DNA of 64,000 nt from Nitratiruptor sp. (GTDB lineage: Bacteria > Campylobacterota > Campylobacteria > Campylobacterales > Nitratiruptoraceae). The notes under the pieces are model-generated. The model made no database searches. It was given only the letters and a program-made list of their open reading frames with translations, and had not been told where the DNA came from. Each line of letters starts with the position of its first letter. Positions within the stretch are counted from its first letter, which is position 1. Location of the stretch: contig PUXW01000006.1 in the NCBI GenBank assembly GCA_009659925.1, positions 62,001 to 126,000 of the forward strand, in the 5' to 3' direction. This document shows positions 1-64,000 of this stretch, piece after piece. A program made the position numbers and the translations under genes.

Positions 1-822
1 TCCATCCCCATCACTATCGAGGGCCAACTGGCATCCATGGATGTCGACCTCGACTCCAGGAGGTGTGTTGGGACATCGATCCCGCTCGTCTGGAACCCCG
101 TCTCCATCCCGGTCATTGCCATATTCCATGGTGCTGGTAGCCTCCCGCTCCCCTTCGACGATCACCTCCCGAATCCTTCGGCCCTGGGATGAGGTAGTGA
201 GAGGTTGGGAAGGGGCTTCCTCGCGAAGAGTCGCGGGTGCCGGGGCGGGAAGGGGTTGGGGTGGAGGTGGTGCTTGGGTGGAAGCGGTTGGTTGGACCCC
301 TCCCTCCATGGCTCCGAAGGGGAGGGAGAATCCAGCACTTATGGCAAAGTTGTCCAGTTCGTTCTTGAAGTCCCGCAGATAGCGGCCCTCGACGAAGAGG
401 GCGAGATGTCTGGCAAGACGCCACTTCCAGCCAACACCAACTTGGCCGATGGTCCCATCCTCCAGGGCGCTACACTCATTCCCCACATCTTGATAGCCCA
501 GTCCAGCGATGGCATAGGGGGTGGAAGTGCCCGGACGGGCCTCGTAGATCCCGTTGATGAAGGAGCGCTTCATGTCGGTTCGAATTCCAAGCCCCTTGAC
601 GGGCCGTTTGTTGGATTGGTCGAACTCGAGCCCGATGAGGAGGTGGTCTAGGGCTCGCCAGTTGGCTCGGATCCCCCAGAGTCGGAGGTTATCTTTGAGA
701 GCCGAATCCCTATCGAGGGTCTCGATACTGCCAAGCCCCTCGAGAGCAAACCTGTTGGTCTGGGCTTGGAGGAGTCCTCCAAGGGCGATGATAAGAGCGA
801 GTGAGAGGAGATGCCTTTTCAT
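1..822 (-). CDS. OmpA-family outer-membrane protein, C-terminus beyond window
   Basis: The 274 codons visible run without a stop to the left edge, so the C-terminus is missing. It begins with a signal peptide (MKRHLLSLALIIALGGLLQA), followed by about 155 residues of alternating polar and hydrophobic strands ending near a FSLPFG strand, as in an eight-stranded OmpA-type beta-barrel. A proline-rich linker (about 185-205) then leads to thrombospondin type-3-like calcium repeats (NDRDGDGVPDERDRCP, then DSDGDG at the edge). This order is that of OmpA/OprF proteins, whose peptidoglycan-binding OmpA domain would lie outside the window. The start ATG has AAGGAAAGG upstream. The likely role is a structural porin tethering outer membrane to peptidoglycan. 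Confidence 0.85.
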   Translation of the reverse strand, partial: MKRHLLSLALIIALGGLLQAQTNRFALEGLGSIETLDRDSALKDNLRLWGIRANWRALDHLLIGLEFDQSNKRPVKGLGIRTDMKRSFINGIYEARPGTSTPYAIAGLGYQDVGNECSALEDGTIGQVGVGWKWRLARHLALFVEGRYLRDFKNELDNFAISAGFSLPFGAMEGGVQPTASTQAPPPPQPLPAPAPATLREEAPSQPLTTSSQGRRIREVIVEGEREATSTMEYGNDRDGDGVPDERDRCPNTPPGVEVDIHGCQLALDSDGDG

Positions 823-890
823 TTGCAATCCTTTCCTTAGATTTCCTTGAGGATAGTATAGTGGAAAAATTTTTAACCAAAGGTAAAAAT

Positions 891-918
891 TTGGCTCCCT
901 TGTGGAAAATGTTACAAT
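891..918 (+). promoter_or_regulatory. Putative sigma-70 promoter for the murF operon
   Basis: TTGGCT at 891-896 and TACAAT at 913-918 are separated by 16 bp, 35 bp before the GTG start at 954. The 823-953 gap is the longest non-coding stretch in the window. On the minus strand it also holds TATACT (860 to 855), a candidate -10 for the OmpA-like gene. No terminator is needed because the two genes diverge. Confidence 0.5.
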
Positions 919-953
919 AGTAGGGCCAATTTTCCTATGGTAAAGGGGAAGGC

Positions 954-1691
954 GTGGCCCTTAGAGAAATTATCGTCGATGGGCGCCGTTTTTCAATAGC
1001 TTACAAGATTCTCAACCCCCAGGCAGAGCACGATCTCCTCTTCCTCCATGGTTGGGGGAGTAACAAGGAGGTGATGGAGCTGGCCTTTGGCCGGACCCTC
1101 CCGGAGTTTCGCCATATCTACCTGGATCTGCCAGGCTTTGGAAAGAGCCCTAACGAGGTGGTTCTAACGACCAGGGACTATGCCCGGATCGTCGAGGCCT
1201 TTCTCCAGGCCATTGGAGGGAGGAAGGATGTGGTGGTAGGCCATAGTTTCGGGGGCAAGGTGGCTACCCTCCTGGCTCCCAAGCTCCTGGTGTTGCTTGC
1301 AAGTGCCGGAATCCCTCGCCCCAAACCGTGGAGGGTCCAAGCCAAAATCGCCCTTTTCAAACTCCTCAAGCCTTTTGGAGGGGGGTGGTTGCGTCCCCTC
1401 TTCGTAGCCCAAGACGCGAAGGGGATGGATGAGGTCATGTATGCCACCTTCAAGGGGGTGGTGGACGAGGATTTTCGGTCCATTTTTGCCAGCTACCCAG
1501 GGGAAGCCCTCCTCGTGTGGGGGCGTGAGGATCGAGCAACACCTTTGAGCAGTGGGGAGGTAATAGCCAATCTCATGGCCAAGGCTCGACTCGTCGTGTT
1601 GGACGGGGATCACTACTTCTTCCTCAACCAAGGGGATCCAATTGCCCAACTCATCAAGGAGCGCTATGAAGAGCTGTCGATGCCGCGTTAG
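954..1691 (+). CDS. Alpha/beta hydrolase, BioH-like
   Basis: This 245-residue alpha/beta-hydrolase has the HGWGSN oxyanion-hole segment (about residues 33-38), the nucleophile elbow GHSFGG (about 97-102), a charge-relay Asp in VWGREDRATPL, and a C-terminal catalytic His in DGDHYFF. The GTG start is preceded by AAAGGGGAAGG. It opens an operon with acylphosphatase and murF, the same neighbourhood as the H. pylori hydrolase next to murF. The resemblance to BioH (pimeloyl-ACP methyl ester esterase) is general; the BioV-type esterase lies at 17651, so this enzyme may act on another ester. The substrate cannot be read from the sequence. Confidence 0.85.
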   Translation: MALREIIVDGRRFSIAYKILNPQAEHDLLFLHGWGSNKEVMELAFGRTLPEFRHIYLDLPGFGKSPNEVVLTTRDYARIVEAFLQAIGGRKDVVVGHSFGGKVATLLAPKLLVLLASAGIPRPKPWRVQAKIALFKLLKPFGGGWLRPLFVAQDAKGMDEVMYATFKGVVDEDFRSIFASYPGEALLVWGREDRATPLSSGEVIANLMAKARLVVLDGDHYFFLNQGDPIAQLIKERYEELSMPR

Positions 1692-1938
1692 AGGCCGGGT
1701 CCAAGGGGTCTGGTTTCGCAAGTTCACCCAGAAGGTCGCCGAAAAGCTTGGAGTCTATGGATGGGTACGCAACCTTCCCGATGGAAGTGTCGAGATCGAA
1801 GCTACTTTCCAAACCGGCGAGCAAGAGCGCGCCTTTCTCGAGGCTATCCGCCAAGGACCGCCTCTAGCTAGAGTCGATGGGCTGGAGATCCAGGAGATCG
1901 AGAACCACCATAGTGGTGATTTCAGGATTCTTCCATGA
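1666..1938 (+). CDS. acyP: Acylphosphatase
   Basis: A 90-residue protein with the acylphosphatase signature: GRVQGVWFRKF near the N-terminus (the Arg is the phosphate-binding residue) and GWVRNLPDGSVE (the Asn orients the nucleophilic water). It hydrolyses carboxyl-phosphate bonds such as acetyl phosphate or carbamoyl phosphate in the cytosol. The internal ATG at 1666 is chosen over an upstream ATG at 1642 because AAGGAGCG lies 3-10 bases before it and the family starts just before the RVRGRVQG strand. It overlaps the hydrolase by 26 bp and murF by 4 bp (ATGA), so translation is probably coupled. Confidence 0.92.
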   Translation: MKSCRCRVRGRVQGVWFRKFTQKVAEKLGVYGWVRNLPDGSVEIEATFQTGEQERAFLEAIRQGPPLARVDGLEIQEIENHHSGDFRILP

Positions 1939-3359
1939 TCTTCCTCCACCTTCTGGGCCACCTGGTGTTGGTCCTGCTCTTGGGCTATTACCTCATCCTC
2001 AACCTCCAGTGGTACAACTACAAGCTCGATCGTATCCTCCTACACCACCACGCTCCATGGCTCCACATTCCCTTCTTCCTTTTGCCCATTTTTGCCTATT
2101 TGGCTTTGGGGGAGTGGGTTTGGGTTTGGGATCTGCTCTTTGGTGCCATCCTCTGGTGGTGGGTGAAGCGGCAGGGTCGAGGACTCGTCTTTACGGGGCG
2201 GGTCAAGCGCTTCTTCGCGATTTTGTTCCTGGCTACCCTGACTATCGATACCTTGTGCCTCCTGCATTTTGGCTGCTCCCATTTGAGCACCATCGCTCCT
2301 CTAGCCATTGCCCTAGCCCTCTCCTTCCTCCTGGAGCGTCTCCTCCTGGAAGGGTACAAACGGGAGGCCCTGAAGCGGCTGGCCCAAATCGATCCAACCA
2401 TCGTCGCTATAACCGCCAGTTATGGCAAGACCAGCATCAAGAACTTCCTCTACCAGCTGGTTCGTGAGGATTTTCGCGCCTACAAGACTCCCCGCAGCGT
2501 CAACACCCTTGCTGGAATCGTCCAGGATATCAATACCGCCCTTCCCGCTAACACCCAGCTCTACATCGTCGAAGCTGGGGCCCGGGAGCCAGGGGATATT
2601 GCCCAGATCGCCTCCTTGCTACGCCACCACTACGCCATCATCGGGAAGATTGGCCCCCAGCACTTGGAGTATTTCAAGAGCCTCGAGCGTATTGTTGCCA
2701 CCAAGTTGGAGCTGCTTGAGAGCGATCGGCTCAAAATGGCCCTGGTCTGGGACGGGATCAAGGTGGACCGCCCCGAGGTTCGTCCCTTTGGCATGGCCTC
2801 GATTCGCAACCTCCACGAGGACCTGGAGGGGATCACCTTCGAATTGGAGATCGATGGGCGTTGGTACCCTTTTCAGGCCCCCATTCTCGGGGGCTTCAAC
2901 GCCTTGAACATCGCCGCGGCTATCCTCATGGCCAAGGAGTTGGGAGTGGCCATCGAGCGGCTCCAGCAGCGGGTAGCCCGGCTCCAGGGGGTCCCCCACC
3001 GGCTCCAACCCATTCGAGCGGGAGGCAAACTCATCATTGATGATAGTTTCAACGGCAACCTGGAGGGGATGGTCGCTTCCTACCGCCTCGTCCGGCTCCA
3101 TCCAGGGCGCAAGATTGTCGTCACCCCTGGTATCATGGAGAGTGGGGAGGAAGCCAACAAGAAGCTGGCCCAGGCCATCAACGAGGTCTTCGATCTAGCC
3201 ATCATCACGGGGCGGGTCAATCGCAAGATCTTCCAACGGGAGCTGACCATTCCGGCTATCTTCTTGGAGGAGAAGGGAGAGCTTGAGAAGCTCTTGGCCC
3301 AAAAGAGCGCTCCGGGGGATCTCATCCTCTTTAGCAATGATGCTCCCGGCTATTTGTGA
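1935..3359 (+). CDS. murF: UDP-MurNAc-tripeptide-D-Ala-D-Ala ligase with N-terminal membrane domain
   Basis: MurF adds D-Ala-D-Ala to the UDP-MurNAc-tripeptide, the last cytosolic step of peptidoglycan precursor synthesis. The ATP-binding loop ITASYGKTSIKNFL lies at about 159-172, followed by SVNT and EAGARE(P)GDI motifs, then the Mur ligase central and C-terminal domains (GGFNALNIAAA about 315; DDSFNGN; TPGIMESG). The first about 140 residues are strongly hydrophobic, with about four potential membrane helices, instead of the usual soluble UDP-binding domain. I recall the same build in H. pylori and Campylobacter MurF. The gene starts by a 4-bp overlap with acyP. Confidence 0.93.
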   Translation: MIFLHLLGHLVLVLLLGYYLILNLQWYNYKLDRILLHHHAPWLHIPFFLLPIFAYLALGEWVWVWDLLFGAILWWWVKRQGRGLVFTGRVKRFFAILFLATLTIDTLCLLHFGCSHLSTIAPLAIALALSFLLERLLLEGYKREALKRLAQIDPTIVAITASYGKTSIKNFLYQLVREDFRAYKTPRSVNTLAGIVQDINTALPANTQLYIVEAGAREPGDIAQIASLLRHHYAIIGKIGPQHLEYFKSLERIVATKLELLESDRLKMALVWDGIKVDRPEVRPFGMASIRNLHEDLEGITFELEIDGRWYPFQAPILGGFNALNIAAAILMAKELGVAIERLQQRVARLQGVPHRLQPIRAGGKLIIDDSFNGNLEGMVASYRLVRLHPGRKIVVTPGIMESGEEANKKLAQAINEVFDLAIITGRVNRKIFQRELTIPAIFLEEKGELEKLLAQKSAPGDLILFSNDAPGYL

Positions 3360-3370
3360 GGAGGAAAGGG

Positions 3371-5227
3371 GTGCAAGTGGCGGAGCGAATTGAGCGGTTC
3401 AACGCAGGACTAGCCCAAATCGGGGCCTTTGCCCTGATAGCCCTGGCCCTTCTGGTCTTCTACGACGCTCTGGTGCGTTACCTCTTCCATGCCGGCTCCA
3501 TCGCCTTGCAGGAGCTGGAGTGGCACCTTTTCGATTTGACCTTCCTCTTGGGAGCCGGCTATACCCTGGCCCGGGATGGCCATGTCCGGGTGGACCTGCT
3601 TTTTGAGAGATTCTCTCCCCAGATCCAGGCTCTCATCCGTTGGCTCGATGCCGCCCTACTGGTCTTGCCCTTTGCCCTCTTGGTGGGCTATTATGGAGGA
3701 GGATTTGTGGCCCAGAGCTTCCTCCAACACGAGGCCTCCAGCGATCCGGGGGGGCTTTGCTGCCGCTACCTCATCAAGGGAGCGATCCTCCTCTTTGCCC
3801 TCTCCCTGGCCCTGGGGGCCATTGCCCAGATCCTCAAGGAATGGGGCCGACTCTCCTCTTCCTTGCGCCTGCTTGCCCTCCTCATCCTGGGAGGGAGTGG
3901 GGTTGGAGCGTGGTGGCTTTGGGTGAGTGAGGCCCTCTTCTGGTTCCATCCAGCCCTCCTCATGGCCCTTAGCGCTCTCCTCCTCCTTGCCATGGGATTC
4001 CGGGTCGCTTTCGTCTTTGGGATGGTTGGCTTCCTCTTCGCCTTGGCCGACTGGGATCTCTCCTTGGATCTGTTTGCCATGCTCCCGATGCGCATCTACG
4101 GAATTATGCAAAACTTCACCCTCATGGCAGTTCCCCTCTTCATCTTCATGGGTCTCATCCTCGAGCGCAGCCAAGTGGCCAAGGAGCTGTTGGAACACTT
4201 CGGCGCCCTCTTCGGCCCTATCCGGGGCGGTTTGGCCATCGGGGTCGTTCTGGTAGGGGCCATCCTAGCGGCGGCGACGGGAATCGTTGGAGCCAGCGTG
4301 GTGATGATGACCCTCATCACTTTGCCGGTCATGCTTGCCCACGGCTACGATAAGGCCCTAGCCAGCGGGACGATTGCTGCTAGCGGTACTTTGGGCCAGA
4401 TCATTCCCCCCTCCATCGTCCTCATCATCTTGGGCGATGTACTAGGAGTGAGTGTGGGAGATCTCTTCAAGGGGGCCCTCGTTCCCGGATTGCTCCTCGT
4501 GCTCGCTTACATCCTCTACATCCTCCTCTATGCCACTGTGCGCCCCGAAGTGGCCCCTCCGGTTCGCCTGGAGCACCCCATCCAGCCGGGACGGCTCCTC
4601 CAGGCCCTCTTGCCAACCCTCGCTCTGGTAGGGGCGGTATTGGGCTCAATCTTCATCGGACTGGCCACTCCCACCGAATCGGCGGCCATGGGGGTGGTAG
4701 GAGCGGGACTGCTCGCCTGGTGGCGAGGGGACTTCGACTGGAGGTTGCTGGGGCAAGTCGCATTGGAGAGTGTGGAGCTGACGGCCATGATCTTCACCAT
4801 CCTCATCGGAGCCACAGCCTTTAGCCTGGTCTTCAACGAAATTGGTGGTGAAGAGCTGGTGCGCAGCTTCTTCAGCTATGAGATTGGATCACGGGAGCTC
4901 TTTCTCTGGATCGCTATGGCCTTGGTTCTTTTCCTGGGCTTTTTCATCGACTTCGTCGAGATCAGCTTTGTGGTCATTCCCCTCTTCGTCCCCCTTCTTG
5001 CAGAGTTTGGGATCGATCCAATCTGGTTTGCCATCCTCATGGCTTTGAACCTGCAGACCAGCTTTTTGACCCCTCCCTTTGGCTTTAGCCTCTTCTACCT
5101 CAAGGGGAGTGCCAAGGGACTCGTCTCGACGAAGGATATCTACAAGGGAGTCCTCCCCTTTATCCTCTTGCAACTCCTCGTACTCCTCCTGGTCTACTTC
5201 TATCCCGAATTGGTAAAGGTGTGGTGA
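3371..5227 (+). CDS. TRAP transporter fused small and large permease (DctQM)
   Basis: This is a 618-residue fusion. Residues about 1-185 are a DctQ-type four-helix small subunit (ELEWHLFDLTFLLGAGYTLARDGHVRVD is its typical core). Residues about 190-618 are a DctM-type large permease with about 12 helices and the conserved AAATGIVGAS and GTLGQIIPPS loops. It would import an organic acid, or taurine- or ectoine-like solute, using the sodium gradient. TRAP systems need a periplasmic DctP receptor, and none is coded in this window. The GTG at 3371 is chosen because AGGAGG stands six bases upstream; an earlier in-frame GTG at 3356 overlaps murF. Confidence 0.9.
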   Translation: MQVAERIERFNAGLAQIGAFALIALALLVFYDALVRYLFHAGSIALQELEWHLFDLTFLLGAGYTLARDGHVRVDLLFERFSPQIQALIRWLDAALLVLPFALLVGYYGGGFVAQSFLQHEASSDPGGLCCRYLIKGAILLFALSLALGAIAQILKEWGRLSSSLRLLALLILGGSGVGAWWLWVSEALFWFHPALLMALSALLLLAMGFRVAFVFGMVGFLFALADWDLSLDLFAMLPMRIYGIMQNFTLMAVPLFIFMGLILERSQVAKELLEHFGALFGPIRGGLAIGVVLVGAILAAATGIVGASVVMMTLITLPVMLAHGYDKALASGTIAASGTLGQIIPPSIVLIILGDVLGVSVGDLFKGALVPGLLLVLAYILYILLYATVRPEVAPPVRLEHPIQPGRLLQALLPTLALVGAVLGSIFIGLATPTESAAMGVVGAGLLAWWRGDFDWRLLGQVALESVELTAMIFTILIGATAFSLVFNEIGGEELVRSFFSYEIGSRELFLWIAMALVLFLGFFIDFVEISFVVIPLFVPLLAEFGIDPIWFAILMALNLQTSFLTPPFGFSLFYLKGSAKGLVSTKDIYKGVLPFILLQLLVLLLVYFYPELVKVW

Positions 5228-5730
5228 TGTTTTCTATTCTCTATGCCCCATGGCGCAGTGAATATGTCAGTGGGAAGCGGGTGGATGGGTGCGTCTTCTG
5301 CTATGCGGCCAACCATCCGGAGGAAGATGGCGAGCTTGGAATCCTCTACCGGGGGAAGGAGGCTTTTGCCATCATGAATCGCTACCCCTACACCCCCGGC
5401 CACTTTATGGTGATTCCCTACCGCCATATCGACAATTTGGAGGGTCTGGAAGAGGCTATCTGGCTGGAGATGGCCCAACTCAGCCAGCGAGGGGTCGCCC
5501 TCCTCAAGGAGGTTCTCGGAGCCGAGGGGGTCAATCTCGGGATGAACCTTGGAGCCGCGGCAGGGGCTGGGATTGCCGAGCATATCCACTTGCATCTGGT
5601 GCCCCGGTGGCAGCGGGATACCAACTTCATTACGACTGTGGGCCATGCCCGGGTCTATAGCAGCGACTTTGAGCGGATCTACCACAAATTGAAGGAGCGA
5701 GCCCATGAGTACTTCGGGAAGCCTCTATGA
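5227..5730 (+). CDS. HIT family nucleotide-binding hydrolase
   Basis: A 167-residue histidine-triad protein. The triad EHIHLHLVPRW has His at about 119, 121 and 123, and CVFC (about 22-25) with an upstream His is the zinc-binding half seen in the Ap4A-phosphorylase-like branch of HIT proteins. These enzymes cleave dinucleoside polyphosphates or AMP-conjugates through a nucleotidyl-His intermediate. The ATG shares one base with the TRAP stop codon (TGATG), so translation is coupled. The order hydrolase-murF-HIT is conserved in the phylum. Confidence 0.93.
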   Translation: MFSILYAPWRSEYVSGKRVDGCVFCYAANHPEEDGELGILYRGKEAFAIMNRYPYTPGHFMVIPYRHIDNLEGLEEAIWLEMAQLSQRGVALLKEVLGAEGVNLGMNLGAAAGAGIAEHIHLHLVPRWQRDTNFITTVGHARVYSSDFERIYHKLKERAHEYFGKPL

Positions 5731-6052
5731 GCTCCAGCGCCTCCTCGATCGCTTCATCGCCCAACGGGGATGGGAGCGCTACCACCGTCCCAAGAATTTG
5801 GCTATGAGTGTAGCTATCGAAGCGGCGGAACTCATGGAGCATTTTCAATGGTGCGATAGAGATCCCCAAACTTTCAGTCCCCAGGAGCGAGAGGCTATTG
5901 GGGAGGAGATGGCCGATGTGCTCCACTACCTTTTGCGGCTGGCTTCGGTCTTGCAGATCGATTTGTACGAGGCGAGCCGCAAGAAGATTGCCAAGAACCA
6001 AGAGCGCTTCCCCGTGGAGCTGGCAGATTCGATCCGCAAGAGCGGATGTTGA
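5705..6052 (+). CDS. MazG-like nucleotide pyrophosphohydrolase
   Basis: A 115-residue all-alpha NTP pyrophosphohydrolase of the MazG/RS21-C6 (dCTPase) type. The magnesium-binding residues are in the helix with IEAAELMEHFQW (about 37-48) and in GEEMADVLHYLL (about 66-77). It is expected to convert a non-canonical or modified (d)NTP to the monophosphate, cleaning the nucleotide pool. It overlaps the HIT gene by 26 bp, so two nucleotide-sanitising enzymes are co-expressed. Confidence 0.88.
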   Translation: MSTSGSLYELQRLLDRFIAQRGWERYHRPKNLAMSVAIEAAELMEHFQWCDRDPQTFSPQEREAIGEEMADVLHYLLRLASVLQIDLYEASRKKIAKNQERFPVELADSIRKSGC

Positions 6053-6063
6053 AAGGAGCGATA

Positions 6064-6825
6064 ATGGTACCAAGCAACAAGACGGCCCTCCTTGCGGCCT
6101 GGAACTTCTTCAAGGGGAACTATGGACTCCACTTCGGGACTATTGGAATTCTGGTGCTCCTGAACCTTTTTGGGGTACTGCTCCCCTTCGTCGGCATCCT
6201 CTTCATCTTCGCCTACTCCATCTTCTCCCTCTCTATCCAAATCTACTTCGCCCGGACCATCCTGGAAGCTGGAACCCCCCAAGAGCTCCAGGAAGCGGCG
6301 GCCCAGACCCGGATTGGCCCCTTCCTGACCACCTACCTCCCCCAAGCTTCGGGGGGCTTCCTCGCCCTGCTGCTCCTGTTTATCCTCCTCTTCTTCCTCT
6401 TTAGCGGGATTCTCCTTGCAAGTGGGGAGCTCCAGGAGGAGATGGATCCGGCCCGCATGGAGGAGATGGCGCAAAGCCTTACCCTTCCAGTCCTTTTCCT
6501 CCTTGGCGCTCTCTTAACCCTCTTATACGCCTTTCCAGGAGCGATGGGACGGCTCATGGTCAGTGAGGATTTCTTCTCCGCTTTCAAGGCCCCCTTCACC
6601 CTGTTTACCCCGAGTCTTTGGCGGGGGATCTTCAACAGGCGCTACTTCCTCCTGGTGATGGGATGGTCCCTCATAACGACTCTAGCTACCATCCTCTTCA
6701 TGGCTCTAGCCTCCACTTTGCTCCTACTCCCCGTTGCTCTGGTTGGGGCCTATCTGGTCACTCTCTACAATGGAGCCCTTTATACTTTCGCCTGGGAGTT
6801 GAGCCAGGAGTTAGCGGCAAAGTGA
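6064..6825 (+). CDS. Integral membrane protein of unknown function
   Basis: A 253-residue protein with about five to six hydrophobic segments (around 28-70, 100-125, 143-165, 195-220 and 225-245) and a Gly-, Leu- and Phe-rich composition, resembling other uncharacterised multi-pass bacterial proteins. No catalytic motif is visible. ATG 6064 is chosen because AAAGGAG lies six bases upstream; ATG 6046 would overlap mazG but lacks a site. It closes the operon, and its last 15 bp overlap the tail of the convergent Sel1-repeat gene. Confidence 0.75.
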   Translation: MVPSNKTALLAAWNFFKGNYGLHFGTIGILVLLNLFGVLLPFVGILFIFAYSIFSLSIQIYFARTILEAGTPQELQEAAAQTRIGPFLTTYLPQASGGFLALLLLFILLFFLFSGILLASGELQEEMDPARMEEMAQSLTLPVLFLLGALLTLLYAFPGAMGRLMVSEDFFSAFKAPFTLFTPSLWRGIFNRRYFLLVMGWSLITTLATILFMALASTLLLLPVALVGAYLVTLYNGALYTFAWELSQELAAK

Positions 6826-7437
6826 AGGGCTCTTCTGGCAGAGGAGGTGAAGGTTGAAGAGGGCCTCTCCATCCCCCTGTTTCGCCGCCTCAAGCCACCA
6901 GTGGTAGGCTTGGAGCTCGCTTTGGGGGACCCCTTGGCCCTGGATGTAGAGGAAGCCTAGGTTATACTGGGCCTGGACACACCCCTGTTTCGCCGCTTTG
7001 AGGTACCATTTGGCCGCCTCTTTGTAGTTGCGGACCACCCCCTCCCCCCGCTCGTACATCACCCCAAGGCTGTATTGGGCCTGGGAGTAGCCCTGCCTTG
7101 CCGCTTTGCGGTACCACTCCATGGCCTTCCGATAGTTGCGGGGTACTCCATTGCCATAGTAGTAGAGGGTGCCAAGGCCAGCCTGGGCTGGGGGATAGCC
7201 TTGCAAAGCGGCGGCCTTGAACCAGCGAAAGGCTTGGCCGTAGTCCTGGGCCACCCCTTCCCCCTTGGCATAGAGGAGGGCGATGCTGTTTTGAGCCTTC
7301 GGATCTCCTTTTTGGGCGAGGGGGAGCCAGATATTGAAGGCGGTCTCATAGTGGCCGATCCGATAGGCATCGAGCCCCCGCTCGAAGGCTGCTGCAAACA
7401 GGAGGGTGGTCAAAAGGGAAAGGATGAGAACTTTCAT
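6811..7437 (-). CDS. Secreted Sel1-repeat (TPR-like) protein
   Basis: 208 residues: a short signal peptide (to about residue 17), then four to five Sel1-like repeats of about 36 residues, recognisable as A..LG..Y..G.GV..(D/N)Y..A..W(Y/F)..AA.(Q/L)G. Sel1 repeats make a solenoid that binds partner proteins; in this phylum the family includes the Helicobacter cysteine-rich proteins, but this member has few cysteines. It is probably periplasmic, and its partner is unknown. Its 3' end overlaps the convergent membrane-protein gene by 15 bp. Confidence 0.85.
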   Translation of the reverse strand: MKVLILSLLTTLLFAAAFERGLDAYRIGHYETAFNIWLPLAQKGDPKAQNSIALLYAKGEGVAQDYGQAFRWFKAAALQGYPPAQAGLGTLYYYGNGVPRNYRKAMEWYRKAARQGYSQAQYSLGVMYERGEGVVRNYKEAAKWYLKAAKQGCVQAQYNLGFLYIQGQGVPQSELQAYHWWLEAAKQGDGEALFNLHLLCQKSPSLCR

Positions 7438-7466
7438 GGGACACCTCTTCGATCTGGTACCAAAAG

Positions 7467-7476
7467 ATTATAAAAT
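7467..7476. promoter_or_regulatory. Overlapping divergent -10 boxes
   Basis: The AT-rich core of the 71-bp gap carries TATAAT read on the minus strand (7472 to 7467), fitting the Sel1 gene. It also carries TAAAAT on the plus strand (7471-7476), fitting the gene at 7509. The two boxes share bases, so initiation on one strand could interfere with the other. No convincing -35 is seen. Confidence 0.35.
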
Positions 7477-7508
7477 AGCTTGGCTTAAAAACTTCCACGG
7501 AGGTGATG

Positions 7509-7826
7509 ATGTCGGTGCTCATGGAAATTGCTATGTTCCCCACCGATGTGGGGGAGAGTAAGAGCCGCTATGTGGCCCGGGTGATCGAGGTAATCCGAGA
7601 GAGTGGCCTCCCTTACCAACTTACGCCGATGGCGACCATTGTGGAAGGGGAGAGTATCGAAGAGCTGGTGGCCCTCATCCCCAAGATGTACCACACCCTT
7701 GAGGCCATGGGGGTGAAGCGGGTCTATAGCGTGGTCAAGTTCGATATCCGTCCATCCAAAGAGAACCGCCTCAAGCAGAAGGTTCAAAGCGTCGAGCAAG
7801 CTCTGCAGCAAAGCGCAAAGCGTTGA
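7509..7826 (+). CDS. MTH1187/UPF0045 family thiamine-binding protein
   Basis: A 105-residue protein of the UPF0045/MTH1187 fold (ferredoxin-like, usually tetrameric), with the typical MEIAMFPTDVGES start, MATIVEG centre and RVYSVVKFDIR strand. Members bind thiamine or related pyrimidines and may buffer or deliver them in the cytosol. Of three adjacent start codons, ATG 7509 is best placed, five bases after GGAGG. The last 56 bp are antisense to the end of pdxA, which is unusually long. Confidence 0.85.
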   Translation: MSVLMEIAMFPTDVGESKSRYVARVIEVIRESGLPYQLTPMATIVEGESIEELVALIPKMYHTLEAMGVKRVYSVVKFDIRPSKENRLKQKVQSVEQALQQSAKR

Positions 7827-8724
7827 GATAGCTTGTCACTTTGGGCTTTTCCTTATAGGCGATGTCGAAGGCGGTTCCATGGTCCACCGAGGTTCTAATG
7901 ATGGGAAAGCCCAGGGAGAGGTTGATGGATTCGTCGAAGTAGAGGGCCTTGAGAGGGGCAAGCCCCTGGTCGTGGTAGAGGGCTACATAGAGCTGGTAGC
8001 GGCTGCGCATATGGGGGGCGAAGGCGCTATCTGGCACCAGGGGGCCGACGAAGCGTTGGAAGCCGATCTCTTCGTTGGCTTCGGCGATGGCCTTGGCAAT
8101 TTTCTTCTCCTCTTTTCCAAGGACTCCTCCATCCCCCCCGTGGGGGTTGAGACCCAAGACGGCGATGGGCCCCTGGGCTAGAGGGAGATCGGTTAGGGCC
8201 CGATGGAGCCGGAGGAGAAAGGCTTTGAGGGGCTTTTTCCGGATCTTGGAGGCCACCTCTTTGAGGGGGATGTGGTCGGTATAGAGGGCTACGAGAAGCT
8301 CCTTGGTGCCAAGGGCCATGATTCCTTGGCGTTTGAAGCGGTGGCGTAGGTAGTCGGTGTGGCCCGTATAGGGGATTTTGGCCCTATGCCAGGCCTCCTT
8401 GTGGATGGGAAGGGTCACCAGGGCCTGGGTGATCCCGGCTGTGGTGAACTCCACCGCCTTGGCGAAGGAGGCGAAGCTATAGCGCCCGCTCTTCTTGCTG
8501 ATGTGTCCCGGTTTGATGGTAAACTCCCCTGAGACATGTTCGATTTCAAAATCGTCGGGGATGGGATGGTTCAAGAGTTTGGCCGCTTTTTCAATCATCG
8601 CGGCGTTGGTAAAGTAGAGGGGGCGGCAGAAGGTGGTAGCCTCCTCATGGGCCAGGAAGGCGATGTGGGGAGCGATGCCGTTGAGGTCTCCAATGGAGAC
8701 TGCGAGGAGGGGCGCTTCATCCAT
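7771..8724 (-). CDS. pdxA: 4-hydroxythreonine-4-phosphate dehydrogenase
   Basis: PdxA oxidises 4-phosphohydroxy-L-threonine in the DXP-dependent pyridoxal phosphate route and works with PdxJ, coded just upstream. It is 317 residues. Metal-ligand regions are GHTDYL and YHDQGLAPLK, with a GLNPHGGDGG loop between them. The N-terminal motif reads GDLNGIAPHI where most PdxA have GDPxGIGPE. The start ATG at 8724 overlaps the pdxJ stop by 8 bp; an open frame extending upstream inside pdxJ is rejected because the family begins here. Confidence 0.95.
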   Translation of the reverse strand: MDEAPLLAVSIGDLNGIAPHIAFLAHEEATTFCRPLYFTNAAMIEKAAKLLNHPIPDDFEIEHVSGEFTIKPGHISKKSGRYSFASFAKAVEFTTAGITQALVTLPIHKEAWHRAKIPYTGHTDYLRHRFKRQGIMALGTKELLVALYTDHIPLKEVASKIRKKPLKAFLLRLHRALTDLPLAQGPIAVLGLNPHGGDGGVLGKEEKKIAKAIAEANEEIGFQRFVGPLVPDSAFAPHMRSRYQLYVALYHDQGLAPLKALYFDESINLSLGFPIIRTSVDHGTAFDIAYKEKPKVTSYLNALRFAAELARRFEPSA

Positions 8725-9499
8725 GGAGGAGAGCCACCATCTCTCGGACTGCCTGTTCCAATCCAACCCAGACACTGCGGGCGATGATACTCTGGCCGAT
8801 ATTGAGCTCTTCGATATTGGGGATGCGCAAAATCCCTTCCACATTCTGGTAATTGAGGCCGTGGCCGGCTGCGACGATGAGACCGAGTTTACCTGCCTGG
8901 ATGGCACTGTGTTCCAGGGCTTCCAGCGCTTCCATCAGACGGGCTTTGAGCTGGGGGCGGGGGAGTTGGAGGGATTGGATGGCGTGGGGGGTGTGGGGAA
9001 GGTTGGTGTAGAGCATGGCGTAGATGTTGGCGTACTCGCCGGTGTGAAGCTCTACCATATCGGCTCCAACTTCGGCACTGGCACCGATGGCATCGAGGTT
9101 GGGATCAACAAAAAGGCTCACGTCGATCTGGGCTTGGCGGAGCTCCTGGACCACCTGGCTGATCCGATCCAATTGGCCCACCACATCGAGCCCCCCCTCA
9201 GTCGTTACCTCTTCCCGGCGTTCTGGGACCAAGGTGGCCCGGTGGGGTTGGAGGCGGCAGACGATCTCGATGATTCCAGGATCGAGGGAGCACTCCATAT
9301 TGACAGGGAGGGGAGCGTTCTGGATGATGCGTTGGGCATCGTAGTCGTTGATGTGGCGCCGATCCTCCCGGAGGTGGATAGTGATCTGATCAGCTCCGGC
9401 CCGGCCCACGATCCCCAGGGCATCGAGGGGATCCGGGTCGTTGATTTTCCGGGCTTCCCGTAAGACGGCGATATGGTCGATATTGACCCCCAAACGCAT
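8717..9499 (-). CDS. pdxJ: Pyridoxine 5'-phosphate synthase
   Basis: A 260-residue TIM-barrel enzyme that condenses 1-deoxy-xylulose 5-phosphate with the PdxA product to pyridoxine 5'-phosphate. Conserved stretches are RLGVNIDHIAVLREAR (His at about 8), ITIHLREDRRHI (catalytic region), NMECS with the catalytic Glu, and GHGLNYQNV near the C-terminus. ATG 9499 has AGGAGGAGGA directly upstream, in the 10-bp gap after tgt. The order tgt-pdxJ-pdxA suggests one transcript. Confidence 0.97.
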   Translation of the reverse strand: MRLGVNIDHIAVLREARKINDPDPLDALGIVGRAGADQITIHLREDRRHINDYDAQRIIQNAPLPVNMECSLDPGIIEIVCRLQPHRATLVPERREEVTTEGGLDVVGQLDRISQVVQELRQAQIDVSLFVDPNLDAIGASAEVGADMVELHTGEYANIYAMLYTNLPHTPHAIQSLQLPRPQLKARLMEALEALEHSAIQAGKLGLIVAAGHGLNYQNVEGILRIPNIEELNIGQSIIARSVWVGLEQAVREMVALLHG

Positions 9500-9509
9500 C
9501 TCCTCCTCC

Positions 9510-12097
<2,588 letters not shown>

Positions 12098-12118
12098 TCC
12101 AGGTTAGCCAAGTTGTTG

Positions 12119-12124
12119 TATAAT
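12119..12124 (+). promoter_or_regulatory. Possible internal -10 box before aroB
   Basis: TATAAT lies 21 bp before the aroB ATG, in the short gap after the TrkA-like gene. It could give aroB and the genes downstream a second transcript start. No good -35 is visible. Confidence 0.4.
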
Positions 12125-12145
12125 TGGGCCCAAAAAGTGGGGAAC

Positions 12146-13195
12146 ATGCGGGTACATATCGATTTGACTCAAGAGCAGCAGCGAGGCTACGATATCTTCA
12201 TTGAACCCATTTCCACCATCCGGATCGATGGCAAGTGTGCCCTCGTGACCAATCCCAAGGTGGGAGGGCTCCACCTGGACTACCTCCTCCCGAAGATCGA
12301 GGCCAAGGAGCTCTACATCATCACCCTGCCTGATGGGGAGGAGTATAAGCGGTGGGAGAGTGTGGAGGAGCTCTTAGATCGCCTCTTCGACCACCGCTTC
12401 GACCGCAAGTCGACCCTCATCGCCTTTGGAGGTGGAGTGGTGGGGGACATGGTGGGTTTTGGGGCGGCTATCTTCCAGCGGGGAATCGACTTCATCCAGG
12501 TTCCAACCACCCTCCTGGCCCAGGTTGACGCTAGCGTCGGTGGGAAGACGGGGATCAACAATCGCTACGGCAAGAACCTGATTGGAGCTTTTCACCAACC
12601 GAAGGCGGTCTATATCGACACCTACTTCCTCAAGACCTTGCCCCCCCGGGAGTTTGCTGCTGGGGTCGCTGAGATCGTCAAGATGGCGGTGATTTTCGAT
12701 CGGGACTTCTTCCACTGGCTGGAGGGGGTCGATTTGCGCCGGGACGAGGAGGCTTTGCGGGAGGCGATCCGGCGCAGCGTCACCCTCAAGGCCAAGATCG
12801 TCGCCCTGGACGAGCGGGAAGGGGGGGTGCGGGCCAGCCTCAACTATGGCCACACCTTTGGCCATGTCATCGAAAATGAGACGGGCTATAAGGAGTTCCT
12901 CCACGGGGAGGCTGTGGCGATGGGGATGGTGATGGCCAATAATCTGGCCATGCGCCTGGGATTGTTGGAGCCCCAGGAGGCGGAGGCGATTGAAGATCTT
13001 CTCAAACGCTACGATCTGCCCACCCGCTACAAAGTCGCCAACCCCGAGGCCTTCTACCAGCGCTTCTTCTTGGACAAGAAGAGCACAAATCGCCAAATCG
13101 CCTTCGTCCTGCCCAAGGGGATTGGGGATTTCACCATTAAACGCGGTATCGATCGGGAGGATGTGATGGCAACCCTCAAAGAGTTTGTCCCATGA
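12146..13195 (+). CDS. aroB: 3-dehydroquinate synthase
   Basis: AroB cyclises DAHP to 3-dehydroquinate, step two of the shikimate pathway, with NAD and a divalent metal. It is 349 residues. NAD-site GGGVVGDMVGF and the conserved VPTTLLAQVDASVGGKTGIN block are present (about 94-142), then KNLIGAFHQP, the metal ligands in AGVAEIVKMA, LNYGHTFGHVIE and HGEAVAMGM. An ATG at 12146 with GTGGGG upstream is preferred to a TTG-type start at 12113. It overlaps mscS by 4 bp. Confidence 0.97.
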   Translation: MRVHIDLTQEQQRGYDIFIEPISTIRIDGKCALVTNPKVGGLHLDYLLPKIEAKELYIITLPDGEEYKRWESVEELLDRLFDHRFDRKSTLIAFGGGVVGDMVGFGAAIFQRGIDFIQVPTTLLAQVDASVGGKTGINNRYGKNLIGAFHQPKAVYIDTYFLKTLPPREFAAGVAEIVKMAVIFDRDFFHWLEGVDLRRDEEALREAIRRSVTLKAKIVALDEREGGVRASLNYGHTFGHVIENETGYKEFLHGEAVAMGMVMANNLAMRLGLLEPQEAEAIEDLLKRYDLPTRYKVANPEAFYQRFFLDKKSTNRQIAFVLPKGIGDFTIKRGIDREDVMATLKEFVP

Positions 13196-14787
13196 GATTC
13201 CTCTGGCTCCTCTTCTCCCTCATCTTCTTCCTTTTGGCCGATGGGAATGGAACCACCGAAGCCAAGAGGGATGGGGTGGTGGAGGCGAAGTTGCACTCCT
13301 ACCAGGAGGCCCTGGAGAAGGTGGACAACCAGATCGCCCACAATGTCTGGTTGAGGCGTTACGAAAACTACAAGACCTACCACCTCCTCAAGCAAGAGCT
13401 CGATAAGATCTCCCAGCAGATCAAGCGCTACAAACGCTACCGCAAGTATCGGGAGCGTGTCAAGGAGCTCCAGGAGCGTGAGCTTACCCTTAAAAACCAG
13501 CTCGAACTGCTCAAGGAGTACCAACAATCCCCTTTCTACGAGCTCCTCAAACCCAAGGACATTCCCGAACCCCCCAGTGTCAAGAATCCCCTCGACATCA
13601 TCGAGGCCTTCTCCTACATCAAGCGGCTCACCTCCACCAGGGAGTACTACCAGACCAAGCTCAAGGACTTGAAGAAGGCTTTGGAGCTCCTGGAGGAGCG
13701 CTATGTGATCTTGAACAAGATCGCCCAGTTGCGCCCTGATAAGCAGATCGAAACCCAGCTCAAGGGGCTCCAAGAGGAGATTGACGACTTCGTGGAGAAT
13801 CTGGCCATCGCCAAGAAGACCCTCAAGGTCTACGAGCGCAAGATCGAGGAGAACATCCTTAAGGTAACGGAAGAGATCAAGCGCCAGAGCCAGCGCACGG
13901 CGGTGATCGTAGCCATCATCTTGGGACTTTTGCTCATCAGCTTCGTCATCAAGTGGTTCATCCGCCGCTACATTCAGGACAACCAGCGGGCCTACATGGC
14001 CAACAAGTTCGTCAACTTCAACCTGGCCCTCTTCATCCTCCTCATCCTCCTCTTCTCCTACATCGAAAATGTCAACTACATCGTCACCATCCTCGGGTTC
14101 GCTTCGGCGGGTATCGCCATTGCGATGAAGGATATGTTCATGAGCTTGCTGGGATGGATGGTCATCGTCCTGGGAGGCTCTATCCATGTGGGGGATCGGA
14201 TCAAGGTGATCAAGGAGGGGCATGAGTATGTGGGGGATGTAATCGACATCTCCCTGCTGCGCATCACAATCCTCGAAGATGTGACCCTGACCAGCTACTT
14301 GAAGAACATCCGTTCGGGGCGGGTCATCTTCATCCCCAATAACTACATCTTCACCGACCTCATCGCCAACTATACCCACCAAGGACTCAAGACGGTCTGG
14401 GATAGCCTCAGCTACAACATTACCTTCGACTCCAACCACAAGAAGGCGGCCCACATCGCCAAGGAGGTGGCCAGGAAGTATGCCAAGGGCTACACCGACA
14501 TCGCCAGGAAACAGCTCAACAAGCTGCGCAGCATCTACCACCTCAAGAATACCAATGTTGACGTGCGGGTCTATACCTTCAGCGAAGAGTGGGGGATTCG
14601 GGTGAGTGTCTGGTACCAGACCAACTCCTACGCCACGCTGACGCTGCGTAGCACCATCTCTACCGAAATTATCGACCGCTACTTGGCCGAGCCGGATATC
14701 ACCATCACCTACCCAGCCCAGCGGATCTTCTTGACAAAAGATGGAAAGCGTGATACATTGGCCCCAAAGGAAGAGGAGCAGGTGTGA
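13192..14787 (+). CDS. MscS-family mechanosensitive channel with coiled-coil periplasmic domain
   Basis: 531 residues. A signal-like N-terminus is followed by about 200 residues of charged, heptad-like helix (QEALEKVDNQI through EENILKVTEEIKRQ), probably a periplasmic coiled coil. Three to four membrane helices come next (about 240-330), then the MscS pore helix and beta domain: GFASAGIAIAMKDMFMSLLGW and VIVLGGSIHVGDRI. The cytosolic C-terminal domain ends with a charged tail. It should open under membrane tension to release solutes. Four-bp overlaps on both sides tie it to aroB and mtaB. Confidence 0.92.
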   Translation: MRFLWLLFSLIFFLLADGNGTTEAKRDGVVEAKLHSYQEALEKVDNQIAHNVWLRRYENYKTYHLLKQELDKISQQIKRYKRYRKYRERVKELQERELTLKNQLELLKEYQQSPFYELLKPKDIPEPPSVKNPLDIIEAFSYIKRLTSTREYYQTKLKDLKKALELLEERYVILNKIAQLRPDKQIETQLKGLQEEIDDFVENLAIAKKTLKVYERKIEENILKVTEEIKRQSQRTAVIVAIILGLLLISFVIKWFIRRYIQDNQRAYMANKFVNFNLALFILLILLFSYIENVNYIVTILGFASAGIAIAMKDMFMSLLGWMVIVLGGSIHVGDRIKVIKEGHEYVGDVIDISLLRITILEDVTLTSYLKNIRSGRVIFIPNNYIFTDLIANYTHQGLKTVWDSLSYNITFDSNHKKAAHIAKEVARKYAKGYTDIARKQLNKLRSIYHLKNTNVDVRVYTFSEEWGIRVSVWYQTNSYATLTLRSTISTEIIDRYLAEPDITITYPAQRIFLTKDGKRDTLAPKEEEQV

Positions 14788-16019
14788 AGGTCTACTTTAA
14801 AACCTTTGGATGTCGGACCAACCTCTTTGACACCCAGGTGATGATGAGCCGCCTGAAACATTTCACCATCGTCCAGGAGGAAGCGGAGGCCGACCTGGTG
14901 GTGGTCAACTCTTGTACCGTCACTAATGGGGCCGATAGCAGCGTACGCAGTTACATCAACCGCATCAACCGGATGGGACGGCGGGTCTATCTGACTGGGT
15001 GTGGCGCCTTTACCAAGGGGCCTGATCTCCTGGCCCAGGGGAAGGTGGCCGGTGTCTTTGGCCATTCGGAAAAGGAGCGTATCGACGAGCTTTTGGGGCG
15101 CCAAGGCTTCCTGGAGCTTGGAGACTTGGACCATGTCGATACGACCATCGTCTCCCAGTTTCAAGGGAAGAGTCGGGCCTTCATCAAGATCCAAGAGGGG
15201 TGCGATTTTGCCTGTAGCTACTGCATCATTCCTTCAGTTCGGGGACCGGCCAGGAGTTTAAAGGAGGAGCAGATCCTGCGCCAGGTGGAGCTCCTGGCCG
15301 CCAATGGCTTTGGGGAGTTCGTCCTCACGGGAACCAATGTAGGCAGCTATGGCCGGGATCGGGGAAGCTCTCTGGCCAAACTCCTCAAGCGGCTCTCCGC
15401 CATTCGGGGGGTTCGGCGCTTGCGTATCGGCTCCATCGAGCCGGTCCAGGTGGATCGGGAGTTGGAGGAGATCCTCCCAGAGCCCTGGATGGCCAAACAG
15501 CTCCACATCGCTATCCAGCACACCAGCGACCGAATGTTGGCCCTCATGAACCGGCGCAACCGGGTGGCTGAGGATCTGGCTCTCTTCCAGCGGATCGCCC
15601 AGCTGGGCTTTGCCCTTGGGACCGACTTCATCGTCGGCCATCCTGGGGAGAGCGAAGAGATCTTCCAGGAGGCCCTTGCCAATTTACGCCACTTCCCCCT
15701 CACCCATATCCACCTCTTCCCCTACTCCCAGCGGGATGGAACCCCTTCGGCCACCATGGGGCAAAGGGTCGACGGGAAGCGGGTCAAGGAGCGGCTCCAG
15801 ACCATCCGCGCCCTCGTCGAAGAGAAGAATCGCGCCTTCCGCCGCACCCTCAAGGGCCCCCTCCAGGTCTTGGTGGAATCGAAGCGGGAGGAGGGGTATT
15901 GGGGGTACGACCAGTACTACAACCCTACCATCATCAAGAGCGATCTCGATCTTGTGGGCAACTGGGTCGAAGTGACCCGATTCCAACCGAGCGAGCGCTG
16001 GAATGTGGCCCTCCTTTAG
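14784..16019 (+). CDS. mtaB: tRNA t6A37 methylthiotransferase
   Basis: MtaB converts t6A37 to ms2t6A in tRNAs reading ANN codons. It is 411 residues with three methylthiotransferase cysteines (Cys10 in FGCRTN, Cys44 in NSCTVTN, Cys73 in TGCGAF) for the auxiliary cluster. The radical-SAM motif GCDFACSYC has Cys140, 144 and 147. The GTG start overlaps mscS by 4 bp, and the 3' end overlaps the AAA ATPase by 17 bp. The H. pylori gene in this place is annotated as MiaB-like; the CxxxxxN-terminal spacing and lack of an extended TRAM tail favour MtaB. Confidence 0.93.
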   Translation: MKVYFKTFGCRTNLFDTQVMMSRLKHFTIVQEEAEADLVVVNSCTVTNGADSSVRSYINRINRMGRRVYLTGCGAFTKGPDLLAQGKVAGVFGHSEKERIDELLGRQGFLELGDLDHVDTTIVSQFQGKSRAFIKIQEGCDFACSYCIIPSVRGPARSLKEEQILRQVELLAANGFGEFVLTGTNVGSYGRDRGSSLAKLLKRLSAIRGVRRLRIGSIEPVQVDRELEEILPEPWMAKQLHIAIQHTSDRMLALMNRRNRVAEDLALFQRIAQLGFALGTDFIVGHPGESEEIFQEALANLRHFPLTHIHLFPYSQRDGTPSATMGQRVDGKRVKERLQTIRALVEEKNRAFRRTLKGPLQVLVESKREEGYWGYDQYYNPTIIKSDLDLVGNWVEVTRFQPSERWNVALL

Positions 16020-17664
16020 GAAACGACTCGCTATCCTCCTTGGCTCGGTAGCCATTTTGGTCCTGCTCATTGCCATCTATCTGGTCAAAGAGGGAGCTCC
16101 TCCGACCCTCGATTACAAGACCTACCAAAGCCTACTGGAGAACAATCTCATCGATGAGGCCATCATCACCCAGGACTCCATTATTCTTCGAAGCGCCAAC
16201 CAGCACTTCCAAATCCCAAAAGAGCTGATCGACCTGCCAGAACTCTACGCCAAGGTTCCCGTCCACATGGCCAGAGATTACAGCTTCCTCTACGATATCG
16301 TCACCATTCTCATCCTCGCCTTCTTCGTGGGCTATGTGATCTTCTACCTGCGTCGCCAGAAGCAAGAGCCCATCCCGATCCACCATCAAATCCAGATCGC
16401 TCCAGCCAACGAGATGGAGGATCACAGCTTCGACATCCATCCCCAGGTCTCTTCGGTCCTCTTCGACGATGTGGCCGGAATCGATGAGGTCAAGGAGGAG
16501 CTGGAAGAGATCATCGACTTTTTGAAAGACCCCAAACGCTACACCTCCTTCGGGGTTCGCATGCCCAAGGGGGTCCTCCTCGTCGGGCCTCCCGGAGTTG
16601 GAAAGACGCTTATCGCCAAAGCGGTGGCCGGGGAGGCGGGGGTTCCCTTCTTCTACCAGAGTGGGAGTGCTTTCGTCCAGATCTATGTTGGCATGGGGGC
16701 CAAACGGGTGCGGGAGCTCTTTAAAAAGGCCAAAGAGATGGCCCCTAGTATCATCTTCATCGACGAGATCGACGCGGTGGGGAAGGCCCGGGGGGGGATG
16801 CGCAACGACGAGCGGGAAGCTACCTTGAACCAGCTCCTCACCGAAATGGATGGATTTGAAGAGAGTAGCGAGGTCATCGTCATTGGAGCTACCAACAAGA
16901 TCGAGATCCTCGACGAAGCCCTCTTGCGCCCTGGCCGTTTCGACCGGCGCATCTTCGTCGGACTTCCCAACCGGGCCGATCGGGCCAAGATCTTGCAAAT
17001 CTACCTGCGGCCCATTCCTCATCGGGTCGACATCCAGCGTCTGGCCCAAATGACCGTAGGGTTTAGCGGGGCCGCTTTGAGCTCTCTGGTCAATGAGGCG
17101 GCCCTCCATGCCCTGCGTCGGGGAGCCAAATATGTGGAGATGGTCGATTTTGAAGCGGTCCGGGAGAAGGTGATCTATGGAAAGCGCAAGGTCTTGAGCC
17201 TCTCCCAGAAAGAGAAGGAGGTTCAGGCTATCTACCAGGCGGCCAAAGCCTTGAGCGCCTACTGGTATGACCAGGAGTTTGAAAAGCTCGGTCTCATCGG
17301 GGGGCAGATCAAGGAGGTAGATAAGGAGATCCTCTCCAAACACGACTTTTTAGCCAAGATCAAGGTGCTCCTGGCCGGGTATGTGGCGCTGCGCCTTCTG
17401 GTGGGGGAGGAGTTCTCCATTGGGGCTGAAGATATTCGCAAGGCCAAACTCCTGGCCGAGGAGATGGTGGTGCGCTACGGGATGGGGGGACGGCTCTTTG
17501 GCGATGGGGAGGATGTGGCCAGGATCATCGAAGAGAGTCTTGAAGAGCTACGGGAGTTTCTCGGGAGGAAGCGGAAGGTTTTAAACCACCTGGTGCGCAA
17601 GCTCCTGGAAGAGGAGTTCATTACCCGGGAAGATGTAAAAAGGGCCCTGGATGCAGTTTTTTAG
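16003..17664 (+). CDS. FtsH-like membrane AAA ATPase lacking the zinc-protease motif
   Basis: 553 residues laid out as FtsH: two membrane helices (about 8-28 and 97-115) around a short periplasmic domain, and an AAA module with Walker A GPPGVGKT (195-202), pore loop FVQIYVGMG, Walker B IIFIDEID (250-257), and arginine fingers in [10 protein letters not shown]. The C-terminal domain still aligns with the M41 peptidase, but the HEAGH zinc site reads YQAAK at 411-415; the region of the third ligand (GAEDIRKAK) is kept. It should therefore unfold or remodel proteins without cutting them. The gene sits after mtaB as in H. pylori. Confidence 0.93.
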
Positions 17665-18211
17665 TGGCTTTGGTTTTGCCAAGGAGGCTCGACTTTTCCA
17701 AGACTATCTGGACCCAAGAGGCTTCGTGGTGGCCGGCTTTAGCTACGGGGCCCAATTGGCCTTCCAGGAGGCCTTGGCCCGCCTAGATCGGGGGGAGCGG
17801 GTCGAAAAGGTCCAGCTCCTTGCTCCAGCCTACTTCGATCACCGCCCACCCTCCTGGAAGGAGAGAGAATTACAAGCCTTCGAGAAAGACCCGACCCGCT
17901 ATATGGAGCTCTTCTACAAACGGGCCCTCTTCCCGGCCCGCATCGATCTCACCCCTTATACCAGGATTCCAAGCAGGGAGGAGCTCTATCGGCTCCTCTT
18001 TTTCACCTGGGATCTGGAGCAATTGGCCCGTTTGAGGGAAGGGGGAGTTGTAATCGAGTGCTTCCTAGGCTCTCAAGATCGAATCGTCGATACCATGGCA
18101 GCCCGCTCCTTCTTCCAGCCCTTTAGCCTGGTCTACTGGATCGAAGGGGCGGGCCATCTGTTACGAAGGAGGGATGATGGATCCAGTGAAAATCGGCATC
18201 GTCACCGCTAG
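17651..18211 (+). CDS. bioV: Pimeloyl-ACP methyl ester esterase, BioV type
   Basis: A 186-residue short alpha/beta-hydrolase. Apparent triad: Ser31 in GFSYGA, Asp143 in GSQDRIVD, His169 in EGAGHLL. BioV removes the methyl from pimeloyl-ACP methyl ester, giving the biotin precursor, and was described in Helicobacter; homologues beside an FtsH-like gene and mog are common in the phylum. It overlaps the AAA gene by 14 bp and mog by 35 bp. The last about 14 residues (RRRDDGSSEN...) are an Arg- and His-rich tail created by the overlap. bioA lies at 55450. Confidence 0.82.
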   Translation: MQFFSGFGFAKEARLFQDYLDPRGFVVAGFSYGAQLAFQEALARLDRGERVEKVQLLAPAYFDHRPPSWKERELQAFEKDPTRYMELFYKRALFPARIDLTPYTRIPSREELYRLLFFTWDLEQLARLREGGVVIECFLGSQDRIVDTMAARSFFQPFSLVYWIEGAGHLLRRRDDGSSENRHRHR

Positions 18212-18710
18212 CGATCGAGCAAGTGCAGGGGTTTACGAGGATGAGAGTGGACGGGCCATCATGGAGACGATGGAGGCCTATTTGAAGAATCCCTTTGAGA
18301 TCGTTTATCGCTGTGTCCCCGACGAACAGAGTCAGATCGAAGAGGCCCTTATCGAGCTATGCGATCGGCACGGGTGTGCCTTGGTGGTGACTACGGGAGG
18401 GACCGGTCCAGCTCCCAGGGATGTAACCCCTGAAGCGACCGAGGCGGTGTGTGACAAGCTCTTACCCGGATTCGGAGAGCAGATGCGAGCGGTGAGTTTG
18501 CGCTATGTGCCAACGGCCATCCTCTCCCGCCAGATCGCAGGGATCCGGGGCAAGAGCCTCATCATCAACCTTCCGGGTAAGCCCAAATCGATTCGGGAGT
18601 GCCTCGATGCGGTCTTTCCGGCAGTTCCCTACTGCATCGACCTCATTGGCGGTCCCTACATTGAGACCAACGAAGAGGTGATCAAGGCCTTTCGGCCTAG
18701 GGGAAAGTGA
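18177..18710 (+). CDS. mog: Molybdopterin adenylyltransferase
   Basis: Mog/MogA adenylylates molybdopterin before molybdate insertion. It is 177 residues, with IGIVTASDRASAGVYEDESG at the start and the MPT-binding TTGGTGPAPRDVTPEA (about 75-90), then the IRGKSLIINLPGKPKSI loop. ATG 18177 is chosen over ATG 18174 because AAGGAGG is then four bases upstream. The molybdoenzyme at 20336 is a possible client. Confidence 0.94.
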   Translation: MDPVKIGIVTASDRASAGVYEDESGRAIMETMEAYLKNPFEIVYRCVPDEQSQIEEALIELCDRHGCALVVTTGGTGPAPRDVTPEATEAVCDKLLPGFGEQMRAVSLRYVPTAILSRQIAGIRGKSLIINLPGKPKSIRECLDAVFPAVPYCIDLIGGPYIETNEEVIKAFRPRGK

Positions 18711-18913
18711 TGGAGCAGGTGACTCGCAGTTACCAGGAGTGTATGGAGCGCCTCTTGGCCCAGCTGGAGGCGGAATTTATGGCCATTTTGGCCGATCCCA
18801 AACTAGACAAGCAGGCCAAGAACCGGCGCACGAAGCCCCTTGTGACCAAGAAGCAGATCCTCCTCAACACCCTAGATGCCCTGAAGCTGGTGGATAGGAG
18901 TCACGATGGCTAA
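18710..18913 (+). CDS. Small hypothetical protein, 67 residues
   Basis: The start ATG shares its A with the mog stop (TGATG). The protein is helical and charged (QECMERLLAQLEAEFMAIL, then a basic KNRRTKPLVTKKQ segment) with no membrane helix. I do not recognise the family. Tight coupling to mog and to the next small gene, with codon use like its neighbours, supports it as real. Confidence 0.6.
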   Translation: MEQVTRSYQECMERLLAQLEAEFMAILADPKLDKQAKNRRTKPLVTKKQILLNTLDALKLVDRSHDG

Positions 18914-19070
18914 ACCGCGATGGCGTCGCCTTTTGCCGATGTATCTGCTCCTCCTCTTTCTCGTAGCTTCCATCCTCTTCATCTTCATCGCTCCCGTTTA
19001 CATGGTCAATAAGGTCAGTGAAGATGCGAAGCGGCCCAAGGAGGAGCGGGAGCTTATCTATCGCCCTTGA
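18906..19070 (+). CDS. Small single-pass membrane protein, 54 residues
   Basis: ATG 18906 overlaps the preceding gene by 8 bp and has GATAGGAG upstream. The product begins with a basic stretch (MAKPRWRRLLP), then one long hydrophobic helix (about 12-33), then a charged tail ending RELIYRP. This is typical of a small inner-membrane protein with a cytosolic N-terminus. The last 17 bp are antisense to the end of fur. No family recognised. Confidence 0.6.
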   Translation: MAKPRWRRLLPMYLLLLFLVASILFIFIAPVYMVNKVSEDAKRPKEERELIYRP

Positions 19071-19497
19071 GGCGGCAGGTAGCGCATAGCCCGTAGAGGT
19101 TGAGCTGGTGGGTGATAAGGGTAAAGCCGGCCTGGCGGGCGATCTTCTCTTGCAACTGTTCCAAGGCCTCGTCGTAGAACTCTACGATAGCACCACATCC
19201 AAGGCAGATGAGGTGGTCGTGGTGGCCCCCCCGGTTGAGCTCGTAGCGGCGTCCTTCGTTGTCGAAGGAGATGGATCGCACCATCTCTTCCTCTTCCAAG
19301 AGGGCGAGGGTGCGATAGATGGTGGCAAGACCGATGCCACTGGTGCGCAAGCGGGCATAGATCTCTTCGGGGGTGAGGTGGCCTTTGGCGTGGAAGAGGA
19401 CTTTTAAGATCTCTTCACGCTGCTGGGAGTGTTTGAGTCCCCGCCGTCGGATTTTGTCCCGCAATTCGTCGAGGTAGTCTTCGAACCCTTTTTCCAT
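19054..19497 (-). CDS. fur: Fur-family ferric uptake regulator
   Basis: 147 residues: a winged-helix DNA-binding domain (GLATIYRTLALLEEEEMV is the recognition helix region) and a dimerisation domain with GHHDHLICLGCG. Cys98/101 and Cys138/141 form the structural zinc site, and the His-rich loop the regulatory metal site. PerR-type members have a similar frame, so the metal sensed is not certain, but the sequence and length fit Fur. The 3' end overlaps a small convergent gene by 17 bp. Confidence 0.92.
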   Translation of the reverse strand: MEKGFEDYLDELRDKIRRRGLKHSQQREEILKVLFHAKGHLTPEEIYARLRTSGIGLATIYRTLALLEEEEMVRSISFDNEGRRYELNRGGHHDHLICLGCGAIVEFYDEALEQLQEKIARQAGFTLITHQLNLYGLCATCRLKGDR

Positions 19498-19523
19498 GGT
19501 CCCCCTGGTCGCCTTTTTGTGTT

Positions 19524-19536
19524 ATTATAGTACAAT
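19524..19536. promoter_or_regulatory. Shared -10 region between fur and the hlyD-like gene
   Basis: In the 59-bp gap, TATAAT on the minus strand (19529 to 19524) suits fur. On the plus strand TATAGT (19526-19531) or TACAAT (19531-19536) suits the adaptor gene. No 19-bp Fur-box palindrome is evident here. Confidence 0.35.
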
Positions 19537-19556
19537 ATCGTGGCCAAGGAGGAGGG

Positions 19557-20339
19557 ATGGTCCCGCTTTTGCTCTCTCTTGCAGTCTTGCTCTTTGGTGG
19601 AGAGCACAAGGCCCTGGTCGAGCCCTATCACCTCTATACCTACAAGGCTGCAGTCAGTGGTCCAATCCTCTTGGCCCGGGACGGGTTGGAGGGACGAAAG
19701 ATCAAGGATGAGGTGGTGGTGCGCATCGACGATGGTCTGGACCGGATCCAGCTTCGAGAGCTGCAGCGGCGTCGTGCCTTGGTGAAACAGCGGCTCCGGG
19801 TCGAAGAGGAGGTGCTCAGCGATTTGCGGGCCTTGGTTGAGCTCAAGGAGCAAGCTTACCGGCGGATCCGGGATCTTGCCAGTAAGGCGGCTAGCGAGAA
19901 GGAGCGCCGACTTGGAGAGTATCTTGGAGCCAAGGAGCGTCTGGGGATCCAGCGGGCCAAGATCATCTCCCTCCGGGAACAGCTTGCAACCCTCGCCACC
20001 AATATCGCCCAGGTAGAGGATCGCATCGCCAAGAAGCGGCTGGTTTTGAGTGGCTACCTCGTGAAGGTCCTTGTCCGTCAAGGGGAGTATGCCACTCCCG
20101 GAACCCCACTGGCCCAGATCGCCGATACTTCCAAGGGGAGGGTGGTGGTCTACTTGAGCCCTCAGGAGATGGAGGACATCGAGGAGAAAGGGATCTACAT
20201 CAATGGACGAGCGATTGGGCTTGGTTTTGCCAAGCTCTTGCGTGTCAGTGACGAGCGCCATTTGGGGCAGTATCGGGGGGAGATCCTCGTCGATGCCCCA
20301 GAGCTCTTTGGAAAAGTGGTAAAGGTGGAGATTCGATGA
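19557..20339 (+). CDS. HlyD-family periplasmic adaptor (efflux)
   Basis: 260 residues. After a signal peptide (about 1-15) come a lipoyl-like half (YKAAVSGPILLARDGLEGR...VVVRIDDG), a long helical hairpin (about 70-155, ELQRRRALVKQRL and similar), the second lipoyl half (GYLVKVLVRQGEYATPGTPLAQI) and a short beta-barrel. It is shorter than usual adaptors and lacks an extended membrane-proximal domain. It would bridge an inner-membrane pump to a TolC-like channel. Such a channel is coded in the same operon at 23243, but no pump is adjacent. The start has AAGGAGGAGGG upstream. Confidence 0.82.
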   Translation: MVPLLLSLAVLLFGGEHKALVEPYHLYTYKAAVSGPILLARDGLEGRKIKDEVVVRIDDGLDRIQLRELQRRRALVKQRLRVEEEVLSDLRALVELKEQAYRRIRDLASKAASEKERRLGEYLGAKERLGIQRAKIISLREQLATLATNIAQVEDRIAKKRLVLSGYLVKVLVRQGEYATPGTPLAQIADTSKGRVVVYLSPQEMEDIEEKGIYINGRAIGLGFAKLLRVSDERHLGQYRGEILVDAPELFGKVVKVEIR

Positions 20340-22051
20340 AGACGGCTTGTCCCCTCGATTGTTACGATGGATGCAGTGTCATCTACAAGGATGGGAGTCT
20401 GGAGGGGGATCGGGACCATCCGGTCACCAAGGGCTTTTTGTGCTACAAGCTCAACCACTACTTCGACTATCCCCAGCTTCAGAGTGCCTATTACCGCCAA
20501 GAGCCAATCTCCCTCTCCCAAGCCATCGACATCCTAGAGGAGCGGTTGCGGGGGAGCGAGGAGATCTTACACTTTCGAGGCAGTGGCAATGTCGGCAAGA
20601 TGCAAGGGGTCACCGACCTATTTTTTGCCAAAATCGGGGCTACCATCGCCTCAGGGAGTCTGTGTGATGGGGCGGGACAACTGGGGATCCAGCGGGGACG
20701 GGGGGAGAACTTGATCCTCCCCTTGGAGCAAATTGCCAAGAGCGAATTGGTCATCATCTGGGGGCGCAACGTTAGCTATACCAACTCCCACCTCCTCCCT
20801 TACCTCCAGGGCAAGACCCTGGTAGTCATCGATCCGGTCCGGATCGACATCGCCAAACATGCCCAGATGCATCTGCAAATTAATCCCCGGACCGATCTGG
20901 AGCTAGCCTGTATGTTGGCTCGCTTCATCTACATGCAAAATGGGGAGGATGAGGCCTTCATTCAAGAGCGCACCCAAAATTACGACTTTTTTGCCGATTT
21001 CATCAAAGAGTACCGGATGGTGCCCACTGTTGAGCGGATCGGGGTCGACATCCTCGAAATAGCTACCCTGGCCGAGCTGATGCAGCAAATGCGTACGGTC
21101 ATTCTAGTAGGCAATGGGGTGCAAAAGTATGCCCATGGGAGCGATGTCCTTCATATGATCGACTCCCTTGCGGCGATGTTGGGACTTTTCGGTCGAGAGG
21201 GGTGCGGGGTGAGCTTCCTCGGGGATACATCAGTGGGATTGGAGGATCCTTTCGCCGTCGAGGCCAAGCGGGTTCCAAAGGCGAGTGTCGACTTTGCAGC
21301 CTTCGATCTCGTCTTCATCCAGGCCTCCAATCCCTTGATCACCCTTCCCCAAAGCGAGCGGGTCGCCCAGGGGCTCGAGAAGAGCTTTACCGTCGTTTTC
21401 GGACTCTACATGGATGAGACGGCCCAGGTGGCCGACCTGGTGATTCCCGCCAAGAACTTCTTGCAAAAGCCGGATGTACGCTTTAGCTATGGCCACGAGT
21501 TTGTCCACTTCATGCCCAAACTAGAAGAGCGCATTGGCGCCTTGAGCGAGTATGAGCTAACCGCCGAGCTCTTTCGCCGCTTCGGTCTGGAAGGGCTTGA
21601 GAGGGAAGAGGCCTACCTTGATCACTTCCGATCCCAACTCATCCAGGATGGTCCCTACTACAAACTCCCAAGCTACCATACCACCCCCTATGCCGACGGC
21701 TTCAAGGAGCCCTTCTGCTTCATCGACGAGGTGGAGGATGAGTGGGAGGAGGAAGAGGGGCTCTACCTCATCACCCCTAAGGCCCAGCGGGCTATCAACT
21801 CCCAGTTCAAGCGGGACGAGTTCCTCTATGTCCCCGTCTCTTTGGGGTTGAGTGATGGGGATCGGGTCCTTGTGACCAGCCCCTATGGCCAAGTGGAGAT
21901 GGAGGTGCGTGTGAGTGAGCGGCTCCGGGACAACTTGGTACTGGCCTACAGCGGGAGTCGGATCAACAGGGTAACCCCGGCCAAGACCGACAACCACGGC
22001 CATAATGCCATCTTCCAGGAGGTTCGGGTCCGGGTGGAACCCATTTCGTGA
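20336..22051 (+). CDS. Molybdopterin-dependent oxidoreductase (DMSO-reductase superfamily)
   Basis: 571 residues, short for the family. Cys5, Cys9, Cys13 and Cys36 form the N-terminal [4Fe-4S] motif (CPLDCYDGC...GFLCYK). The bis-MGD-binding fold follows (SGNVGKMQG; SGSLCDGAG; IIWGRN...VIDPVR; LVGNGVQ), and the C-terminal cap (LITPKAQRAINSQF). No Tat signal is present, so the enzyme is probably cytosolic. No electron-transfer subunit is coded beside it, so donor and substrate are unknown. It overlaps the adaptor gene by 4 bp. Confidence 0.87.
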   Translation: MKTACPLDCYDGCSVIYKDGSLEGDRDHPVTKGFLCYKLNHYFDYPQLQSAYYRQEPISLSQAIDILEERLRGSEEILHFRGSGNVGKMQGVTDLFFAKIGATIASGSLCDGAGQLGIQRGRGENLILPLEQIAKSELVIIWGRNVSYTNSHLLPYLQGKTLVVIDPVRIDIAKHAQMHLQINPRTDLELACMLARFIYMQNGEDEAFIQERTQNYDFFADFIKEYRMVPTVERIGVDILEIATLAELMQQMRTVILVGNGVQKYAHGSDVLHMIDSLAAMLGLFGREGCGVSFLGDTSVGLEDPFAVEAKRVPKASVDFAAFDLVFIQASNPLITLPQSERVAQGLEKSFTVVFGLYMDETAQVADLVIPAKNFLQKPDVRFSYGHEFVHFMPKLEERIGALSEYELTAELFRRFGLEGLEREEAYLDHFRSQLIQDGPYYKLPSYHTTPYADGFKEPFCFIDEVEDEWEEEEGLYLITPKAQRAINSQFKRDEFLYVPVSLGLSDGDRVLVTSPYGQVEMEVRVSERLRDNLVLAYSGSRINRVTPAKTDNHGHNAIFQEVRVRVEPIS

Positions 22052-22064
22052 GCAAAGGAGGAGT

Positions 22065-23246
22065 ATGGATCTGCGCGGGTTGGATCTGGCCTACGTGCTC
22101 CACAGTTACGAGCGCACCTACATCAACTTCGAGCGAGGAGAAAATGGGCGCCTCTTCGACGACAAGGGGCGAGATTACATCGACTTTACCAGTGGGATTG
22201 GGGTGGTGAGTGTGGGCCATGGGAATAGGCGGCTCGCTCAGGCCATTTGTGACCAGGCCCACAAGATCATCCACATCTCCAACCTCTTCCTCATCGAACC
22301 CCAGGCCCGTTTGGCCCAGCGGCTAGTGGAGTTGAGTGGTTTTGACATGCGCCTCTTTTTTGCCAACAGCGGGGCCGAGGCCAACGAGGGGGCCATCAAG
22401 ATCGCCCGCAAGTATGGGGAGATCGATGGAGAGGTGAAGCGCTACAAGATCATCACCCTGGAACACTCCTTTCACGGACGGACAATCACCGCCCTCAAGG
22501 CGACGGGCCAGGAGGCGATGCACACCTACTTTGGCCCCTACCCCGATGGCTTCGTCTATGCCAAATCCATCGAGGCCATTCCAGAGCTCATCGACCAGCG
22601 AACCGTCGGGGTCATGATCGAACTCATCCAAGGGGAGGGGGGGGTTGAGCCCCTCGATCCGGGAGGGGTCCGGGAGCTGGCCCAAGAGCTCCGACGCCAA
22701 GATGTCCTCCTGATCGTCGACGAGGTCCAGACCGGCGTCTATCGCACAGGCCACTTCCTTGCCAGCAACTACTATGACATTGAGCCGGACATCATCACCT
22801 TGGCCAAGGGTCTTGGGGGTGGGGTTCCCATCGGTGCCATCATGACCCGATTGAAGGAGATCTTCAAGCCGGGGGACCACGGGAGTACCTTTGGAGGAAA
22901 CTACCTCTCCACCAGGGCCGCTTTGGAGGTGGTCGCCATCTTGCACGAATACCACTCCAGCGGCCTCCTCCAGCAGAGAATCCAACTCTTCGAGGAGCGG
23001 CTCCACGAGCTCCAACGGCGCCATAGCCACCTCTTCATCCAGAGTGTTGGTATCGGATTCATGCGGGGATTGCGGGTGGAGAGCGATCAGATCCAGAAGG
23101 AGATCCTCCAACGGGCCCTCGATGAGAGGCTCTTGCTCTTAAAGGCCGGTCGCAACACCATCCGCCTTTTACCCCCCTTGACCATCACGCCGGAAGAGAT
23201 CGAGGAGGGATTTGCCCGGTTCGAGCGGGCGATTGAGGGGCTATGA
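22065..23246 (+). CDS. argD: Acetylornithine aminotransferase (class III)
   Basis: PLP enzyme of 393 residues that converts N-acetylglutamate semialdehyde to N-acetylornithine in arginine synthesis. Motifs: FANSGAEANEGAIK (PLP phosphate loop), HSFHGRT, IVDEVQTGVYRTG, the PLP lysine in ITLAKGLGGGVPIGA, and GSTFGGN. ATG 22065 has AAAGGAGGAG upstream; a longer frame inside the preceding gene is rejected. argB at 42324 belongs to the same pathway. Substrate preference for succinyl-DAP or other omega-amines cannot be excluded. Confidence 0.9.
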   Translation: MDLRGLDLAYVLHSYERTYINFERGENGRLFDDKGRDYIDFTSGIGVVSVGHGNRRLAQAICDQAHKIIHISNLFLIEPQARLAQRLVELSGFDMRLFFANSGAEANEGAIKIARKYGEIDGEVKRYKIITLEHSFHGRTITALKATGQEAMHTYFGPYPDGFVYAKSIEAIPELIDQRTVGVMIELIQGEGGVEPLDPGGVRELAQELRRQDVLLIVDEVQTGVYRTGHFLASNYYDIEPDIITLAKGLGGGVPIGAIMTRLKEIFKPGDHGSTFGGNYLSTRAALEVVAILHEYHSSGLLQQRIQLFEERLHELQRRHSHLFIQSVGIGFMRGLRVESDQIQKEILQRALDERLLLLKAGRNTIRLLPPLTITPEEIEEGFARFERAIEGL

Positions 23247-24424
23247 GGGGTTGGTTCTGGCTCCTTGTGTGGGCCCTCACGCTCTGGGGTAGCCCCTTGA
23301 GCCAGCTCCAGGAGGAGCGGTTGGATTTGCAACGCAAGCGAAGCAGGGTCCAAGCCAGGGAGTTGGCGACGAGTTGGATCAAACCGATCCAAGGGAGCTA
23401 CCTCTACCAACGGGGGGACCAGTTCCCCAACCAACGCCTCGAACGGCTGGCCATTACCCTGGATCAGCCTATCTTCAAGGGATTTGGCATTTGGGAGAGT
23501 ATTCGGGGAGCCAGGGCGAGAGAGCGGGCCTCTTTGAAGGGGGTGGAATTGGAGCGCCACAAGCTCTTGGCTCGAATCTACACCCTCGTCCTCGAGATCC
23601 GTCGGCTCCAACTCCTCTTGGAGCGGGCCGATCTCGCCTTGAAAAATGCAACTATCGATGTAAGCCTCAAACGGGAGGAGTACCGTAAAGGGGAGGTAGA
23701 TGCCACCTTCCTCAACCAGGCCATCTTGAAGAGAAACCAAGAGGCCCTAGCCCGCTTGGATCTGCAAGAGCAACTCATAGCCAAGCAGAGTGCCTTGCGA
23801 GAGCTCAGCGATCTGCCCCCCGAAAAGATCTCCCTTCCTCCCCTCTTTCTCCCTTCCAAAGCCACTTTTCTCGCTCGCAACCTCGAATTGGCCAGGCTCC
23901 AAGCCCTCTACCAAGCCAAGGGCCACCAGGTCGAGGTGGCCCGAAGCCGCCATCGCCCTAGCCTCTCCCTTCTCTACAGCTACAACTACCAGAAGCTCCA
24001 GGGGAGCCAATTCTTCCCGGATTTTCGCTATAGCGACCACTACTCCACCTATGGAGTGCGCCTTCAAATTCCCCTTGTGGATATCCAAGGCCGCACACAG
24101 GTGGAGCTGGCCCAGATCGATCGTCTCTCCCAGGGAGTGGCCCTCCAGATGAAGCGTGAGAGCCTCCAACGCCTCTACGAGCAGGTGGCCAAGGAATTGC
24201 ATCTCCTTGAGAAGCGGCGCCAGATCCTTCGGGCCGACATCGACCTTTATCGCTCCTTGGTGGAGCAGGTCAAAGAGGAGTGGGAGGCCAAGGAGCGTCC
24301 CCGAACCGATTTGGAGGTGATGGAGAATAGTTTGCGTATGCGCCGGATCGACTTGAAGCTTCTTGAAATCGAGAAGCAGCAAAAACTATTGCGACTTCAC
24401 GAAGGAATGGAAGGTGCGTTTTAG
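23243..24424 (+). CDS. TolC-family outer-membrane efflux protein
   Basis: 393 residues with a signal peptide (MRGWFWLLVWALTLWG), two long helical repeats and short beta-barrel segments typical of outer-membrane factors (PIFKGFGIWESIRGARAR; RPSLSLLYSYNYQ; GVRLQIPLVDIQGR). It would form the exit duct for the HlyD-like adaptor at 19557. It overlaps argD by 4 bp and shares the operon with unrelated metabolic genes. Confidence 0.85.
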   Translation: MRGWFWLLVWALTLWGSPLSQLQEERLDLQRKRSRVQARELATSWIKPIQGSYLYQRGDQFPNQRLERLAITLDQPIFKGFGIWESIRGARARERASLKGVELERHKLLARIYTLVLEIRRLQLLLERADLALKNATIDVSLKREEYRKGEVDATFLNQAILKRNQEALARLDLQEQLIAKQSALRELSDLPPEKISLPPLFLPSKATFLARNLELARLQALYQAKGHQVEVARSRHRPSLSLLYSYNYQKLQGSQFFPDFRYSDHYSTYGVRLQIPLVDIQGRTQVELAQIDRLSQGVALQMKRESLQRLYEQVAKELHLLEKRRQILRADIDLYRSLVEQVKEEWEAKERPRTDLEVMENSLRMRRIDLKLLEIEKQQKLLRLHEGMEGAF

Positions 24425-25454
24425 CCAGTTCATGAAGGAGTGGCTCTATGAGCACTACTACAGCCGTTATCGCCCCATCGGGAAAAGGGGGGATTTTTAC
24501 ACGGCGGTGAGCGTTTCCAAACTCTTTGGAGGGGCCATTGCCAACTATATCTACCGCCTCATCCGGGATGGGAAGTTGAGCCGGCAGGCGACCATTGTCG
24601 AGATCGGAGCCCACCGGGGCTATCTCCTAGCCGATATCGTCCAGTTCCTCTACACTTTTGAGCCGAGCCTCATCGAGCAGCTCCACTTCCTCATCGTTGA
24701 ACCCTTCGAGGAGTTGCGTCAAGTACAGCGCCGCTACTTTTCCGACTCCTTCGGCGATCGGGTCCCCCTCCTCCAGGCGGCCTCCCTCGATGAAGTGGAG
24801 ATCGAAGAGGGATTCGTCGTGGCCAACGAGCTCTTTGACGCCTTTCCCTGCGAACTCTTCTTCAAGGGGCAGATGGCCTATGTCGGTGACGGATGCACCA
24901 TCTCCTTTGGTGAGGCTGAGAGTGCCATTGCCGCTACCGCCCAGCGCTATGGAATTGTCAAGGGGGAGATCCCATTGGGCTACCAGGAGTTTGCTTCCCA
25001 ACTGGCCCGGGCCCTCAAACGGGGGTGGTTCGTCACCTTCGATTATGGGGATCTAGAACCGCGTAACGACTTGAGTATTCGCATCTACACCCGACACCGG
25101 GTCTATCCCCTCTTCGAGGAGGGGTTGGATCTGTGTGCCCTCTATGGCAAGAGCGATATAACCTACGATGTCCCCTTCGCCCAGCTCATCGACGCCTTTC
25201 AAGAGGCCGGTTGGGAGCAAAGGGTCTACAAGAGCCAGCTGGCAGCACTGGTCGACTTTGGGATCACTCAGTTGCTCGAGGAGATCGAAAAGAGGGCGGG
25301 ATTTGAAGCCTATAGGCGGGAGGTGGAGAAGGTGAAGATCCTCCTCCACCCTTCGATGATGGGGGAACGGTTCAAGATGGTGGAATTTACTAGAGGCGTG
25401 CCTCGTAGCGGCGCAACATCCACAAGCGTCGCAACGCCTTTCGGCGAGCCTTGA
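24414..25454 (+). CDS. MidA/NDUFAF7-like SAM-dependent methyltransferase
   Basis: 346 residues of the COG1565 family, whose mitochondrial member methylates an arginine of complex I. Motifs: [15 protein letters not shown], the SAM site [28 protein letters not shown] and FVTFDYG. The start is taken as GTG 24414 ([10 protein letters not shown]), where GGAATGGAAG precedes it and the family N-terminus begins; it overlaps tolC by 11 bp. The last about 20 residues ([11 protein letters not shown]...) are low in similarity to the family and antisense to rpsU (65-bp overlap). Confidence 0.85.
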
Positions 25455-25602
25455 TCTTTTGCTCCTTGCGGATCTCCGTGGGGGGCTTGTAGAATCGGCG
25501 AGCCCTAGCTTCGGTGACGATGAGGTTGCGATCCACCTGTTTCTTGAACTTACGATAGGCCTCTTCGAAGCTCTCATTTGGACCAACGAGGATTCCTGGC
25601 AT
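25390..25602 (-). CDS. rpsU: 30S ribosomal protein S21
   Basis: 70-residue basic protein starting [20 protein letters not shown] and ending with the Arg-rich helix typical of bS21. It sits near the anti-Shine-Dalgarno end of 16S rRNA and helps initiation. AAAGGAG precedes the ATG. The 3' third is antisense to the end of midA, so heavy rpsU transcription could affect midA. Confidence 0.97.
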
Positions 25603-25658
25603 TGTAACTCCTTTGTGAAATTTGGTACCATTGGGTACAAAAAGGTAGGGTAGGACCT

Positions 25659-26222
25659 ATGGGACCCTTGGCCGCCGTTATTATACTATGTTCTTGCCTC
25701 TTTGGGGATAGTATCAATGGATGGGGGCCACTCCATGAGGCGATCTATCGGGAGGATCTGGCCAAAATCGAGGAGCTTCTCGCCAAGGGGGCCGACATCG
25801 ATGCCCCCACCAAGGCGGGGATCACCCCCATCATCATGGCCGTGAAGATCCGCAGTCTCCCGATTGTACGCCTCTTGTACCGCCATGGGGCCGACCTGGA
25901 CGATCAAGATGGCAATGGCCTCACCCCCCTCCACTACGCCGTAGGCCAGAACCGCTACGCTATTGCCGCCTTCTTAATCGCCAAGGGGGCCGATGTCAAT
26001 CTCCAGAACAACTTTGGCATCACCCCCCTCCACCAGGCGGCCTACAGCAACAATCTTCCCCTCGTCAAACTCCTTCTGGAGGTGGGAGCCGATCCCAACA
26101 TAAAGAGCAACTTAGGGTTGACCCCTTGTCAACTGGCTTATGCCCGGGGGAACTATCTTCTGGCACAATATCTCCAACCTTTCACCAAGGAGCCATGCCA
26201 TGAAATTGACGGTCAACGGTGA
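25659..26222 (+). CDS. Exported ankyrin-repeat protein
   Basis: 187 residues: a hydrophobic N-terminus with cysteines (MGPLAAVIILCSCLFGDS), perhaps a lipoprotein or cleaved signal, then four to five ankyrin repeats (GITPIIMAVK, GLTPLHYAVGQNRYAIAAFL, GITPLHQAAYSNNLPLVKLL, GLTPCQLAYARG). Ankyrin solenoids bind proteins; in periplasmic bacterial examples they often accompany catalases or other envelope enzymes, but none is adjacent. The 3' end overlaps thiS by 23 bp. Confidence 0.82.
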   Translation: MGPLAAVIILCSCLFGDSINGWGPLHEAIYREDLAKIEELLAKGADIDAPTKAGITPIIMAVKIRSLPIVRLLYRHGADLDDQDGNGLTPLHYAVGQNRYAIAAFLIAKGADVNLQNNFGITPLHQAAYSNNLPLVKLLLEVGADPNIKSNLGLTPCQLAYARGNYLLAQYLQPFTKEPCHEIDGQR

Positions 26223-26400
26223 AGAGCGCCACTTCGAGGATGGGGCCACCATCGCCCAGATTCTGAAAACCTTGGGCATCCAAGAGCAGGTAATGGCGGT
26301 GGCCCTCAACGGCTCGATCGTCAAACGGGAGGAGTGGGAGCGAGTCTCCCCCAAGGATGGGGATCGTCTAGAGTTTCTCACCTTCGTCGGGGGAGGGTGA
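26200..26400 (+). CDS. thiS: ThiS-like sulfur carrier protein
   Basis: 66-residue ubiquitin-fold protein beginning MKLTVNGEERHFEDG and ending FVGGG, the C-terminal Gly-Gly to which sulfur is attached as a thiocarboxylate for thiazole synthesis. ATG 26200 has CCAAGGAG upstream. No thiG, thiF or other thi gene is nearby, so a related sulfur-transfer role is possible. Its last 33 bp are antisense to acpS. Confidence 0.85.
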   Translation: MKLTVNGEERHFEDGATIAQILKTLGIQEQVMAVALNGSIVKREEWERVSPKDGDRLEFLTFVGGG

Positions 26401-26751
26401 GGCCAGTTCGATGGCGGCGACGGCGATGGCAAATCCTCCGTCGTGGGCAATGGAGAGGGAGGCGCTCTTGATGGGGAAGTGGTGGGCGGCTTTGCCCAAG
26501 AGACGGAAGTGGGGGGCTCCCTGCTCATCTTTGTAAAGTTCGATATCGTGGAAGGAGAGTTGGCGACCGATCCCACATTTGAGGGCTTTAGCAATGGCCT
26601 CCTTGGCTGCCCAGAGGCCAGCGGCGCTTTGGGGATTGGCGGCTAAGGGGTGCTCTTGTGGGTTGAGGTAGCGCTTCAAGGCCCGCTCCCCGAAGCGCTC
26701 CAAGAAGGCTTGGATCCGTCCAATGGCTACGATATCGACTCCAACTTCCAT
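26368..26751 (-). CDS. acpS: Holo-[acyl-carrier-protein] synthase
   Basis: 127-residue phosphopantetheinyl transferase that activates ACP with coenzyme A. The two signature motifs are visible: GVDIVAIGRI at the start (magnesium Asp) and WAAKEAIAKAL (about 46-56, with the Glu and Lys), followed by SLSIAHDGGFAIA. The ATG has no strong ribosome site. The C-terminal dozen residues overlap thiS antisense. Confidence 0.95.
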   Translation of the reverse strand: MEVGVDIVAIGRIQAFLERFGERALKRYLNPQEHPLAANPQSAAGLWAAKEAIAKALKCGIGRQLSFHDIELYKDEQGAPHFRLLGKAAHHFPIKSASLSIAHDGGFAIAVAAIELASPSPDEGEKL

Positions 26752-26763
26752 CTGAGTACTTTT

Positions 26764-26772
26764 TGCTAGAAT
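26764..26772 (+). promoter_or_regulatory. Extended -10 promoter for mlaE
   Basis: TGCTAGAAT is an extended -10 (TG-N-TAGAAT), 19 bp upstream of the mlaE ATG and inside the 40-bp gap between divergent acpS and mlaE. Confidence 0.5.
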
Positions 26773-26791
26773 TATACAAAAAAGGGAGTAG

Positions 26792-27583
26792 ATGGAGCGT
26801 TTCCTATCCTACTTGGGACTACCCTTTGTGCGGCTCTTCGATCTCCTTGAGCGTTTCGGGGCCTTCGTCCTCTTCGAGCTCAAACTCATCCCCCTCTTCT
26901 TCACTCCCCCCTATCGGGTCAAGGAGACCCTCCAGCAGATCGAGATCATCGGAGTCGGTTCATTCTTCGTCATCGCCTTGACCGCCATCTTCACAGGGCT
27001 TGTGGAAGCCATCCAGCTCTACCATGGCTTCCATAAGTTCGGGGCGGAGAGCTTCATGGGGTATACGATCTTCGTCTCCATCTCCAAGGAGCTGGGTCCA
27101 GTCTTCGGGGCCTTGATGCTGGTCTCCCGGGCGGTTAGTGCCATGACGGCAGAACTTGGGACGATGCGGGTTACCGAACAGATCGACGCCATCGATACCC
27201 TCGCCGTCGATAGCAAGAAGTATCTCATCATTCCCCGGATCGTCGCTACCACCATCTCGACACCGATTCTCGTGATCATATTCGTCTTTTTGGGGAACCT
27301 AGCTGCCTACCTGATCTCTACCATCGCCCTCGATCTCAACCCTACCGAGTACCAGAAGACCATCACGACCTATGTCCAGTTCAGCGACATTGGAACGGGA
27401 TTGATCAAGGCGGTGGTCTTTGGCTATCTCATCAGTGCCATCGGAACCTACATCGGCTACTTTGCCCGGGGAGGGGCCCGGGGTGTGGGGCTTGCTACGA
27501 CCAAAAGCGTCGTCTACGCCGCTATGACCGTCTTTGCCGCCAACTACTTCCTCTCCTCCCTCTTCCTCTATCTCGACTGGTAG
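26792..27583 (+). CDS. mlaE: MlaE-type ABC lipid-transport permease
   Basis: 263-residue inner-membrane permease of the MlaE/YrbE family with about five to six helices. The family core GYTIFVSISKELGPVFGALMLVSR and MRVTEQIDAIDTLAVDS is clear. It works with an MlaF ATPase and an MlaD substrate-binding protein to move phospholipids between outer and inner membrane. The only MlaF-like gene in the window is at 50621, far away, and mlaD is not seen. The start has AAAGGGAG upstream. Confidence 0.93.
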   Translation: MERFLSYLGLPFVRLFDLLERFGAFVLFELKLIPLFFTPPYRVKETLQQIEIIGVGSFFVIALTAIFTGLVEAIQLYHGFHKFGAESFMGYTIFVSISKELGPVFGALMLVSRAVSAMTAELGTMRVTEQIDAIDTLAVDSKKYLIIPRIVATTISTPILVIIFVFLGNLAAYLISTIALDLNPTEYQKTITTYVQFSDIGTGLIKAVVFGYLISAIGTYIGYFARGGARGVGLATTKSVVYAAMTVFAANYFLSSLFLYLDW

Positions 27584-27584
27584 C

Positions 27585-27851
27585 CTAGTCGCACCGATCG
27601 ATTCCAAGGGCCTCTAGGAGCTCCTCGAAGAAGGGGCCCGCCTTCTGGTCGTAGTCGTCGTGGAACTCGATGATATAGCTTCCCGTCTCAATGGTCTCGG
27701 GACGCACCTCGATCTGGGGAGAGATGCGATGCTCGACGATGAGGTCATTGACCAGGTTGCAAATGCGCCGCTTCTCCTCGACACTGGTATAATCGATCTC
27801 CAGACGGGCGTAACGCTCTTCCATACTCACATGGGCTTGACACTTGGCCAT
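27585..27851 (-). CDS. Small conserved-type hypothetical protein
   Basis: 88 residues, acidic, without signal peptide or membrane helix. It contains two Cys (KCQAHV and the last residues GIDRCD) and a pattern of alternating strands and helices (YARLEIDYTSVEEKRRICNL). ATG 27851 is chosen because GAAGGAGG stands five bases upstream. It follows the outer-membrane gene by 11 bp and probably shares its transcript. Family not recognised. Confidence 0.65.
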   Translation of the reverse strand: MAKCQAHVSMEERYARLEIDYTSVEEKRRICNLVNDLIVEHRISPQIEVRPETIETGSYIIEFHDDYDQKAGPFFEELLEALGIDRCD

Positions 27852-27862
27852 AGGAGCCTCCT

Positions 27863-28741
27863 TCAAAAGCTATACCCGATGCCAAAATAAAACTGGCTCG
27901 TCTCCATATCCAGGGAGAAGAGGGGGGAAAAGTCGAGGGTGAGGGTGTCGATGAGCTTGACCTTAGTATCGTCCACCTCCCACCGCTTGTAGCTATATCC
28001 AAGGGAACAGTAGAAGTTGGCGGCCTCTGGAATGAGGTGGGAAAGATCGTACCGGAGTCCTAGGTCGAAGGTGTAGTTGGTACCATCGCTGTCGAAAGAG
28101 GAGCGCAGGAGGCTATTTTTGATTGTTCCCGTCTGGGCGGCGATGGAGCCTTGGGAGTAGAGGCTCAAGAAGGGGGTGAGGGCGTACTGGCCGCTGTATC
28201 CAATTCCGAGTTTGTAGGTTTTGACCTTGGTCTTGGTGGTATCGAGCATGGCTAGGGTGAGTTTGAGGGCCTGTTTGAGGTCGTACATCTTCATGTAGGG
28301 CATGCTGATTCCCGTCGTGAGGGCAACCCCGAAGAAGGAGTTTTCATCGCGATAGAGATCGTAGCCCAGTTGCAAGGTGAAATCGATCCCCCGAACCTTG
28401 TAATCGACCGGTGCGGTGATGGGGGTGTAGCGGTCGATGTTCTCGGAGATGGAGCCAAAGATGGGAAACTCATAGGTGAGGGGGGTGGCGAAGAGGGTGG
28501 TCATTTGGTCGAGCTCTTTGCTCTTGTAGAAGCTCAAATCGAATCCGTAGTACCAGGGGCTCTCGAAGAGGTTGCGGTGGACCTCGACGAGGGAGATAGT
28601 CGTCACATCGATATCGATATCGGCCTGCCAGAAGCCTTCCAGGGCGAAGTCGCTCTTAAACTGGCTCTTGGCAAAACGGAGCTCCATAGCCTCCAGACTC
28701 ATGGCAATGAGGGCGATCCCGGCGATCCAGGACATGCGCAT
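27863..28741 (-). CDS. Putative outer-membrane beta-barrel protein
   Basis: 292 residues with a signal peptide (MRMSWIAGIALIAMSLEA) and many amphipathic strands alternating aromatic and polar residues. It ends in FYFGIGYSF, whose terminal Phe is the usual BAM recognition signal. The barrel seems to have about 12-14 strands. No ligand motif is visible. The ATG at 28741 follows AAAGGAGG. It lies 13 bp after radA, downstream in a minus-strand group. Confidence 0.8.
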   Translation of the reverse strand: MRMSWIAGIALIAMSLEAMELRFAKSQFKSDFALEGFWQADIDIDVTTISLVEVHRNLFESPWYYGFDLSFYKSKELDQMTTLFATPLTYEFPIFGSISENIDRYTPITAPVDYKVRGIDFTLQLGYDLYRDENSFFGVALTTGISMPYMKMYDLKQALKLTLAMLDTTKTKVKTYKLGIGYSGQYALTPFLSLYSQGSIAAQTGTIKNSLLRSSFDSDGTNYTFDLGLRYDLSHLIPEAANFYCSLGYSYKRWEVDDTKVKLIDTLTLDFSPLFSLDMETSQFYFGIGYSF

Positions 28742-28754
28742 TGCTCTCCTCCTT

Positions 28755-30086
28755 TCACATCCATTCGATGATTTGTTCAACCCGCTCCACCACGAAAGAT
28801 TTTATCGAAATATCTTGAAACGGCTTTGAAGGGATGATCGCCTTGGTGAATCCCTGGTTGGCCGCCTCCTTGAGGCGGAGATCGAGCATGGGGACCTCTT
28901 TGATCTCCCCAGTGAGACCCACCTCGCCGATGAAGAGGCTCTCCCGGCTAATGGGGCGCTCCCGGAAGGAGCTTAAAATCGCCGCCACCACTGCCAGGTC
29001 GGCGGCCGTTTCACCGATTCGGATCCCCCCGGCGATGTTGACGAAGACATCGTACTGGTTGAGGGGAAGATCGAGCCGTTTTTCCAGGAGGGCGAGGAGC
29101 ATAGTGAGCCGGTTTCCATCGTATCCGGTAGCGCTGCGTTTGGGATTGGCATAGCCACTCTGAGCAACCAGGGCCTGGACTTCGAGGATGATGGGGCGGC
29201 TCCCTTCGATGACGACGGTGGCTACCGAGCCTGGTTGGGAGCGTTTGGAGGAGAAGAGCCGTTTGGCAATGTTGGTAGCGCTCACAAGTCCGTGGGGGCC
29301 CATTTCAAAGATCCCAACCTCGCTGGCCGAGCCGAAGCGGTTCTTGAAGCTGCGCAAGATCCGGAGCTCCCGGGAGCTATCCCCCTCGAAATAGAGGACC
29401 GTATCCACCATGTGCTCCAGGACTCGGGGCCCGGCAATGGAACCATCCTTGGTGATGTGGCCGATGATAAAAGTTGGGATGCGGCGCTCCTTGGCCAACC
29501 GCATCAACTCGAAGGTGACCGCCCGCACCTGGGAGATGGTCCCTGGAGCTGAAGTGATCTCTTGGCTATAGATGGTCTGGATGGAGTCGACGACGAGGAG
29601 ATCAAAGGGCTCCCGTTCAATCTCTTGAAGGATCCCTTCTATGGTGAGTTCTGGCAGGAGGTAGAGGGTGGCGACATTGGCCCCGATCCGTTTGGCCCGG
29701 AGTTTGATCTGGCTTGCCGACTCCTCCCCGCTGACATAAAGGACGCGCCGTCCCCCTTTGGCCAGATTGGCCGAAGCCTTCAAGAGGAGGGTGCTCTTAC
29801 CCACCCCGGGACTGCCGCCGATGAGCACAAGGGAGCCTGGCACGATCCCTCCTCCAAGGACCAGATCGAGTTCACTATCTCCAGTTGAAATCCGCTGGAG
29901 GGTTGTCTCTTCCACCTGGGTGATGGGAAGGGCTTTGGATGGGGTGGGGGGGCTGGAGCGGTCCTTCTTGGAAGGAGTGATTTCGACGAGGCTGTCCCAG
30001 GTTCCACAGTTGCTACAGCGCCCAAGCCAGGTTCCACTCTGGGCCCCGCAGGCTTGGCACTCGAAGAGCTGTTTCCTTTTGGCCAT
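28755..30086 (-). CDS. radA: DNA repair protein RadA
   Basis: RadA (Sms) is a RecA-like hexameric helicase that drives branch migration in recombination. 443 residues: zinc finger with Cys10, 13, 24 and 27, Walker A GGSPGVGKST (90-99), the RadA-specific KNRFG motif (248-252), and a C-terminal Lon-like domain without protease residues. It starts directly after ftsY (stop and start adjacent). Confidence 0.97.
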   Translation of the reverse strand: MAKRKQLFECQACGAQSGTWLGRCSNCGTWDSLVEITPSKKDRSSPPTPSKALPITQVEETTLQRISTGDSELDLVLGGGIVPGSLVLIGGSPGVGKSTLLLKASANLAKGGRRVLYVSGEESASQIKLRAKRIGANVATLYLLPELTIEGILQEIEREPFDLLVVDSIQTIYSQEITSAPGTISQVRAVTFELMRLAKERRIPTFIIGHITKDGSIAGPRVLEHMVDTVLYFEGDSSRELRILRSFKNRFGSASEVGIFEMGPHGLVSATNIAKRLFSSKRSQPGSVATVVIEGSRPIILEVQALVAQSGYANPKRSATGYDGNRLTMLLALLEKRLDLPLNQYDVFVNIAGGIRIGETAADLAVVAAILSSFRERPISRESLFIGEVGLTGEIKEVPMLDLRLKEAANQGFTKAIIPSKPFQDISIKSFVVERVEQIIEWM

Positions 30087-30950
30087 CTATTCAAAGAGGG
30101 TCGAGAGGATGGTCTCCACATACTCATGGGGGTCGAAGGGGGCGAGATCTTCCAGCCCCTCTCCGGTCCCCACGAAGAGGATGGGGAGCTGGAGCTTGTG
30201 GGAGATGGAAAGGAGGGCCCCCCCTTTGGCAGTCCCATCCAGTTTGGTGATGACGATCCCATCCACCCCGACCATCTCGTGGAAACGGCGGGCCTGCTCG
30301 ATGGCGGAATTGCCTTGGGTTCCATCGATGATCAGGAGTTTGCGGTGGGGGGCTCCGGGGAGGGCCTTGTCACAAACCCGGACGATTTTTTGAAGTTCCT
30401 GAGCCAAGTTGGATTGGGTATGGAGGCGGCCAGCTGTGTCGATGAGGACCCGGTCGATCCCCTTGGCCTTGGCCTTCTGGATCGTATCGAAAGCCACAGC
30501 TCCCGGATCGTGACCTTGCTTGGTAGCTACAATAGGCAAATCGAGGCGCTTCGCCCAGCTTTGCAACTGCTCGATAGCCGCCGCCCGGAAAGTGTCGCCA
30601 GCTCCTAGGATCACCGTTTGGCCAGCCTCCTTGTAACGGTGGGCTAACTTGGCGATGGTCGTCGTCTTCCCGGCCCCGTTGACTCCAATGACAAGTTCGA
30701 CGAAGGGGGTAGCCTCCACCTCCTTGGGAGGAGGGGAGCGGAAGAGGTAGAGCAAGTCGTTGCGCAACTGCTCCTTGGTCACCTTGGAGGGGAGGGAGTT
30801 TATGATCTGTTCCACGAGATCGTACTCCACATCGGCTTCGATAAGGAGCTCTTCGATCTCTTCGGGAGTTGCACTTTTGCGCTTCTTAGGGATTTGCCGC
30901 TCTAGATTCTCGGTAGTCTTGCGGAGAGCCCGCTTTAAAAATCCAAACAT
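30087..30950 (-). CDS. ftsY: Signal recognition particle receptor FtsY
   Basis: FtsY docks the SRP-ribosome complex at the Sec translocon. 287 residues: a short N-terminal region, the N domain, then the GTPase with P-loop GVNGAGKTTT (about 89-98), DTFRAAAIEQL, DTAGRLHT and TKLDGTAKGG. The acidic A domain of E. coli FtsY is absent, as in many bacteria. It follows tlpA by 2 bp. Confidence 0.97.
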   Translation of the reverse strand: MFGFLKRALRKTTENLERQIPKKRKSATPEEIEELLIEADVEYDLVEQIINSLPSKVTKEQLRNDLLYLFRSPPPKEVEATPFVELVIGVNGAGKTTTIAKLAHRYKEAGQTVILGAGDTFRAAAIEQLQSWAKRLDLPIVATKQGHDPGAVAFDTIQKAKAKGIDRVLIDTAGRLHTQSNLAQELQKIVRVCDKALPGAPHRKLLIIDGTQGNSAIEQARRFHEMVGVDGIVITKLDGTAKGGALLSISHKLQLPILFVGTGEGLEDLAPFDPHEYVETILSTLFE

Positions 30951-30952
30951 CG

Positions 30953-31465
30953 CTATTCTCCTATGGCTCGTTGGATATCGATTTTGAGCATTTCGACGGG
31001 AACGGCCCCGATGTAGTGGATCTGATAGCGCCCCTCCTTGAAGAGGACGAGGACCGGAATCGGTCTGGAGGCTGGGGCGTGGATGGCATGGTAGATCTTC
31101 CCGGCAATCTCCTCGTTGAGACGGAGGTTGTGGGAGATGGGGAAGGAGGCGGTCATCGGCTTTTGATCGTCGAGTTGTAGACCGAAGATACTCAGGCGCT
31201 GGCCAAACTCCTTGTGGAGCTTTTCAAGCTCTGGCAACTCGGCCCGGCATGAGGGGCACCAGCTGGTAAAGAGCAAGAGCAAGAGGAGCTCCTTCTGGCT
31301 CCTGGCCTCCATGCGGCCCTGATGGAAGGAGAGTTCGATGGTCTCGTTTCCTTCTGTGAGGCGGTAGTGTTTGGGAGGGGCTGGGGCTTTGGTGTTGGCC
31401 GAGCTTTGCTCTTGGCAAGCTGTAAAGAAGATTAAAATAAAAAGAAAGATAAAGAGTTTTTTCAA
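30953..31465 (-). CDS. TlpA-like thioredoxin-fold lipoprotein
   Basis: 170 residues. The signal peptide ends in the lipobox FTAC (Cys17), so it should be lipid-anchored in the periplasm. The thioredoxin active site is WCPSC (Cys70 and Cys73), and LPELEKLHKEFG follows as in TlpA/ResA. It probably reduces disulfides, for example in cytochrome c maturation. The start is TTG 31465 (MKKLFIF), with AAAGGG seven bases upstream; an in-frame TTG two codons earlier is too close to it. Confidence 0.85.
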   Translation of the reverse strand: MKKLFIFLFILIFFTACQEQSSANTKAPAPPKHYRLTEGNETIELSFHQGRMEARSQKELLLLLLFTSWCPSCRAELPELEKLHKEFGQRLSIFGLQLDDQKPMTASFPISHNLRLNEEIAGKIYHAIHAPASRPIPVLVLFKEGRYQIHYIGAVPVEMLKIDIQRAIGE

Positions 31466-31480
31466 TTCCAATCCCTTTCG

Positions 31481-31489
31481 TGGTAAAAT
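31481..31489 (+). promoter_or_regulatory. Extended -10 for the cycloligase-rny pair
   Basis: TGGTAAAAT (TG-N-TAAAAT) lies 33 bp before ATG 31523. It partly overlaps the leader of the divergent tlpA-like gene. Confidence 0.4.
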
Positions 31490-31522
31490 CTTCCCGAGAT
31501 TATAGTCAATGAAGGCTTAAAG

Positions 31523-32179
31523 ATGGACTTTGCTTCCAAAGAGGAGTTTCGCACTTATTGCAAGGCAAGAATACTCCCTCGAAAAGGAAGCAAGCGGATC
31601 CAACGGCGGCTTGCCTGGCTCATCGAGAGGCTGGGGGCCCGAAGGATTTTGGCCTATGTACCAATGGGCCATGAACCAGATATCTACCAACTACTCCATC
31701 AACTGCGGCAAAGGGGCGGCTTGGTCTATGTGCCCCGGATCGAGGGGGGGCGGCTGGTTCTGGCGGCCTTTCGACTCCCCCTCAAGCGGGGACCTTTTGC
31801 CATCAAGGAGCCACCCCCTTCCCGTCCACCGCGATCCATCGATCTGGCTATAGTCCCCATCCTTGGAGTGGATGGGGGGTTCCGTCGTATCGGGTTTGGT
31901 CAGGGAATGTACGATCGGCTTTTTGCCCGACTTCCCGGGTCCATACCGATCCTCTTCGTCCAGGAGCGGCTTTGCAAGAGCCGCTCCCTGCTGGCCAACG
32001 GGTACGATATCCAAGGGGACTTTCTCGTGACTCCAAAAGAAATATACATACGAGGTGATAGCGATGTGGGTCGAGATTTTATTCGGAGGTTCTGCCGCCA
32101 TGCTCAGTGGCGCTGCAGGATATTTCCTCGCAAAAAAGATCGAAAAGGACCGGCTCAATATCTACGAGGAGCAGGCTAA
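31523..32179 (+). CDS. 5-formyltetrahydrofolate cyclo-ligase
   Basis: Converts 5-formyl-THF to 5,10-methenyl-THF with ATP. Motifs: basic N-terminal helix, ILAYVPMGHEPD, VPRIEGG, VPILGVDGGFRRIGFGQGMYDR (the GxGxGxYDR phosphate site at about 124-132). Family similarity ends at DFLVTPKEIY (about 175). The remaining 43 residues (RDFIRRFCRHAQWRCR...) are an out-of-frame reading of the 5' end of rny, giving a 116-bp overlap. The tail is probably unstructured or dispensable. Confidence 0.9.
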   Translation: MDFASKEEFRTYCKARILPRKGSKRIQRRLAWLIERLGARRILAYVPMGHEPDIYQLLHQLRQRGGLVYVPRIEGGRLVLAAFRLPLKRGPFAIKEPPPSRPPRSIDLAIVPILGVDGGFRRIGFGQGMYDRLFARLPGSIPILFVQERLCKSRSLLANGYDIQGDFLVTPKEIYIRGDSDVGRDFIRRFCRHAQWRCRIFPRKKDRKGPAQYLRGAG

Positions 32180-33632
32180 GGCCAAAGCGCGGGCCATCGA
32201 ACACGAAGCGGAGCGGATCCTTCAAGATGCCAAGATCAAAGCCAAGGAGACTGAGCTCGTCCTCAAACGGGAGTTTGACGAGCGCCTCAACGAGTTGAAG
32301 AGCGACTACGATCGCCGCTTCAACGAGCTCATGGAAAAGGAGCTCTCCCTCAAACAGATGTTCAAGGAGGAGCTCAAGCACATTAGCCTGGAGAAACAGG
32401 AGCTTAAGGCCGAACGGGAGGAGGTGAATCGCCTCAAGCGGGAGTATGAGCTCTTGCGGGCCGAGTATGAGGAGAAGTACAACGAGATCCTCGAAGCCCT
32501 CCAGGAGCAGGCCGGTTTGACGGTAGAAGAGGCCAAGGCCCTCATCCTCCAAAAGGCCGAGGAGGAGAGCCGGGCCGAGGTAGCCAACATCATTCGCAAA
32601 TATGAGGAGGAGGCCAAACAGGAGGCTAAACGGCGGGCCAACTACATCATCGCCCAGGCAACAACCCGCTACGCTGGAGAGTTTGCGGCGGAGCGACTCA
32701 TCAACACCGTCTCGATCCCCAGCGACGAGATCAAGGGGCGCATCATCGGCAAGGAGGGGCGCAATATCAAGACCTTGGAGATGCTTTTAGGGGTCGATAT
32801 CATCATCGATGATACCCCCAACGCCATTGTCCTCAGCTCCTTCAACCTCTATCGCCGGGCCATTGCCACCAAGGTGATCGAGCTTCTGGTAGAGGATGGA
32901 CGGATCCAGCCGGCTAGGATCGAGGAGATCTACGAGAAGGTCAAGGAAGAGTTCGACCAGCAGCTTCTGGAGGAGGGGGAGAACATCGTCATCGATCTGG
33001 GCATCGGTCAGCTCCATCCAGAACTGCTCAAGCTTGTGGGACGCTTGAAGTTTCGGGCCAGCTACGGACAAAATGCCTTGGGCCACTCTCTGGAAGTCGC
33101 CCACTTGGCCGGGATCATGGCCGCCGAGATGGGGGGAGACGAGATCTTGGCCAAACGGGCCGGTCTCCTCCACGATATCGGGAAGGCCCTTACCCACGAG
33201 TATTCGGGCTCCCATGTCGATCTGGGGGCGGAAATTTGCAAGCGCTACAAAGAGCCCGATGTGGTCATCAACGCTATCTACGCCCACCACGGCCATGAGG
33301 AACCTCGGAGTATCGAGGCGGCCGCGGTATGTACCGCCGATACCCTCAGTGCCGCTAGGCCAGGAGCGCGGAGAGAGGTGTTGGAGGCCTTCCTCAAACG
33401 GGTCCAGACCATCGAGGAGATCGCCCTGGCCAAGCCGGGTGTTAAGAAGGCCTACGCCATCAATGCAGGCCGGGAGGTTCGAGTCATCGTCAATGCCGAA
33501 TTGGTTACCGATAATGAAGCCTACCTCCTAGCCAAGGAGATTGCCAAGGAGATCGAAAGCAGCGTCCAGTACCCGGGAGAGGTGAAGGTCAACGTGATCC
33601 GGGAGCAGCGGGTCGTCGAGTACGCCAGATAA
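32064..33632 (+). CDS. rny: Ribonuclease Y
   Basis: Membrane-anchored endoribonuclease that starts mRNA decay. 522 residues: an N-terminal helix (VEILFGGSAAMLSGAAGYFL), a long coiled coil (about 25-200), the KH domain with GRIIGKEGRN (about 224-233), and the HD domain with LLHDIGKALTHEYSG (about 369-383) holding the metal His-Asp. ATG 32064 with GAGGTGAT upstream is the start; it lies inside the cycloligase gene. Confidence 0.97.
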   Translation: MWVEILFGGSAAMLSGAAGYFLAKKIEKDRLNIYEEQAKAKARAIEHEAERILQDAKIKAKETELVLKREFDERLNELKSDYDRRFNELMEKELSLKQMFKEELKHISLEKQELKAEREEVNRLKREYELLRAEYEEKYNEILEALQEQAGLTVEEAKALILQKAEEESRAEVANIIRKYEEEAKQEAKRRANYIIAQATTRYAGEFAAERLINTVSIPSDEIKGRIIGKEGRNIKTLEMLLGVDIIIDDTPNAIVLSSFNLYRRAIATKVIELLVEDGRIQPARIEEIYEKVKEEFDQQLLEEGENIVIDLGIGQLHPELLKLVGRLKFRASYGQNALGHSLEVAHLAGIMAAEMGGDEILAKRAGLLHDIGKALTHEYSGSHVDLGAEICKRYKEPDVVINAIYAHHGHEEPRSIEAAAVCTADTLSAARPGARREVLEAFLKRVQTIEEIALAKPGVKKAYAINAGREVRVIVNAELVTDNEAYLLAKEIAKEIESSVQYPGEVKVNVIREQRVVEYAR

Positions 33633-33660
33633 GTTAAGCTTATTTTCAAGCCCATTGATC

Positions 33661-33666
33661 TATAAT
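33661..33666 (+). promoter_or_regulatory. -10 box for the small outer-membrane protein
   Basis: TATAAT lies 32 bp before ATG 33699 in the 66-bp gap after rny. Upstream, ATAAG-TTAAG-CTTAT followed by TTTTC (33628-33646) could form a weak hairpin at the end of rny. No clear -35 is seen. Confidence 0.4.
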
Positions 33667-33698
33667 GAACTTTTATCAACTCTCCTCAAAGGTTCACG

Positions 33699-34211
33699 AT
33701 GGTACGATCTTGGCTGCTTGCCTTACTCCTTGGATCCTGGCTTCTTGGTGCAGAGTTGTGGGTTGGAATCGGGAAGATCGGAGGGGATCCGGTCTGCTCC
33801 AACGAGTATGCCCTCGGATATGAGGCGGAGTTTGAGCTGGGGCAGGAGTGGCTTACGGGATTTGACGTCAGTTATAAGTACGCCTCTTTAAAAGAGGTCG
33901 AGGCAGAAGGGGACCATGAGGGGGAAGGTCCAGCGATAAGGAGCCAGCGTATTGAAGAGCATGCCTTCGATGTGGAGGGGCTCCTTGGAAAGCATCTGGC
34001 CTACCACGACAAGCTCTTTGCCGTCGGGGGACTACGCCTTGGCGATAGTGAGGGGGAGTTTATCTATGGCCTTGGCCTTGGGGCCGAGTACCAGCACATC
34101 TTTGAAGATAGATGGATCTTGAGCCTCGATTTGATTCGCCACTTCATGAAGGGGGAGGAGCGTTACTACCAGACCACCACCTTCATGGTCAAGGTCGGCT
34201 ACGAGTTTTGA
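33699..34211 (+). CDS. Small outer-membrane beta-barrel protein
   Basis: 170 residues: a signal peptide (MVRSWLLALLLGSWLLG), then about eight amphipathic strands (LWVGIGKIGG, FELGQEWLTGFDVSYKYA, LFAVGGLRLG, YGLGLGAEYQHIF) and C-terminal MVKVGYEF ending in Phe. The loop around residues 68-88 is acidic. It resembles OmpW/OmpX-sized barrels of unknown ligand. The 3' end overlaps fieF by 13 bp. Confidence 0.75.
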   Translation: MVRSWLLALLLGSWLLGAELWVGIGKIGGDPVCSNEYALGYEAEFELGQEWLTGFDVSYKYASLKEVEAEGDHEGEGPAIRSQRIEEHAFDVEGLLGKHLAYHDKLFAVGGLRLGDSEGEFIYGLGLGAEYQHIFEDRWILSLDLIRHFMKGEERYYQTTTFMVKVGYEF

Positions 34212-35080
34212 GGGGTATCGTCATAAGGGTCGAGATGGATGGTGATCTCCCAGCGACTCTTGGGATCGAGGGAGCGGATCTCTGCTTCGATCGTATCTGA
34301 GATCTGATGGGCCTCTACCAAAGGGATCTGGGGATCGTCGAAGACCAGGTGGACATCGACGAAGTTGGTCCCACCGCTGCGCCGCGTCTTGAGGTAGTGG
34401 TAACTGGTGATACGGGGGTGGCTGGTGAGGATCCCCTTGATCCGCTGAACCAGCTCCTCTTCGAGAGCTACGTCTAGGAGCATGAGGGTTCCCTCACGGA
34501 TGAGTTCGAAGGCCTCCTTGATGATGTAGATGGCGATGGCGATCCCAAAGAGTCCATCGATCCAGTGCCATCCGGTCAGCTGGACGAGGATGAGGGAGAG
34601 GAGGACCGCCGAGTTGGAGAGGAGGTCGGTCTTGTAGTGGAGGGCATCGCTCTTGATCACCATGTTCTTGGTCTTCTCGTAGACCCGATTGAGGAAGAGG
34701 ACGAGCCCCGCCGTGAGGACGATGGAGATGACCATCACCGCGATGGAACTTCCAAGGTACTCGATCTGGCGCTCTTCGAGGATGTTGAGGATCCCCTTGT
34801 AGAGGATGAAGAGACCCGAAATGGTGATGATGGTCCCCTCAATGACCGCCGCCAGGGCTTCGATCTTGCCTAGGCCGTAGTTGAATCGCTCGCTTGGAGC
34901 CTTTTCGGCTTTGGAGAGGGCGAAGTAGTTGAACATGGAGACGGCGATATCAAGGATCGAGTCGATGGCGCTGGCGAGTACCGCCGCCGATCCACTCAAA
35001 ATCCCAACCGCCAGCTTCACGAGGACCAAGATCCCAGCCACGATGGAGGCGACGATGGTCGCACTCTTTTGCAAGCTCAT
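34199..35080 (-). CDS. fieF: Cation diffusion facilitator (zinc/iron efflux)
   Basis: 293 residues with six helices and a cytosolic C-terminal domain. The metal site is formed by Asp40 and Asp44 (ASAIDSILD, helix 2) and His148 and Asp152 (ALHYKTD, helix 5). The DxxxD/HxxxD set is that of FieF/YiiP, exporting zinc or ferrous iron in exchange for protons. The C-terminal domain carries His (TSYHYLKTRRSGG, FVDVHLVFDD), as in YiiP. It overlaps the upstream nucleosidase gene by 4 bp. Gene symbol is by similarity of the motif. Confidence 0.88.
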   Translation of the reverse strand: MSLQKSATIVASIVAGILVLVKLAVGILSGSAAVLASAIDSILDIAVSMFNYFALSKAEKAPSERFNYGLGKIEALAAVIEGTIITISGLFILYKGILNILEERQIEYLGSSIAVMVISIVLTAGLVLFLNRVYEKTKNMVIKSDALHYKTDLLSNSAVLLSLILVQLTGWHWIDGLFGIAIAIYIIKEAFELIREGTLMLLDVALEEELVQRIKGILTSHPRITSYHYLKTRRSGGTNFVDVHLVFDDPQIPLVEAHQISDTIEAEIRSLDPKSRWEITIHLDPYDDTPQNS

Positions 35081-35625
35081 GTCCCACCCCTTTTTAAGTT
35101 TGCGATTATATCCAAAAGCTCCTTAAGGTGGCGTTGGAAGAGGGTCAGGACCCATTCTGGAGAGCACCTCTTGGGATCGTAAGGGTCGCTGACGAGTTTG
35201 ATGATGTGGGGTTTGACCTGGAAGGGTTTGGCTCCTACCAAGATGCCGGCAGCTTCCATATCCACCAGTTCCCGGAACCTTTTGTGGGCGGGATGGTGGA
35301 GGGTGCGTAACTTCTTGTTGGGAAGGGTGGTGCTGGGAGGGAGGGGATAGCTCTTGCCACTGGGATCGTCGATGACTTTGGAGATATTGTAGAGCTGGCC
35401 GGGTCGATCGCCAGCGCAGATCCCCAAATTGAGGAGCTGGGTGGCGGGGGAATGTGTTAGAATATGGCCAACGGCACTGGCAGCGTGCAAAGGGCCGATC
35501 CCCGTGACGATGAGCTCGATCCCCTCACCGCGATAGCGGGGGAAGGGGGTTGAAGCGATGGGGATGAGGTGGAGAGCCTGGATGAGGGTGCGGGCTTCGG
35601 TTCTGGTTGCCATTGCGATAACCAT
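35077..35625 (-). CDS. Nucleoside phosphorylase-family protein (nucleosidase-like)
   Basis: 182 residues, a short member of the MTA/SAH nucleosidase and purine phosphorylase superfamily. Visible: VIAMATRTEARTLIQAL, ELIVTGIGPLHAASAVGHIL, LVDMEAAGI (the MEA glutamate) and KLVSDPYDPK (catalytic Asp region). It could hydrolyse a nucleoside such as MTA, SAH or futalosine. The phylum makes menaquinone through futalosine, so a futalosine hydrolase role is possible but unproven. The start is uncertain: ATG 35625 or 35613, neither with a clear ribosome site. Confidence 0.75.
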   Translation of the reverse strand: MVIAMATRTEARTLIQALHLIPIASTPFPRYRGEGIELIVTGIGPLHAASAVGHILTHSPATQLLNLGICAGDRPGQLYNISKVIDDPSGKSYPLPPSTTLPNKKLRTLHHPAHKRFRELVDMEAAGILVGAKPFQVKPHIIKLVSDPYDPKRCSPEWVLTLFQRHLKELLDIIANLKRGGT

Positions 35626-35651
35626 GGTGATATGGTAACGAAAGGGGGTAA

Positions 35652-36548
35652 ATGGATATTGCACGGATCAAAAGGGAGCGGGAGGGGTGGTTAAGGTGGA
35701 AGCATATCGCCCCGTTGCGCCGCCTCTTGGAAGGGCTCAAGCCTGTGGAGGCCCATCTTGAAATAGGGGATGTGGTCAAGCTCCAAGGCGCCCCGCCCCA
35801 AGAGGAGTTGGAGAAAGTAGAAGCAGCCGCCTGGGCGATGCGTCCCTGGCGCAAGGGGCCTTTCGATCTCTTTGGCCTCTTCATCGAGAGTGAGTGGCGT
35901 AGCTTCATCAAGTACAATCTGCTTGCCCCTTTCCTCGATCTTGAGGGCAAGGAGGTAGCCGATATAGGGTGCAACAACGGGTATTATATGTTCCGATTCT
36001 TGCAGTTGCGCCCCAAACAGGTTGTGGGCTTCGATCCATCCCCCCTCTTTCGCACCCAGTTCGACCTCATCAACCACTACGCCCGTACCCCCATAGTCTA
36101 TGAACTCCTGGGAGTTGAACACCTCCCCCACTACGGCCAGCGCTTCGATACCATCTTCGCCTTGGGGATCCTCTACCATCGCCGGGATCCCATCACTACC
36201 TTGCAGTGGTTGCGCCGGGGCCTCAAGCCGGGGGGAGAGCTCTTCCTCGATACCCTCTTCATCGAGGCCGATGGCCCCTTGGTCCTTGCTCCGGCTCCAA
36301 GTTACGCCAAGATGTCCAATGTCTACTTCGTTCCAAGTATCGAGGCCCTCCACAACTGGGCGATACGGGCCGGCTTCAAAGGCTTCGAGGTCTTGGCCAC
36401 CCGGGTAACCGATACCTTCGAGCAGCACAAGAGTCCATGGATCTTGGGAGAGAGTTTGGAGGATTTCCTCGATCCGGTAGATCCAACCCGAACCATCGAG
36501 GGCTATCCAGCCCCGCGGCGGGTCTATGTCCGCTTGAAGGAGCGTTAG
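35652..36548 (+). CDS. cmoB: tRNA U34 carboxymethyltransferase
   Basis: CmoB transfers the carboxymethyl group from carboxy-SAM to 5-hydroxyuridine-34 of tRNA, giving cmo5U. 298 residues with the family hallmarks [17 protein letters not shown], the SAM site [37 protein letters not shown] and [10 protein letters not shown]. The partner CmoA, which makes carboxy-SAM, is not in the window. It diverges from the nucleosidase gene with only 26 bp between starts. Confidence 0.95.
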
Positions 36549-37313
36549 ATGATTCGTGGTATCTTGCTGGATATCGGCGGCGTCCTCTATGAAGGGGATC
36601 AACCGATCCCAGGAGCAGTCCAAGCCATCGACGAACTGCGCCGCTCCTACCGATTGCGCTTCCTCTCCAATACCAGCCGTATCCCACCCCAAGAGCTCCT
36701 TCGTAAGCTAGAATCCATGGGCTTTTCTCTGGCCCAAGAGGAGCTCTTCACCGCCTTGAGGGCTGCCGCCAACTTTTTAAAAAGCCAGGGAGCCCGGGCC
36801 TATGTGGTGGCGACCGAGGAGGCTCGAGCCTATTTGGCAGAGCAGTTCCCTCCCGCTTCGGTAGAGCGCTTCGTCCTCGTGTGCGATGCCTATACCAACT
36901 TCACCTACGAGTGGCTCAATGAGGCCTTTCGAAGACTTGAGGCGGGACATGGATTTCTAGCCACCAATGTAAACCGCTACTTCAAGGATCGGGATGGCCA
37001 CTTGAGCCTCGATGCTGGGGGGTTTGTGCGTTGCCTCGAGTATGCCAGTGGAAAGATAGCCAAGGTCGTGGGGAAGCCCAATTGTACCTTTTTCCAGTTG
37101 GCTATCGAGAGTATGGGATTCAAGCCACACCAGGTGGTGATGGTTGGAGATGACATCGAATCGGATATCCTTGGAGCCAAGGCCTGTTGGCTCAAGACCG
37201 TCCTGGTTCGAACAGGCAAATTCAAAGAGGGGGATCTGCTCAAGGCCACTCCGGACCTGATCATCGACGATATCACCCAGCTCCCCAGGCGGATTGGGGA
37301 GCTGGAGGGGTAG
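36549..37313 (+). CDS. LHPP-like HAD phosphatase
   Basis: 254 residues, class IIA HAD fold. The nucleophile motif is LLDIGGVLYEGD (Asp8); LSNTSR (about 39-44), VVGKP (Lys176) and MVGDDIESDILGA (Asp201, 202, 206) follow. The order and wording (RYFKDRDG, CLEYASG, VRTGKF near the end) resemble human LHPP, a phospholysine/phosphohistidine/pyrophosphate phosphatase with DISGVLYD. As there, the usual second Asp of DxD is lost, here to Gly10. Substrate unknown. It begins directly after cmoB. Confidence 0.85.
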   Translation: MIRGILLDIGGVLYEGDQPIPGAVQAIDELRRSYRLRFLSNTSRIPPQELLRKLESMGFSLAQEELFTALRAAANFLKSQGARAYVVATEEARAYLAEQFPPASVERFVLVCDAYTNFTYEWLNEAFRRLEAGHGFLATNVNRYFKDRDGHLSLDAGGFVRCLEYASGKIAKVVGKPNCTFFQLAIESMGFKPHQVVMVGDDIESDILGAKACWLKTVLVRTGKFKEGDLLKATPDLIIDDITQLPRRIGELEG

Positions 37314-37877
37314 CTACTTCTTATCGAAGTGGTAGATCGTATGTTTGCTGGCCCGCTCTCCCTCCTCGTAGACGATGTAGGAGGCTTTGAGGTGGTTGTA
37401 GTCGTCGGAGAGCTCCAGGATGATGTGGTGGACATGGGGCTCGTCGCTATCACACACCTCGCTGCGATCCTCGTCGCAGTCGAAGATCAGCCGGGTCTTG
37501 GTGCTCTCCTTGGTGTTGAAGATGAAGCTGGGTTGGTTCTGCTTGGCACAATAGTGGGTGGCAAGGAGCTGGTTGCACTCCTTGAAGTCGTCGCAGTGGT
37601 ACATGGTGACCATGTGGCGGATGGTTCCGGGCAAGAGCTCCTCTTTGAGGGAAGAGCCCCGGCCAATGACCTCATACTCCATCGCCGTCTTGTCGGTTCC
37701 AAGGAGCCGTTTGACCGCTGGATGGTTGTGGGCTCCCGTGGTATCCTTCTGCTGGCTGGCTGGAGAGAGCTTCCACTCCCCAGGGAGGACCTTGACCATG
37801 TGATCGTAAGCCTCTTTGGGAGTCATCTGGGCAAAGAGCGTCAGCGCCATGAGAGAGATGATCGAGAGCTTCTTCAA
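37314..37877 (-). CDS. Secreted protein of unknown function, probably FNR/CRP-regulated
   Basis: 187 residues: a short signal peptide (MKKLSIISLMALTLFA), then a soluble region with at least five Cys (YHCDDFKEC, THYC, FDCDEDRSEVC) and an acidic-His stretch DSDEPHVHHI. The Cys are likely disulfide-bonded in the periplasm. I do not recognise the fold; a lipocalin-like beta architecture is possible. The TTG at 37877 is chosen because AAGGAGG stands just upstream. A CRP/FNR-type site lies 50 bp upstream of the start. Confidence 0.75.
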   Translation of the reverse strand: MKKLSIISLMALTLFAQMTPKEAYDHMVKVLPGEWKLSPASQQKDTTGAHNHPAVKRLLGTDKTAMEYEVIGRGSSLKEELLPGTIRHMVTMYHCDDFKECNQLLATHYCAKQNQPSFIFNTKESTKTRLIFDCDEDRSEVCDSDEPHVHHIILELSDDYNHLKASYIVYEEGERASKHTIYHFDKK

Positions 37878-37898
37878 GTGGACCTCCTTTTTGTTTGG

Positions 37899-37939
37899 AT
37901 TGTAGCGTAAAAAATTGGCCAAAATTATGATCTAGATCA
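37899..37939 (-). promoter_or_regulatory. Putative class II CRP/FNR-type promoter
   Basis: The palindrome TGATCTAGATCA (37928-37939), extended to ATGATctagATCAA, matches the CRP/FNR consensus TTGAT-N4-ATCAA with one mismatch. On the minus strand a TACAAT -10 lies at 37904 to 37899. Placing +1 seven bases on (about 37892) puts the palindrome centre at about -41.5, the position of activator sites in class II promoters. The TTG start of the secreted protein is at 37877. Confidence 0.55.
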
Positions 37940-37964
37940 AGAGTTCGATAAGCTCCCCTTATCC

Positions 37965-38774
37965 TCAAGTATGGATCAGCTTCTGGGTGATCCGACCATC
38001 GGCGATGGTTACCAGCCGCATCGGGTAGCGATCGGGAGCGAGGGCGTTCTTGAAAGCCCTGGTGGTGATACAGCGCACATGGCCGATCCGGCTCGATGGA
38101 TCATCAACATGGATGTGGCCCGAGAGGGTCAGGATGAGGTTGGGATAGGTGAAGAGCTCCCGTTGGACCTCGTCGCTATTGTTGAGGACATACTTGTGGA
38201 TGTTCTCGGGATCGCTGCTGTGCCAGAAGTTGAGGAAGGGGTGGTGGTCGAGGATAATAGTCGGTTTGTCGAACTGGAGCATCTTCTTGGCGAAGGCGAT
38301 GCTCTCGGGTGAGAAGCGTCCATTATCGTGGCCGTCTATGCAGCTGTCGATACCCAAAACCATGACCCCTTTGTGAACGACCATCCAGTCCCGCCCTACC
38401 ACCAACATGTTGGGGGTGGCAAAAAGGTCGAGAAAGGTCGGGCCATCGATTCCCCTCCCCTTGGGATTGGCCTCCTTGTTACCCCGGACACAGTAAGCTG
38501 GCATACGCAGCTGGGAGATGATCTGGCGGAAGAGGCGGGCATCCTCCCCATTGGCGTCGTTGTTGAAGTTGTCCCCTCCAAAGAGGACGAAATCGACTTC
38601 GGGATACTTGAAGTTGATGGAGCGTACCAAGAGCTTGAGGGCCTCGATGCTCTCTGGCTCTTGTAAATCGAGGTGGCTGTCGGTGACGTGGAGGAAACGT
38701 ACAGGCTCTCCTCCAGCCCACACAGGAAGGGTGGCGGCTCCAAGGGCCACTTTGAGAAAGTCGCGTCGCTCCAT
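37965..38774 (-). CDS. Tat-exported calcineurin-like metallophosphoesterase
   Basis: 269 residues. The N-terminus MERRDFLKVALGAATLPVWA carries the twin-arginine motif RRDFLK, so the folded enzyme should be exported. Metal motifs: HVTDSHLD (Asp32, His34), FGGDNFNND, RGNKE, LDHHPF and LSGHIHVDD. These are the five blocks of calcineurin-like phosphoesterases. The substrate may be a phosphate ester in the periplasm. The ATG at 38774 has AAAGGAGT upstream. It lies 10 bp after the MBL gene. Confidence 0.88.
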   Translation of the reverse strand: MERRDFLKVALGAATLPVWAGGEPVRFLHVTDSHLDLQEPESIEALKLLVRSINFKYPEVDFVLFGGDNFNNDANGEDARLFRQIISQLRMPAYCVRGNKEANPKGRGIDGPTFLDLFATPNMLVVGRDWMVVHKGVMVLGIDSCIDGHDNGRFSPESIAFAKKMLQFDKPTIILDHHPFLNFWHSSDPENIHKYVLNNSDEVQRELFTYPNLILTLSGHIHVDDPSSRIGHVRCITTRAFKNALAPDRYPMRLVTIADGRITQKLIHT

Positions 38775-38784
38775 GAAGACTCCT

Positions 38785-39381
38785 TTAACCGAGATATTGG
38801 ATCCAGGAGGCAACGAGTCGTTGCTCCTGGGCGATGGAGGTCGGGCCTCCATGGCCTGGGTAGATGGGCCGATCGAAGGGGATGGCTGCAAATCGTTGGA
38901 GGCTCTCCACCATAGCTTTAGGATCGCTGTGGGGGAAGTCAACCCGCCCAATGCTGCCTCGGAAGATGAAGTCCCCGCTGAACCAGGTCTCTTCGATCTC
39001 GATCACGCTCGTTCCCGGAGTGTGGCCTGGAAAGTGGTGGAAGGTAATGGGAATCCCTCCTATCTCAATGGTCCGACTTCCCTGGATCAGGATGTCGGGG
39101 GTGCTCTTTGGGAAGTGGAGGCCAAATTGCTCCCCTTCCAGGAGGAAACGGTCGGCTTCGTGGATGATCAAGGGGACCTGGAGCTCTTTTTGCAAGGGGG
39201 CATTGCTCCAGACATGGTCGAAGTGGCCGTGGGTGTTGAGGATGGCGACGGGGTTGCTCACCCGCTCCAGGACCCAGGGGACCGCATCGACTCCAGGATC
39301 GATAATGAGCTCTTTATCGTCGAGGGATATAATATAGCAATTGGTCTCGTAGGGCCCCATGGGGCGAACCTCGATATGCAA
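38785..39381 (-). CDS. Metallo-beta-lactamase-fold hydrolase (glyoxalase II-like)
   Basis: 198 residues of the glyoxalase II-like group. The metal-binding HxHxDH is THGHFDHVW (His51, His53, Asp55, His56), then FPGHTPGT, FSGDFIF and YPGHGGPTS supply the remaining ligands. The usual reaction is hydrolysis of a thioester such as S-lactoylglutathione or another thiol adduct. The start is TTG 39381 with AAGGAG five bases upstream. Its start codon is only 12 bp from the start of the divergent DUF455 gene. Confidence 0.87.
   Translation of the reverse strand: MHIEVRPMGPYETNCYIISLDDKELIIDPGVDAVPWVLERVSNPVAILNTHGHFDHVWSNAPLQKELQVPLIIHEADRFLLEGEQFGLHFPKSTPDILIQGSRTIEIGGIPITFHHFPGHTPGTSVIEIEETWFSGDFIFRGSIGRVDFPHSDPKAMVESLQRFAAIPFDRPIYPGHGGPTSIAQEQRLVASWIQYLG
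39328..39333 (+). promoter_or_regulatory. -10 box for the DUF455 gene, inside the MBL coding region
   Basis: TATAAT on the plus strand lies 60 bp before ATG 39394, within the first 55 bp of the divergent MBL gene. The 12-bp gap between the two starts cannot itself hold a promoter. Confidence 0.4.
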
Positions 39382-39393
39382 AAGGACTCCTTC

Positions 39394-40245
39394 ATGGAAT
39401 TTTTCACTACCCTCTGGTCCATCATCCAAAGGGGAGATCCCTGGGAAAAGCTCACCCATTTTAGCAGGTTTTACACCAAGTTGCAAAGAGGCGATGTCGC
39501 CTTTGTTCCAGAAGCTCCCATCAATCGGCTGGAGCACCCCTCCTATGCAGCTGTATGCTCCATCGTCCCTCCAAACCGGCTCCCGCGCCGGGGGAGTTTA
39601 GGGAGCACCCTGGGGCGGGCTCGACTCTTGCATGCCATCGCCCACATCGAATATAGTGCTATCGATCTGGCTCTCGATAGCGCCTATCGCTTCCGCTACC
39701 TCCCCTGGGATTACTACATGGATTGGATCGAGGTGGCCCAGGACGAGTGTCGCCACTTCGTCATGGTCCACCGCCTCCTGGAGGGGTTAGGTTATCGCTA
39801 CGGCGATTTTCCAGTCCACCAAGGCCTCTTCGATGCGGCTAAGGCCACCCAGGAGAGCCTTTTGGAGCGGATGGCCGTCGTCCCCCGCTATCTGGAGGCC
39901 AACGGTCTCGACGCCAATCCCAAGATCATGGCCAAGATCCAAAACTTCTCGGATCCCCAGGCCAGGGAGATGCTCAACGCCCTTGAGACCATTTTGCACG
40001 AGGAGATCGACCATGTGGCCAAGGGGGATCGCTGGTTCCGTTGGGCTTGTGAGCGGGAAGGAGTTGAGGATCCAGTTGGCAAGTATATTGCCATTGTCGA
40101 AAAGATCTATCCTGGAACCCTCCATAGCAAGCAGTATCTCAATATCGCTGCTAGAAGGGCTGCTGGATTTAGCTGCAAGGAGATAGAGCTCCTTGCAAGC
40201 AAGGAGGTGGAGTGTGACGATGGAGATTCGAGAAGAAGGGTTTAA
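39394..40245 (+). CDS. DUF455 ferritin-like diiron protein
   Basis: 283 residues of COG2833/DUF455. Four-helix ferritin-like motifs: HAIAHIEYSAIDLALD, EVAQDECRHFVMVHRLL (ExxH), and TILHEEIDHVAKGDRWFRWA (ExxH). The Glu and His residues can form a diiron site as in ferritin, rubrerythrin or MiaE. A redox or hydroxylase role is likely, but none is established for the family. ATG 39394 has AAAAGGA seven bases upstream. Confidence 0.85.
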   Translation: MEFFTTLWSIIQRGDPWEKLTHFSRFYTKLQRGDVAFVPEAPINRLEHPSYAAVCSIVPPNRLPRRGSLGSTLGRARLLHAIAHIEYSAIDLALDSAYRFRYLPWDYYMDWIEVAQDECRHFVMVHRLLEGLGYRYGDFPVHQGLFDAAKATQESLLERMAVVPRYLEANGLDANPKIMAKIQNFSDPQAREMLNALETILHEEIDHVAKGDRWFRWACEREGVEDPVGKYIAIVEKIYPGTLHSKQYLNIAARRAAGFSCKEIELLASKEVECDDGDSRRRV

Positions 40246-40257
40246 GGGCCAATTTAG

Positions 40258-40263
40258 TATAAT
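40258..40263 (+). promoter_or_regulatory. -10 box for the DegT/lpxK string
   Basis: TATAAT lies 35 bp before ATG 40299 in a 53-bp gap. It is the only good -10 before the genes up to cutA. Confidence 0.4.
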
Positions 40264-40298
40264 GAAACGCTTTAGCAACGCGAGAAGAGAGGGAAGGA

Positions 40299-41426
40299 AT
40301 GAAGCGAATCAGCCTGAACGACACTGCTGTGGACAAAAGGGCGCGAGAGTTTGTCAACGAAGCGCTGGATGGGAAGCGACGGGTAGAGGAGTTGGAGGAG
40401 CGCTTTGGATCGTACATCGGTGCTCCCTATGCCATCGCCACGAGCAACGAGACCGCAGCCCTCCACTTGGCCATGACGGCCATCGACTTGAAACGGGGGG
40501 ACAAGATCTTGTGTAGCGTCAACGCCTACCCCAATGTCCCGGAGGTAGTGCGCCACTTCGATGCCGAGCCGATCTTCGTCGACATCGATCCAGACGATTA
40601 CAACATCGATTTGGGGGAGGTGGAGCGGATCTTGGCCAAGAACAAGAGCAAGAAGCTCAAGGGGGCTATCATCTCCCATACCGCAGGCCAGCCTACCGAC
40701 CTGGAGCGGCTCTACCAGATCGCCGAGCACTACAACATCATTGTCATCGAAGATGCCAACGATGCCATGGGGGCCAGCTACAAGGGGAAGCGGATTGGCT
40801 CTCTGGAGGGGACGATCACCTCTTTTAGTTTCAATCCCCACAAGGCCTCGACCCTCAACAACGGGGGGATGCTGGTGACCGCCTCCGAGGAGCTCAACGA
40901 GCGGGCCAGACTCCTTCAGGCCAATGCCATGATCCGGAGCGAGTGGAGCCAGGATGGAGGTCTTGGCTACATCTACGATGTGGTCGATATCGGCCTTGAA
41001 TATGATATGAGCGATATCGAGGCGGCCTTTAATCTGGCTAAGTTGGAAGAAAACGATGAGGCCATTGCCCGGCGTCAAGAGATTGCCAAGACCTACTACA
41101 AGGAGCTGGCCAAGGTGCCCCATATCGAACTTCCCGCCAAGAAGCGGGACCACATCTTCACCAAGTTCATCATCAAGGTCGACAAGAACCGGGATTCTTT
41201 TGCCAGGGAGCTTTACAAACGGGGAATCGAAACGGGGCTCCACTACATTCCCCTCCATCTGCTGAGCTACTACAAACAGAAGTACTCCCTCCGAGTCAAC
41301 GACTATCCCAAAGCCTTACGGAACTACCAGCAGATCCTCTCCATCCCGATCCATGCCGGTATGAGCGATGAGGATGTGGGGTATGTGGTGGAGCAGATCA
41401 AGGAGGTGGCCAGATCAAGAGGCTAG
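40299..41426 (+). CDS. DegT/DnrJ/EryC1/StrS-family sugar aminotransferase
   Basis: 375-residue PLP enzyme that adds an amino group to a keto-sugar nucleotide. Motifs: TSNETAALHLAM, VDIDPDDYNID, IEDANDAMGASYKG (Asp152) and the PLP lysine in SFSFNPHK (Lys182), followed by NNGG. Such enzymes make amino sugars for lipid A, LPS or glycosylated flagellin (for example GnnB, PseC). The neighbouring lpxK suggests a lipid A role, but this is inference. AGAGGGAAGGA precedes the ATG. Confidence 0.9.
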   Translation: MKRISLNDTAVDKRAREFVNEALDGKRRVEELEERFGSYIGAPYAIATSNETAALHLAMTAIDLKRGDKILCSVNAYPNVPEVVRHFDAEPIFVDIDPDDYNIDLGEVERILAKNKSKKLKGAIISHTAGQPTDLERLYQIAEHYNIIVIEDANDAMGASYKGKRIGSLEGTITSFSFNPHKASTLNNGGMLVTASEELNERARLLQANAMIRSEWSQDGGLGYIYDVVDIGLEYDMSDIEAAFNLAKLEENDEAIARRQEIAKTYYKELAKVPHIELPAKKRDHIFTKFIIKVDKNRDSFARELYKRGIETGLHYIPLHLLSYYKQKYSLRVNDYPKALRNYQQILSIPIHAGMSDEDVGYVVEQIKEVARSRG

Positions 41427-41488
41427 TAGCGCTCTTTGAAGAGCTCTTCTGGGCCCCCAGGTGGTGGCACTGGATTCTCGGAGTTGCC

Positions 41489-42361
41489 TTGCTACCTGCC
41501 AGTTTCCTCTACTGCCTCTTCTCCTGGGGGCGCAAAGGGATCTGCCCTGCCCCCTCTTTTGCTCCCCTCCCGATCGTGAGTATAGGGAACTTGGTGGTTG
41601 GAGGAAGTGGCAAGACCCCACTCCTCATCGCCCTCGCCTCCCATTATCGGCGGGTTGGAGTGATTTTGCGCGGGTATGGACGCACCAGTCGGGGAGTGGT
41701 GGAGGTGAGCCGGTGGGGAAAGATCCTCGTCCATGTGGAAGAAAGTGGTGATGAGGCGATGCTCATCGCCCGAAAACTCCCTCAGGCCCTGGTCCTCGTC
41801 GCCGAAGATCGCCGCGAGGCCATCCAGCGGGCCAAGGAGCTGGGGGCTGAGGTGATCTTCCTCGACGATGGATTCCACCAGTGTCTGCGCAAGTTCGACC
41901 TCCTGATCAAACGCAAGCCCCCCAACCCCTTCTGTCTACCGGCTGGTCCCTTTCGGCTACCTCTTTGGTGTGAGGCCTGTGCCGACCTGATCGTGGTGGA
42001 GGGGCGGGATTTCCGGCGCAGGGTGGAGCTGGTCAACCCTACCGCTAGGATGGTCCTCGTCACCGCTATCGCCAATCCATCCCGTCTTGCTCCCTACCTT
42101 CCCAAGCTCCAAGCCGCCTACACCTTTCCAGACCATCATACCTTTACTCCCCAGGAGCTCCAGGAGATCTGGGAGCGGGAGGGGCCCACCTCTTTGCTTG
42201 TGACCGAGAAGGATCTGGTCAAGCTGGAGGATTTTGGCTATCCCCTATCTATCTTGAGGCTCGATTTGGAGGTGGCTCCCTGGGTAGTGGCCAAGGTAGA
42301 CCAATATGTTCAAAAGGAGATCCATGCAAAAGAAGTTGCAAACCGTTCAGACCCTTCTTGA
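41489..42361 (+). CDS. lpxK: Tetraacyldisaccharide 4'-kinase, N-terminus uncertain
   Basis: LpxK phosphorylates the 4' position of the lipid A disaccharide at the membrane. From TTG 41489 the protein is 290 residues: VSIGNLVVGGSGKTP (Walker A about 32-44), GVILRGYGRTSRG, AEDRREAI, FLDDGFHQ, then TFPDHHTF and LLVTEKDLVKL. LpxK normally has an N-terminal membrane helix; that sequence (FEELFWAPRWWHWILGVALL) is present in frame upstream, but no ATG, GTG or TTG precedes it. An ATC at 41414 has AAGGAGG seven bases upstream. The TTG coordinate is the conservative choice. Confidence 0.85.
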   Translation: MLPASFLYCLFSWGRKGICPAPSFAPLPIVSIGNLVVGGSGKTPLLIALASHYRRVGVILRGYGRTSRGVVEVSRWGKILVHVEESGDEAMLIARKLPQALVLVAEDRREAIQRAKELGAEVIFLDDGFHQCLRKFDLLIKRKPPNPFCLPAGPFRLPLWCEACADLIVVEGRDFRRRVELVNPTARMVLVTAIANPSRLAPYLPKLQAAYTFPDHHTFTPQELQEIWEREGPTSLLVTEKDLVKLEDFGYPLSILRLDLEVAPWVVAKVDQYVQKEIHAKEVANRSDPS

Positions 42362-43178
42362 TGCCCTTCCCTTCATCAAACGGTTCCAGGGCAAAACCTT
42401 CGTTATCAAGTATGGGGGGTCGGCCCAGATCGACGAGACCCTCAAGGAGCGTTTCGCCCAGGACATTCTCCTCCTGCATACCGTTGGGATTCGTCCGGTG
42501 GTGGTTCATGGTGGTGGGAAGCGGATCACCCAGATCCTGGAGCGGCTCAAGATCGATACCAAGTTCATCAATGGGGAGCGGGTCACCACCGCAGAGGTGA
42601 TGGAGATTGTGGAGATGGTTTTGAGTGGGGATATCAACAAGGAGATCGTGAGTCTACTCAACAACCATGGGGCCAAGGCCATCGGGATTAGCGGGAAGGA
42701 TGCCAACTTTATGCAGGCTCGTCCCAAGGATTTTGCCACCTTCGGCTATACGGGGGTCATCGATCGCATCGATGGAGCCGTGGTGGAGAATCTCTTGGCC
42801 GAAGGGTTTGTCCCTGTGATTGCTCCCATCGCCGCCAGCACCCAGATCGGCCATCCGGGATTTAATATCAACGCCGATCTGGCCGCCAGTAGGATCGCTG
42901 GGGCCTTGAAAGCCGCCAAGATTATCTTCTTGACCGATACCCCTGGAGTCCTCGATCGGGAGGGGCGGCTCATCTCCACCCTTACCCGGGAAAAGATCGA
43001 GCTGCTCAAACAGGATGGAACCATCCAGGGGGGGATGATCCCCAAGGTCGACGCCTGTTTGGAGGCCATTGATGCTGGAGTCGAGAAGGCCCATATCATC
43101 GATGGACGGATTGAACACAGCCTCTTGCTGGAGATCTTCACCAGTGAGGGGATTGGAACCCAAGTGGTAGGAGGATGA
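42324..43178 (+). CDS. argB: Acetylglutamate kinase
   Basis: Second step of arginine synthesis, phosphorylating N-acetylglutamate. 284 residues: FVIKYGGSAQ, VVVHGGGKRI, SGKDANF, GFNINADLAAS, FLTDTPGVLD and the DGTIQGGMIPKVDA block. ATG 42324 has AAAAGGAGAT upstream and overlaps lpxK by 38 bp. argD is at 22065, so the pathway is dispersed. Confidence 0.97.
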   Translation: MQKKLQTVQTLLDALPFIKRFQGKTFVIKYGGSAQIDETLKERFAQDILLLHTVGIRPVVVHGGGKRITQILERLKIDTKFINGERVTTAEVMEIVEMVLSGDINKEIVSLLNNHGAKAIGISGKDANFMQARPKDFATFGYTGVIDRIDGAVVENLLAEGFVPVIAPIAASTQIGHPGFNINADLAASRIAGALKAAKIIFLTDTPGVLDREGRLISTLTREKIELLKQDGTIQGGMIPKVDACLEAIDAGVEKAHIIDGRIEHSLLLEIFTSEGIGTQVVGG

Positions 43179-43179
43179 A

Positions 43180-43503
43180 ATGGACTACTACCTGGTGATC
43201 ACAACCCTCGATTCGGCAGAAAAGGGGCGCTCTATTGCCAAGGCGCTGGTAGAAGAGCGGCTTGCAGCCTGTGTCAACCTCGTTCCAGGGATCGAATCCT
43301 TCTATATCTGGGATGGGGCCCTCCAGGAGGATCGGGAGTTTCTGCTCCTCATCAAGACCGACCAGAAGCACCTCCCCCTCCTTCAAGAGCGCCTCGAGGC
43401 CCTGCACCCTTACGAAGTTCCCGAGATCCTAGCCTTTCAAATCGATCGGGGAGCAAAGAGCTACCTGGAGTGGATGGACCACCTCCTTGGGGCAAGGCGA
43501 TAA
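43180..43503 (+). CDS. cutA: CutA-like divalent ion tolerance protein
   Basis: 107-residue trimeric ferredoxin-like protein. Conserved: LVEERLAACVNLVPGIESFYIWDG, LLLIKT and HPYEVPEILAF. It is linked to copper tolerance in E. coli, though the biochemical role is unclear. It starts 1 bp after argB. Confidence 0.93.
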   Translation: MDYYLVITTLDSAEKGRSIAKALVEERLAACVNLVPGIESFYIWDGALQEDREFLLLIKTDQKHLPLLQERLEALHPYEVPEILAFQIDRGAKSYLEWMDHLLGARR

Positions 43504-43522
43504 GCCAGATCTAAAGATTTTT

Positions 43523-43531
43523 TGCTACAAT
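43523..43531 (+). promoter_or_regulatory. Extended -10 promoter for thrC
   Basis: TGCTACAAT, preceded by a T-run, lies 21 bp before ATG 43553 in the 49-bp gap after cutA. Confidence 0.5.
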
Positions 43532-43552
43532 CGGGGCCAAAAAGGCGAAACG

Positions 43553-45022
43553 ATGGAGTTTGTCGAGACACGAGGCAACGATTCCCGACGGCCCGCCCGG
43601 GTCTCCTTCACCCAAGCAATTCTCGATCCGGCCGCGAGTTTTGGAGGCCTCTACGCCCCTGCCTCCCTTCCCAGCCTCGATTTGAACTCCCTCATCGGCA
43701 AGGGGTACAAGGAGATGGCTGCCGCCATCTTGAATACCTTCGATCTGGACCTCCCTCAAGAGCTGCTCCAGGCGGCCCTCGATCGCTACGATCGATTCGA
43801 CGATCCCGAGGATCCAGCCCCCCTCGTTTCTATCGACGGGAACCTGGCAATTTGTGAACTCTACCACGGCCCGACCCGAGCCTTCAAGGACATGGCTCTC
43901 CAGCCCTTTGGCCATATCCTCTCCCATCTGGCCCAAGAGCGCCGGGAGCGCTATTTGATCCTGGCCGCCACCAGTGGAGATACGGGGCCAGCGACTCTAG
44001 AGAGCTTCAAAGAGCGTCCCAATGTGGATGTGGTCTGCCTCTATCCGGCCGGGGGCACCAGCGACGTCCAACGGCTTCAGATGGTCACAGAAGAGGGGGA
44101 GAACCTCAAGGTCATCGGTATCCATGGGGACTTTGACGATGCCCAAAGGGCCCTGAAAAACCTCCTCGCCTCTCCCTCTTTTCAAGCCAAGCTCAAGGAG
44201 CAAGGGATTCGCCTCTCTGCTGCCAACTCGGTGAATTTTGGCCGTATCCTCTTCCAGATCCTCTACCACATCCACAGCTACCTCCAGCTCCTCCATCGGG
44301 GCCTCATCGGGGCTGGAGAGTCTATCGATCTGGTCGTTCCCAGCGGCAACTTTGGGAATGCTCTGGGAGCCTACTACGCCAAGAAGATGGGACTGCCCAT
44401 TGGGAAAATCGTCATCGCCTCCAATGCCAACAACATCCTCACCGAGCTCATCCAAAAAGGGCGCTACGATCTGCGGGGTCGATCCTTGATTAAAACCACA
44501 TCCCCGGCCATGGATATTTTGCGCTCTTCCAATGTGGAGCGGGTCCTCTTTGACAAGTTTGGACCCCAGCGGACTCGGGAGCTCATGGAGCAGTTGGAAC
44601 GGGAGGGATTCTATGAGCTCAGCCCCCAAGAGCTCCAAGAGCTGCGGCAGGATTTCGAGGCCGATTTCGTCGATGATGGCCAGATTAAGGAGACCATCAA
44701 GGAGTTCGTCGAGGAGCACAACTACCTTATGGATCCCCATACCGCCACGACTATTGGCCCCTATCGCCGCTTCGTCAAAGGGGTTGGCATCGCCTACTCC
44801 ACGGCGGAGTGGACGAAGTTCGCCCCAACGGTCCTAGAAGCCCTGACTGGAGAGCGGGGGGTCGACGATCGGAGGGCCCTGGAACGGGTAGCCCAACTGG
44901 TCAAAGCCTCCATCCCCGAGCCCATCGCTCAGCTCTTCTCCAAACCGATCCGCCACGAGACGGTCATTCCTAAGGAGGAGATTGAGGAGGAGATATTGAG
45001 ATTTCTTGATAGCCGTCGATGA
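43553..45022 (+). CDS. thrC: Threonine synthase
   Basis: PLP enzyme converting O-phosphohomoserine to threonine. 489 residues: HGPTRAFKDMALQ (PLP Lys112), ATSGDTGPATLESF, NSVNFGRILFQILYH and VPSGNFGNALGAYYA. Length and motifs fit the long form found in Proteobacteria and fungi. ATG 43553 is chosen; an upstream frame runs back into cutA and lacks similarity. Confidence 0.97.
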   Translation: MEFVETRGNDSRRPARVSFTQAILDPAASFGGLYAPASLPSLDLNSLIGKGYKEMAAAILNTFDLDLPQELLQAALDRYDRFDDPEDPAPLVSIDGNLAICELYHGPTRAFKDMALQPFGHILSHLAQERRERYLILAATSGDTGPATLESFKERPNVDVVCLYPAGGTSDVQRLQMVTEEGENLKVIGIHGDFDDAQRALKNLLASPSFQAKLKEQGIRLSAANSVNFGRILFQILYHIHSYLQLLHRGLIGAGESIDLVVPSGNFGNALGAYYAKKMGLPIGKIVIASNANNILTELIQKGRYDLRGRSLIKTTSPAMDILRSSNVERVLFDKFGPQRTRELMEQLEREGFYELSPQELQELRQDFEADFVDDGQIKETIKEFVEEHNYLMDPHTATTIGPYRRFVKGVGIAYSTAEWTKFAPTVLEALTGERGVDDRRALERVAQLVKASIPEPIAQLFSKPIRHETVIPKEEIEEEILRFLDSRR

Positions 45023-45024
45023 TA

Positions 45025-45033
45025 TGCTATAAT
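45025..45033 (+). promoter_or_regulatory. Extended -10 promoter for the secreted protein at 45060
   Basis: TGCTATAAT matches the ideal extended -10. It begins 2 bp after the thrC stop and ends 26 bp before ATG 45060, giving the downstream gene its own promoter. Confidence 0.55.
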
Positions 45034-45059
45034 TGGGGAAAAATGAGTAGGATCGCAGG

Positions 45060-46094
45060 ATGAGAGTCGTACTCCTATCGTTCCTGGCCGTCGCGATGCT
45101 CTTTGCCCAACTCCTCTCCCCCAAATATGGGCGAGAACTGGAGGGCTACCTGCTCAACCATACCTTCGAGCTCAATGGCCGCTTCTACTATATCCAACAA
45201 GAAGGGGGTACGCCCCAGTGGATTCTGGAAGTCCTCACCCCGAAGGGGGAGATCGGGGGCTACTATCTCTTGTTGGGGCGCTCTCCGACTCCGGCCAACC
45301 CCTTCGGATGGGCCCGGATCGATATCGATGTAGCCAAACTCAAGGAGATCGAGCCAACTGGCTATTTTGTCCAGATCGATTACCCCAAGGACCCTTCCCA
45401 GGCCTTCTCTTGGGTTTATATCGATCGGGCCAGTGGGAAGATCTACAAATTGGTGGATTTTGAAGAGGGGAACTTTCGCTACTTTGGTCCCCTCAAACTT
45501 CATGTGGCCCTTTTCGGGCAGGAGGTTCTCTTCTTCAAACGGGGGGATCGGCTCACCTACGATCTTGGAAGCCATATCGAACTTTTGCGCTATGGCAAGA
45601 GCCAGGGCCCCATCCTCTTCGACCCCCGCTATCTCAAATCGGGGAAGGACTTCTACCTCCTTGAAGATCGCAACCTCACCTCCATCCGGATCTTCCAGCG
45701 TGCTCTAGGACGGGCTGGAGAGAGTCGAGTGGAGGGCTCCATCGAGAAGCTCCCCCTCCAGGGGATTGTCCGGATCAAGAGCCGGGTCGGGAAGTTTGTG
45801 GTCGATTGTACCGAGTACTACAAGCCTTTGGAGCTCGACTCCCTCCAAAAGGGGGATGGAATTGATAAGATCTTCCAGGAGTGGGGAGAGGGAGGGGTGT
45901 GCAGCAGGGAACTGGTACGCACCACCTGTCCCAAGGAGTACTACAAGGAGCTCGTTGGATGTGGGAGGAAGTTTGATCTGAGCAGTCTCTCCCAAAATGT
46001 CGACTTTGCCACCTTAACCCGCTACAGTCTCGACGACAATGTGAGCGTTACCGTTTACGAGCGGATTAGAGTCGATTCGGAACGGGGCGATTAG
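45060..46094 (+). CDS. Secreted protein of unknown function
   Basis: 344 residues: a signal peptide (MRVVLLSFLAVAMLFA), then a mostly beta-rich soluble region with repeated aromatic strands (FYYIQQEGGTPQWILEV, GWARIDIDVAKL, FVQIDYPKDPSQAFSWVYID). Four Cys lie near the C-terminus (DCTEYY, GVCSREL, TTCPKEY, VGCGRK), likely two disulfides. No family recognised. It has its own promoter and overlaps the convergent ABC-F gene by 4 bp. Confidence 0.75.
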   Translation: MRVVLLSFLAVAMLFAQLLSPKYGRELEGYLLNHTFELNGRFYYIQQEGGTPQWILEVLTPKGEIGGYYLLLGRSPTPANPFGWARIDIDVAKLKEIEPTGYFVQIDYPKDPSQAFSWVYIDRASGKIYKLVDFEEGNFRYFGPLKLHVALFGQEVLFFKRGDRLTYDLGSHIELLRYGKSQGPILFDPRYLKSGKDFYLLEDRNLTSIRIFQRALGRAGESRVEGSIEKLPLQGIVRIKSRVGKFVVDCTEYYKPLELDSLQKGDGIDKIFQEWGEGGVCSRELVRTTCPKEYYKELVGCGRKFDLSSLSQNVDFATLTRYSLDDNVSVTVYERIRVDSERGD

Positions 46095-48031
46095 CCCCCC
46101 TCCAAGGCCTCTCGCTTCTCTTCTAGCTCGAAATACTCCTCCAATAGCGCTTCGTGTTCTCCCTCCAGCCCCTCCAACTCTTGGGAGAGTTCGATGATCC
46201 CCCGCTCCTGGTAGCACTTGGGGTCGGCAAGACACTCCTTGATGGCTGCCATCCGGGCTTCAAGGGCTTCGATGAGCTCTGGAAGCTCTTGGAGGCGGCG
46301 ACTCTCCTTGTAGCTGAGCTTCTTTTGTCTCCTTCGGGGCTGGTGGTGGATCTCTTTGGGTTTTGAAGGGGATTCTTGGAGCCGGGTGAGCTCTTGGAGC
46401 TCCCGTTCGATCTGGAGGTAGTCGCTGTAACTCTGGTAGGACTCTTCGATCTGGCCATTTCCTTTGAAGACCAGAAGTTTGCTGGCAATCTTGTCCACAA
46501 AGTAGCGGTCATGGCTGACGAAGAGGATGGCTCCGGGAAACTTTTGGAGGTACTCTTCCAGGATGGTGATGGTGGGGATGTCCAGATCGTTGGTAGGCTC
46601 GTCAAGGATGAGGCAGTCGACCTTTTTGGTAAAGAGGAGGGCCAGGGCGAGACGGCTCTTTTCCCCACCACTCAAAGCCCCGATCTTCTTGTCCAGGTGT
46701 TCCTTGGGGAAGAGGAAGTTCTTCAAATAGCCATAGACATGGATGCTCTTGCCCTCCACTTCGACCCGATCCCCTCCGTTGGGGCAGAAGGTTTCGAGAA
46801 TGCTCTTCTCGTCGTCGAGGATGGAGCGCTGCTGGTCGAAGTAGCCGATGGTAAACTCCCCACGCTGGATGGTTCCTTGGTCTGGTTCCAACTCTCCCAG
46901 CAGGAGTTTGAGAAAGGTGCTCTTGCCACTCCCATTCTTGCCGACAATGGCGATGCGATCCTTTTGCAAGATGCGCATCGAGAGCTCTCGGATGAGGGGG
47001 CGCCCTCCCATACTCTTGGAGACTCGATCCAGTTCAAAGAGGACCTTGCGCCTACTGATTCCCTCCTCTCTATTGAAGTGGTGCTTCTCCCGCTCCAATT
47101 GGAGCTTGATCTTGCGGATGAGGGCGGGGTTGCGCTTGGCCTCTTGGCGCAGTTCGAGGAGCCGCTTTTTGCGCCCCTCGTTTCGCTTCATCCGCGCCCG
47201 TACCCCTCGGCGAAACCACTCCTCCTCCTGTTTGAGGAGACGCAAGAGGTTTTCATGGCGCCGTTGCAAGCTCTCGAGGAGCTGCTCCTTCTGACGCAGG
47301 TAGTCCCCATAACCCCCATGGAAGCTGCGCAGCTGTCCCTCTTCGATCTCCACGACCCTCGTGGCGATGCGGTCGATGAAGTAGCGATCGTGGCTGACGA
47401 AGAGGAGGGTTTTGGACTCTTTGAGGAGGAGTTCTTCGAGGAAGGTGACCATCGAGACGTCGAGGTGGTTGGTAGGCTCATCCAGCAGGAGGAGGTCTGG
47501 CTTTTGCAAGAGGAGTCCGGCCAGGGCGACCCGGCGCTGTTCTCCACCGCTGAGGGTGTTGACTAGCCGATCTTCGTGCTCTTTGAGCTCAAACTCTTGG
47601 AGGATTCGCTCCACCTGCTCCTCGATATTCCAGGCATTGTGGCTCTCAAGGAAGGCGGCAAGTTGGTCGAGCCGGCTCAAGAGGGTTTTATCCTCTGGGT
47701 TGGCGGCAAGGGCCTGGGTGGTCTCTTCATACTCTTTGCGCTTCTTCTTGATGGCGGTGAGCTGCTCTTCGATGGCCTGTTTGACCGTGAGCTCAGGAGG
47801 GAAGTGGGGGATTTGAGGGAGCATCTGAATGTTGAGGTTCTGGCGGATCCGCCGGCTTCCCTCATCGGGCTCTTCCAGGCCGGCGACGATGCCCATGAGG
47901 GTCGACTTCCCACTGCCGTTGCGACCGACAATGGCGATTCGCTCCCCCTCTTCGATGTGCAGGTCTACTCCCCGAAGGATCTCCTGGCTGTGGTAGCGCT
48001 TCTTGATCCCTTCCAAATCGACCAGTGCCAT
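46091..48031 (-). CDS. ABC-F family ATPase (Uup-like)
   Basis: 646 residues, two ABC ATPase domains without membrane parts. First Walker A GRNGSGKST (36-44), signature LSGGEQRR; linker helix region of about 70 residues rich in Arg/Lys (RARMKRNEGRKKRLLEL); second Walker A GKNGSGKST (about 360), signature LSGGEKSR. A C-terminal coiled coil (LPELIEALEARMAAI...) is typical of Uup, which binds DNA or ribosomes. ABC-F proteins rescue or remodel ribosomes; the exact class is uncertain. Confidence 0.9.
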   Translation of the reverse strand: MALVDLEGIKKRYHSQEILRGVDLHIEEGERIAIVGRNGSGKSTLMGIVAGLEEPDEGSRRIRQNLNIQMLPQIPHFPPELTVKQAIEEQLTAIKKKRKEYEETTQALAANPEDKTLLSRLDQLAAFLESHNAWNIEEQVERILQEFELKEHEDRLVNTLSGGEQRRVALAGLLLQKPDLLLLDEPTNHLDVSMVTFLEELLLKESKTLLFVSHDRYFIDRIATRVVEIEEGQLRSFHGGYGDYLRQKEQLLESLQRRHENLLRLLKQEEEWFRRGVRARMKRNEGRKKRLLELRQEAKRNPALIRKIKLQLEREKHHFNREEGISRRKVLFELDRVSKSMGGRPLIRELSMRILQKDRIAIVGKNGSGKSTFLKLLLGELEPDQGTIQRGEFTIGYFDQQRSILDDEKSILETFCPNGGDRVEVEGKSIHVYGYLKNFLFPKEHLDKKIGALSGGEKSRLALALLFTKKVDCLILDEPTNDLDIPTITILEEYLQKFPGAILFVSHDRYFVDKIASKLLVFKGNGQIEESYQSYSDYLQIERELQELTRLQESPSKPKEIHHQPRRRQKKLSYKESRRLQELPELIEALEARMAAIKECLADPKCYQERGIIELSQELEGLEGEHEALLEEYFELEEKREALEGG

Positions 48032-48049
48032 CCCTTTATCTCCATTGGG

Positions 48050-48073
48050 TATAATGTGGCTACCATTTTAGCA
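48050..48073. promoter_or_regulatory. Overlapping divergent promoters, ABC-F and M48 genes
   Basis: Plus strand: TATAAT at 48050-48055, 30 bp before ATG 48086. Minus strand: extended -10 TGCTAAAAT at 48073 to 48065, giving the ABC-F gene a leader of about 27 nt. The two start sites face away from each other within about 25 bp. Confidence 0.45.
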
Positions 48074-48085
48074 TAAAGGATGGCT

Positions 48086-49348
48086 ATGGGTCCCCTTGGC
48101 GTGGTCAGCATCCTCTACGGCGTCTACATCCTCTTCAAACTCTATGTCTCCACAATGCAAGCGGGTTTCGTCGCCAAGGCGAAACGGGGTGAGGCCCTCC
48201 TCCTACTCCCTGGTCAATTTTTAAAGGCCGGCCGCTACGCCCTGCAAAAGGAGCGCCTTACCATGGTGGAGACCCTCATCGAGTACCTCCTCTTCCTCTT
48301 CTGGATGGGAGCGGGACTTGCCTGGCTCGACCGGCTCATCGACGTGGAGGATCCCCTTGTCAAAAGTGTCCTCTTCGTCGACGCCTTCCTGGCCATCAAC
48401 TACCTGGTGATGCTTCCTCTCCAATTCTATCGCAAGTTCGTCCTCGATCAAGCCTTCGGCTTCAACCGCTCCACCATCAAGCTCTTTCTCTTGGACCAAC
48501 TCAAAATAGCCATCCTCTTCCTGCTCTTTGGCTCCTTGGTCATCTACGGGATCTCATGGGTGATCCTCTCCTTGCCCAACTGGTGGCTCTGGGGAGCTCT
48601 CTTCCTCTTTGGCGTTATCGTCGCCATCAACCTCCTCTATCCCACCCTCATTGCCCCCCTCTTCCACAACTTCACCACTCTTGAAAACGAAGAGCTACGG
48701 GGGCAGATCGAGGAGCTTTTGCGACGAAGTGGCTTCAGGAGCGATGGGGTCTTCGTCATCGATTCGAGTAGACGGGATTCTCGACTCAACGCCTACTTTG
48801 CGGGGCTGGGGCGAAGTAAACGGGTGGTCCTCTTCGATACCCTCGTTCAAAAACTCTCTTCCCAGGAGCTTCTGGCCGTTTTGGGCCATGAACTGGGCCA
48901 CTTCCGCCATAAGGATGTGATCAAACACCTCCTCCTCATCGGTCTCATTCTCTTCCTCCTCTTTGCCCTCTTCGCCCATTTGCCCGATGAACTCTACCAG
49001 GCGGTGGGCCTTGAACCTGGAGTTCCCCACGGGACGATCGTCTTCTTCTTGCTCTTGAGTCCTCCCCTCTTCTTCTTCCTCATGCCCCTGGTCAATCTGG
49101 TAAGCCGCTCCAATGAGTTTGCCGCAGACCGGTATGCAGGGAGGCTGGTGGGACGGGCTCCTTTGCGCAGCGCCCTTTTGAAACTGGTCCAGGAAAATAG
49201 CCACTTCCCCTTAGCCCACCCCCTCTATGTCTTCTTCTACTACTCCCACCCTCCCATTATCGACCGCCTCCAGGCCTTAGGATTCCAGGAGCAAGGGAAT
49301 ATTCAAGAGGCTATGCGTGAGGAGTTGGAGAGCGATGCGCATCGATGA
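48086..49348 (+). CDS. M48 family membrane metallopeptidase (Ste24-like)
   Basis: 420 residues with about seven membrane helices. The zinc motif is VLGHELGHF (about 265-273) and the third ligand region SRSNEFAADRYA (about 335-346). LDQAFGFNRSTIKLF and HPLYVFFYYSHPPIIDRL are typical of Ste24/CAAX-type M48 proteases, which cut proteins within or near the membrane. It is likely a membrane quality-control protease. ATG 48086 is chosen over ATG 48080 because AAAGGA is then five bases upstream. Confidence 0.92.
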   Translation: MGPLGVVSILYGVYILFKLYVSTMQAGFVAKAKRGEALLLLPGQFLKAGRYALQKERLTMVETLIEYLLFLFWMGAGLAWLDRLIDVEDPLVKSVLFVDAFLAINYLVMLPLQFYRKFVLDQAFGFNRSTIKLFLLDQLKIAILFLLFGSLVIYGISWVILSLPNWWLWGALFLFGVIVAINLLYPTLIAPLFHNFTTLENEELRGQIEELLRRSGFRSDGVFVIDSSRRDSRLNAYFAGLGRSKRVVLFDTLVQKLSSQELLAVLGHELGHFRHKDVIKHLLLIGLILFLLFALFAHLPDELYQAVGLEPGVPHGTIVFFLLLSPPLFFFLMPLVNLVSRSNEFAADRYAGRLVGRAPLRSALLKLVQENSHFPLAHPLYVFFYYSHPPIIDRLQALGFQEQGNIQEAMREELESDAHR

Positions 49349-50156
49349 GGCCTTGGAGCTAGGGCGTCAGAGGTTGAGGCTGGTAGCCGAGCGCCCCCTT
49401 TTGGAGGCTCAAATCCTCCTGGGCCATCTCCTCCAGCGCTCCCGCACCTTCCTCCATGCCCACCCTGAGTATATGCTCTCGCCCCAAGAGGAGGAGGCCT
49501 TTCTCCAGGCTCTCCAGCGGCGTATGGCCCATGAGCCCATAGAATACATCACCCAAGAGGTCTCCTTCTTCGCCGAGACCTTCGCCATCTGGCCCGGGGT
49601 GCTCATCCCTAGACCTGAGACCGAGCGTTTGGTTGAGGAGCTGTTGGGTGAACTGGAGGGGAGGGAGCGGGTCGCCGAAGTTGGGATTGGAAGTGGGGTC
49701 ATCTCTTTGACCTTGAAGCGCCTCATGCCAGGCCTGACGATTTGGGGAAGCGATATCGATCCCAAGGCCGTGGAGCTAGCCCGGTATAATCAGAAGCGTT
49801 TGGGAGTCGAGGTGGAGTTTGTGGAGGCCTCCTATCTTGAGGGAGCCCCGGATCCAATTGATGTGATCGTCTCCAACCCGCCCTATATCGCGCCAGATTA
49901 TCCCCTCCCTCCCTCCATCGCCCAATATGAGCCATCCCAGGCCCTCTTTGGTGGCGCGGGGGGTGTAGAGGTCATTCGCAAGCTCATCGATCTCTTCACA
50001 GAGGGGGAGGCGACAATCCTTGGGTGCGAAATGGGCTACGACCAGCGGTCCTGGGTCGAAGGCTATCTGGAAGAGATCGGATTTCAAGGAAGATGCCGCT
50101 TCTTCCAAGATCTTGCTGGCTGGGATCGGGGATTCATCTTGCGAAAGGGGGATTGA
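49335..50156 (+). CDS. prmC: Release factor glutamine methyltransferase
   Basis: PrmC methylates the Gln of the GGQ motif in RF1 and RF2, needed for efficient termination. 273 residues: an N-terminal helical bundle, IPRPETERLVEELL, the SAM site VAEVGIGSGVISL, and NPPYIAPDY (about 181-189), where NPPY binds the glutamine. ATG 49335 has GGAGTTGGAG upstream and overlaps the M48 gene by 14 bp. Confidence 0.95.
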   Translation: MRIDEALELGRQRLRLVAERPLLEAQILLGHLLQRSRTFLHAHPEYMLSPQEEEAFLQALQRRMAHEPIEYITQEVSFFAETFAIWPGVLIPRPETERLVEELLGELEGRERVAEVGIGSGVISLTLKRLMPGLTIWGSDIDPKAVELARYNQKRLGVEVEFVEASYLEGAPDPIDVIVSNPPYIAPDYPLPPSIAQYEPSQALFGGAGGVEVIRKLIDLFTEGEATILGCEMGYDQRSWVEGYLEEIGFQGRCRFFQDLAGWDRGFILRKGD

Positions 50157-50624
50157 ATGGCCCGGTGGATCGATACTCTCTATCTTGCCCTCTTGGGTAT
50201 GGCATTGGGGGCGATTGTGACCCTAGCCTTTATCGTGGCTCCCGTGGTTTTTGAGAGCCAGCGCTATGGGATGGCCTTGGACCACTACCAGATGGGACGG
50301 ATCATGAGTGCCATCTTCCAACAGGCCGTCCCCTTCTTCCATCTGGTGGCTGTGGCCATCATCTTGCGGGAGGGGTACGATTATAAGCGGTTCCGTCGGG
50401 ACTGGCTCCTCGTTCCTGCAGCTGCCACGGCCCTCTTGACCATCTTCCTCTTTACCCTCTACTATACCCCCAAGATCATCGGCTACCAAGGGGCAGGGGC
50501 TTCGGTGGTTCATGATCCCCGCTTTCAAAACCTCCATAAAGGGAGCGAGATCGACTTTGCCCTTGCGGCCCTCTCGCTGGCCCTCCTCCTCGGGCGGCGG
50601 CTCTATCTCCAATGTAAGGGGTGA
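50157..50624 (+). CDS. DUF4149-type membrane protein
   Basis: 155 residues with four hydrophobic helices (about 5-30, 55-68, 82-102, 132-145). The first contains the family-like GMALGAIVTLAFIVAPVVFE, and a mid loop carries HDPRFQNLHKGSEIDF. The shape fits the DUF4149 (TMEM205-like) family, of unknown function. It begins directly after prmC and overlaps mlaF by 4 bp. Confidence 0.75.
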   Translation: MARWIDTLYLALLGMALGAIVTLAFIVAPVVFESQRYGMALDHYQMGRIMSAIFQQAVPFFHLVAVAIILREGYDYKRFRRDWLLVPAAATALLTIFLFTLYYTPKIIGYQGAGASVVHDPRFQNLHKGSEIDFALAALSLALLLGRRLYLQCKG

Positions 50625-51391
50625 AGGTGGATCGAATTATTCGCATTCGCGATCTCCATAAGCGGTTTGGTTCCAAAGAGGTGCTCAAAGGGGTCAACCT
50701 CGATGTTATCCGAGGGAAGACCACCGTCATTTTGGGGCTCTCAGGGAGTGGGAAGTCGACTATCATCAAACATATCGTCCGGCTCCTAACCCCAGATCGT
50801 GGGGAAGTTTGGGTAGAAGATGTCGACATGGCCAGGGCCGATGAGGCTACGGTAATGGAGGTGCGTAAACGCATTGGCTACCTCTTCCAAAGTGGGGCCC
50901 TCTTTGATAGCATGAATGTCTACGAGAATGTGAGTTTTCCCTTGCGAGAGCACACCAAAATGGATGAGCGAGCCATCGAGGCCAAGGTCCGTCAGCGCCT
51001 GCGGATGGTTGCCCTCAATCCCGATGATGTCCTCCATCTCTATCCAGATCAGCTCAGTGGAGGGATGCGCAAACGGGTTGGGCTGGCTCGAGCAACCATC
51101 CTCGATCCTCAGATCATCCTCTACGACGAGCCAACCAGTGGGCTCGATCCCATCACCAGCGACCTCATCACCAAGCTTATCCGCACCCTCCAACACCAAC
51201 TCCATGTTACCTCGGTCCTCATCAGCCACGATATCAAGGAGAGCTACAAGGCGGGGGACTATTTCGCAATGCTCTACGATGGGAAGATCATCGAGTATGG
51301 GGCCAAGGAGGCCTTTTTCAAGACCTCCAACCCCTATGTGCAGCAGTTCATCAAAGGGGAGAGTGAGGGCCCCATCAAGGTGGTGCGCTAA
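50621..51391 (+). CDS. mlaF: MlaF-type ABC ATPase for lipid transport
   Basis: 256 residues. Walker A GLSGSGKST (39-47), Q-loop GYLFQSGALFDS, the MlaF-specific signature LSGGMRKRVGLARA, and Walker B ILYDEPTSGLDP. It should energise an MlaE permease for phospholipid transport; the mlaE gene is 24 kb away at 26792 and mlaD is not in the window. The GTG start gives a 4-bp overlap with the DUF4149 gene. The 3' end overlaps ftsZ by 4 bp (convergent). Confidence 0.92.
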   Translation: MKVDRIIRIRDLHKRFGSKEVLKGVNLDVIRGKTTVILGLSGSGKSTIIKHIVRLLTPDRGEVWVEDVDMARADEATVMEVRKRIGYLFQSGALFDSMNVYENVSFPLREHTKMDERAIEAKVRQRLRMVALNPDDVLHLYPDQLSGGMRKRVGLARATILDPQIILYDEPTSGLDPITSDLITKLIRTLQHQLHVTSVLISHDIKESYKAGDYFAMLYDGKIIEYGAKEAFFKTSNPYVQQFIKGESEGPIKVVR

Positions 51392-52509
51392 TCCATTTGC
51401 TGGCGCAAGAAGGTGGGGATATCGAGGTAGTCCTCATTCCCGTCGAATCCCCCTACCACCTTCCTGCGGACTTGGGGCTGATCTTTGAGGGTCGGTTTGG
51501 TGATCTGAATCGCCTTCTTCTCCTTCTCGTTTCCCATCTCCTCGAATCCAGTGGCGATGAGGGTGATCTTGACATGATCGGGGGAGATGCTCTCGTCGGT
51601 GGTGGTTCCAAAGATCACGTGGGCATTCTCATCGGCACTCTCGTAGACCACGTTCATCGCCTCCCCGATATCGATGAGGGGATAGTTGGGGTGGATGTTG
51701 AAATGGACCAGGACTCCCATGGCTCCATTGATGGAGAGGTTATCCAAAAGGGGCGACTCGATGGCGCTCTTGATCGCTTCGTAGGCCGAATTCTCTCCCG
51801 TAGCCTCCCCGACACCCATGAGGGCGAGTCCCCGGTGGCTCATGACAGTCTTCACATCGGCGAAGTCGAGGTTGATGTCGTTGGGACCATAGGAGAGGAT
51901 CACCCCACTAATACCCCCTACGGCCCTGGCGAGGATGTCGTCGACTATCTTGAAGCTGTCCCGGATCCCCAGCTTGCGGTCGATGATGGAGAGGAGCTTA
52001 TCATTGGGGATGACGACGATGGAGTCACTCTCCTTCTTGAGCTCTTCGATCCCCTCTTCGGCCAGTTTGGCCCGCTTCTTCCCTTCAAATTTAAAGGGTT
52101 TGGTGACCACCGAAATGGTCAAGGCCCCTACCTCTTTGGCGGCCTGGGCGATGATGGGGGCAGCCCCTGTTCCCGTTCCCCCACCCATACCGGCCGAGAT
52201 GAAGACGATATCGGCTCCGGCCAACTTCTCCTTGACCAGCTCGTAACTCTCCAAAGCCGCCTCTTTTCCAATTTCTGGCTGCATTCCAGCCCCTAGACCC
52301 CGGGTGAGCTTCTCACCAAGTTGGATCTTGGTATGGGCTTTGGACGAGGCGAGGGCTTGGGAGTCGGTGTTGGCGACGATGAGTTCGATCCCCTCGATCC
52401 CCTCTTCGATCATGTGGGCGATCATATTGCCACCACCCCCACCGACACCGACCGCCTTGATGTTGGCTCCCGTGATTTTTGAGACCTCTTCGATGTTAAA
52501 CTCCTGCAT
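51388..52509 (-). CDS. ftsZ: Cell division protein FtsZ
   Basis: Tubulin-like GTPase that forms the Z-ring. 373 residues: GVGGGGGNMI, NTDSQAL, the GTP-binding GGGTGTG (109-115), NFADVKTVM-type T7 loop (NLDFADVKTVM), and the C-terminal FtsA-binding peptide DYLDIPTFLRQQ. The variable linker before that peptide is short (about 35 residues). It lies 24 bp after ftsA. Confidence 0.98.
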   Translation of the reverse strand: MQEFNIEEVSKITGANIKAVGVGGGGGNMIAHMIEEGIEGIELIVANTDSQALASSKAHTKIQLGEKLTRGLGAGMQPEIGKEAALESYELVKEKLAGADIVFISAGMGGGTGTGAAPIIAQAAKEVGALTISVVTKPFKFEGKKRAKLAEEGIEELKKESDSIVVIPNDKLLSIIDRKLGIRDSFKIVDDILARAVGGISGVILSYGPNDINLDFADVKTVMSHRGLALMGVGEATGENSAYEAIKSAIESPLLDNLSINGAMGVLVHFNIHPNYPLIDIGEAMNVVYESADENAHVIFGTTTDESISPDHVKITLIATGFEEMGNEKEKKAIQITKPTLKDQPQVRRKVVGGFDGNEDYLDIPTFLRQQMD

Positions 52510-52533
52510 GTCGCATCCTTCCTTGAGATTGGT

Positions 52534-53892
52534 TTAAAAGAGCTGTGTCAGCCATCTGGTCAGTTTGGAGACCTTCTCCTTCAAGTCGCCACCCTCTGGC
52601 TCTGCCGATTGGATGAGGTTGAGTTTCTCTAGGGCTTCGAGGTTGCGCTTCTCCTGGGGAGAGAGCTCTTCCCCATTTTCGTCCTCTGGCCCATTATCGG
52701 TGAAATCGACGAGATTTTTCGTTCGCAACCGCTTGTTGGAGTCGATTTCGTAGAGGGTATGTTGGGCCGCTCCATAGAGGACTAGCCCTACAACCGTGGC
52801 AAAGGCGGGGTCGTCCAACTCGTCGAAGAAACCCTCCAACCGCTTCGGCTTTCCGATTCTCGTGGGCAGATTGTCGAAGAGGGCCGTGGCCAGCTCCCTG
52901 ATCCCTCCCAGTTTCGTCATTCCCCCAGTCAGGATCACTCCAGCGCCAAGCTGATCTTTCAAGCCACTCTCCTCAATCGATTTGGCCAAGATCATCAAGG
53001 TCTCTTCGACCCGAGCGTAGATGACGCTGTAGACCGTCTCCAAAGAGACCTGATCGGTCTGATCGCTATCTCCAATGACTGGAATCTCGATGTAGTCGTT
53101 CCTGGGTTCGTTCAAATCGCCGTAGTGGATCTTGATCTCTTCGGCGGTGGAGATGGGGGTGTGAAGGGCCATGGAGAGGTCGTTAGTGATGTGCATCGAA
53201 CCGACTCCGAGGAAGTCGTTGTAGACGATGGAGTTATCCAGATGGATCACGAGATCACATGTACTCCCCCCCATGTCGATGACGGCGGCTCCGAGCTCCT
53301 TCTCATCCTCCCCTAAGACGGCAATGGCCGAGGCGTAGCCGGCGAGGACGATGTTTTCGATCTCAATTCCGGCCTGGCGGACCGCCTTTTTGAGGTTGAA
53401 GATACTCGATTTGGGGGCCGAGACGATATGGACCTCCGCTTCGAGCCTGTTGGCCGTCATTCCTAAAGGATCTTCGATGAAGTCCTGATCGTCCACCTTG
53501 AACTTGTAGGGGAGGATGTGGAGAACCTCGTAGTCGTGGGGGATATTGGCATTGTAGTGGGCGGTTTGGAGAGCCCGGTTGATCTCGTTGAGGGAGATCT
53601 CCTTGTTGGGGATGTTGACGATACTGCTACTGTTGACACTCTTGATATAGGCTCCCGAGATGGAGACGATGGCCCTATCCGGGGAGGTGCCCGCTACGCG
53701 GCAGGCGGTATGGTAGGCCTCCTTGATGGATTTGGAGGCGAGATCGATGTTGGTAATGACCCCCTTCTTGATTCCTTGGGAGCGTTTGATGCCGCTACCA
53801 AGTACCTGAATGATCCCGGCGTCATCCATACGGGCTATGACGCTACAAATCTTTGTAGAACCGATGTCGATGGCCAGGATATTGCGAGGCAC
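52534..53892 (-). CDS. ftsA: Cell division protein FtsA
   Basis: Actin-like protein that anchors FtsZ to the membrane. 452 residues: LAIDIGSTKICSVIA (phosphate-1), the 1C domain (GAYIKSVNSSSIV), IDMGGSTCDLVIH (phosphate-2), VILTGGMTKLGG (adenosine), and a C-terminal amphipathic helix (KEKVSKLTRWLTQLF) for membrane binding. It starts immediately after the ppiD-like stop. Confidence 0.97.
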   Translation of the reverse strand: MPRNILAIDIGSTKICSVIARMDDAGIIQVLGSGIKRSQGIKKGVITNIDLASKSIKEAYHTACRVAGTSPDRAIVSISGAYIKSVNSSSIVNIPNKEISLNEINRALQTAHYNANIPHDYEVLHILPYKFKVDDQDFIEDPLGMTANRLEAEVHIVSAPKSSIFNLKKAVRQAGIEIENIVLAGYASAIAVLGEDEKELGAAVIDMGGSTCDLVIHLDNSIVYNDFLGVGSMHITNDLSMALHTPISTAEEIKIHYGDLNEPRNDYIEIPVIGDSDQTDQVSLETVYSVIYARVEETLMILAKSIEESGLKDQLGAGVILTGGMTKLGGIRELATALFDNLPTRIGKPKRLEGFFDELDDPAFATVVGLVLYGAAQHTLYEIDSNKRLRTKNLVDFTDNGPEDENGEELSPQEKRNLEALEKLNLIQSAEPEGGDLKEKVSKLTRWLTQLF

Positions 53893-55368
53893 TTAGCGTC
53901 CTTTGTAGTAGATTTCGATGGGATAGCGCTGCTGGAGGAGGTGCAAGAGGTTGCGACTTTGGACCTCACCTTTGAGCCGTTCTCCGGTATCGTGGATGAA
54001 TTTCCTATTTTTATCGATTTTTTGGGGCATTGTCAACCTCTGATCGAGGACCTTGTAGAGGACAACTTTGCCCGAAGTGAGGGGGATGGCCCCCTTCTCC
54101 TCTTTGGAGACGAAGAGCTCCTTGAGGAAGAGGGCCGCCTCCATCGGATCGAGGAGGTGGATCTTGTCCACATCATCCCGACAAATGTAATCGGTCCGGA
54201 CCCCCTCGAATCCTTGCTCTAGCAGCTTTTGAGCCATAGCCTCGAGCCTGCGTTGGCGCTCTTGGGCCAGCCAATCCCGTTCTACCTGCTGGCGTACCTG
54301 CTGGTAGGGGAGGATCTGGGGCTCTTGGCGCTCCAAGAGCTGGACGACGATGTAGCCCCCCTCCACTTGGATCGGTTTGAGGGTGGATTGGACCTTGGCT
54401 TCGCGGAGCTTTTCGAGGAGCTGGCTTCCAAAGGGGTTGTCTTTCTCATCCACGATGAGCTCTTGTTGGGGGGAGAGCTCTCCCTTCTTCAGGGCGACAT
54501 ACTGCTTGAGGGCCTCCCTCTTGGCCTGCTTGAGACGCCACTCCTCTTCGACAATGGGACGGGCCTCCTGGAAGGGGACAATCTTCCCTTCGTTGTCGGT
54601 GTAGCGGCTCTTGTGCTTCTGGTAGAAGGCCTTGAGGGCCCCTTCGTCTATGGGAATAGTGGAGGCGTTGAGCTCTAGGAGAGCGATCTTGTAACGGGTC
54701 GGACTCTTGTAGCGCTCTTTGTGGAGCTGGTAGTAATTCTCGATAGCGCTCTCGTTGCGTTCGACGGCGATGGTCTTGGCTTCGAGGGGTTTGTACTCGA
54801 TCTTGTCGGCGATGAAGAGGGCCGAAGCGGTGGTGTTGAATTCGAGATCGAAGAGGGGAGCCTTCAAGGCCTGAAGGAGCTTTCGAATGAGGAGATCCCG
54901 GCGCACCTGCTCTTCAAAGTCCTTGGGTTTGAGGTGGTTGTTGGCAAGGATTCGCACATAGAGCTCCTTGTCGAAGCGGCCCTGCTTATTGGCAAAGAGT
55001 GGCATCGAGGCAATTTCCCGGGCCACCTCCTCATCGGTGACGATGAGTCCCAGGTCATGGGCTAGATTCACCAGGAGCGCCTCTTGGATGAGGGCTTGAA
55101 GCACCTCTTGGTCGAGCTTCATCTTCTTGGCCATTGCCTGATCGAACTTCCCATTGAAGGCCTGGTTGTAGGCCTGGTAGCGGCGGGTATACTCTTGCTG
55201 GAACTCTTTGTAGCTAATCTTCACGTCACCAACCTGGGCGATGGCATCGGCGGCACTGCCGAACTTGTAGGCTCCCCAACCGACAAATCCGGCCCCGACA
55301 AAGGCGATGGTACTGATCCAGATAGTGATGACCAGATACTTTTTGTGTTTTTGCATCCAAGCGATCAT
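53893..55368 (-). CDS. PpiD/SurA-like membrane-anchored periplasmic chaperone
   Basis: 491 residues: a short cytosolic N-terminus, one membrane helix (YLVITIWISTIAFVGAGFVG), then SurA-like N-terminal helices (VGDVKISYKEFQQEYTRRYQ, a typical SurA_N_3/PpiD start). The middle lacks the GGDLGW-like motif of parvulin domains, so prolyl isomerase activity is doubtful. It should assist folding of outer-membrane or secreted proteins. ATG 55368 is chosen with AAAAGGTT upstream. The order ppiD-ftsA-ftsZ is kept in H. pylori. Confidence 0.87.
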   Translation of the reverse strand: MIAWMQKHKKYLVITIWISTIAFVGAGFVGWGAYKFGSAADAIAQVGDVKISYKEFQQEYTRRYQAYNQAFNGKFDQAMAKKMKLDQEVLQALIQEALLVNLAHDLGLIVTDEEVAREIASMPLFANKQGRFDKELYVRILANNHLKPKDFEEQVRRDLLIRKLLQALKAPLFDLEFNTTASALFIADKIEYKPLEAKTIAVERNESAIENYYQLHKERYKSPTRYKIALLELNASTIPIDEGALKAFYQKHKSRYTDNEGKIVPFQEARPIVEEEWRLKQAKREALKQYVALKKGELSPQQELIVDEKDNPFGSQLLEKLREAKVQSTLKPIQVEGGYIVVQLLERQEPQILPYQQVRQQVERDWLAQERQRRLEAMAQKLLEQGFEGVRTDYICRDDVDKIHLLDPMEAALFLKELFVSKEEKGAIPLTSGKVVLYKVLDQRLTMPQKIDKNRKFIHDTGERLKGEVQSRNLLHLLQQRYPIEIYYKGR

Positions 55369-55449
55369 TTGGAACCTTTTGTATAATATCGACTCCGCTA
55401 TGTAATTGTAGTCCATTTGTCATTAATTCCCCATAAAAAGGACCCTCTA

Positions 55450-56742
55450 ATGACCAACCAGGAGTTGATGGCCAGAGATTTGGCCCATATCTGGCACCCC
55501 TGCACCCAGATGAAGGACCACGAAACGATCCCCATCATCCCAATCAAACGGGCCAAAGGGGTCTACCTCTACGATTTCGATGGGAATGCCTATATCGACG
55601 GGATCAGTAGTTGGTGGGTCAACCTCTTCGGCCACGCCAACCCCTATATCAACGCCAAGATTAAGGAGCAGGTGGAGACCCTCGAACATGTAATCTTCGC
55701 CGGCTTCACCCATGAGCCCATTGTCCGCCTCTCAGAGCGGCTTTGCGCCTTGACCGGAATGGACAAGTGTTTTTACGCCGATAACGGGAGCAGTGCAGTG
55801 GAGGTAGCCCTCAAGATGGCCTTCCACTACCACAAGAACCGGGGAGAGCGGCGTCCCTATTTTCTCTCTTTGACCAACAGCTACCATGGCGAGACTCTCG
55901 GGGCCCTGGCGGTTGGGGATGTTGCCTTGTACAAGGAGACCTATCGGGAGATTCTCATCACCACCCTTCAAACCCCCGTCCCCAAGGATCGCTCCCAAGA
56001 GAGCGCTATCCAGGCCTTGGAAGTCCTGGAAGAGATCTTGAAGGAGCGGGGCTACGAGATAAGTGCCATGATCGTCGAGCCCCTGGTCCAGTGTGCTGGT
56101 TCGATGCACATGTACCACCCCCTTTACCTCACGAAAGCCCGGGAGCTGTGCCAGCAGTATGGGGTCCTCTTCATCGTCGACGAGATCGCCGTCGGTTTTG
56201 GACGCACGGGGACGATGTTCGCCTATGAGCAGGCGGGCATTCGACCCGATTTCATCTGCCTCTCCAAGGGGCTTACAGGAGGCTACCTCCCCCTAGCGGT
56301 GGTTTTGACCACCAATGAGATCTATGGGGCTTTCTACTGCGACTACCTCGAGTACAAGGCCTTCCTCCACTCCCACAGTTATACAGGAAATGCCACCGCT
56401 TGCGCCGCAGCCAATGCGACGCTGGACATTTTCGAGAGCGAGAATGTCCTTGAGCGCAACCGGATTAAAGCGGAGCATATCGCCGCGAGGCTGGAGGCCT
56501 TCCGAGATCTCCCCAATGTTGCCGATGTTCGTCAGCGGGGGATGATCGCCGCCATCGAGCTCAAGGGCTATGATCCTAGGGAACGGATCGGCCTTCAGAT
56601 CAATCAATTTTGCCTGAAAGAGGGGATTTTTATTCGTCCTTTAGGGAATGTCGTGTATACTATGCCACCTTACGTGATCGAAACCGACGAGCTCGATCGG
56701 ATCTTCGACACGATTTTCAAGGCGATGACCACAAAGGCGTAG
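55450..56742 (+). CDS. bioA: Adenosylmethionine-8-amino-7-oxononanoate aminotransferase
   Basis: BioA uses SAM to aminate KAPA to DAPA in biotin synthesis. 430 residues: HIWHPCTQMKDHE, ISSWWVNLFGHANP, DNGSSAVEVALKMA, SYHGETLGALAVG, IVDEIAVGFGRTG, and PLP Lys in LSKGLTGGYLPLA. These WHPxTQM and SSWW motifs separate BioA from other class III aminotransferases such as the argD product. ATG 55450 has AAAAAGGA upstream. bioV lies at 17651. Confidence 0.97.
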   Translation: MTNQELMARDLAHIWHPCTQMKDHETIPIIPIKRAKGVYLYDFDGNAYIDGISSWWVNLFGHANPYINAKIKEQVETLEHVIFAGFTHEPIVRLSERLCALTGMDKCFYADNGSSAVEVALKMAFHYHKNRGERRPYFLSLTNSYHGETLGALAVGDVALYKETYREILITTLQTPVPKDRSQESAIQALEVLEEILKERGYEISAMIVEPLVQCAGSMHMYHPLYLTKARELCQQYGVLFIVDEIAVGFGRTGTMFAYEQAGIRPDFICLSKGLTGGYLPLAVVLTTNEIYGAFYCDYLEYKAFLHSHSYTGNATACAAANATLDIFESENVLERNRIKAEHIAARLEAFRDLPNVADVRQRGMIAAIELKGYDPRERIGLQINQFCLKEGIFIRPLGNVVYTMPPYVIETDELDRIFDTIFKAMTTKA

Positions 56743-56743
56743 T

Positions 56744-57676
56744 GTGCAAAGAATCCCCCACATCCCAGTCCTCCAAGAGCCCATCGTCGAGGCATTTCGT
56801 GATAGTGAGGGCTATATCGTCGATGCGACCCTCGGTTTCGGTGGCCACAGCCAGGCCCTCCTGGAAGCCAATCCCAAGATCAAGATCATCGGCATTGATC
56901 GGGATCGTGAAGCCATCGCCTTCGCCAAAGAGCGGTTGGCCCCCTTCCAAGGGCGGGTCGAGATCCTTCGGGGCACCTTCGCCACCCAGCTGCCAAAGCT
57001 CCTGGAGACCTATCCCATCGCCGGAGTCCTTGCCGACATTGGCGTTTCCAGTCTCCAACTGGACAAGCGGGAGCGGGGATTTAGCTTCGAGAGCGACCTT
57101 TTGGATATGCGTATGGACCAAGAGGCCCCTTTGAGTGCCTATGAGGTGGTGAACCACTACGACTTAGCCCGGTTGCAGGAGGTCTTGCGCCGCTACGGGG
57201 AGGTTCGAGGAGCCGAGCGGATCGCCCGGGCCATCATAGCCCATCGCCCCATTGCAAGTGCCAAGGAGCTTGCAAACCTCATCGCCCGGCTCCTTCCCAA
57301 AAAGGGGAAGATCCACCCTGCTACCACCATCTTCCAGGCAATCCGCATCGAAGTGAACCGGGAGCTCGAAGAGTTGGAAGGGCTCCTCAAGGCCCTGGAA
57401 GAGCACCGCCCCCCTGGAGCTAAAGTGGCTATCATCACCTTCCACTCCCTGGAGGATCGGATTGTCAAGGAGACCTTCCGCCGCTGGGCTCGAAACTGCA
57501 TCTGCCCACCTGAGACTTTTCGCTGCCAATGCCAAAAAAATCACGCCCTTGGAACGATAATAACCAAAAGACCGATCGTCGCCTCCTCCAGCGAGGTAGC
57601 CCACAATCCAAGGAGTCGCAGTGCAAAGCTACGCCTATTCCAATTCAAGGAGACCAATGGCACCAGAGCGAGATGA
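56744..57676 (+). CDS. rsmH: 16S rRNA (cytosine-1402-N4)-methyltransferase
   Basis: RsmH (MraW) methylates N4 of C1402 in the ribosomal P site. 310 residues: HIPVLQEPIVEAF, VDATLGFGGHSQALL (SAM site), IGIDRDREAI, LADIGVSSLQLDKRERGFSF and IITFHSLEDRIVK. It begins with GTG one base after bioA and overlaps the ftsL-like gene by 20 bp. Confidence 0.97.
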   Translation: MQRIPHIPVLQEPIVEAFRDSEGYIVDATLGFGGHSQALLEANPKIKIIGIDRDREAIAFAKERLAPFQGRVEILRGTFATQLPKLLETYPIAGVLADIGVSSLQLDKRERGFSFESDLLDMRMDQEAPLSAYEVVNHYDLARLQEVLRRYGEVRGAERIARAIIAHRPIASAKELANLIARLLPKKGKIHPATTIFQAIRIEVNRELEELEGLLKALEEHRPPGAKVAIITFHSLEDRIVKETFRRWARNCICPPETFRCQCQKNHALGTIITKRPIVASSSEVAHNPRSRSAKLRLFQFKETNGTRAR

Positions 57677-57962
57677 GCTGTATCGATCGGATAAAGATGA
57701 ACTGCTGGAGGCCTACCGGGAGTATGAGGAGAGTAGACAAAAGATCGGTTTGCGGGAGCTCTTGCTCATTCTCTTGGTGCTCATCGCCCTTATCGCCCTC
57801 TTCTTCCCCAAAATCTACATCGCCAACGAGATCTACTACACCAGCCGGACCATCAACAAGCTCCTCGACCAGTACGAGATCCTCAAGGAGGAGAATCGGC
57901 TCTTGCGCCAGCGCCTGGAACAGGAGCGCTTTAAAAATCAGGTTCTCGATACCATCTTTTAA
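57657..57962 (+). CDS. FtsL/DivIC-like septum protein
   Basis: 101 residues: a charged cytosolic N-terminus, one membrane helix (LLLILLVLIALIALFFP, about 36-52), then a leucine-zipper-like coiled coil (TINKLLDQYEILKEENRLLRQ). This bitopic layout and the position directly after rsmH (as in the mraZ-rsmH-ftsL order of other bacteria) suggest FtsL. ATG 57657 has AAGGAG upstream. Sequence similarity alone would not fix the assignment. Confidence 0.75.
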   Translation: MAPERDELYRSDKDELLEAYREYEESRQKIGLRELLLILLVLIALIALFFPKIYIANEIYYTSRTINKLLDQYEILKEENRLLRQRLEQERFKNQVLDTIF

Positions 57963-57979
57963 CGCTAACCCTTTTTGGC

Positions 57980-57985
57980 TACAAT
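57980..57985 (+). promoter_or_regulatory. -10 box for the RND pump gene
   Basis: TACAAT in TTTTTGGCTACAAT lies 29 bp before ATG 58015 in the 52-bp gap after the ftsL-like gene. Confidence 0.35.
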
Positions 57986-58014
57986 AGAGGCACAGATCCT
58001 CGACCGAGCCAAGG

Positions 58015-61000
58015 ATGATTCGCACGTTCCTACGCTTTGCTATCGAAAAGAGCGCCCTCAACCATACCCTTCTGGTGCTCATCGCCCTGCTCTCTATCTT
58101 CGCCTATCAACGGATTCCCAAAGAGATCTTCCCACCCATCGATTTGGACAAGATCCTCATTCGAGGTGGGTATCCTGGGGCAAGCGCCCAGAGTCTGGAA
58201 CAGATGGTAGTGGCCAATCTGGAGGCGGAACTAAGGAATTTGCGGGACTTGGAAGAGATTGAGGCCATTATCAAGCATGGCCGCTTCACCATCGTCGCTA
58301 CGATCAAGGAGGGGGCCGATCCCCTCTTGGTTTTGAGCGATGTGAAGGATCGAATCGCCCTGGTGCGCAAGGACTTGCCCCCAGACATGGACGAGCCGGT
58401 GGCTACCGTCTTGAAGAAGGCTTTTCCCCTGGTGCTCGTTGCCATCGCCGCCGATGTGAATCGCACCAGCCTTCTGGAAGTCGCCAAGCGGCTCAAAAGG
58501 GACCTTGGAGAGATTCCGGATCTGAGCTCCATCGAGATTCGCGGCGACCAGGAGCCAGAGGTTCGCATCGCCCTGGACAAAAGGGCCTTAGAGGCCTATG
58601 GGCTCCCGCTCCCAGCGGTCCGGGAGGCCATTGCCAATATCGCCACCATCTTTCCCCTCGGGACCATCCAGGAGCGGGGGCACCATCTCTTCCTCTCCAC
58701 CCAAAATGGCAAGCCTACGGCCCAGGAGTTGGCCCAGACCATCGTGCGTATCGATGGACGCTCCATCCCACTTGGGGCGATTGCCACCATCACCTTCGGC
58801 CTCTCCGAGCCCCAAACCCTCTCCCGCTTCAACGGCAAACCCAACATCTCCATCAACATCACCAAGACCAAAGAGGGCAACGCTATCGAGCTGGTCCGCC
58901 AGATCCGCACCCTCCTCCAGGAGTATGAGCTCCGCTATCCGGGGTTCGATTTTGCCATTTACACCGATACTTCCGTATGGATTCGCAATCGGCTCAACAC
59001 GGTCACAAGCAACCTCTTCTTCGGTCTTATTTTGGTCTTCACCGCCCTCCTCCTCACGGTGAACTGGCGAATCGCCCTGGTTGTGGCGATGGGGATTCCC
59101 GTGAGCTTCATGATCGGCCTCATCTCCCTGGATCTCCTGGGCTATAGCCTCAACATGCTCTCCCTCTTCGGGGCACTCATCGCCTTGGGGATGCTCGTAG
59201 ACGAGGCGATCGTCGTGGCGGAGAACATCTACCGCCATTTGGAAGAGGGGGCTTCCCCAACCCAGGCCGCCATCGAGGGGGCGGCCCAGATGTTTCCCGC
59301 GGTCCTCACTGCAACAATGACGACGATCTTCGCCTTCGTACCTCTGCTCATCCTCAGCGGCGAGATGGGGGCCTTCATCAAGATCTTGCCCATCGTCATC
59401 TCTATTCTGCTCTTGAGCTCCCTCTTTGAAGCCTTCTACTTCCTTCCTCTCCATGCCAAGGAGCTCCTACGGGTAGGCCGCAGCTTCCAGGAAGGGCGGA
59501 TCTGGCGCTCTCTTGCTGCAGGCTATGGCCGGCTCTTAGCCCTCCTCTTGGTCTCGCCCCGCCGCAATGCCCTGCTCCTGGTGTTCTTGGTCGTGGCAGG
59601 CACTCTCTTTTTGGCTCGCAAGAGTCACTTCGAGCTCTTCCCCCCCTTCGATACGACCCAAATCTACATCGCCGGTTCAGTTGGGGTCCACCACACGATC
59701 GAAGAGACCCAAGCCATGGTAGCCCCCCTCGAAGCAGCCCTCTTGCAAGCCGTCCACCCCGATGAGGTCAAGTCGATCACCACCATCGTCGGGATGAAGA
59801 TGGACGGGAAGAATAATGCCGACACAGCCCCCTACCACTTCCACATCTTCATCAACCTCCACGAGCCAAAACCTCAAAACTTCGTGGATCGCTACATCAC
59901 TCCCTTTCTAGCCCTCGAATACGATGGAGAGGACATGATCCGAAGCAGATCGGCCCTCCAGATCGCCCAGGAGCTCCGCCGGATCATCGCACCCTTTCGC
60001 CCCCGCTTCGAGGAGCTCAACCTCATCGTCCCCCAGGCGGGCATTGTCAAGAGCGACGTGGAGATCTCCCTGGTCTACGAGGATGAGGAGAGGGTGCGCA
60101 AGGCGATTGGCCTCTTGGAAGAGGCGATGGCTAGGATAGAGGGGGTCTACAACATCAGCGACGATGCCAAGGAGGGAGAAGAGGAGCTTAAATTACGGCT
60201 CAACGAGTATGGAGAGCGGTTGGGGCTGAGCGAAGGCTATTTGGCCACCTACCTGCAGACCCTCTACCTCGATGCCAAGGTTGCCCGAATGTTCAAGGAT
60301 GGTGAGCTCGTCTATATCCGGTTGCGTCGCAAGGATCGAGACGATCTTGAAGCCCTTTTGGATTTGCGTATCGATCTGCCCGGGGGAGGGGATGTGGTCT
60401 TGAGGGATGTCGTGGAAGTGGAGCATATCCCCCACTTTCGCCAGATCATCAGGGAGAATGGGCGCAAAATTCGCACCGTCTACGCCTCCTTGGAGAAGGG
60501 GAAGATCACCTCCCACGCCTTCTATCGACAGATCCGTCCTGTCTTGGAGGCAATCGAGCAGATGGGCATCGAGGTCGAAATTAAGGGGGAGGAGCGGGAG
60601 AATCGTCGCCTCTTACAAGAGATCCTCCAGGCCTTTACCATCGCTATCCTTTTGATCTTCGCCGCCCTAGTCTGGATGTTCAACTCCTTCCTCTACGCCC
60701 TCTTGGTACTTGCCGTTATCCCCCTCTCCCTTTTTGGAGTCTTCGTGGGAAATTGGATTATGGGGCTCAATCTCACCATGCCCGGAATGCTGGGGCTTGT
60801 AGGATTGGCCGGGGTCGTGGTCAACGATGGCCTCATCATGCTCGATTTCATCAAGGGAGCCCGGAGGGTGGAGGAGGTGGTGGAGCGGGCCACATTGCGG
60901 CTGCGTCCCATCCTGCTCACCTCCATCACCACTATCTTGGGCCTTTCGACCCTCATCTTCTTCGCCAGCGGCCAGAGCCTCATCCTCCAACCCATGGCGG

Positions 61001-61086
61001 TGACCCTGGGCTTTGGGATTGCATGGGGGACCATCGTCAACCTCTTCCTCCTCCCCTTGCTCTTTTTCGCCTTTGCTCCGAGGTAG
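58015..61086 (+). CDS. RND-family (AcrB-like) efflux permease
   Basis: 1023 residues, the usual length, with 12 helices and two large periplasmic loops. Helix 4 has GMLVDEAIVVAEN (about 390-402), keeping one Asp followed by Glu where AcrB has DD; this part relays protons. GYSLNMLSLFGALIALG and the repeat GMLGLVGLAGVVVNDGLIMLDF confirm the fold. The pump needs a periplasmic adaptor and an outer-membrane channel, neither of which is adjacent; those at 19557 and 23243 are possible partners. Substrate unknown. Confidence 0.93.
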   Translation: MIRTFLRFAIEKSALNHTLLVLIALLSIFAYQRIPKEIFPPIDLDKILIRGGYPGASAQSLEQMVVANLEAELRNLRDLEEIEAIIKHGRFTIVATIKEGADPLLVLSDVKDRIALVRKDLPPDMDEPVATVLKKAFPLVLVAIAADVNRTSLLEVAKRLKRDLGEIPDLSSIEIRGDQEPEVRIALDKRALEAYGLPLPAVREAIANIATIFPLGTIQERGHHLFLSTQNGKPTAQELAQTIVRIDGRSIPLGAIATITFGLSEPQTLSRFNGKPNISINITKTKEGNAIELVRQIRTLLQEYELRYPGFDFAIYTDTSVWIRNRLNTVTSNLFFGLILVFTALLLTVNWRIALVVAMGIPVSFMIGLISLDLLGYSLNMLSLFGALIALGMLVDEAIVVAENIYRHLEEGASPTQAAIEGAAQMFPAVLTATMTTIFAFVPLLILSGEMGAFIKILPIVISILLLSSLFEAFYFLPLHAKELLRVGRSFQEGRIWRSLAAGYGRLLALLLVSPRRNALLLVFLVVAGTLFLARKSHFELFPPFDTTQIYIAGSVGVHHTIEETQAMVAPLEAALLQAVHPDEVKSITTIVGMKMDGKNNADTAPYHFHIFINLHEPKPQNFVDRYITPFLALEYDGEDMIRSRSALQIAQELRRIIAPFRPRFEELNLIVPQAGIVKSDVEISLVYEDEERVRKAIGLLEEAMARIEGVYNISDDAKEGEEELKLRLNEYGERLGLSEGYLATYLQTLYLDAKVARMFKDGELVYIRLRRKDRDDLEALLDLRIDLPGGGDVVLRDVVEVEHIPHFRQIIRENGRKIRTVYASLEKGKITSHAFYRQIRPVLEAIEQMGIEVEIKGEERENRRLLQEILQAFTIAILLIFAALVWMFNSFLYALLVLAVIPLSLFGVFVGNWIMGLNLTMPGMLGLVGLAGVVVNDGLIMLDFIKGARRVEEVVERATLRLRPILLTSITTILGLSTLIFFASGQSLILQPMAVTLGFGIAWGTIVNLFLLPLLFFAFAPR

Positions 61087-61092
61087 TTGTGA

Positions 61093-61098
61093 TATACT
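61093..61098 (+). promoter_or_regulatory. -10 box for the ispB-hemA-proS string
   Basis: TATACT, 22 bp before ATG 61121, would give a leader of about 16 nt carrying AGGAGGGG. A TACAAT at 61101-61106 is too near the ribosome site to be the main box. Confidence 0.35.
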
Positions 61099-61120
61099 TT
61101 TACAATCAAAAGGAGGGGAT

Positions 61121-61402
61121 ATGTATTTCGAAGACGATGAGATTCTAGGTGGCACTCCGAAGAGTCGCTTCTTCGATGTGATCTTCCACGCCAACCGGAA
61201 TGTTGTCCAAGAGGAGCTGGAGCGTCTCATCGAGTGGATGGCCGCTTTGGAGCTTCTGGTCGAAGAGCGGTGTGGGGTTGAAGATCTCGAAGGAGCCATC
61301 AACCAGATCCTCCACGATCAGGAGAGAGCCGAGGATCTCCAGCGGCGGGTTAACTCCCTCTACATCGAGTACATGGGGCAGATCCTCTCAAAGAGCGAAT
61401 AG
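61121..61402 (+). CDS. Small hypothetical protein upstream of ispB
   Basis: 93 residues, acidic and helical (VVQEELERLIEWMAALELLVEERCG, AEDLQRRVNSLYIEYMGQIL), without signal or membrane helix. A gene in the same place occurs in H. pylori before ispB-hemA-proS, so it is probably conserved, but no function is known to me. ATG 61121 has AGGAGGGG upstream, and ispB begins on the next base after its stop. Confidence 0.7.
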   Translation: MYFEDDEILGGTPKSRFFDVIFHANRNVVQEELERLIEWMAALELLVEERCGVEDLEGAINQILHDQERAEDLQRRVNSLYIEYMGQILSKSE

Positions 61403-62287
61403 ATGATCGAAGCGGTTCAAGGGTGTCTGGCTCAATATGTAGCCCAACTCCAAGAGCCCCTTGTCACCCAACTCTACCAGCAACTCCCTCCGGGAAAGAT
61501 GTTGCGCTCCCGGTTGATCCTGGCCATCGCCCCCGAGGCGATTCCTCTGGCCGCCATCGTCGAGATGATCCATGCCGCAAGTTTGCTCCATGACGATGTG
61601 ATCGACGATGCCTCCATGCGGCGGGGCCTTCCCTCTATCAATGCTCTTTACGGGAACAAACGGGCTATCATGCTCGGGGATATCCTCTATTCCAAAGCCT
61701 TCTTCGAGCTGGCCAAGCTGCCCCATCCCATCCCCCAAATTATCTCCCATGCCGTAACCCTCTTGAGTGTGGGAGAGCTCCTCGACGTGGAGCTGAGCGC
61801 CACCTTTAACCCGGACGAAGAGCGCTACTTTGACATGATCTATAAGAAGACTGGATCCTTGATCGAAGCCAGTGCCCAGGCCGCCGCCATCTTGGCTGGC
61901 AAAGAGAGGCCCGAGCTCTATGGGCTCTATGGGAAGAATCTGGGGATCGCCTTCCAGATAGTCGACGATATCCTCGATTTGACCCAGGAGAGCGAGCGGT
62001 TGGGCAAACCGGCGATGGCCGACCTCCAAGAGGGCAAGACCACCCTCCCCCTCATCTACCTCTACGAGAGCCTCGATCCTGAAGGGCGCCGACGGCTCAG
62101 GGAGTTGCATGGGAGGGCCTTGGCGAAAGAGGAGATAGCCTGGCTCCGGGAGCGGCTGGAGGGAAGCGGCGCCTTGGAGCGAGCCAAGAAGCGGGTCTGG
62201 AGCTTGGCTCAAGAGGGGATCGAAGCGGTTGGGAAAGAGGAGCGGCTCCTTGAGATCATGGAGCGGCTCATTGAGAGGACCCATTGA
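61403..62287 (+). CDS. ispB: Polyprenyl diphosphate synthase
   Basis: Makes the long isoprenyl chain of menaquinone (or undecaprenyl-like lipids). 294 residues: first Asp-rich motif DDVIDD (64-69), second motif DDILD (188-192), and GKMLRSRLIL with the IPP-binding Arg. The residues before the first motif (MIHAASLLH) are small, in line with a long-chain product. The gene order ispB-hemA-proS is shared with H. pylori. Confidence 0.93.
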   Translation: MIEAVQGCLAQYVAQLQEPLVTQLYQQLPPGKMLRSRLILAIAPEAIPLAAIVEMIHAASLLHDDVIDDASMRRGLPSINALYGNKRAIMLGDILYSKAFFELAKLPHPIPQIISHAVTLLSVGELLDVELSATFNPDEERYFDMIYKKTGSLIEASAQAAAILAGKERPELYGLYGKNLGIAFQIVDDILDLTQESERLGKPAMADLQEGKTTLPLIYLYESLDPEGRRRLRELHGRALAKEEIAWLRERLEGSGALERAKKRVWSLAQEGIEAVGKEERLLEIMERLIERTH

Positions 62288-63594
62288 TGCACTATCTCGT
62301 TATCAGCTTCTCCCACAAGAACACCGATCTTGCCACCCGGGAGCGGCTCGCCTTGGAGACCAAAGAGCAGCGCGGCGCCTTGGCCCGGCGGCTGTTGGAG
62401 TCTTCCCAGATCGACGAGCTCATCCTCCTCTCCACATGCAACCGGATCGAATGTATCGCGAGTGTTACAGAGCCCTATGGAGCCAGTAGGACCATTTTCC
62501 AGGCTATGGCCCAATACAGCGGGCTTGACCGGGAGGAGTTGGAAGGGCGAGCCGACGTCTATGAGGATCATGGGGCAGTCCACCACATCTTCAGCGTGGC
62601 CAGTGGCCTGGATAGCCTCGTGGTTGGAGAGACCCAGATCGCAGGCCAGCTCAAGGAGGCCTATCGGGAGGCCTTCGAGGCCGGCTTTTGTGCCCAAAAA
62701 TTGGGGCGGGTCATGCACTATGCCTTCAAATGCCAAGCCCAGGTGCGCACCGCTACCCAGATCTCCAAGAATCCAGTCTCCATTGCCAGTGCCGCCGTCG
62801 CCATGGCCGAAGATCTCTTAGGGGAGTTGAAGGGGCGCTGGGCCATCGTCGTGGGGGCCGGAGAGATGGGAAGCCTTGCCGCCAAACACCTGGTGGCCAG
62901 GGGGGCCCATGTGGTTTTGGTGGGACGCAGCCTTACAAGGGTTCAAGAGCGGGCCCGGGAGATCGATCCAACTATCCATACCGCCTCCATGGATGATCTC
63001 CCAACCCTCCTCAATCGCTATCCCCTCCTCTTTAGCGCTACCTCCTCTCCCTCTCCCATCATCACCGATGCAATGGTAGAACCTCTAGCAATGGAGCGGC
63101 TCTGGTTCGATATGGCTCTGCCCCGGGACATCGATGTCCATGTCGATGGGATCCGGGTGGTGGCCATCGACGATTTGAAGGCGATTGTCGAGAAGAATAT
63201 GGCTTTGCGGGAAGAGCAGGCCCGGGAGGCCTACAAGATCGTGGGCCACTATGTGGAGGAGTTTTTCCACTGGCTCCAGAGTCTAGAGATCGAACCCCTC
63301 ATCAAAGGGATCCGGGCCAAGGCCAAAGAGGCAGCCCTCATGGAACTGGAGCGGGCTAGGAAGAAGGGGTTCATCGACGAGGCCAGCTACCAGCGGGTCG
63401 AGAAGCTCCTTCACAACGCCTTCAACCGCTTCCTCCACACCCCAACCCAGCGATTGAGAGAGATAGCCAACGAACCCCATGCCGACACGATCGTCGAGGC
63501 CATCAAGTTCTTCTTCGACATCCAAGAGGATGTCCAACTCAACCGCTACAAGTGTGAATACTACATGGATCCAAGGAGCAAGCGTGAGGTTTAG
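62287..63594 (+). CDS. hemA: Glutamyl-tRNA reductase
   Basis: First committed step of C5 heme synthesis, reducing Glu-tRNA to glutamate-1-semialdehyde with NADPH. 435 residues: LLSTCNRIE with the catalytic Cys51, [27 protein letters not shown] (NADPH), and a C-terminal helical dimerisation domain. ATG 62287 shares one base with the ispB stop (TGATG). Confidence 0.97.
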
Positions 63595-64000
63595 CCAGAG
63601 TTTTATCCACACCCTCAAAGAGCCTCCCAAAGATGCCATCCTCCCAAGCCACCGCTACCTGGTTCGAGGGGGCTTCATCCAGCAGGTGGCCAGTGGGATC
63701 TACAACTTCCTTCCCCTTGGCAAGATCGTCTTGGAGAAAATCCGGGCCATAGTCAAGGAGGAGTTGGATCGGGCCGGGGCCATCGAGGTCCAGCTCGGCT
63801 TCGTCACTCCGTGTGAACTCTGGGAGGAGAGTGGCCGCTTGGCCAAATATGGCAAGGAGCTCTTGCGCTTCCAGGATCGCAAGGAGAACTGTTTCCTCCT
63901 TGGCCCCACCCATGAGGAGATGATGGTCCATCTGGTTCGAGGCCGGATCAAGAGCTACAAGCAGCTCCCTATCAACCTCTACCAGATCGGCTTGAAGTTC
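63584..64000 (+). CDS. proS: Prolyl-tRNA synthetase, C-terminus beyond window
   Basis: The first 139 codons of ProS, cut by the right edge. Class II motif 1 region [18 protein letters not shown] and the start of motif 2 ([30 protein letters not shown]) are visible, typical of bacterial-type ProS. The start is GTG 63584 with AAGGAG seven bases upstream, overlapping hemA by 11 bp. Confidence 0.95.

Follow-up and report, generated by a model that had tools for sequence, protein, structure and literature searches.

The locus and its predicted promoter

The window, i.e. the whole 64-kb stretch of DNA that was analysed (G000:C17:62001-126000, from a genome of 1.44 Mb), harbours a gene for an exported protein, preceded by a candidate operator and a -10 element (Table 1). 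Its upstream neighbour (37965-38774) has the same orientation, and its downstream neighbour (36549-37313) is convergent with it, so that a promoter directly in front of the exported-protein gene would serve this single gene.

Table 1. Features of the exported-protein gene and its upstream region (positions within the window)
Feature	Position	Strand	Remarks
Dnr/Fnr-type operator (candidate), TTGATCTAGATCAT	37927..37940	minus	12-bp palindrome core TGATCTAGATCA at 37928-37939; centre -41.5
-10 element TACAAT	37899..37904	minus	22 bp from operator
Predicted transcription start (+1)	37892	minus	Inferred from the -10 position; 5' leader about 15 nt
Shine-Dalgarno AGGAGG	37883..37888	minus	Precedes the TTG start; read from the sequence
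Exported-protein gene, 187 aa	37314..37877	minus	TTG start 37877-37875; predicted as a beta barrel of ten strands; five Cys, all invariant

A first-pass annotation of the region had described a perfect 12-bp palindrome of the form TTGAT-N4-ATCAA, centred about 41.5 bp from the start predicted from the TACAAT box. The palindrome is indeed perfect, but the 14-mer read on the minus strand (37940-37927) is one base away from that form. The distance was confirmed, as the 22-bp gap and a -10 box at -12 to -7 place the operator centre at -41.5. The operator thereby occupies the usual place of a -35 element, as in class II promoters, and a search of positions 37300-38050 found no sigma-70 -35/-10 pair near TACAAT.

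Frequency of the palindrome and its spacing

Counted alone, the palindrome occurs at chance level. In the 64-kb window TTGATNNNNATCAA with at most two mismatches was found 19 times versus 20.4 expected, and TTGAYNNNNRTCAW once versus 0.69 expected. Rarity of the palindrome was therefore rejected as evidence, since a motif at chance frequency proves nothing by itself. However, TTGAYNNNNRTCAW followed after 21-24 bp by TANNNT was found once where only 0.01 matches are expected, which supports the earlier claim that this spacing is unlikely to have arisen by chance. Extending the search for the palindrome to the whole genome, the check proposed together with that claim, gave 13 matches to the palindrome with a -10 box at 21-24 bp versus none for the reversed pattern. 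The corresponding numbers were 15 versus 1 in G013, 8 versus 1 in G014 and 22 versus 0 in G024. When the gap was left free between 8 and 37 bp (30 gaps), 27 of the 40 matches in the four genomes had a gap of 22 or 23 bp, and so did 24 of 37 when the promoters of the exported-protein gene were left out; these genomes are related, so the matches are not independent, and some palindromes are counted on both strands. A binomial test, which assumes independence, is for these reasons no more than a guide, but the matches clearly cluster at the distance typical of class II promoters.

Conservation at orthologues

The same arrangement is found upstream of three orthologues, as TTGACATGGATCAT 23 bp from TACAAT in G014, TTGATTTAAATCAT 22 bp from TATACT in G013 and TTGACCTGAGTCAA 23 bp from TATAAT in G024. 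The upstream neighbour of the gene differs in G013. In G024, which belongs to another family, the gene is located about 13.8 kb downstream of nosZ, and the stretch between them encodes NosL, an ABC-2 (NosY-like) protein and further permeases. A shared neighbourhood thus does not explain the shared promoter in these two genomes.

A site of the same form is absent at 12 other loci of the family (G001-G006, G008, G009, G011, G016, G017 and G020), and among 53 wider homologues it is not enriched (4 observed versus 2.4 expected at one mismatch or less). The idea that all homologues keep the site was therefore rejected, as it was present only in G013, G014 and G024. Since 12 loci of the family lack the site, the genus as a whole does not share this control, and regulation from such a site is, as far as the sequences tell, a trait of some lineages and not of the gene family.

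It may be argued that the palindrome and TACAAT are chance neighbours, and that a constitutive or other promoter drives the gene. Both the expectation of 0.69 palindromes per window and the absence of the site from most orthologues in the genus would fit this explanation. The rarity of the spaced arrangement, the lack of reversed matches in the genome, the recurrence in front of three orthologues, of which two have another upstream neighbour, and the lack of another sigma-70 promoter in positions 37300-38050 all speak against it, and we consider it very improbable.

The regulon

By position, 12 of the 13 matches in the genome are located just upstream of a gene and on the correct strand; the remaining match (C18:4538) is a palindrome read in reverse. 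Class II sites precede napA, the nor operon followed by nirS, and a gene of the nosB region, i.e. the gene after nosZ. Others are found in front of a siroheme decarboxylase gene and a divergent siroheme-biosynthesis gene (heme d1 genes), an Opr-type porin, an FmdE-like protein (family match just below the cut-off), the Rieske/bc1 operon and an Mrp/NUBPL ATPase. A further site precedes a gene for a small protein, located in front of a 412-residue membrane protein that appears NnrS-like by eye, and another a COX1-family subunit with a 199-residue partner (L101, G000:C18 2250-4497, minus strand). Family searches at this COX1-family locus returned COX1 only; an oxidase and a gNOR-like NO reductase are both conceivable identities.

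Some of these loci deserve comment. At the Mrp/NUBPL iron-sulfur ATPase (L099, G000:C13:62721-62762) the longest open frame and the class II site overlap, so if this promoter is real the protein would be translated from an inner ATG. The NnrS-like protein (L095, G000:C4:43643-44881, minus strand) had no match in Pfam or NCBIfam. In G014 another promoter (G014:C21:40528-40569) carries a palindrome identical to the one described here, TTGATCTAGATCAA, with a gap of 22 bp to TACAAT; this promoter is probably that of the small gene in front of the NnrS-like membrane protein.

The same box is thus found before nir, nor, nos and nap genes. Judged by these targets and by the candidate regulator described below, this is a regulon of the Dnr/Nss type (nitrogen oxides), and not one of cAMP-CRP or an Fe-S FNR.

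Direction of control

In the related Nitrosophilus labii the transcription starts of napA, norE and nosB are preceded by exact TTGA-N6-TCAA sites that begin 48-49 nt upstream (PMC11539149), which places the site centres at about -41.5, the same class II position as here. The same study reports that the Crp/Fnr genes of this organism correlate negatively with nosZ, so the direction of control could differ between promoters, and a regulator might repress the exported-protein gene from its site or alternate between repression and activation. Such repression of the exported-protein gene is very improbable in our view, given that a site at -41.5 in a promoter lacking a -35 element has the geometry of activation, and that in Nitrosophilus labii the sites overlapping the start belong to nosZ and accessory nos genes, as opposed to the exact upstream sites of napA, norE and nosB.

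The candidate regulator

The first-pass annotation had implied a switch by an FNR/CRP-family regulator, and such a regulator is encoded in the genome. Two Crp-type proteins were found, and only one of them (G000:C4:32473-33108, beside norCB) has the Fnr/Dnr recognition helix ETLSR. Its gene is flanked by the nor operon and a porin gene and has a class II-type site in its own upstream region; this site lies between the regulator gene and the nor operon. The recognition helix, TPETLSRIISKF (E--SR), is kept in the orthologues, and the best match in the PDB is DNR of P. aeruginosa (3dkw, E 6e-13, 52 bits). Its 212 residues include no Cys, and without Cys it would hold no Fe-S cluster, which excludes an Fe-S FNR for this protein.

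The second Crp-type protein (L020, G000:C11, about 5.7-6.3 kb, minus strand) is encoded near genes resembling succinate dehydrogenase/fumarate reductase. We rejected it as the reader of the site, as its helix, GTVRHVVNRHIQEL, is devoid of the E--SR residues.

A reading of the site by some other Crp/Fnr protein, whether cAMP-CRP or an FNR that senses oxygen with an Fe-S cluster, is very improbable: FNR boxes have the same consensus and the DNR motif resembles TTGATnnnnATCAA (PMC1274295), but of the two Crp-type proteins found the one with E--SR has no Cys and the other has no E--SR, and Campylobacterota are without FNR orthologues according to a review (PMC6682613). For cAMP-CRP one would expect TGTGA half-sites and an RE---R helix. 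Here the half-sites are TTGAT and ATCAT and the helix is PETLSR, a combination of TTGA half-sites with ETLSR that argues against cAMP-CRP.

The proposed switch thus gains support from a regulator with the right helix and from the box at denitrification promoters and at three orthologues. Oxygen, nitric oxide and a cAMP-type signal had been suggested; of these NO is likely, while oxygen sensed by an Fe-S FNR and cAMP do not agree with the lack of Cys or with the helix and half-sites, respectively.

Proposed mechanism

The site, its spacing, the regulon, the regulator and the recurrence in three other genomes are read from sequence, and from these we infer binding, activation, the signal and a role in denitrification. 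Very probably this is an activated promoter of class II, which has the site as its operator, belongs to a Dnr/Nss-type Crp/Fnr regulon and switches the gene at 37314-37877. A nitrogen-oxide signal, most likely NO, would cause the regulator whose gene adjoins norCB to bind TTGATCTAGATCAT as a dimer. Positioned at -41.5, in the usual place of a -35 element, the dimer would recruit sigma-70 polymerase to TACAAT and thereby switch on this single gene. The exported beta-barrel protein would then be co-produced with the Nap, Nir, Nor and Nos enzymes.

A nitrogen oxide is likely to be the signal of this promoter. It is the best guess because of the Nss-type regulators of Nitrosophilus and Wolinella: Wolinella NssB and NssC respond to NO and N2O (PMC6682613), and Nitrosophilus labii has two regulators similar to Wolinella NssA and NssB, encoded beside nap and nor (PMC11539149).

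The exported protein

The protein has a signal peptide, by eye. The earlier description as Cys-rich is generous for five Cys in 187 residues, yet none of the five varies among 28 homologues. The invariant residues include H93, C94, C100, H107, C109, C133 and C141 (numbered from the first Lys, which is residue 2). No family match was found in Pfam or NCBIfam, and structure-sequence searches were likewise empty. From the 28 sequences the prediction (pLDDT 90.0) was one barrel with about ten strands, whereas eight sequences gave a poor prediction (pLDDT 55.5). Foldseek returned calycin-like matches for the predicted barrel, including retinoic-acid-binding proteins; none was below E 0.001, and the best was to RsfG (7qh3, E 2e-3). 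Identity as a nitrobindin, considered in view of the link to NO, was not adopted, as Rv2717c (2fr2) matched only at E 0.33. L155, which had been listed as a distant homologue, was discarded since the frame in which it reads does not resemble that of a relative.

The protein family occurs in Campylobacterota records of Nitratiruptor, Sulfurovum, Sulfurimonas and Sulfuricurvum. Among the 100 genomes searched, nosZ is present in 16 of 16 genomes with the gene versus 25 of 84 without it, an association confounded by phylogeny and incomplete genomes. Within the bacterial family the numbers are 15 of 15 versus 3 of 7, a difference that partly comes from incomplete genomes. A role of the exported protein in denitrification is plausible from these sequence data. 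More tentatively, and with less than even confidence, we suggest that the barrel is an unrecognised denitrification component of Campylobacterota, and that two separate lineages have placed it under Dnr/Nss control. It may, for example, reside in the periplasm, bind metal, heme or a nitrogen oxide via the invariant His and Cys, and serve NosZ, Nir or Nor.

Comparison with known systems

The predicted protein resembles calycin-type barrels (lipocalin, FABP and the nitrobindin-like Rv2717c) in being a ten-stranded single-domain barrel of similar size. It differs in having its own sequence family and five invariant Cys, with no match below E 0.001.

The regulon shares with that of the FNR-like, NO-responsive Dnr of Pseudomonas a box resembling TTGAT-N4-ATCAA and nir, nor and nos targets, as well as a regulator of Crp/Fnr fold with a PET-SR helix, for which DNR is the best PDB match. 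On the other hand, the regulator described here is from Campylobacterota, its overall similarity to DNR is weak (52 bits), and sensing of NO by heme is only putative. The box is also found here before nap, bc1 and the exported-protein gene.

Like the NssA, NssB and NssC proteins of Wolinella succinogenes and their homologues in Nitrosophilus labii, it is a Crp/Fnr regulator encoded beside such a cluster (nap or nor in those organisms). In contrast to those organisms, only one E--SR regulator was found here, located beside nor. The excerpted accounts of Nss regulation in Wolinella and Nitrosophilus (PMC11539149, PMC6682613) do not mention the exported-protein gene.

The kind of system is known; what is new is the exported protein within the regulon. 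The palindrome in front of its gene is of the same type as those before the nitrate- and nitrous-oxide-respiration genes of this vent bacterium. From this single palindrome, a putative regulon comprising one Crp/Fnr regulator, about a dozen class II promoters (nap, nir, nor, nos, bc1) and one conserved exported protein can be delineated, which would link an unnamed family of exported proteins to nitrate and N2O respiration in a group whose NosZ is of the Sec type (clade II).
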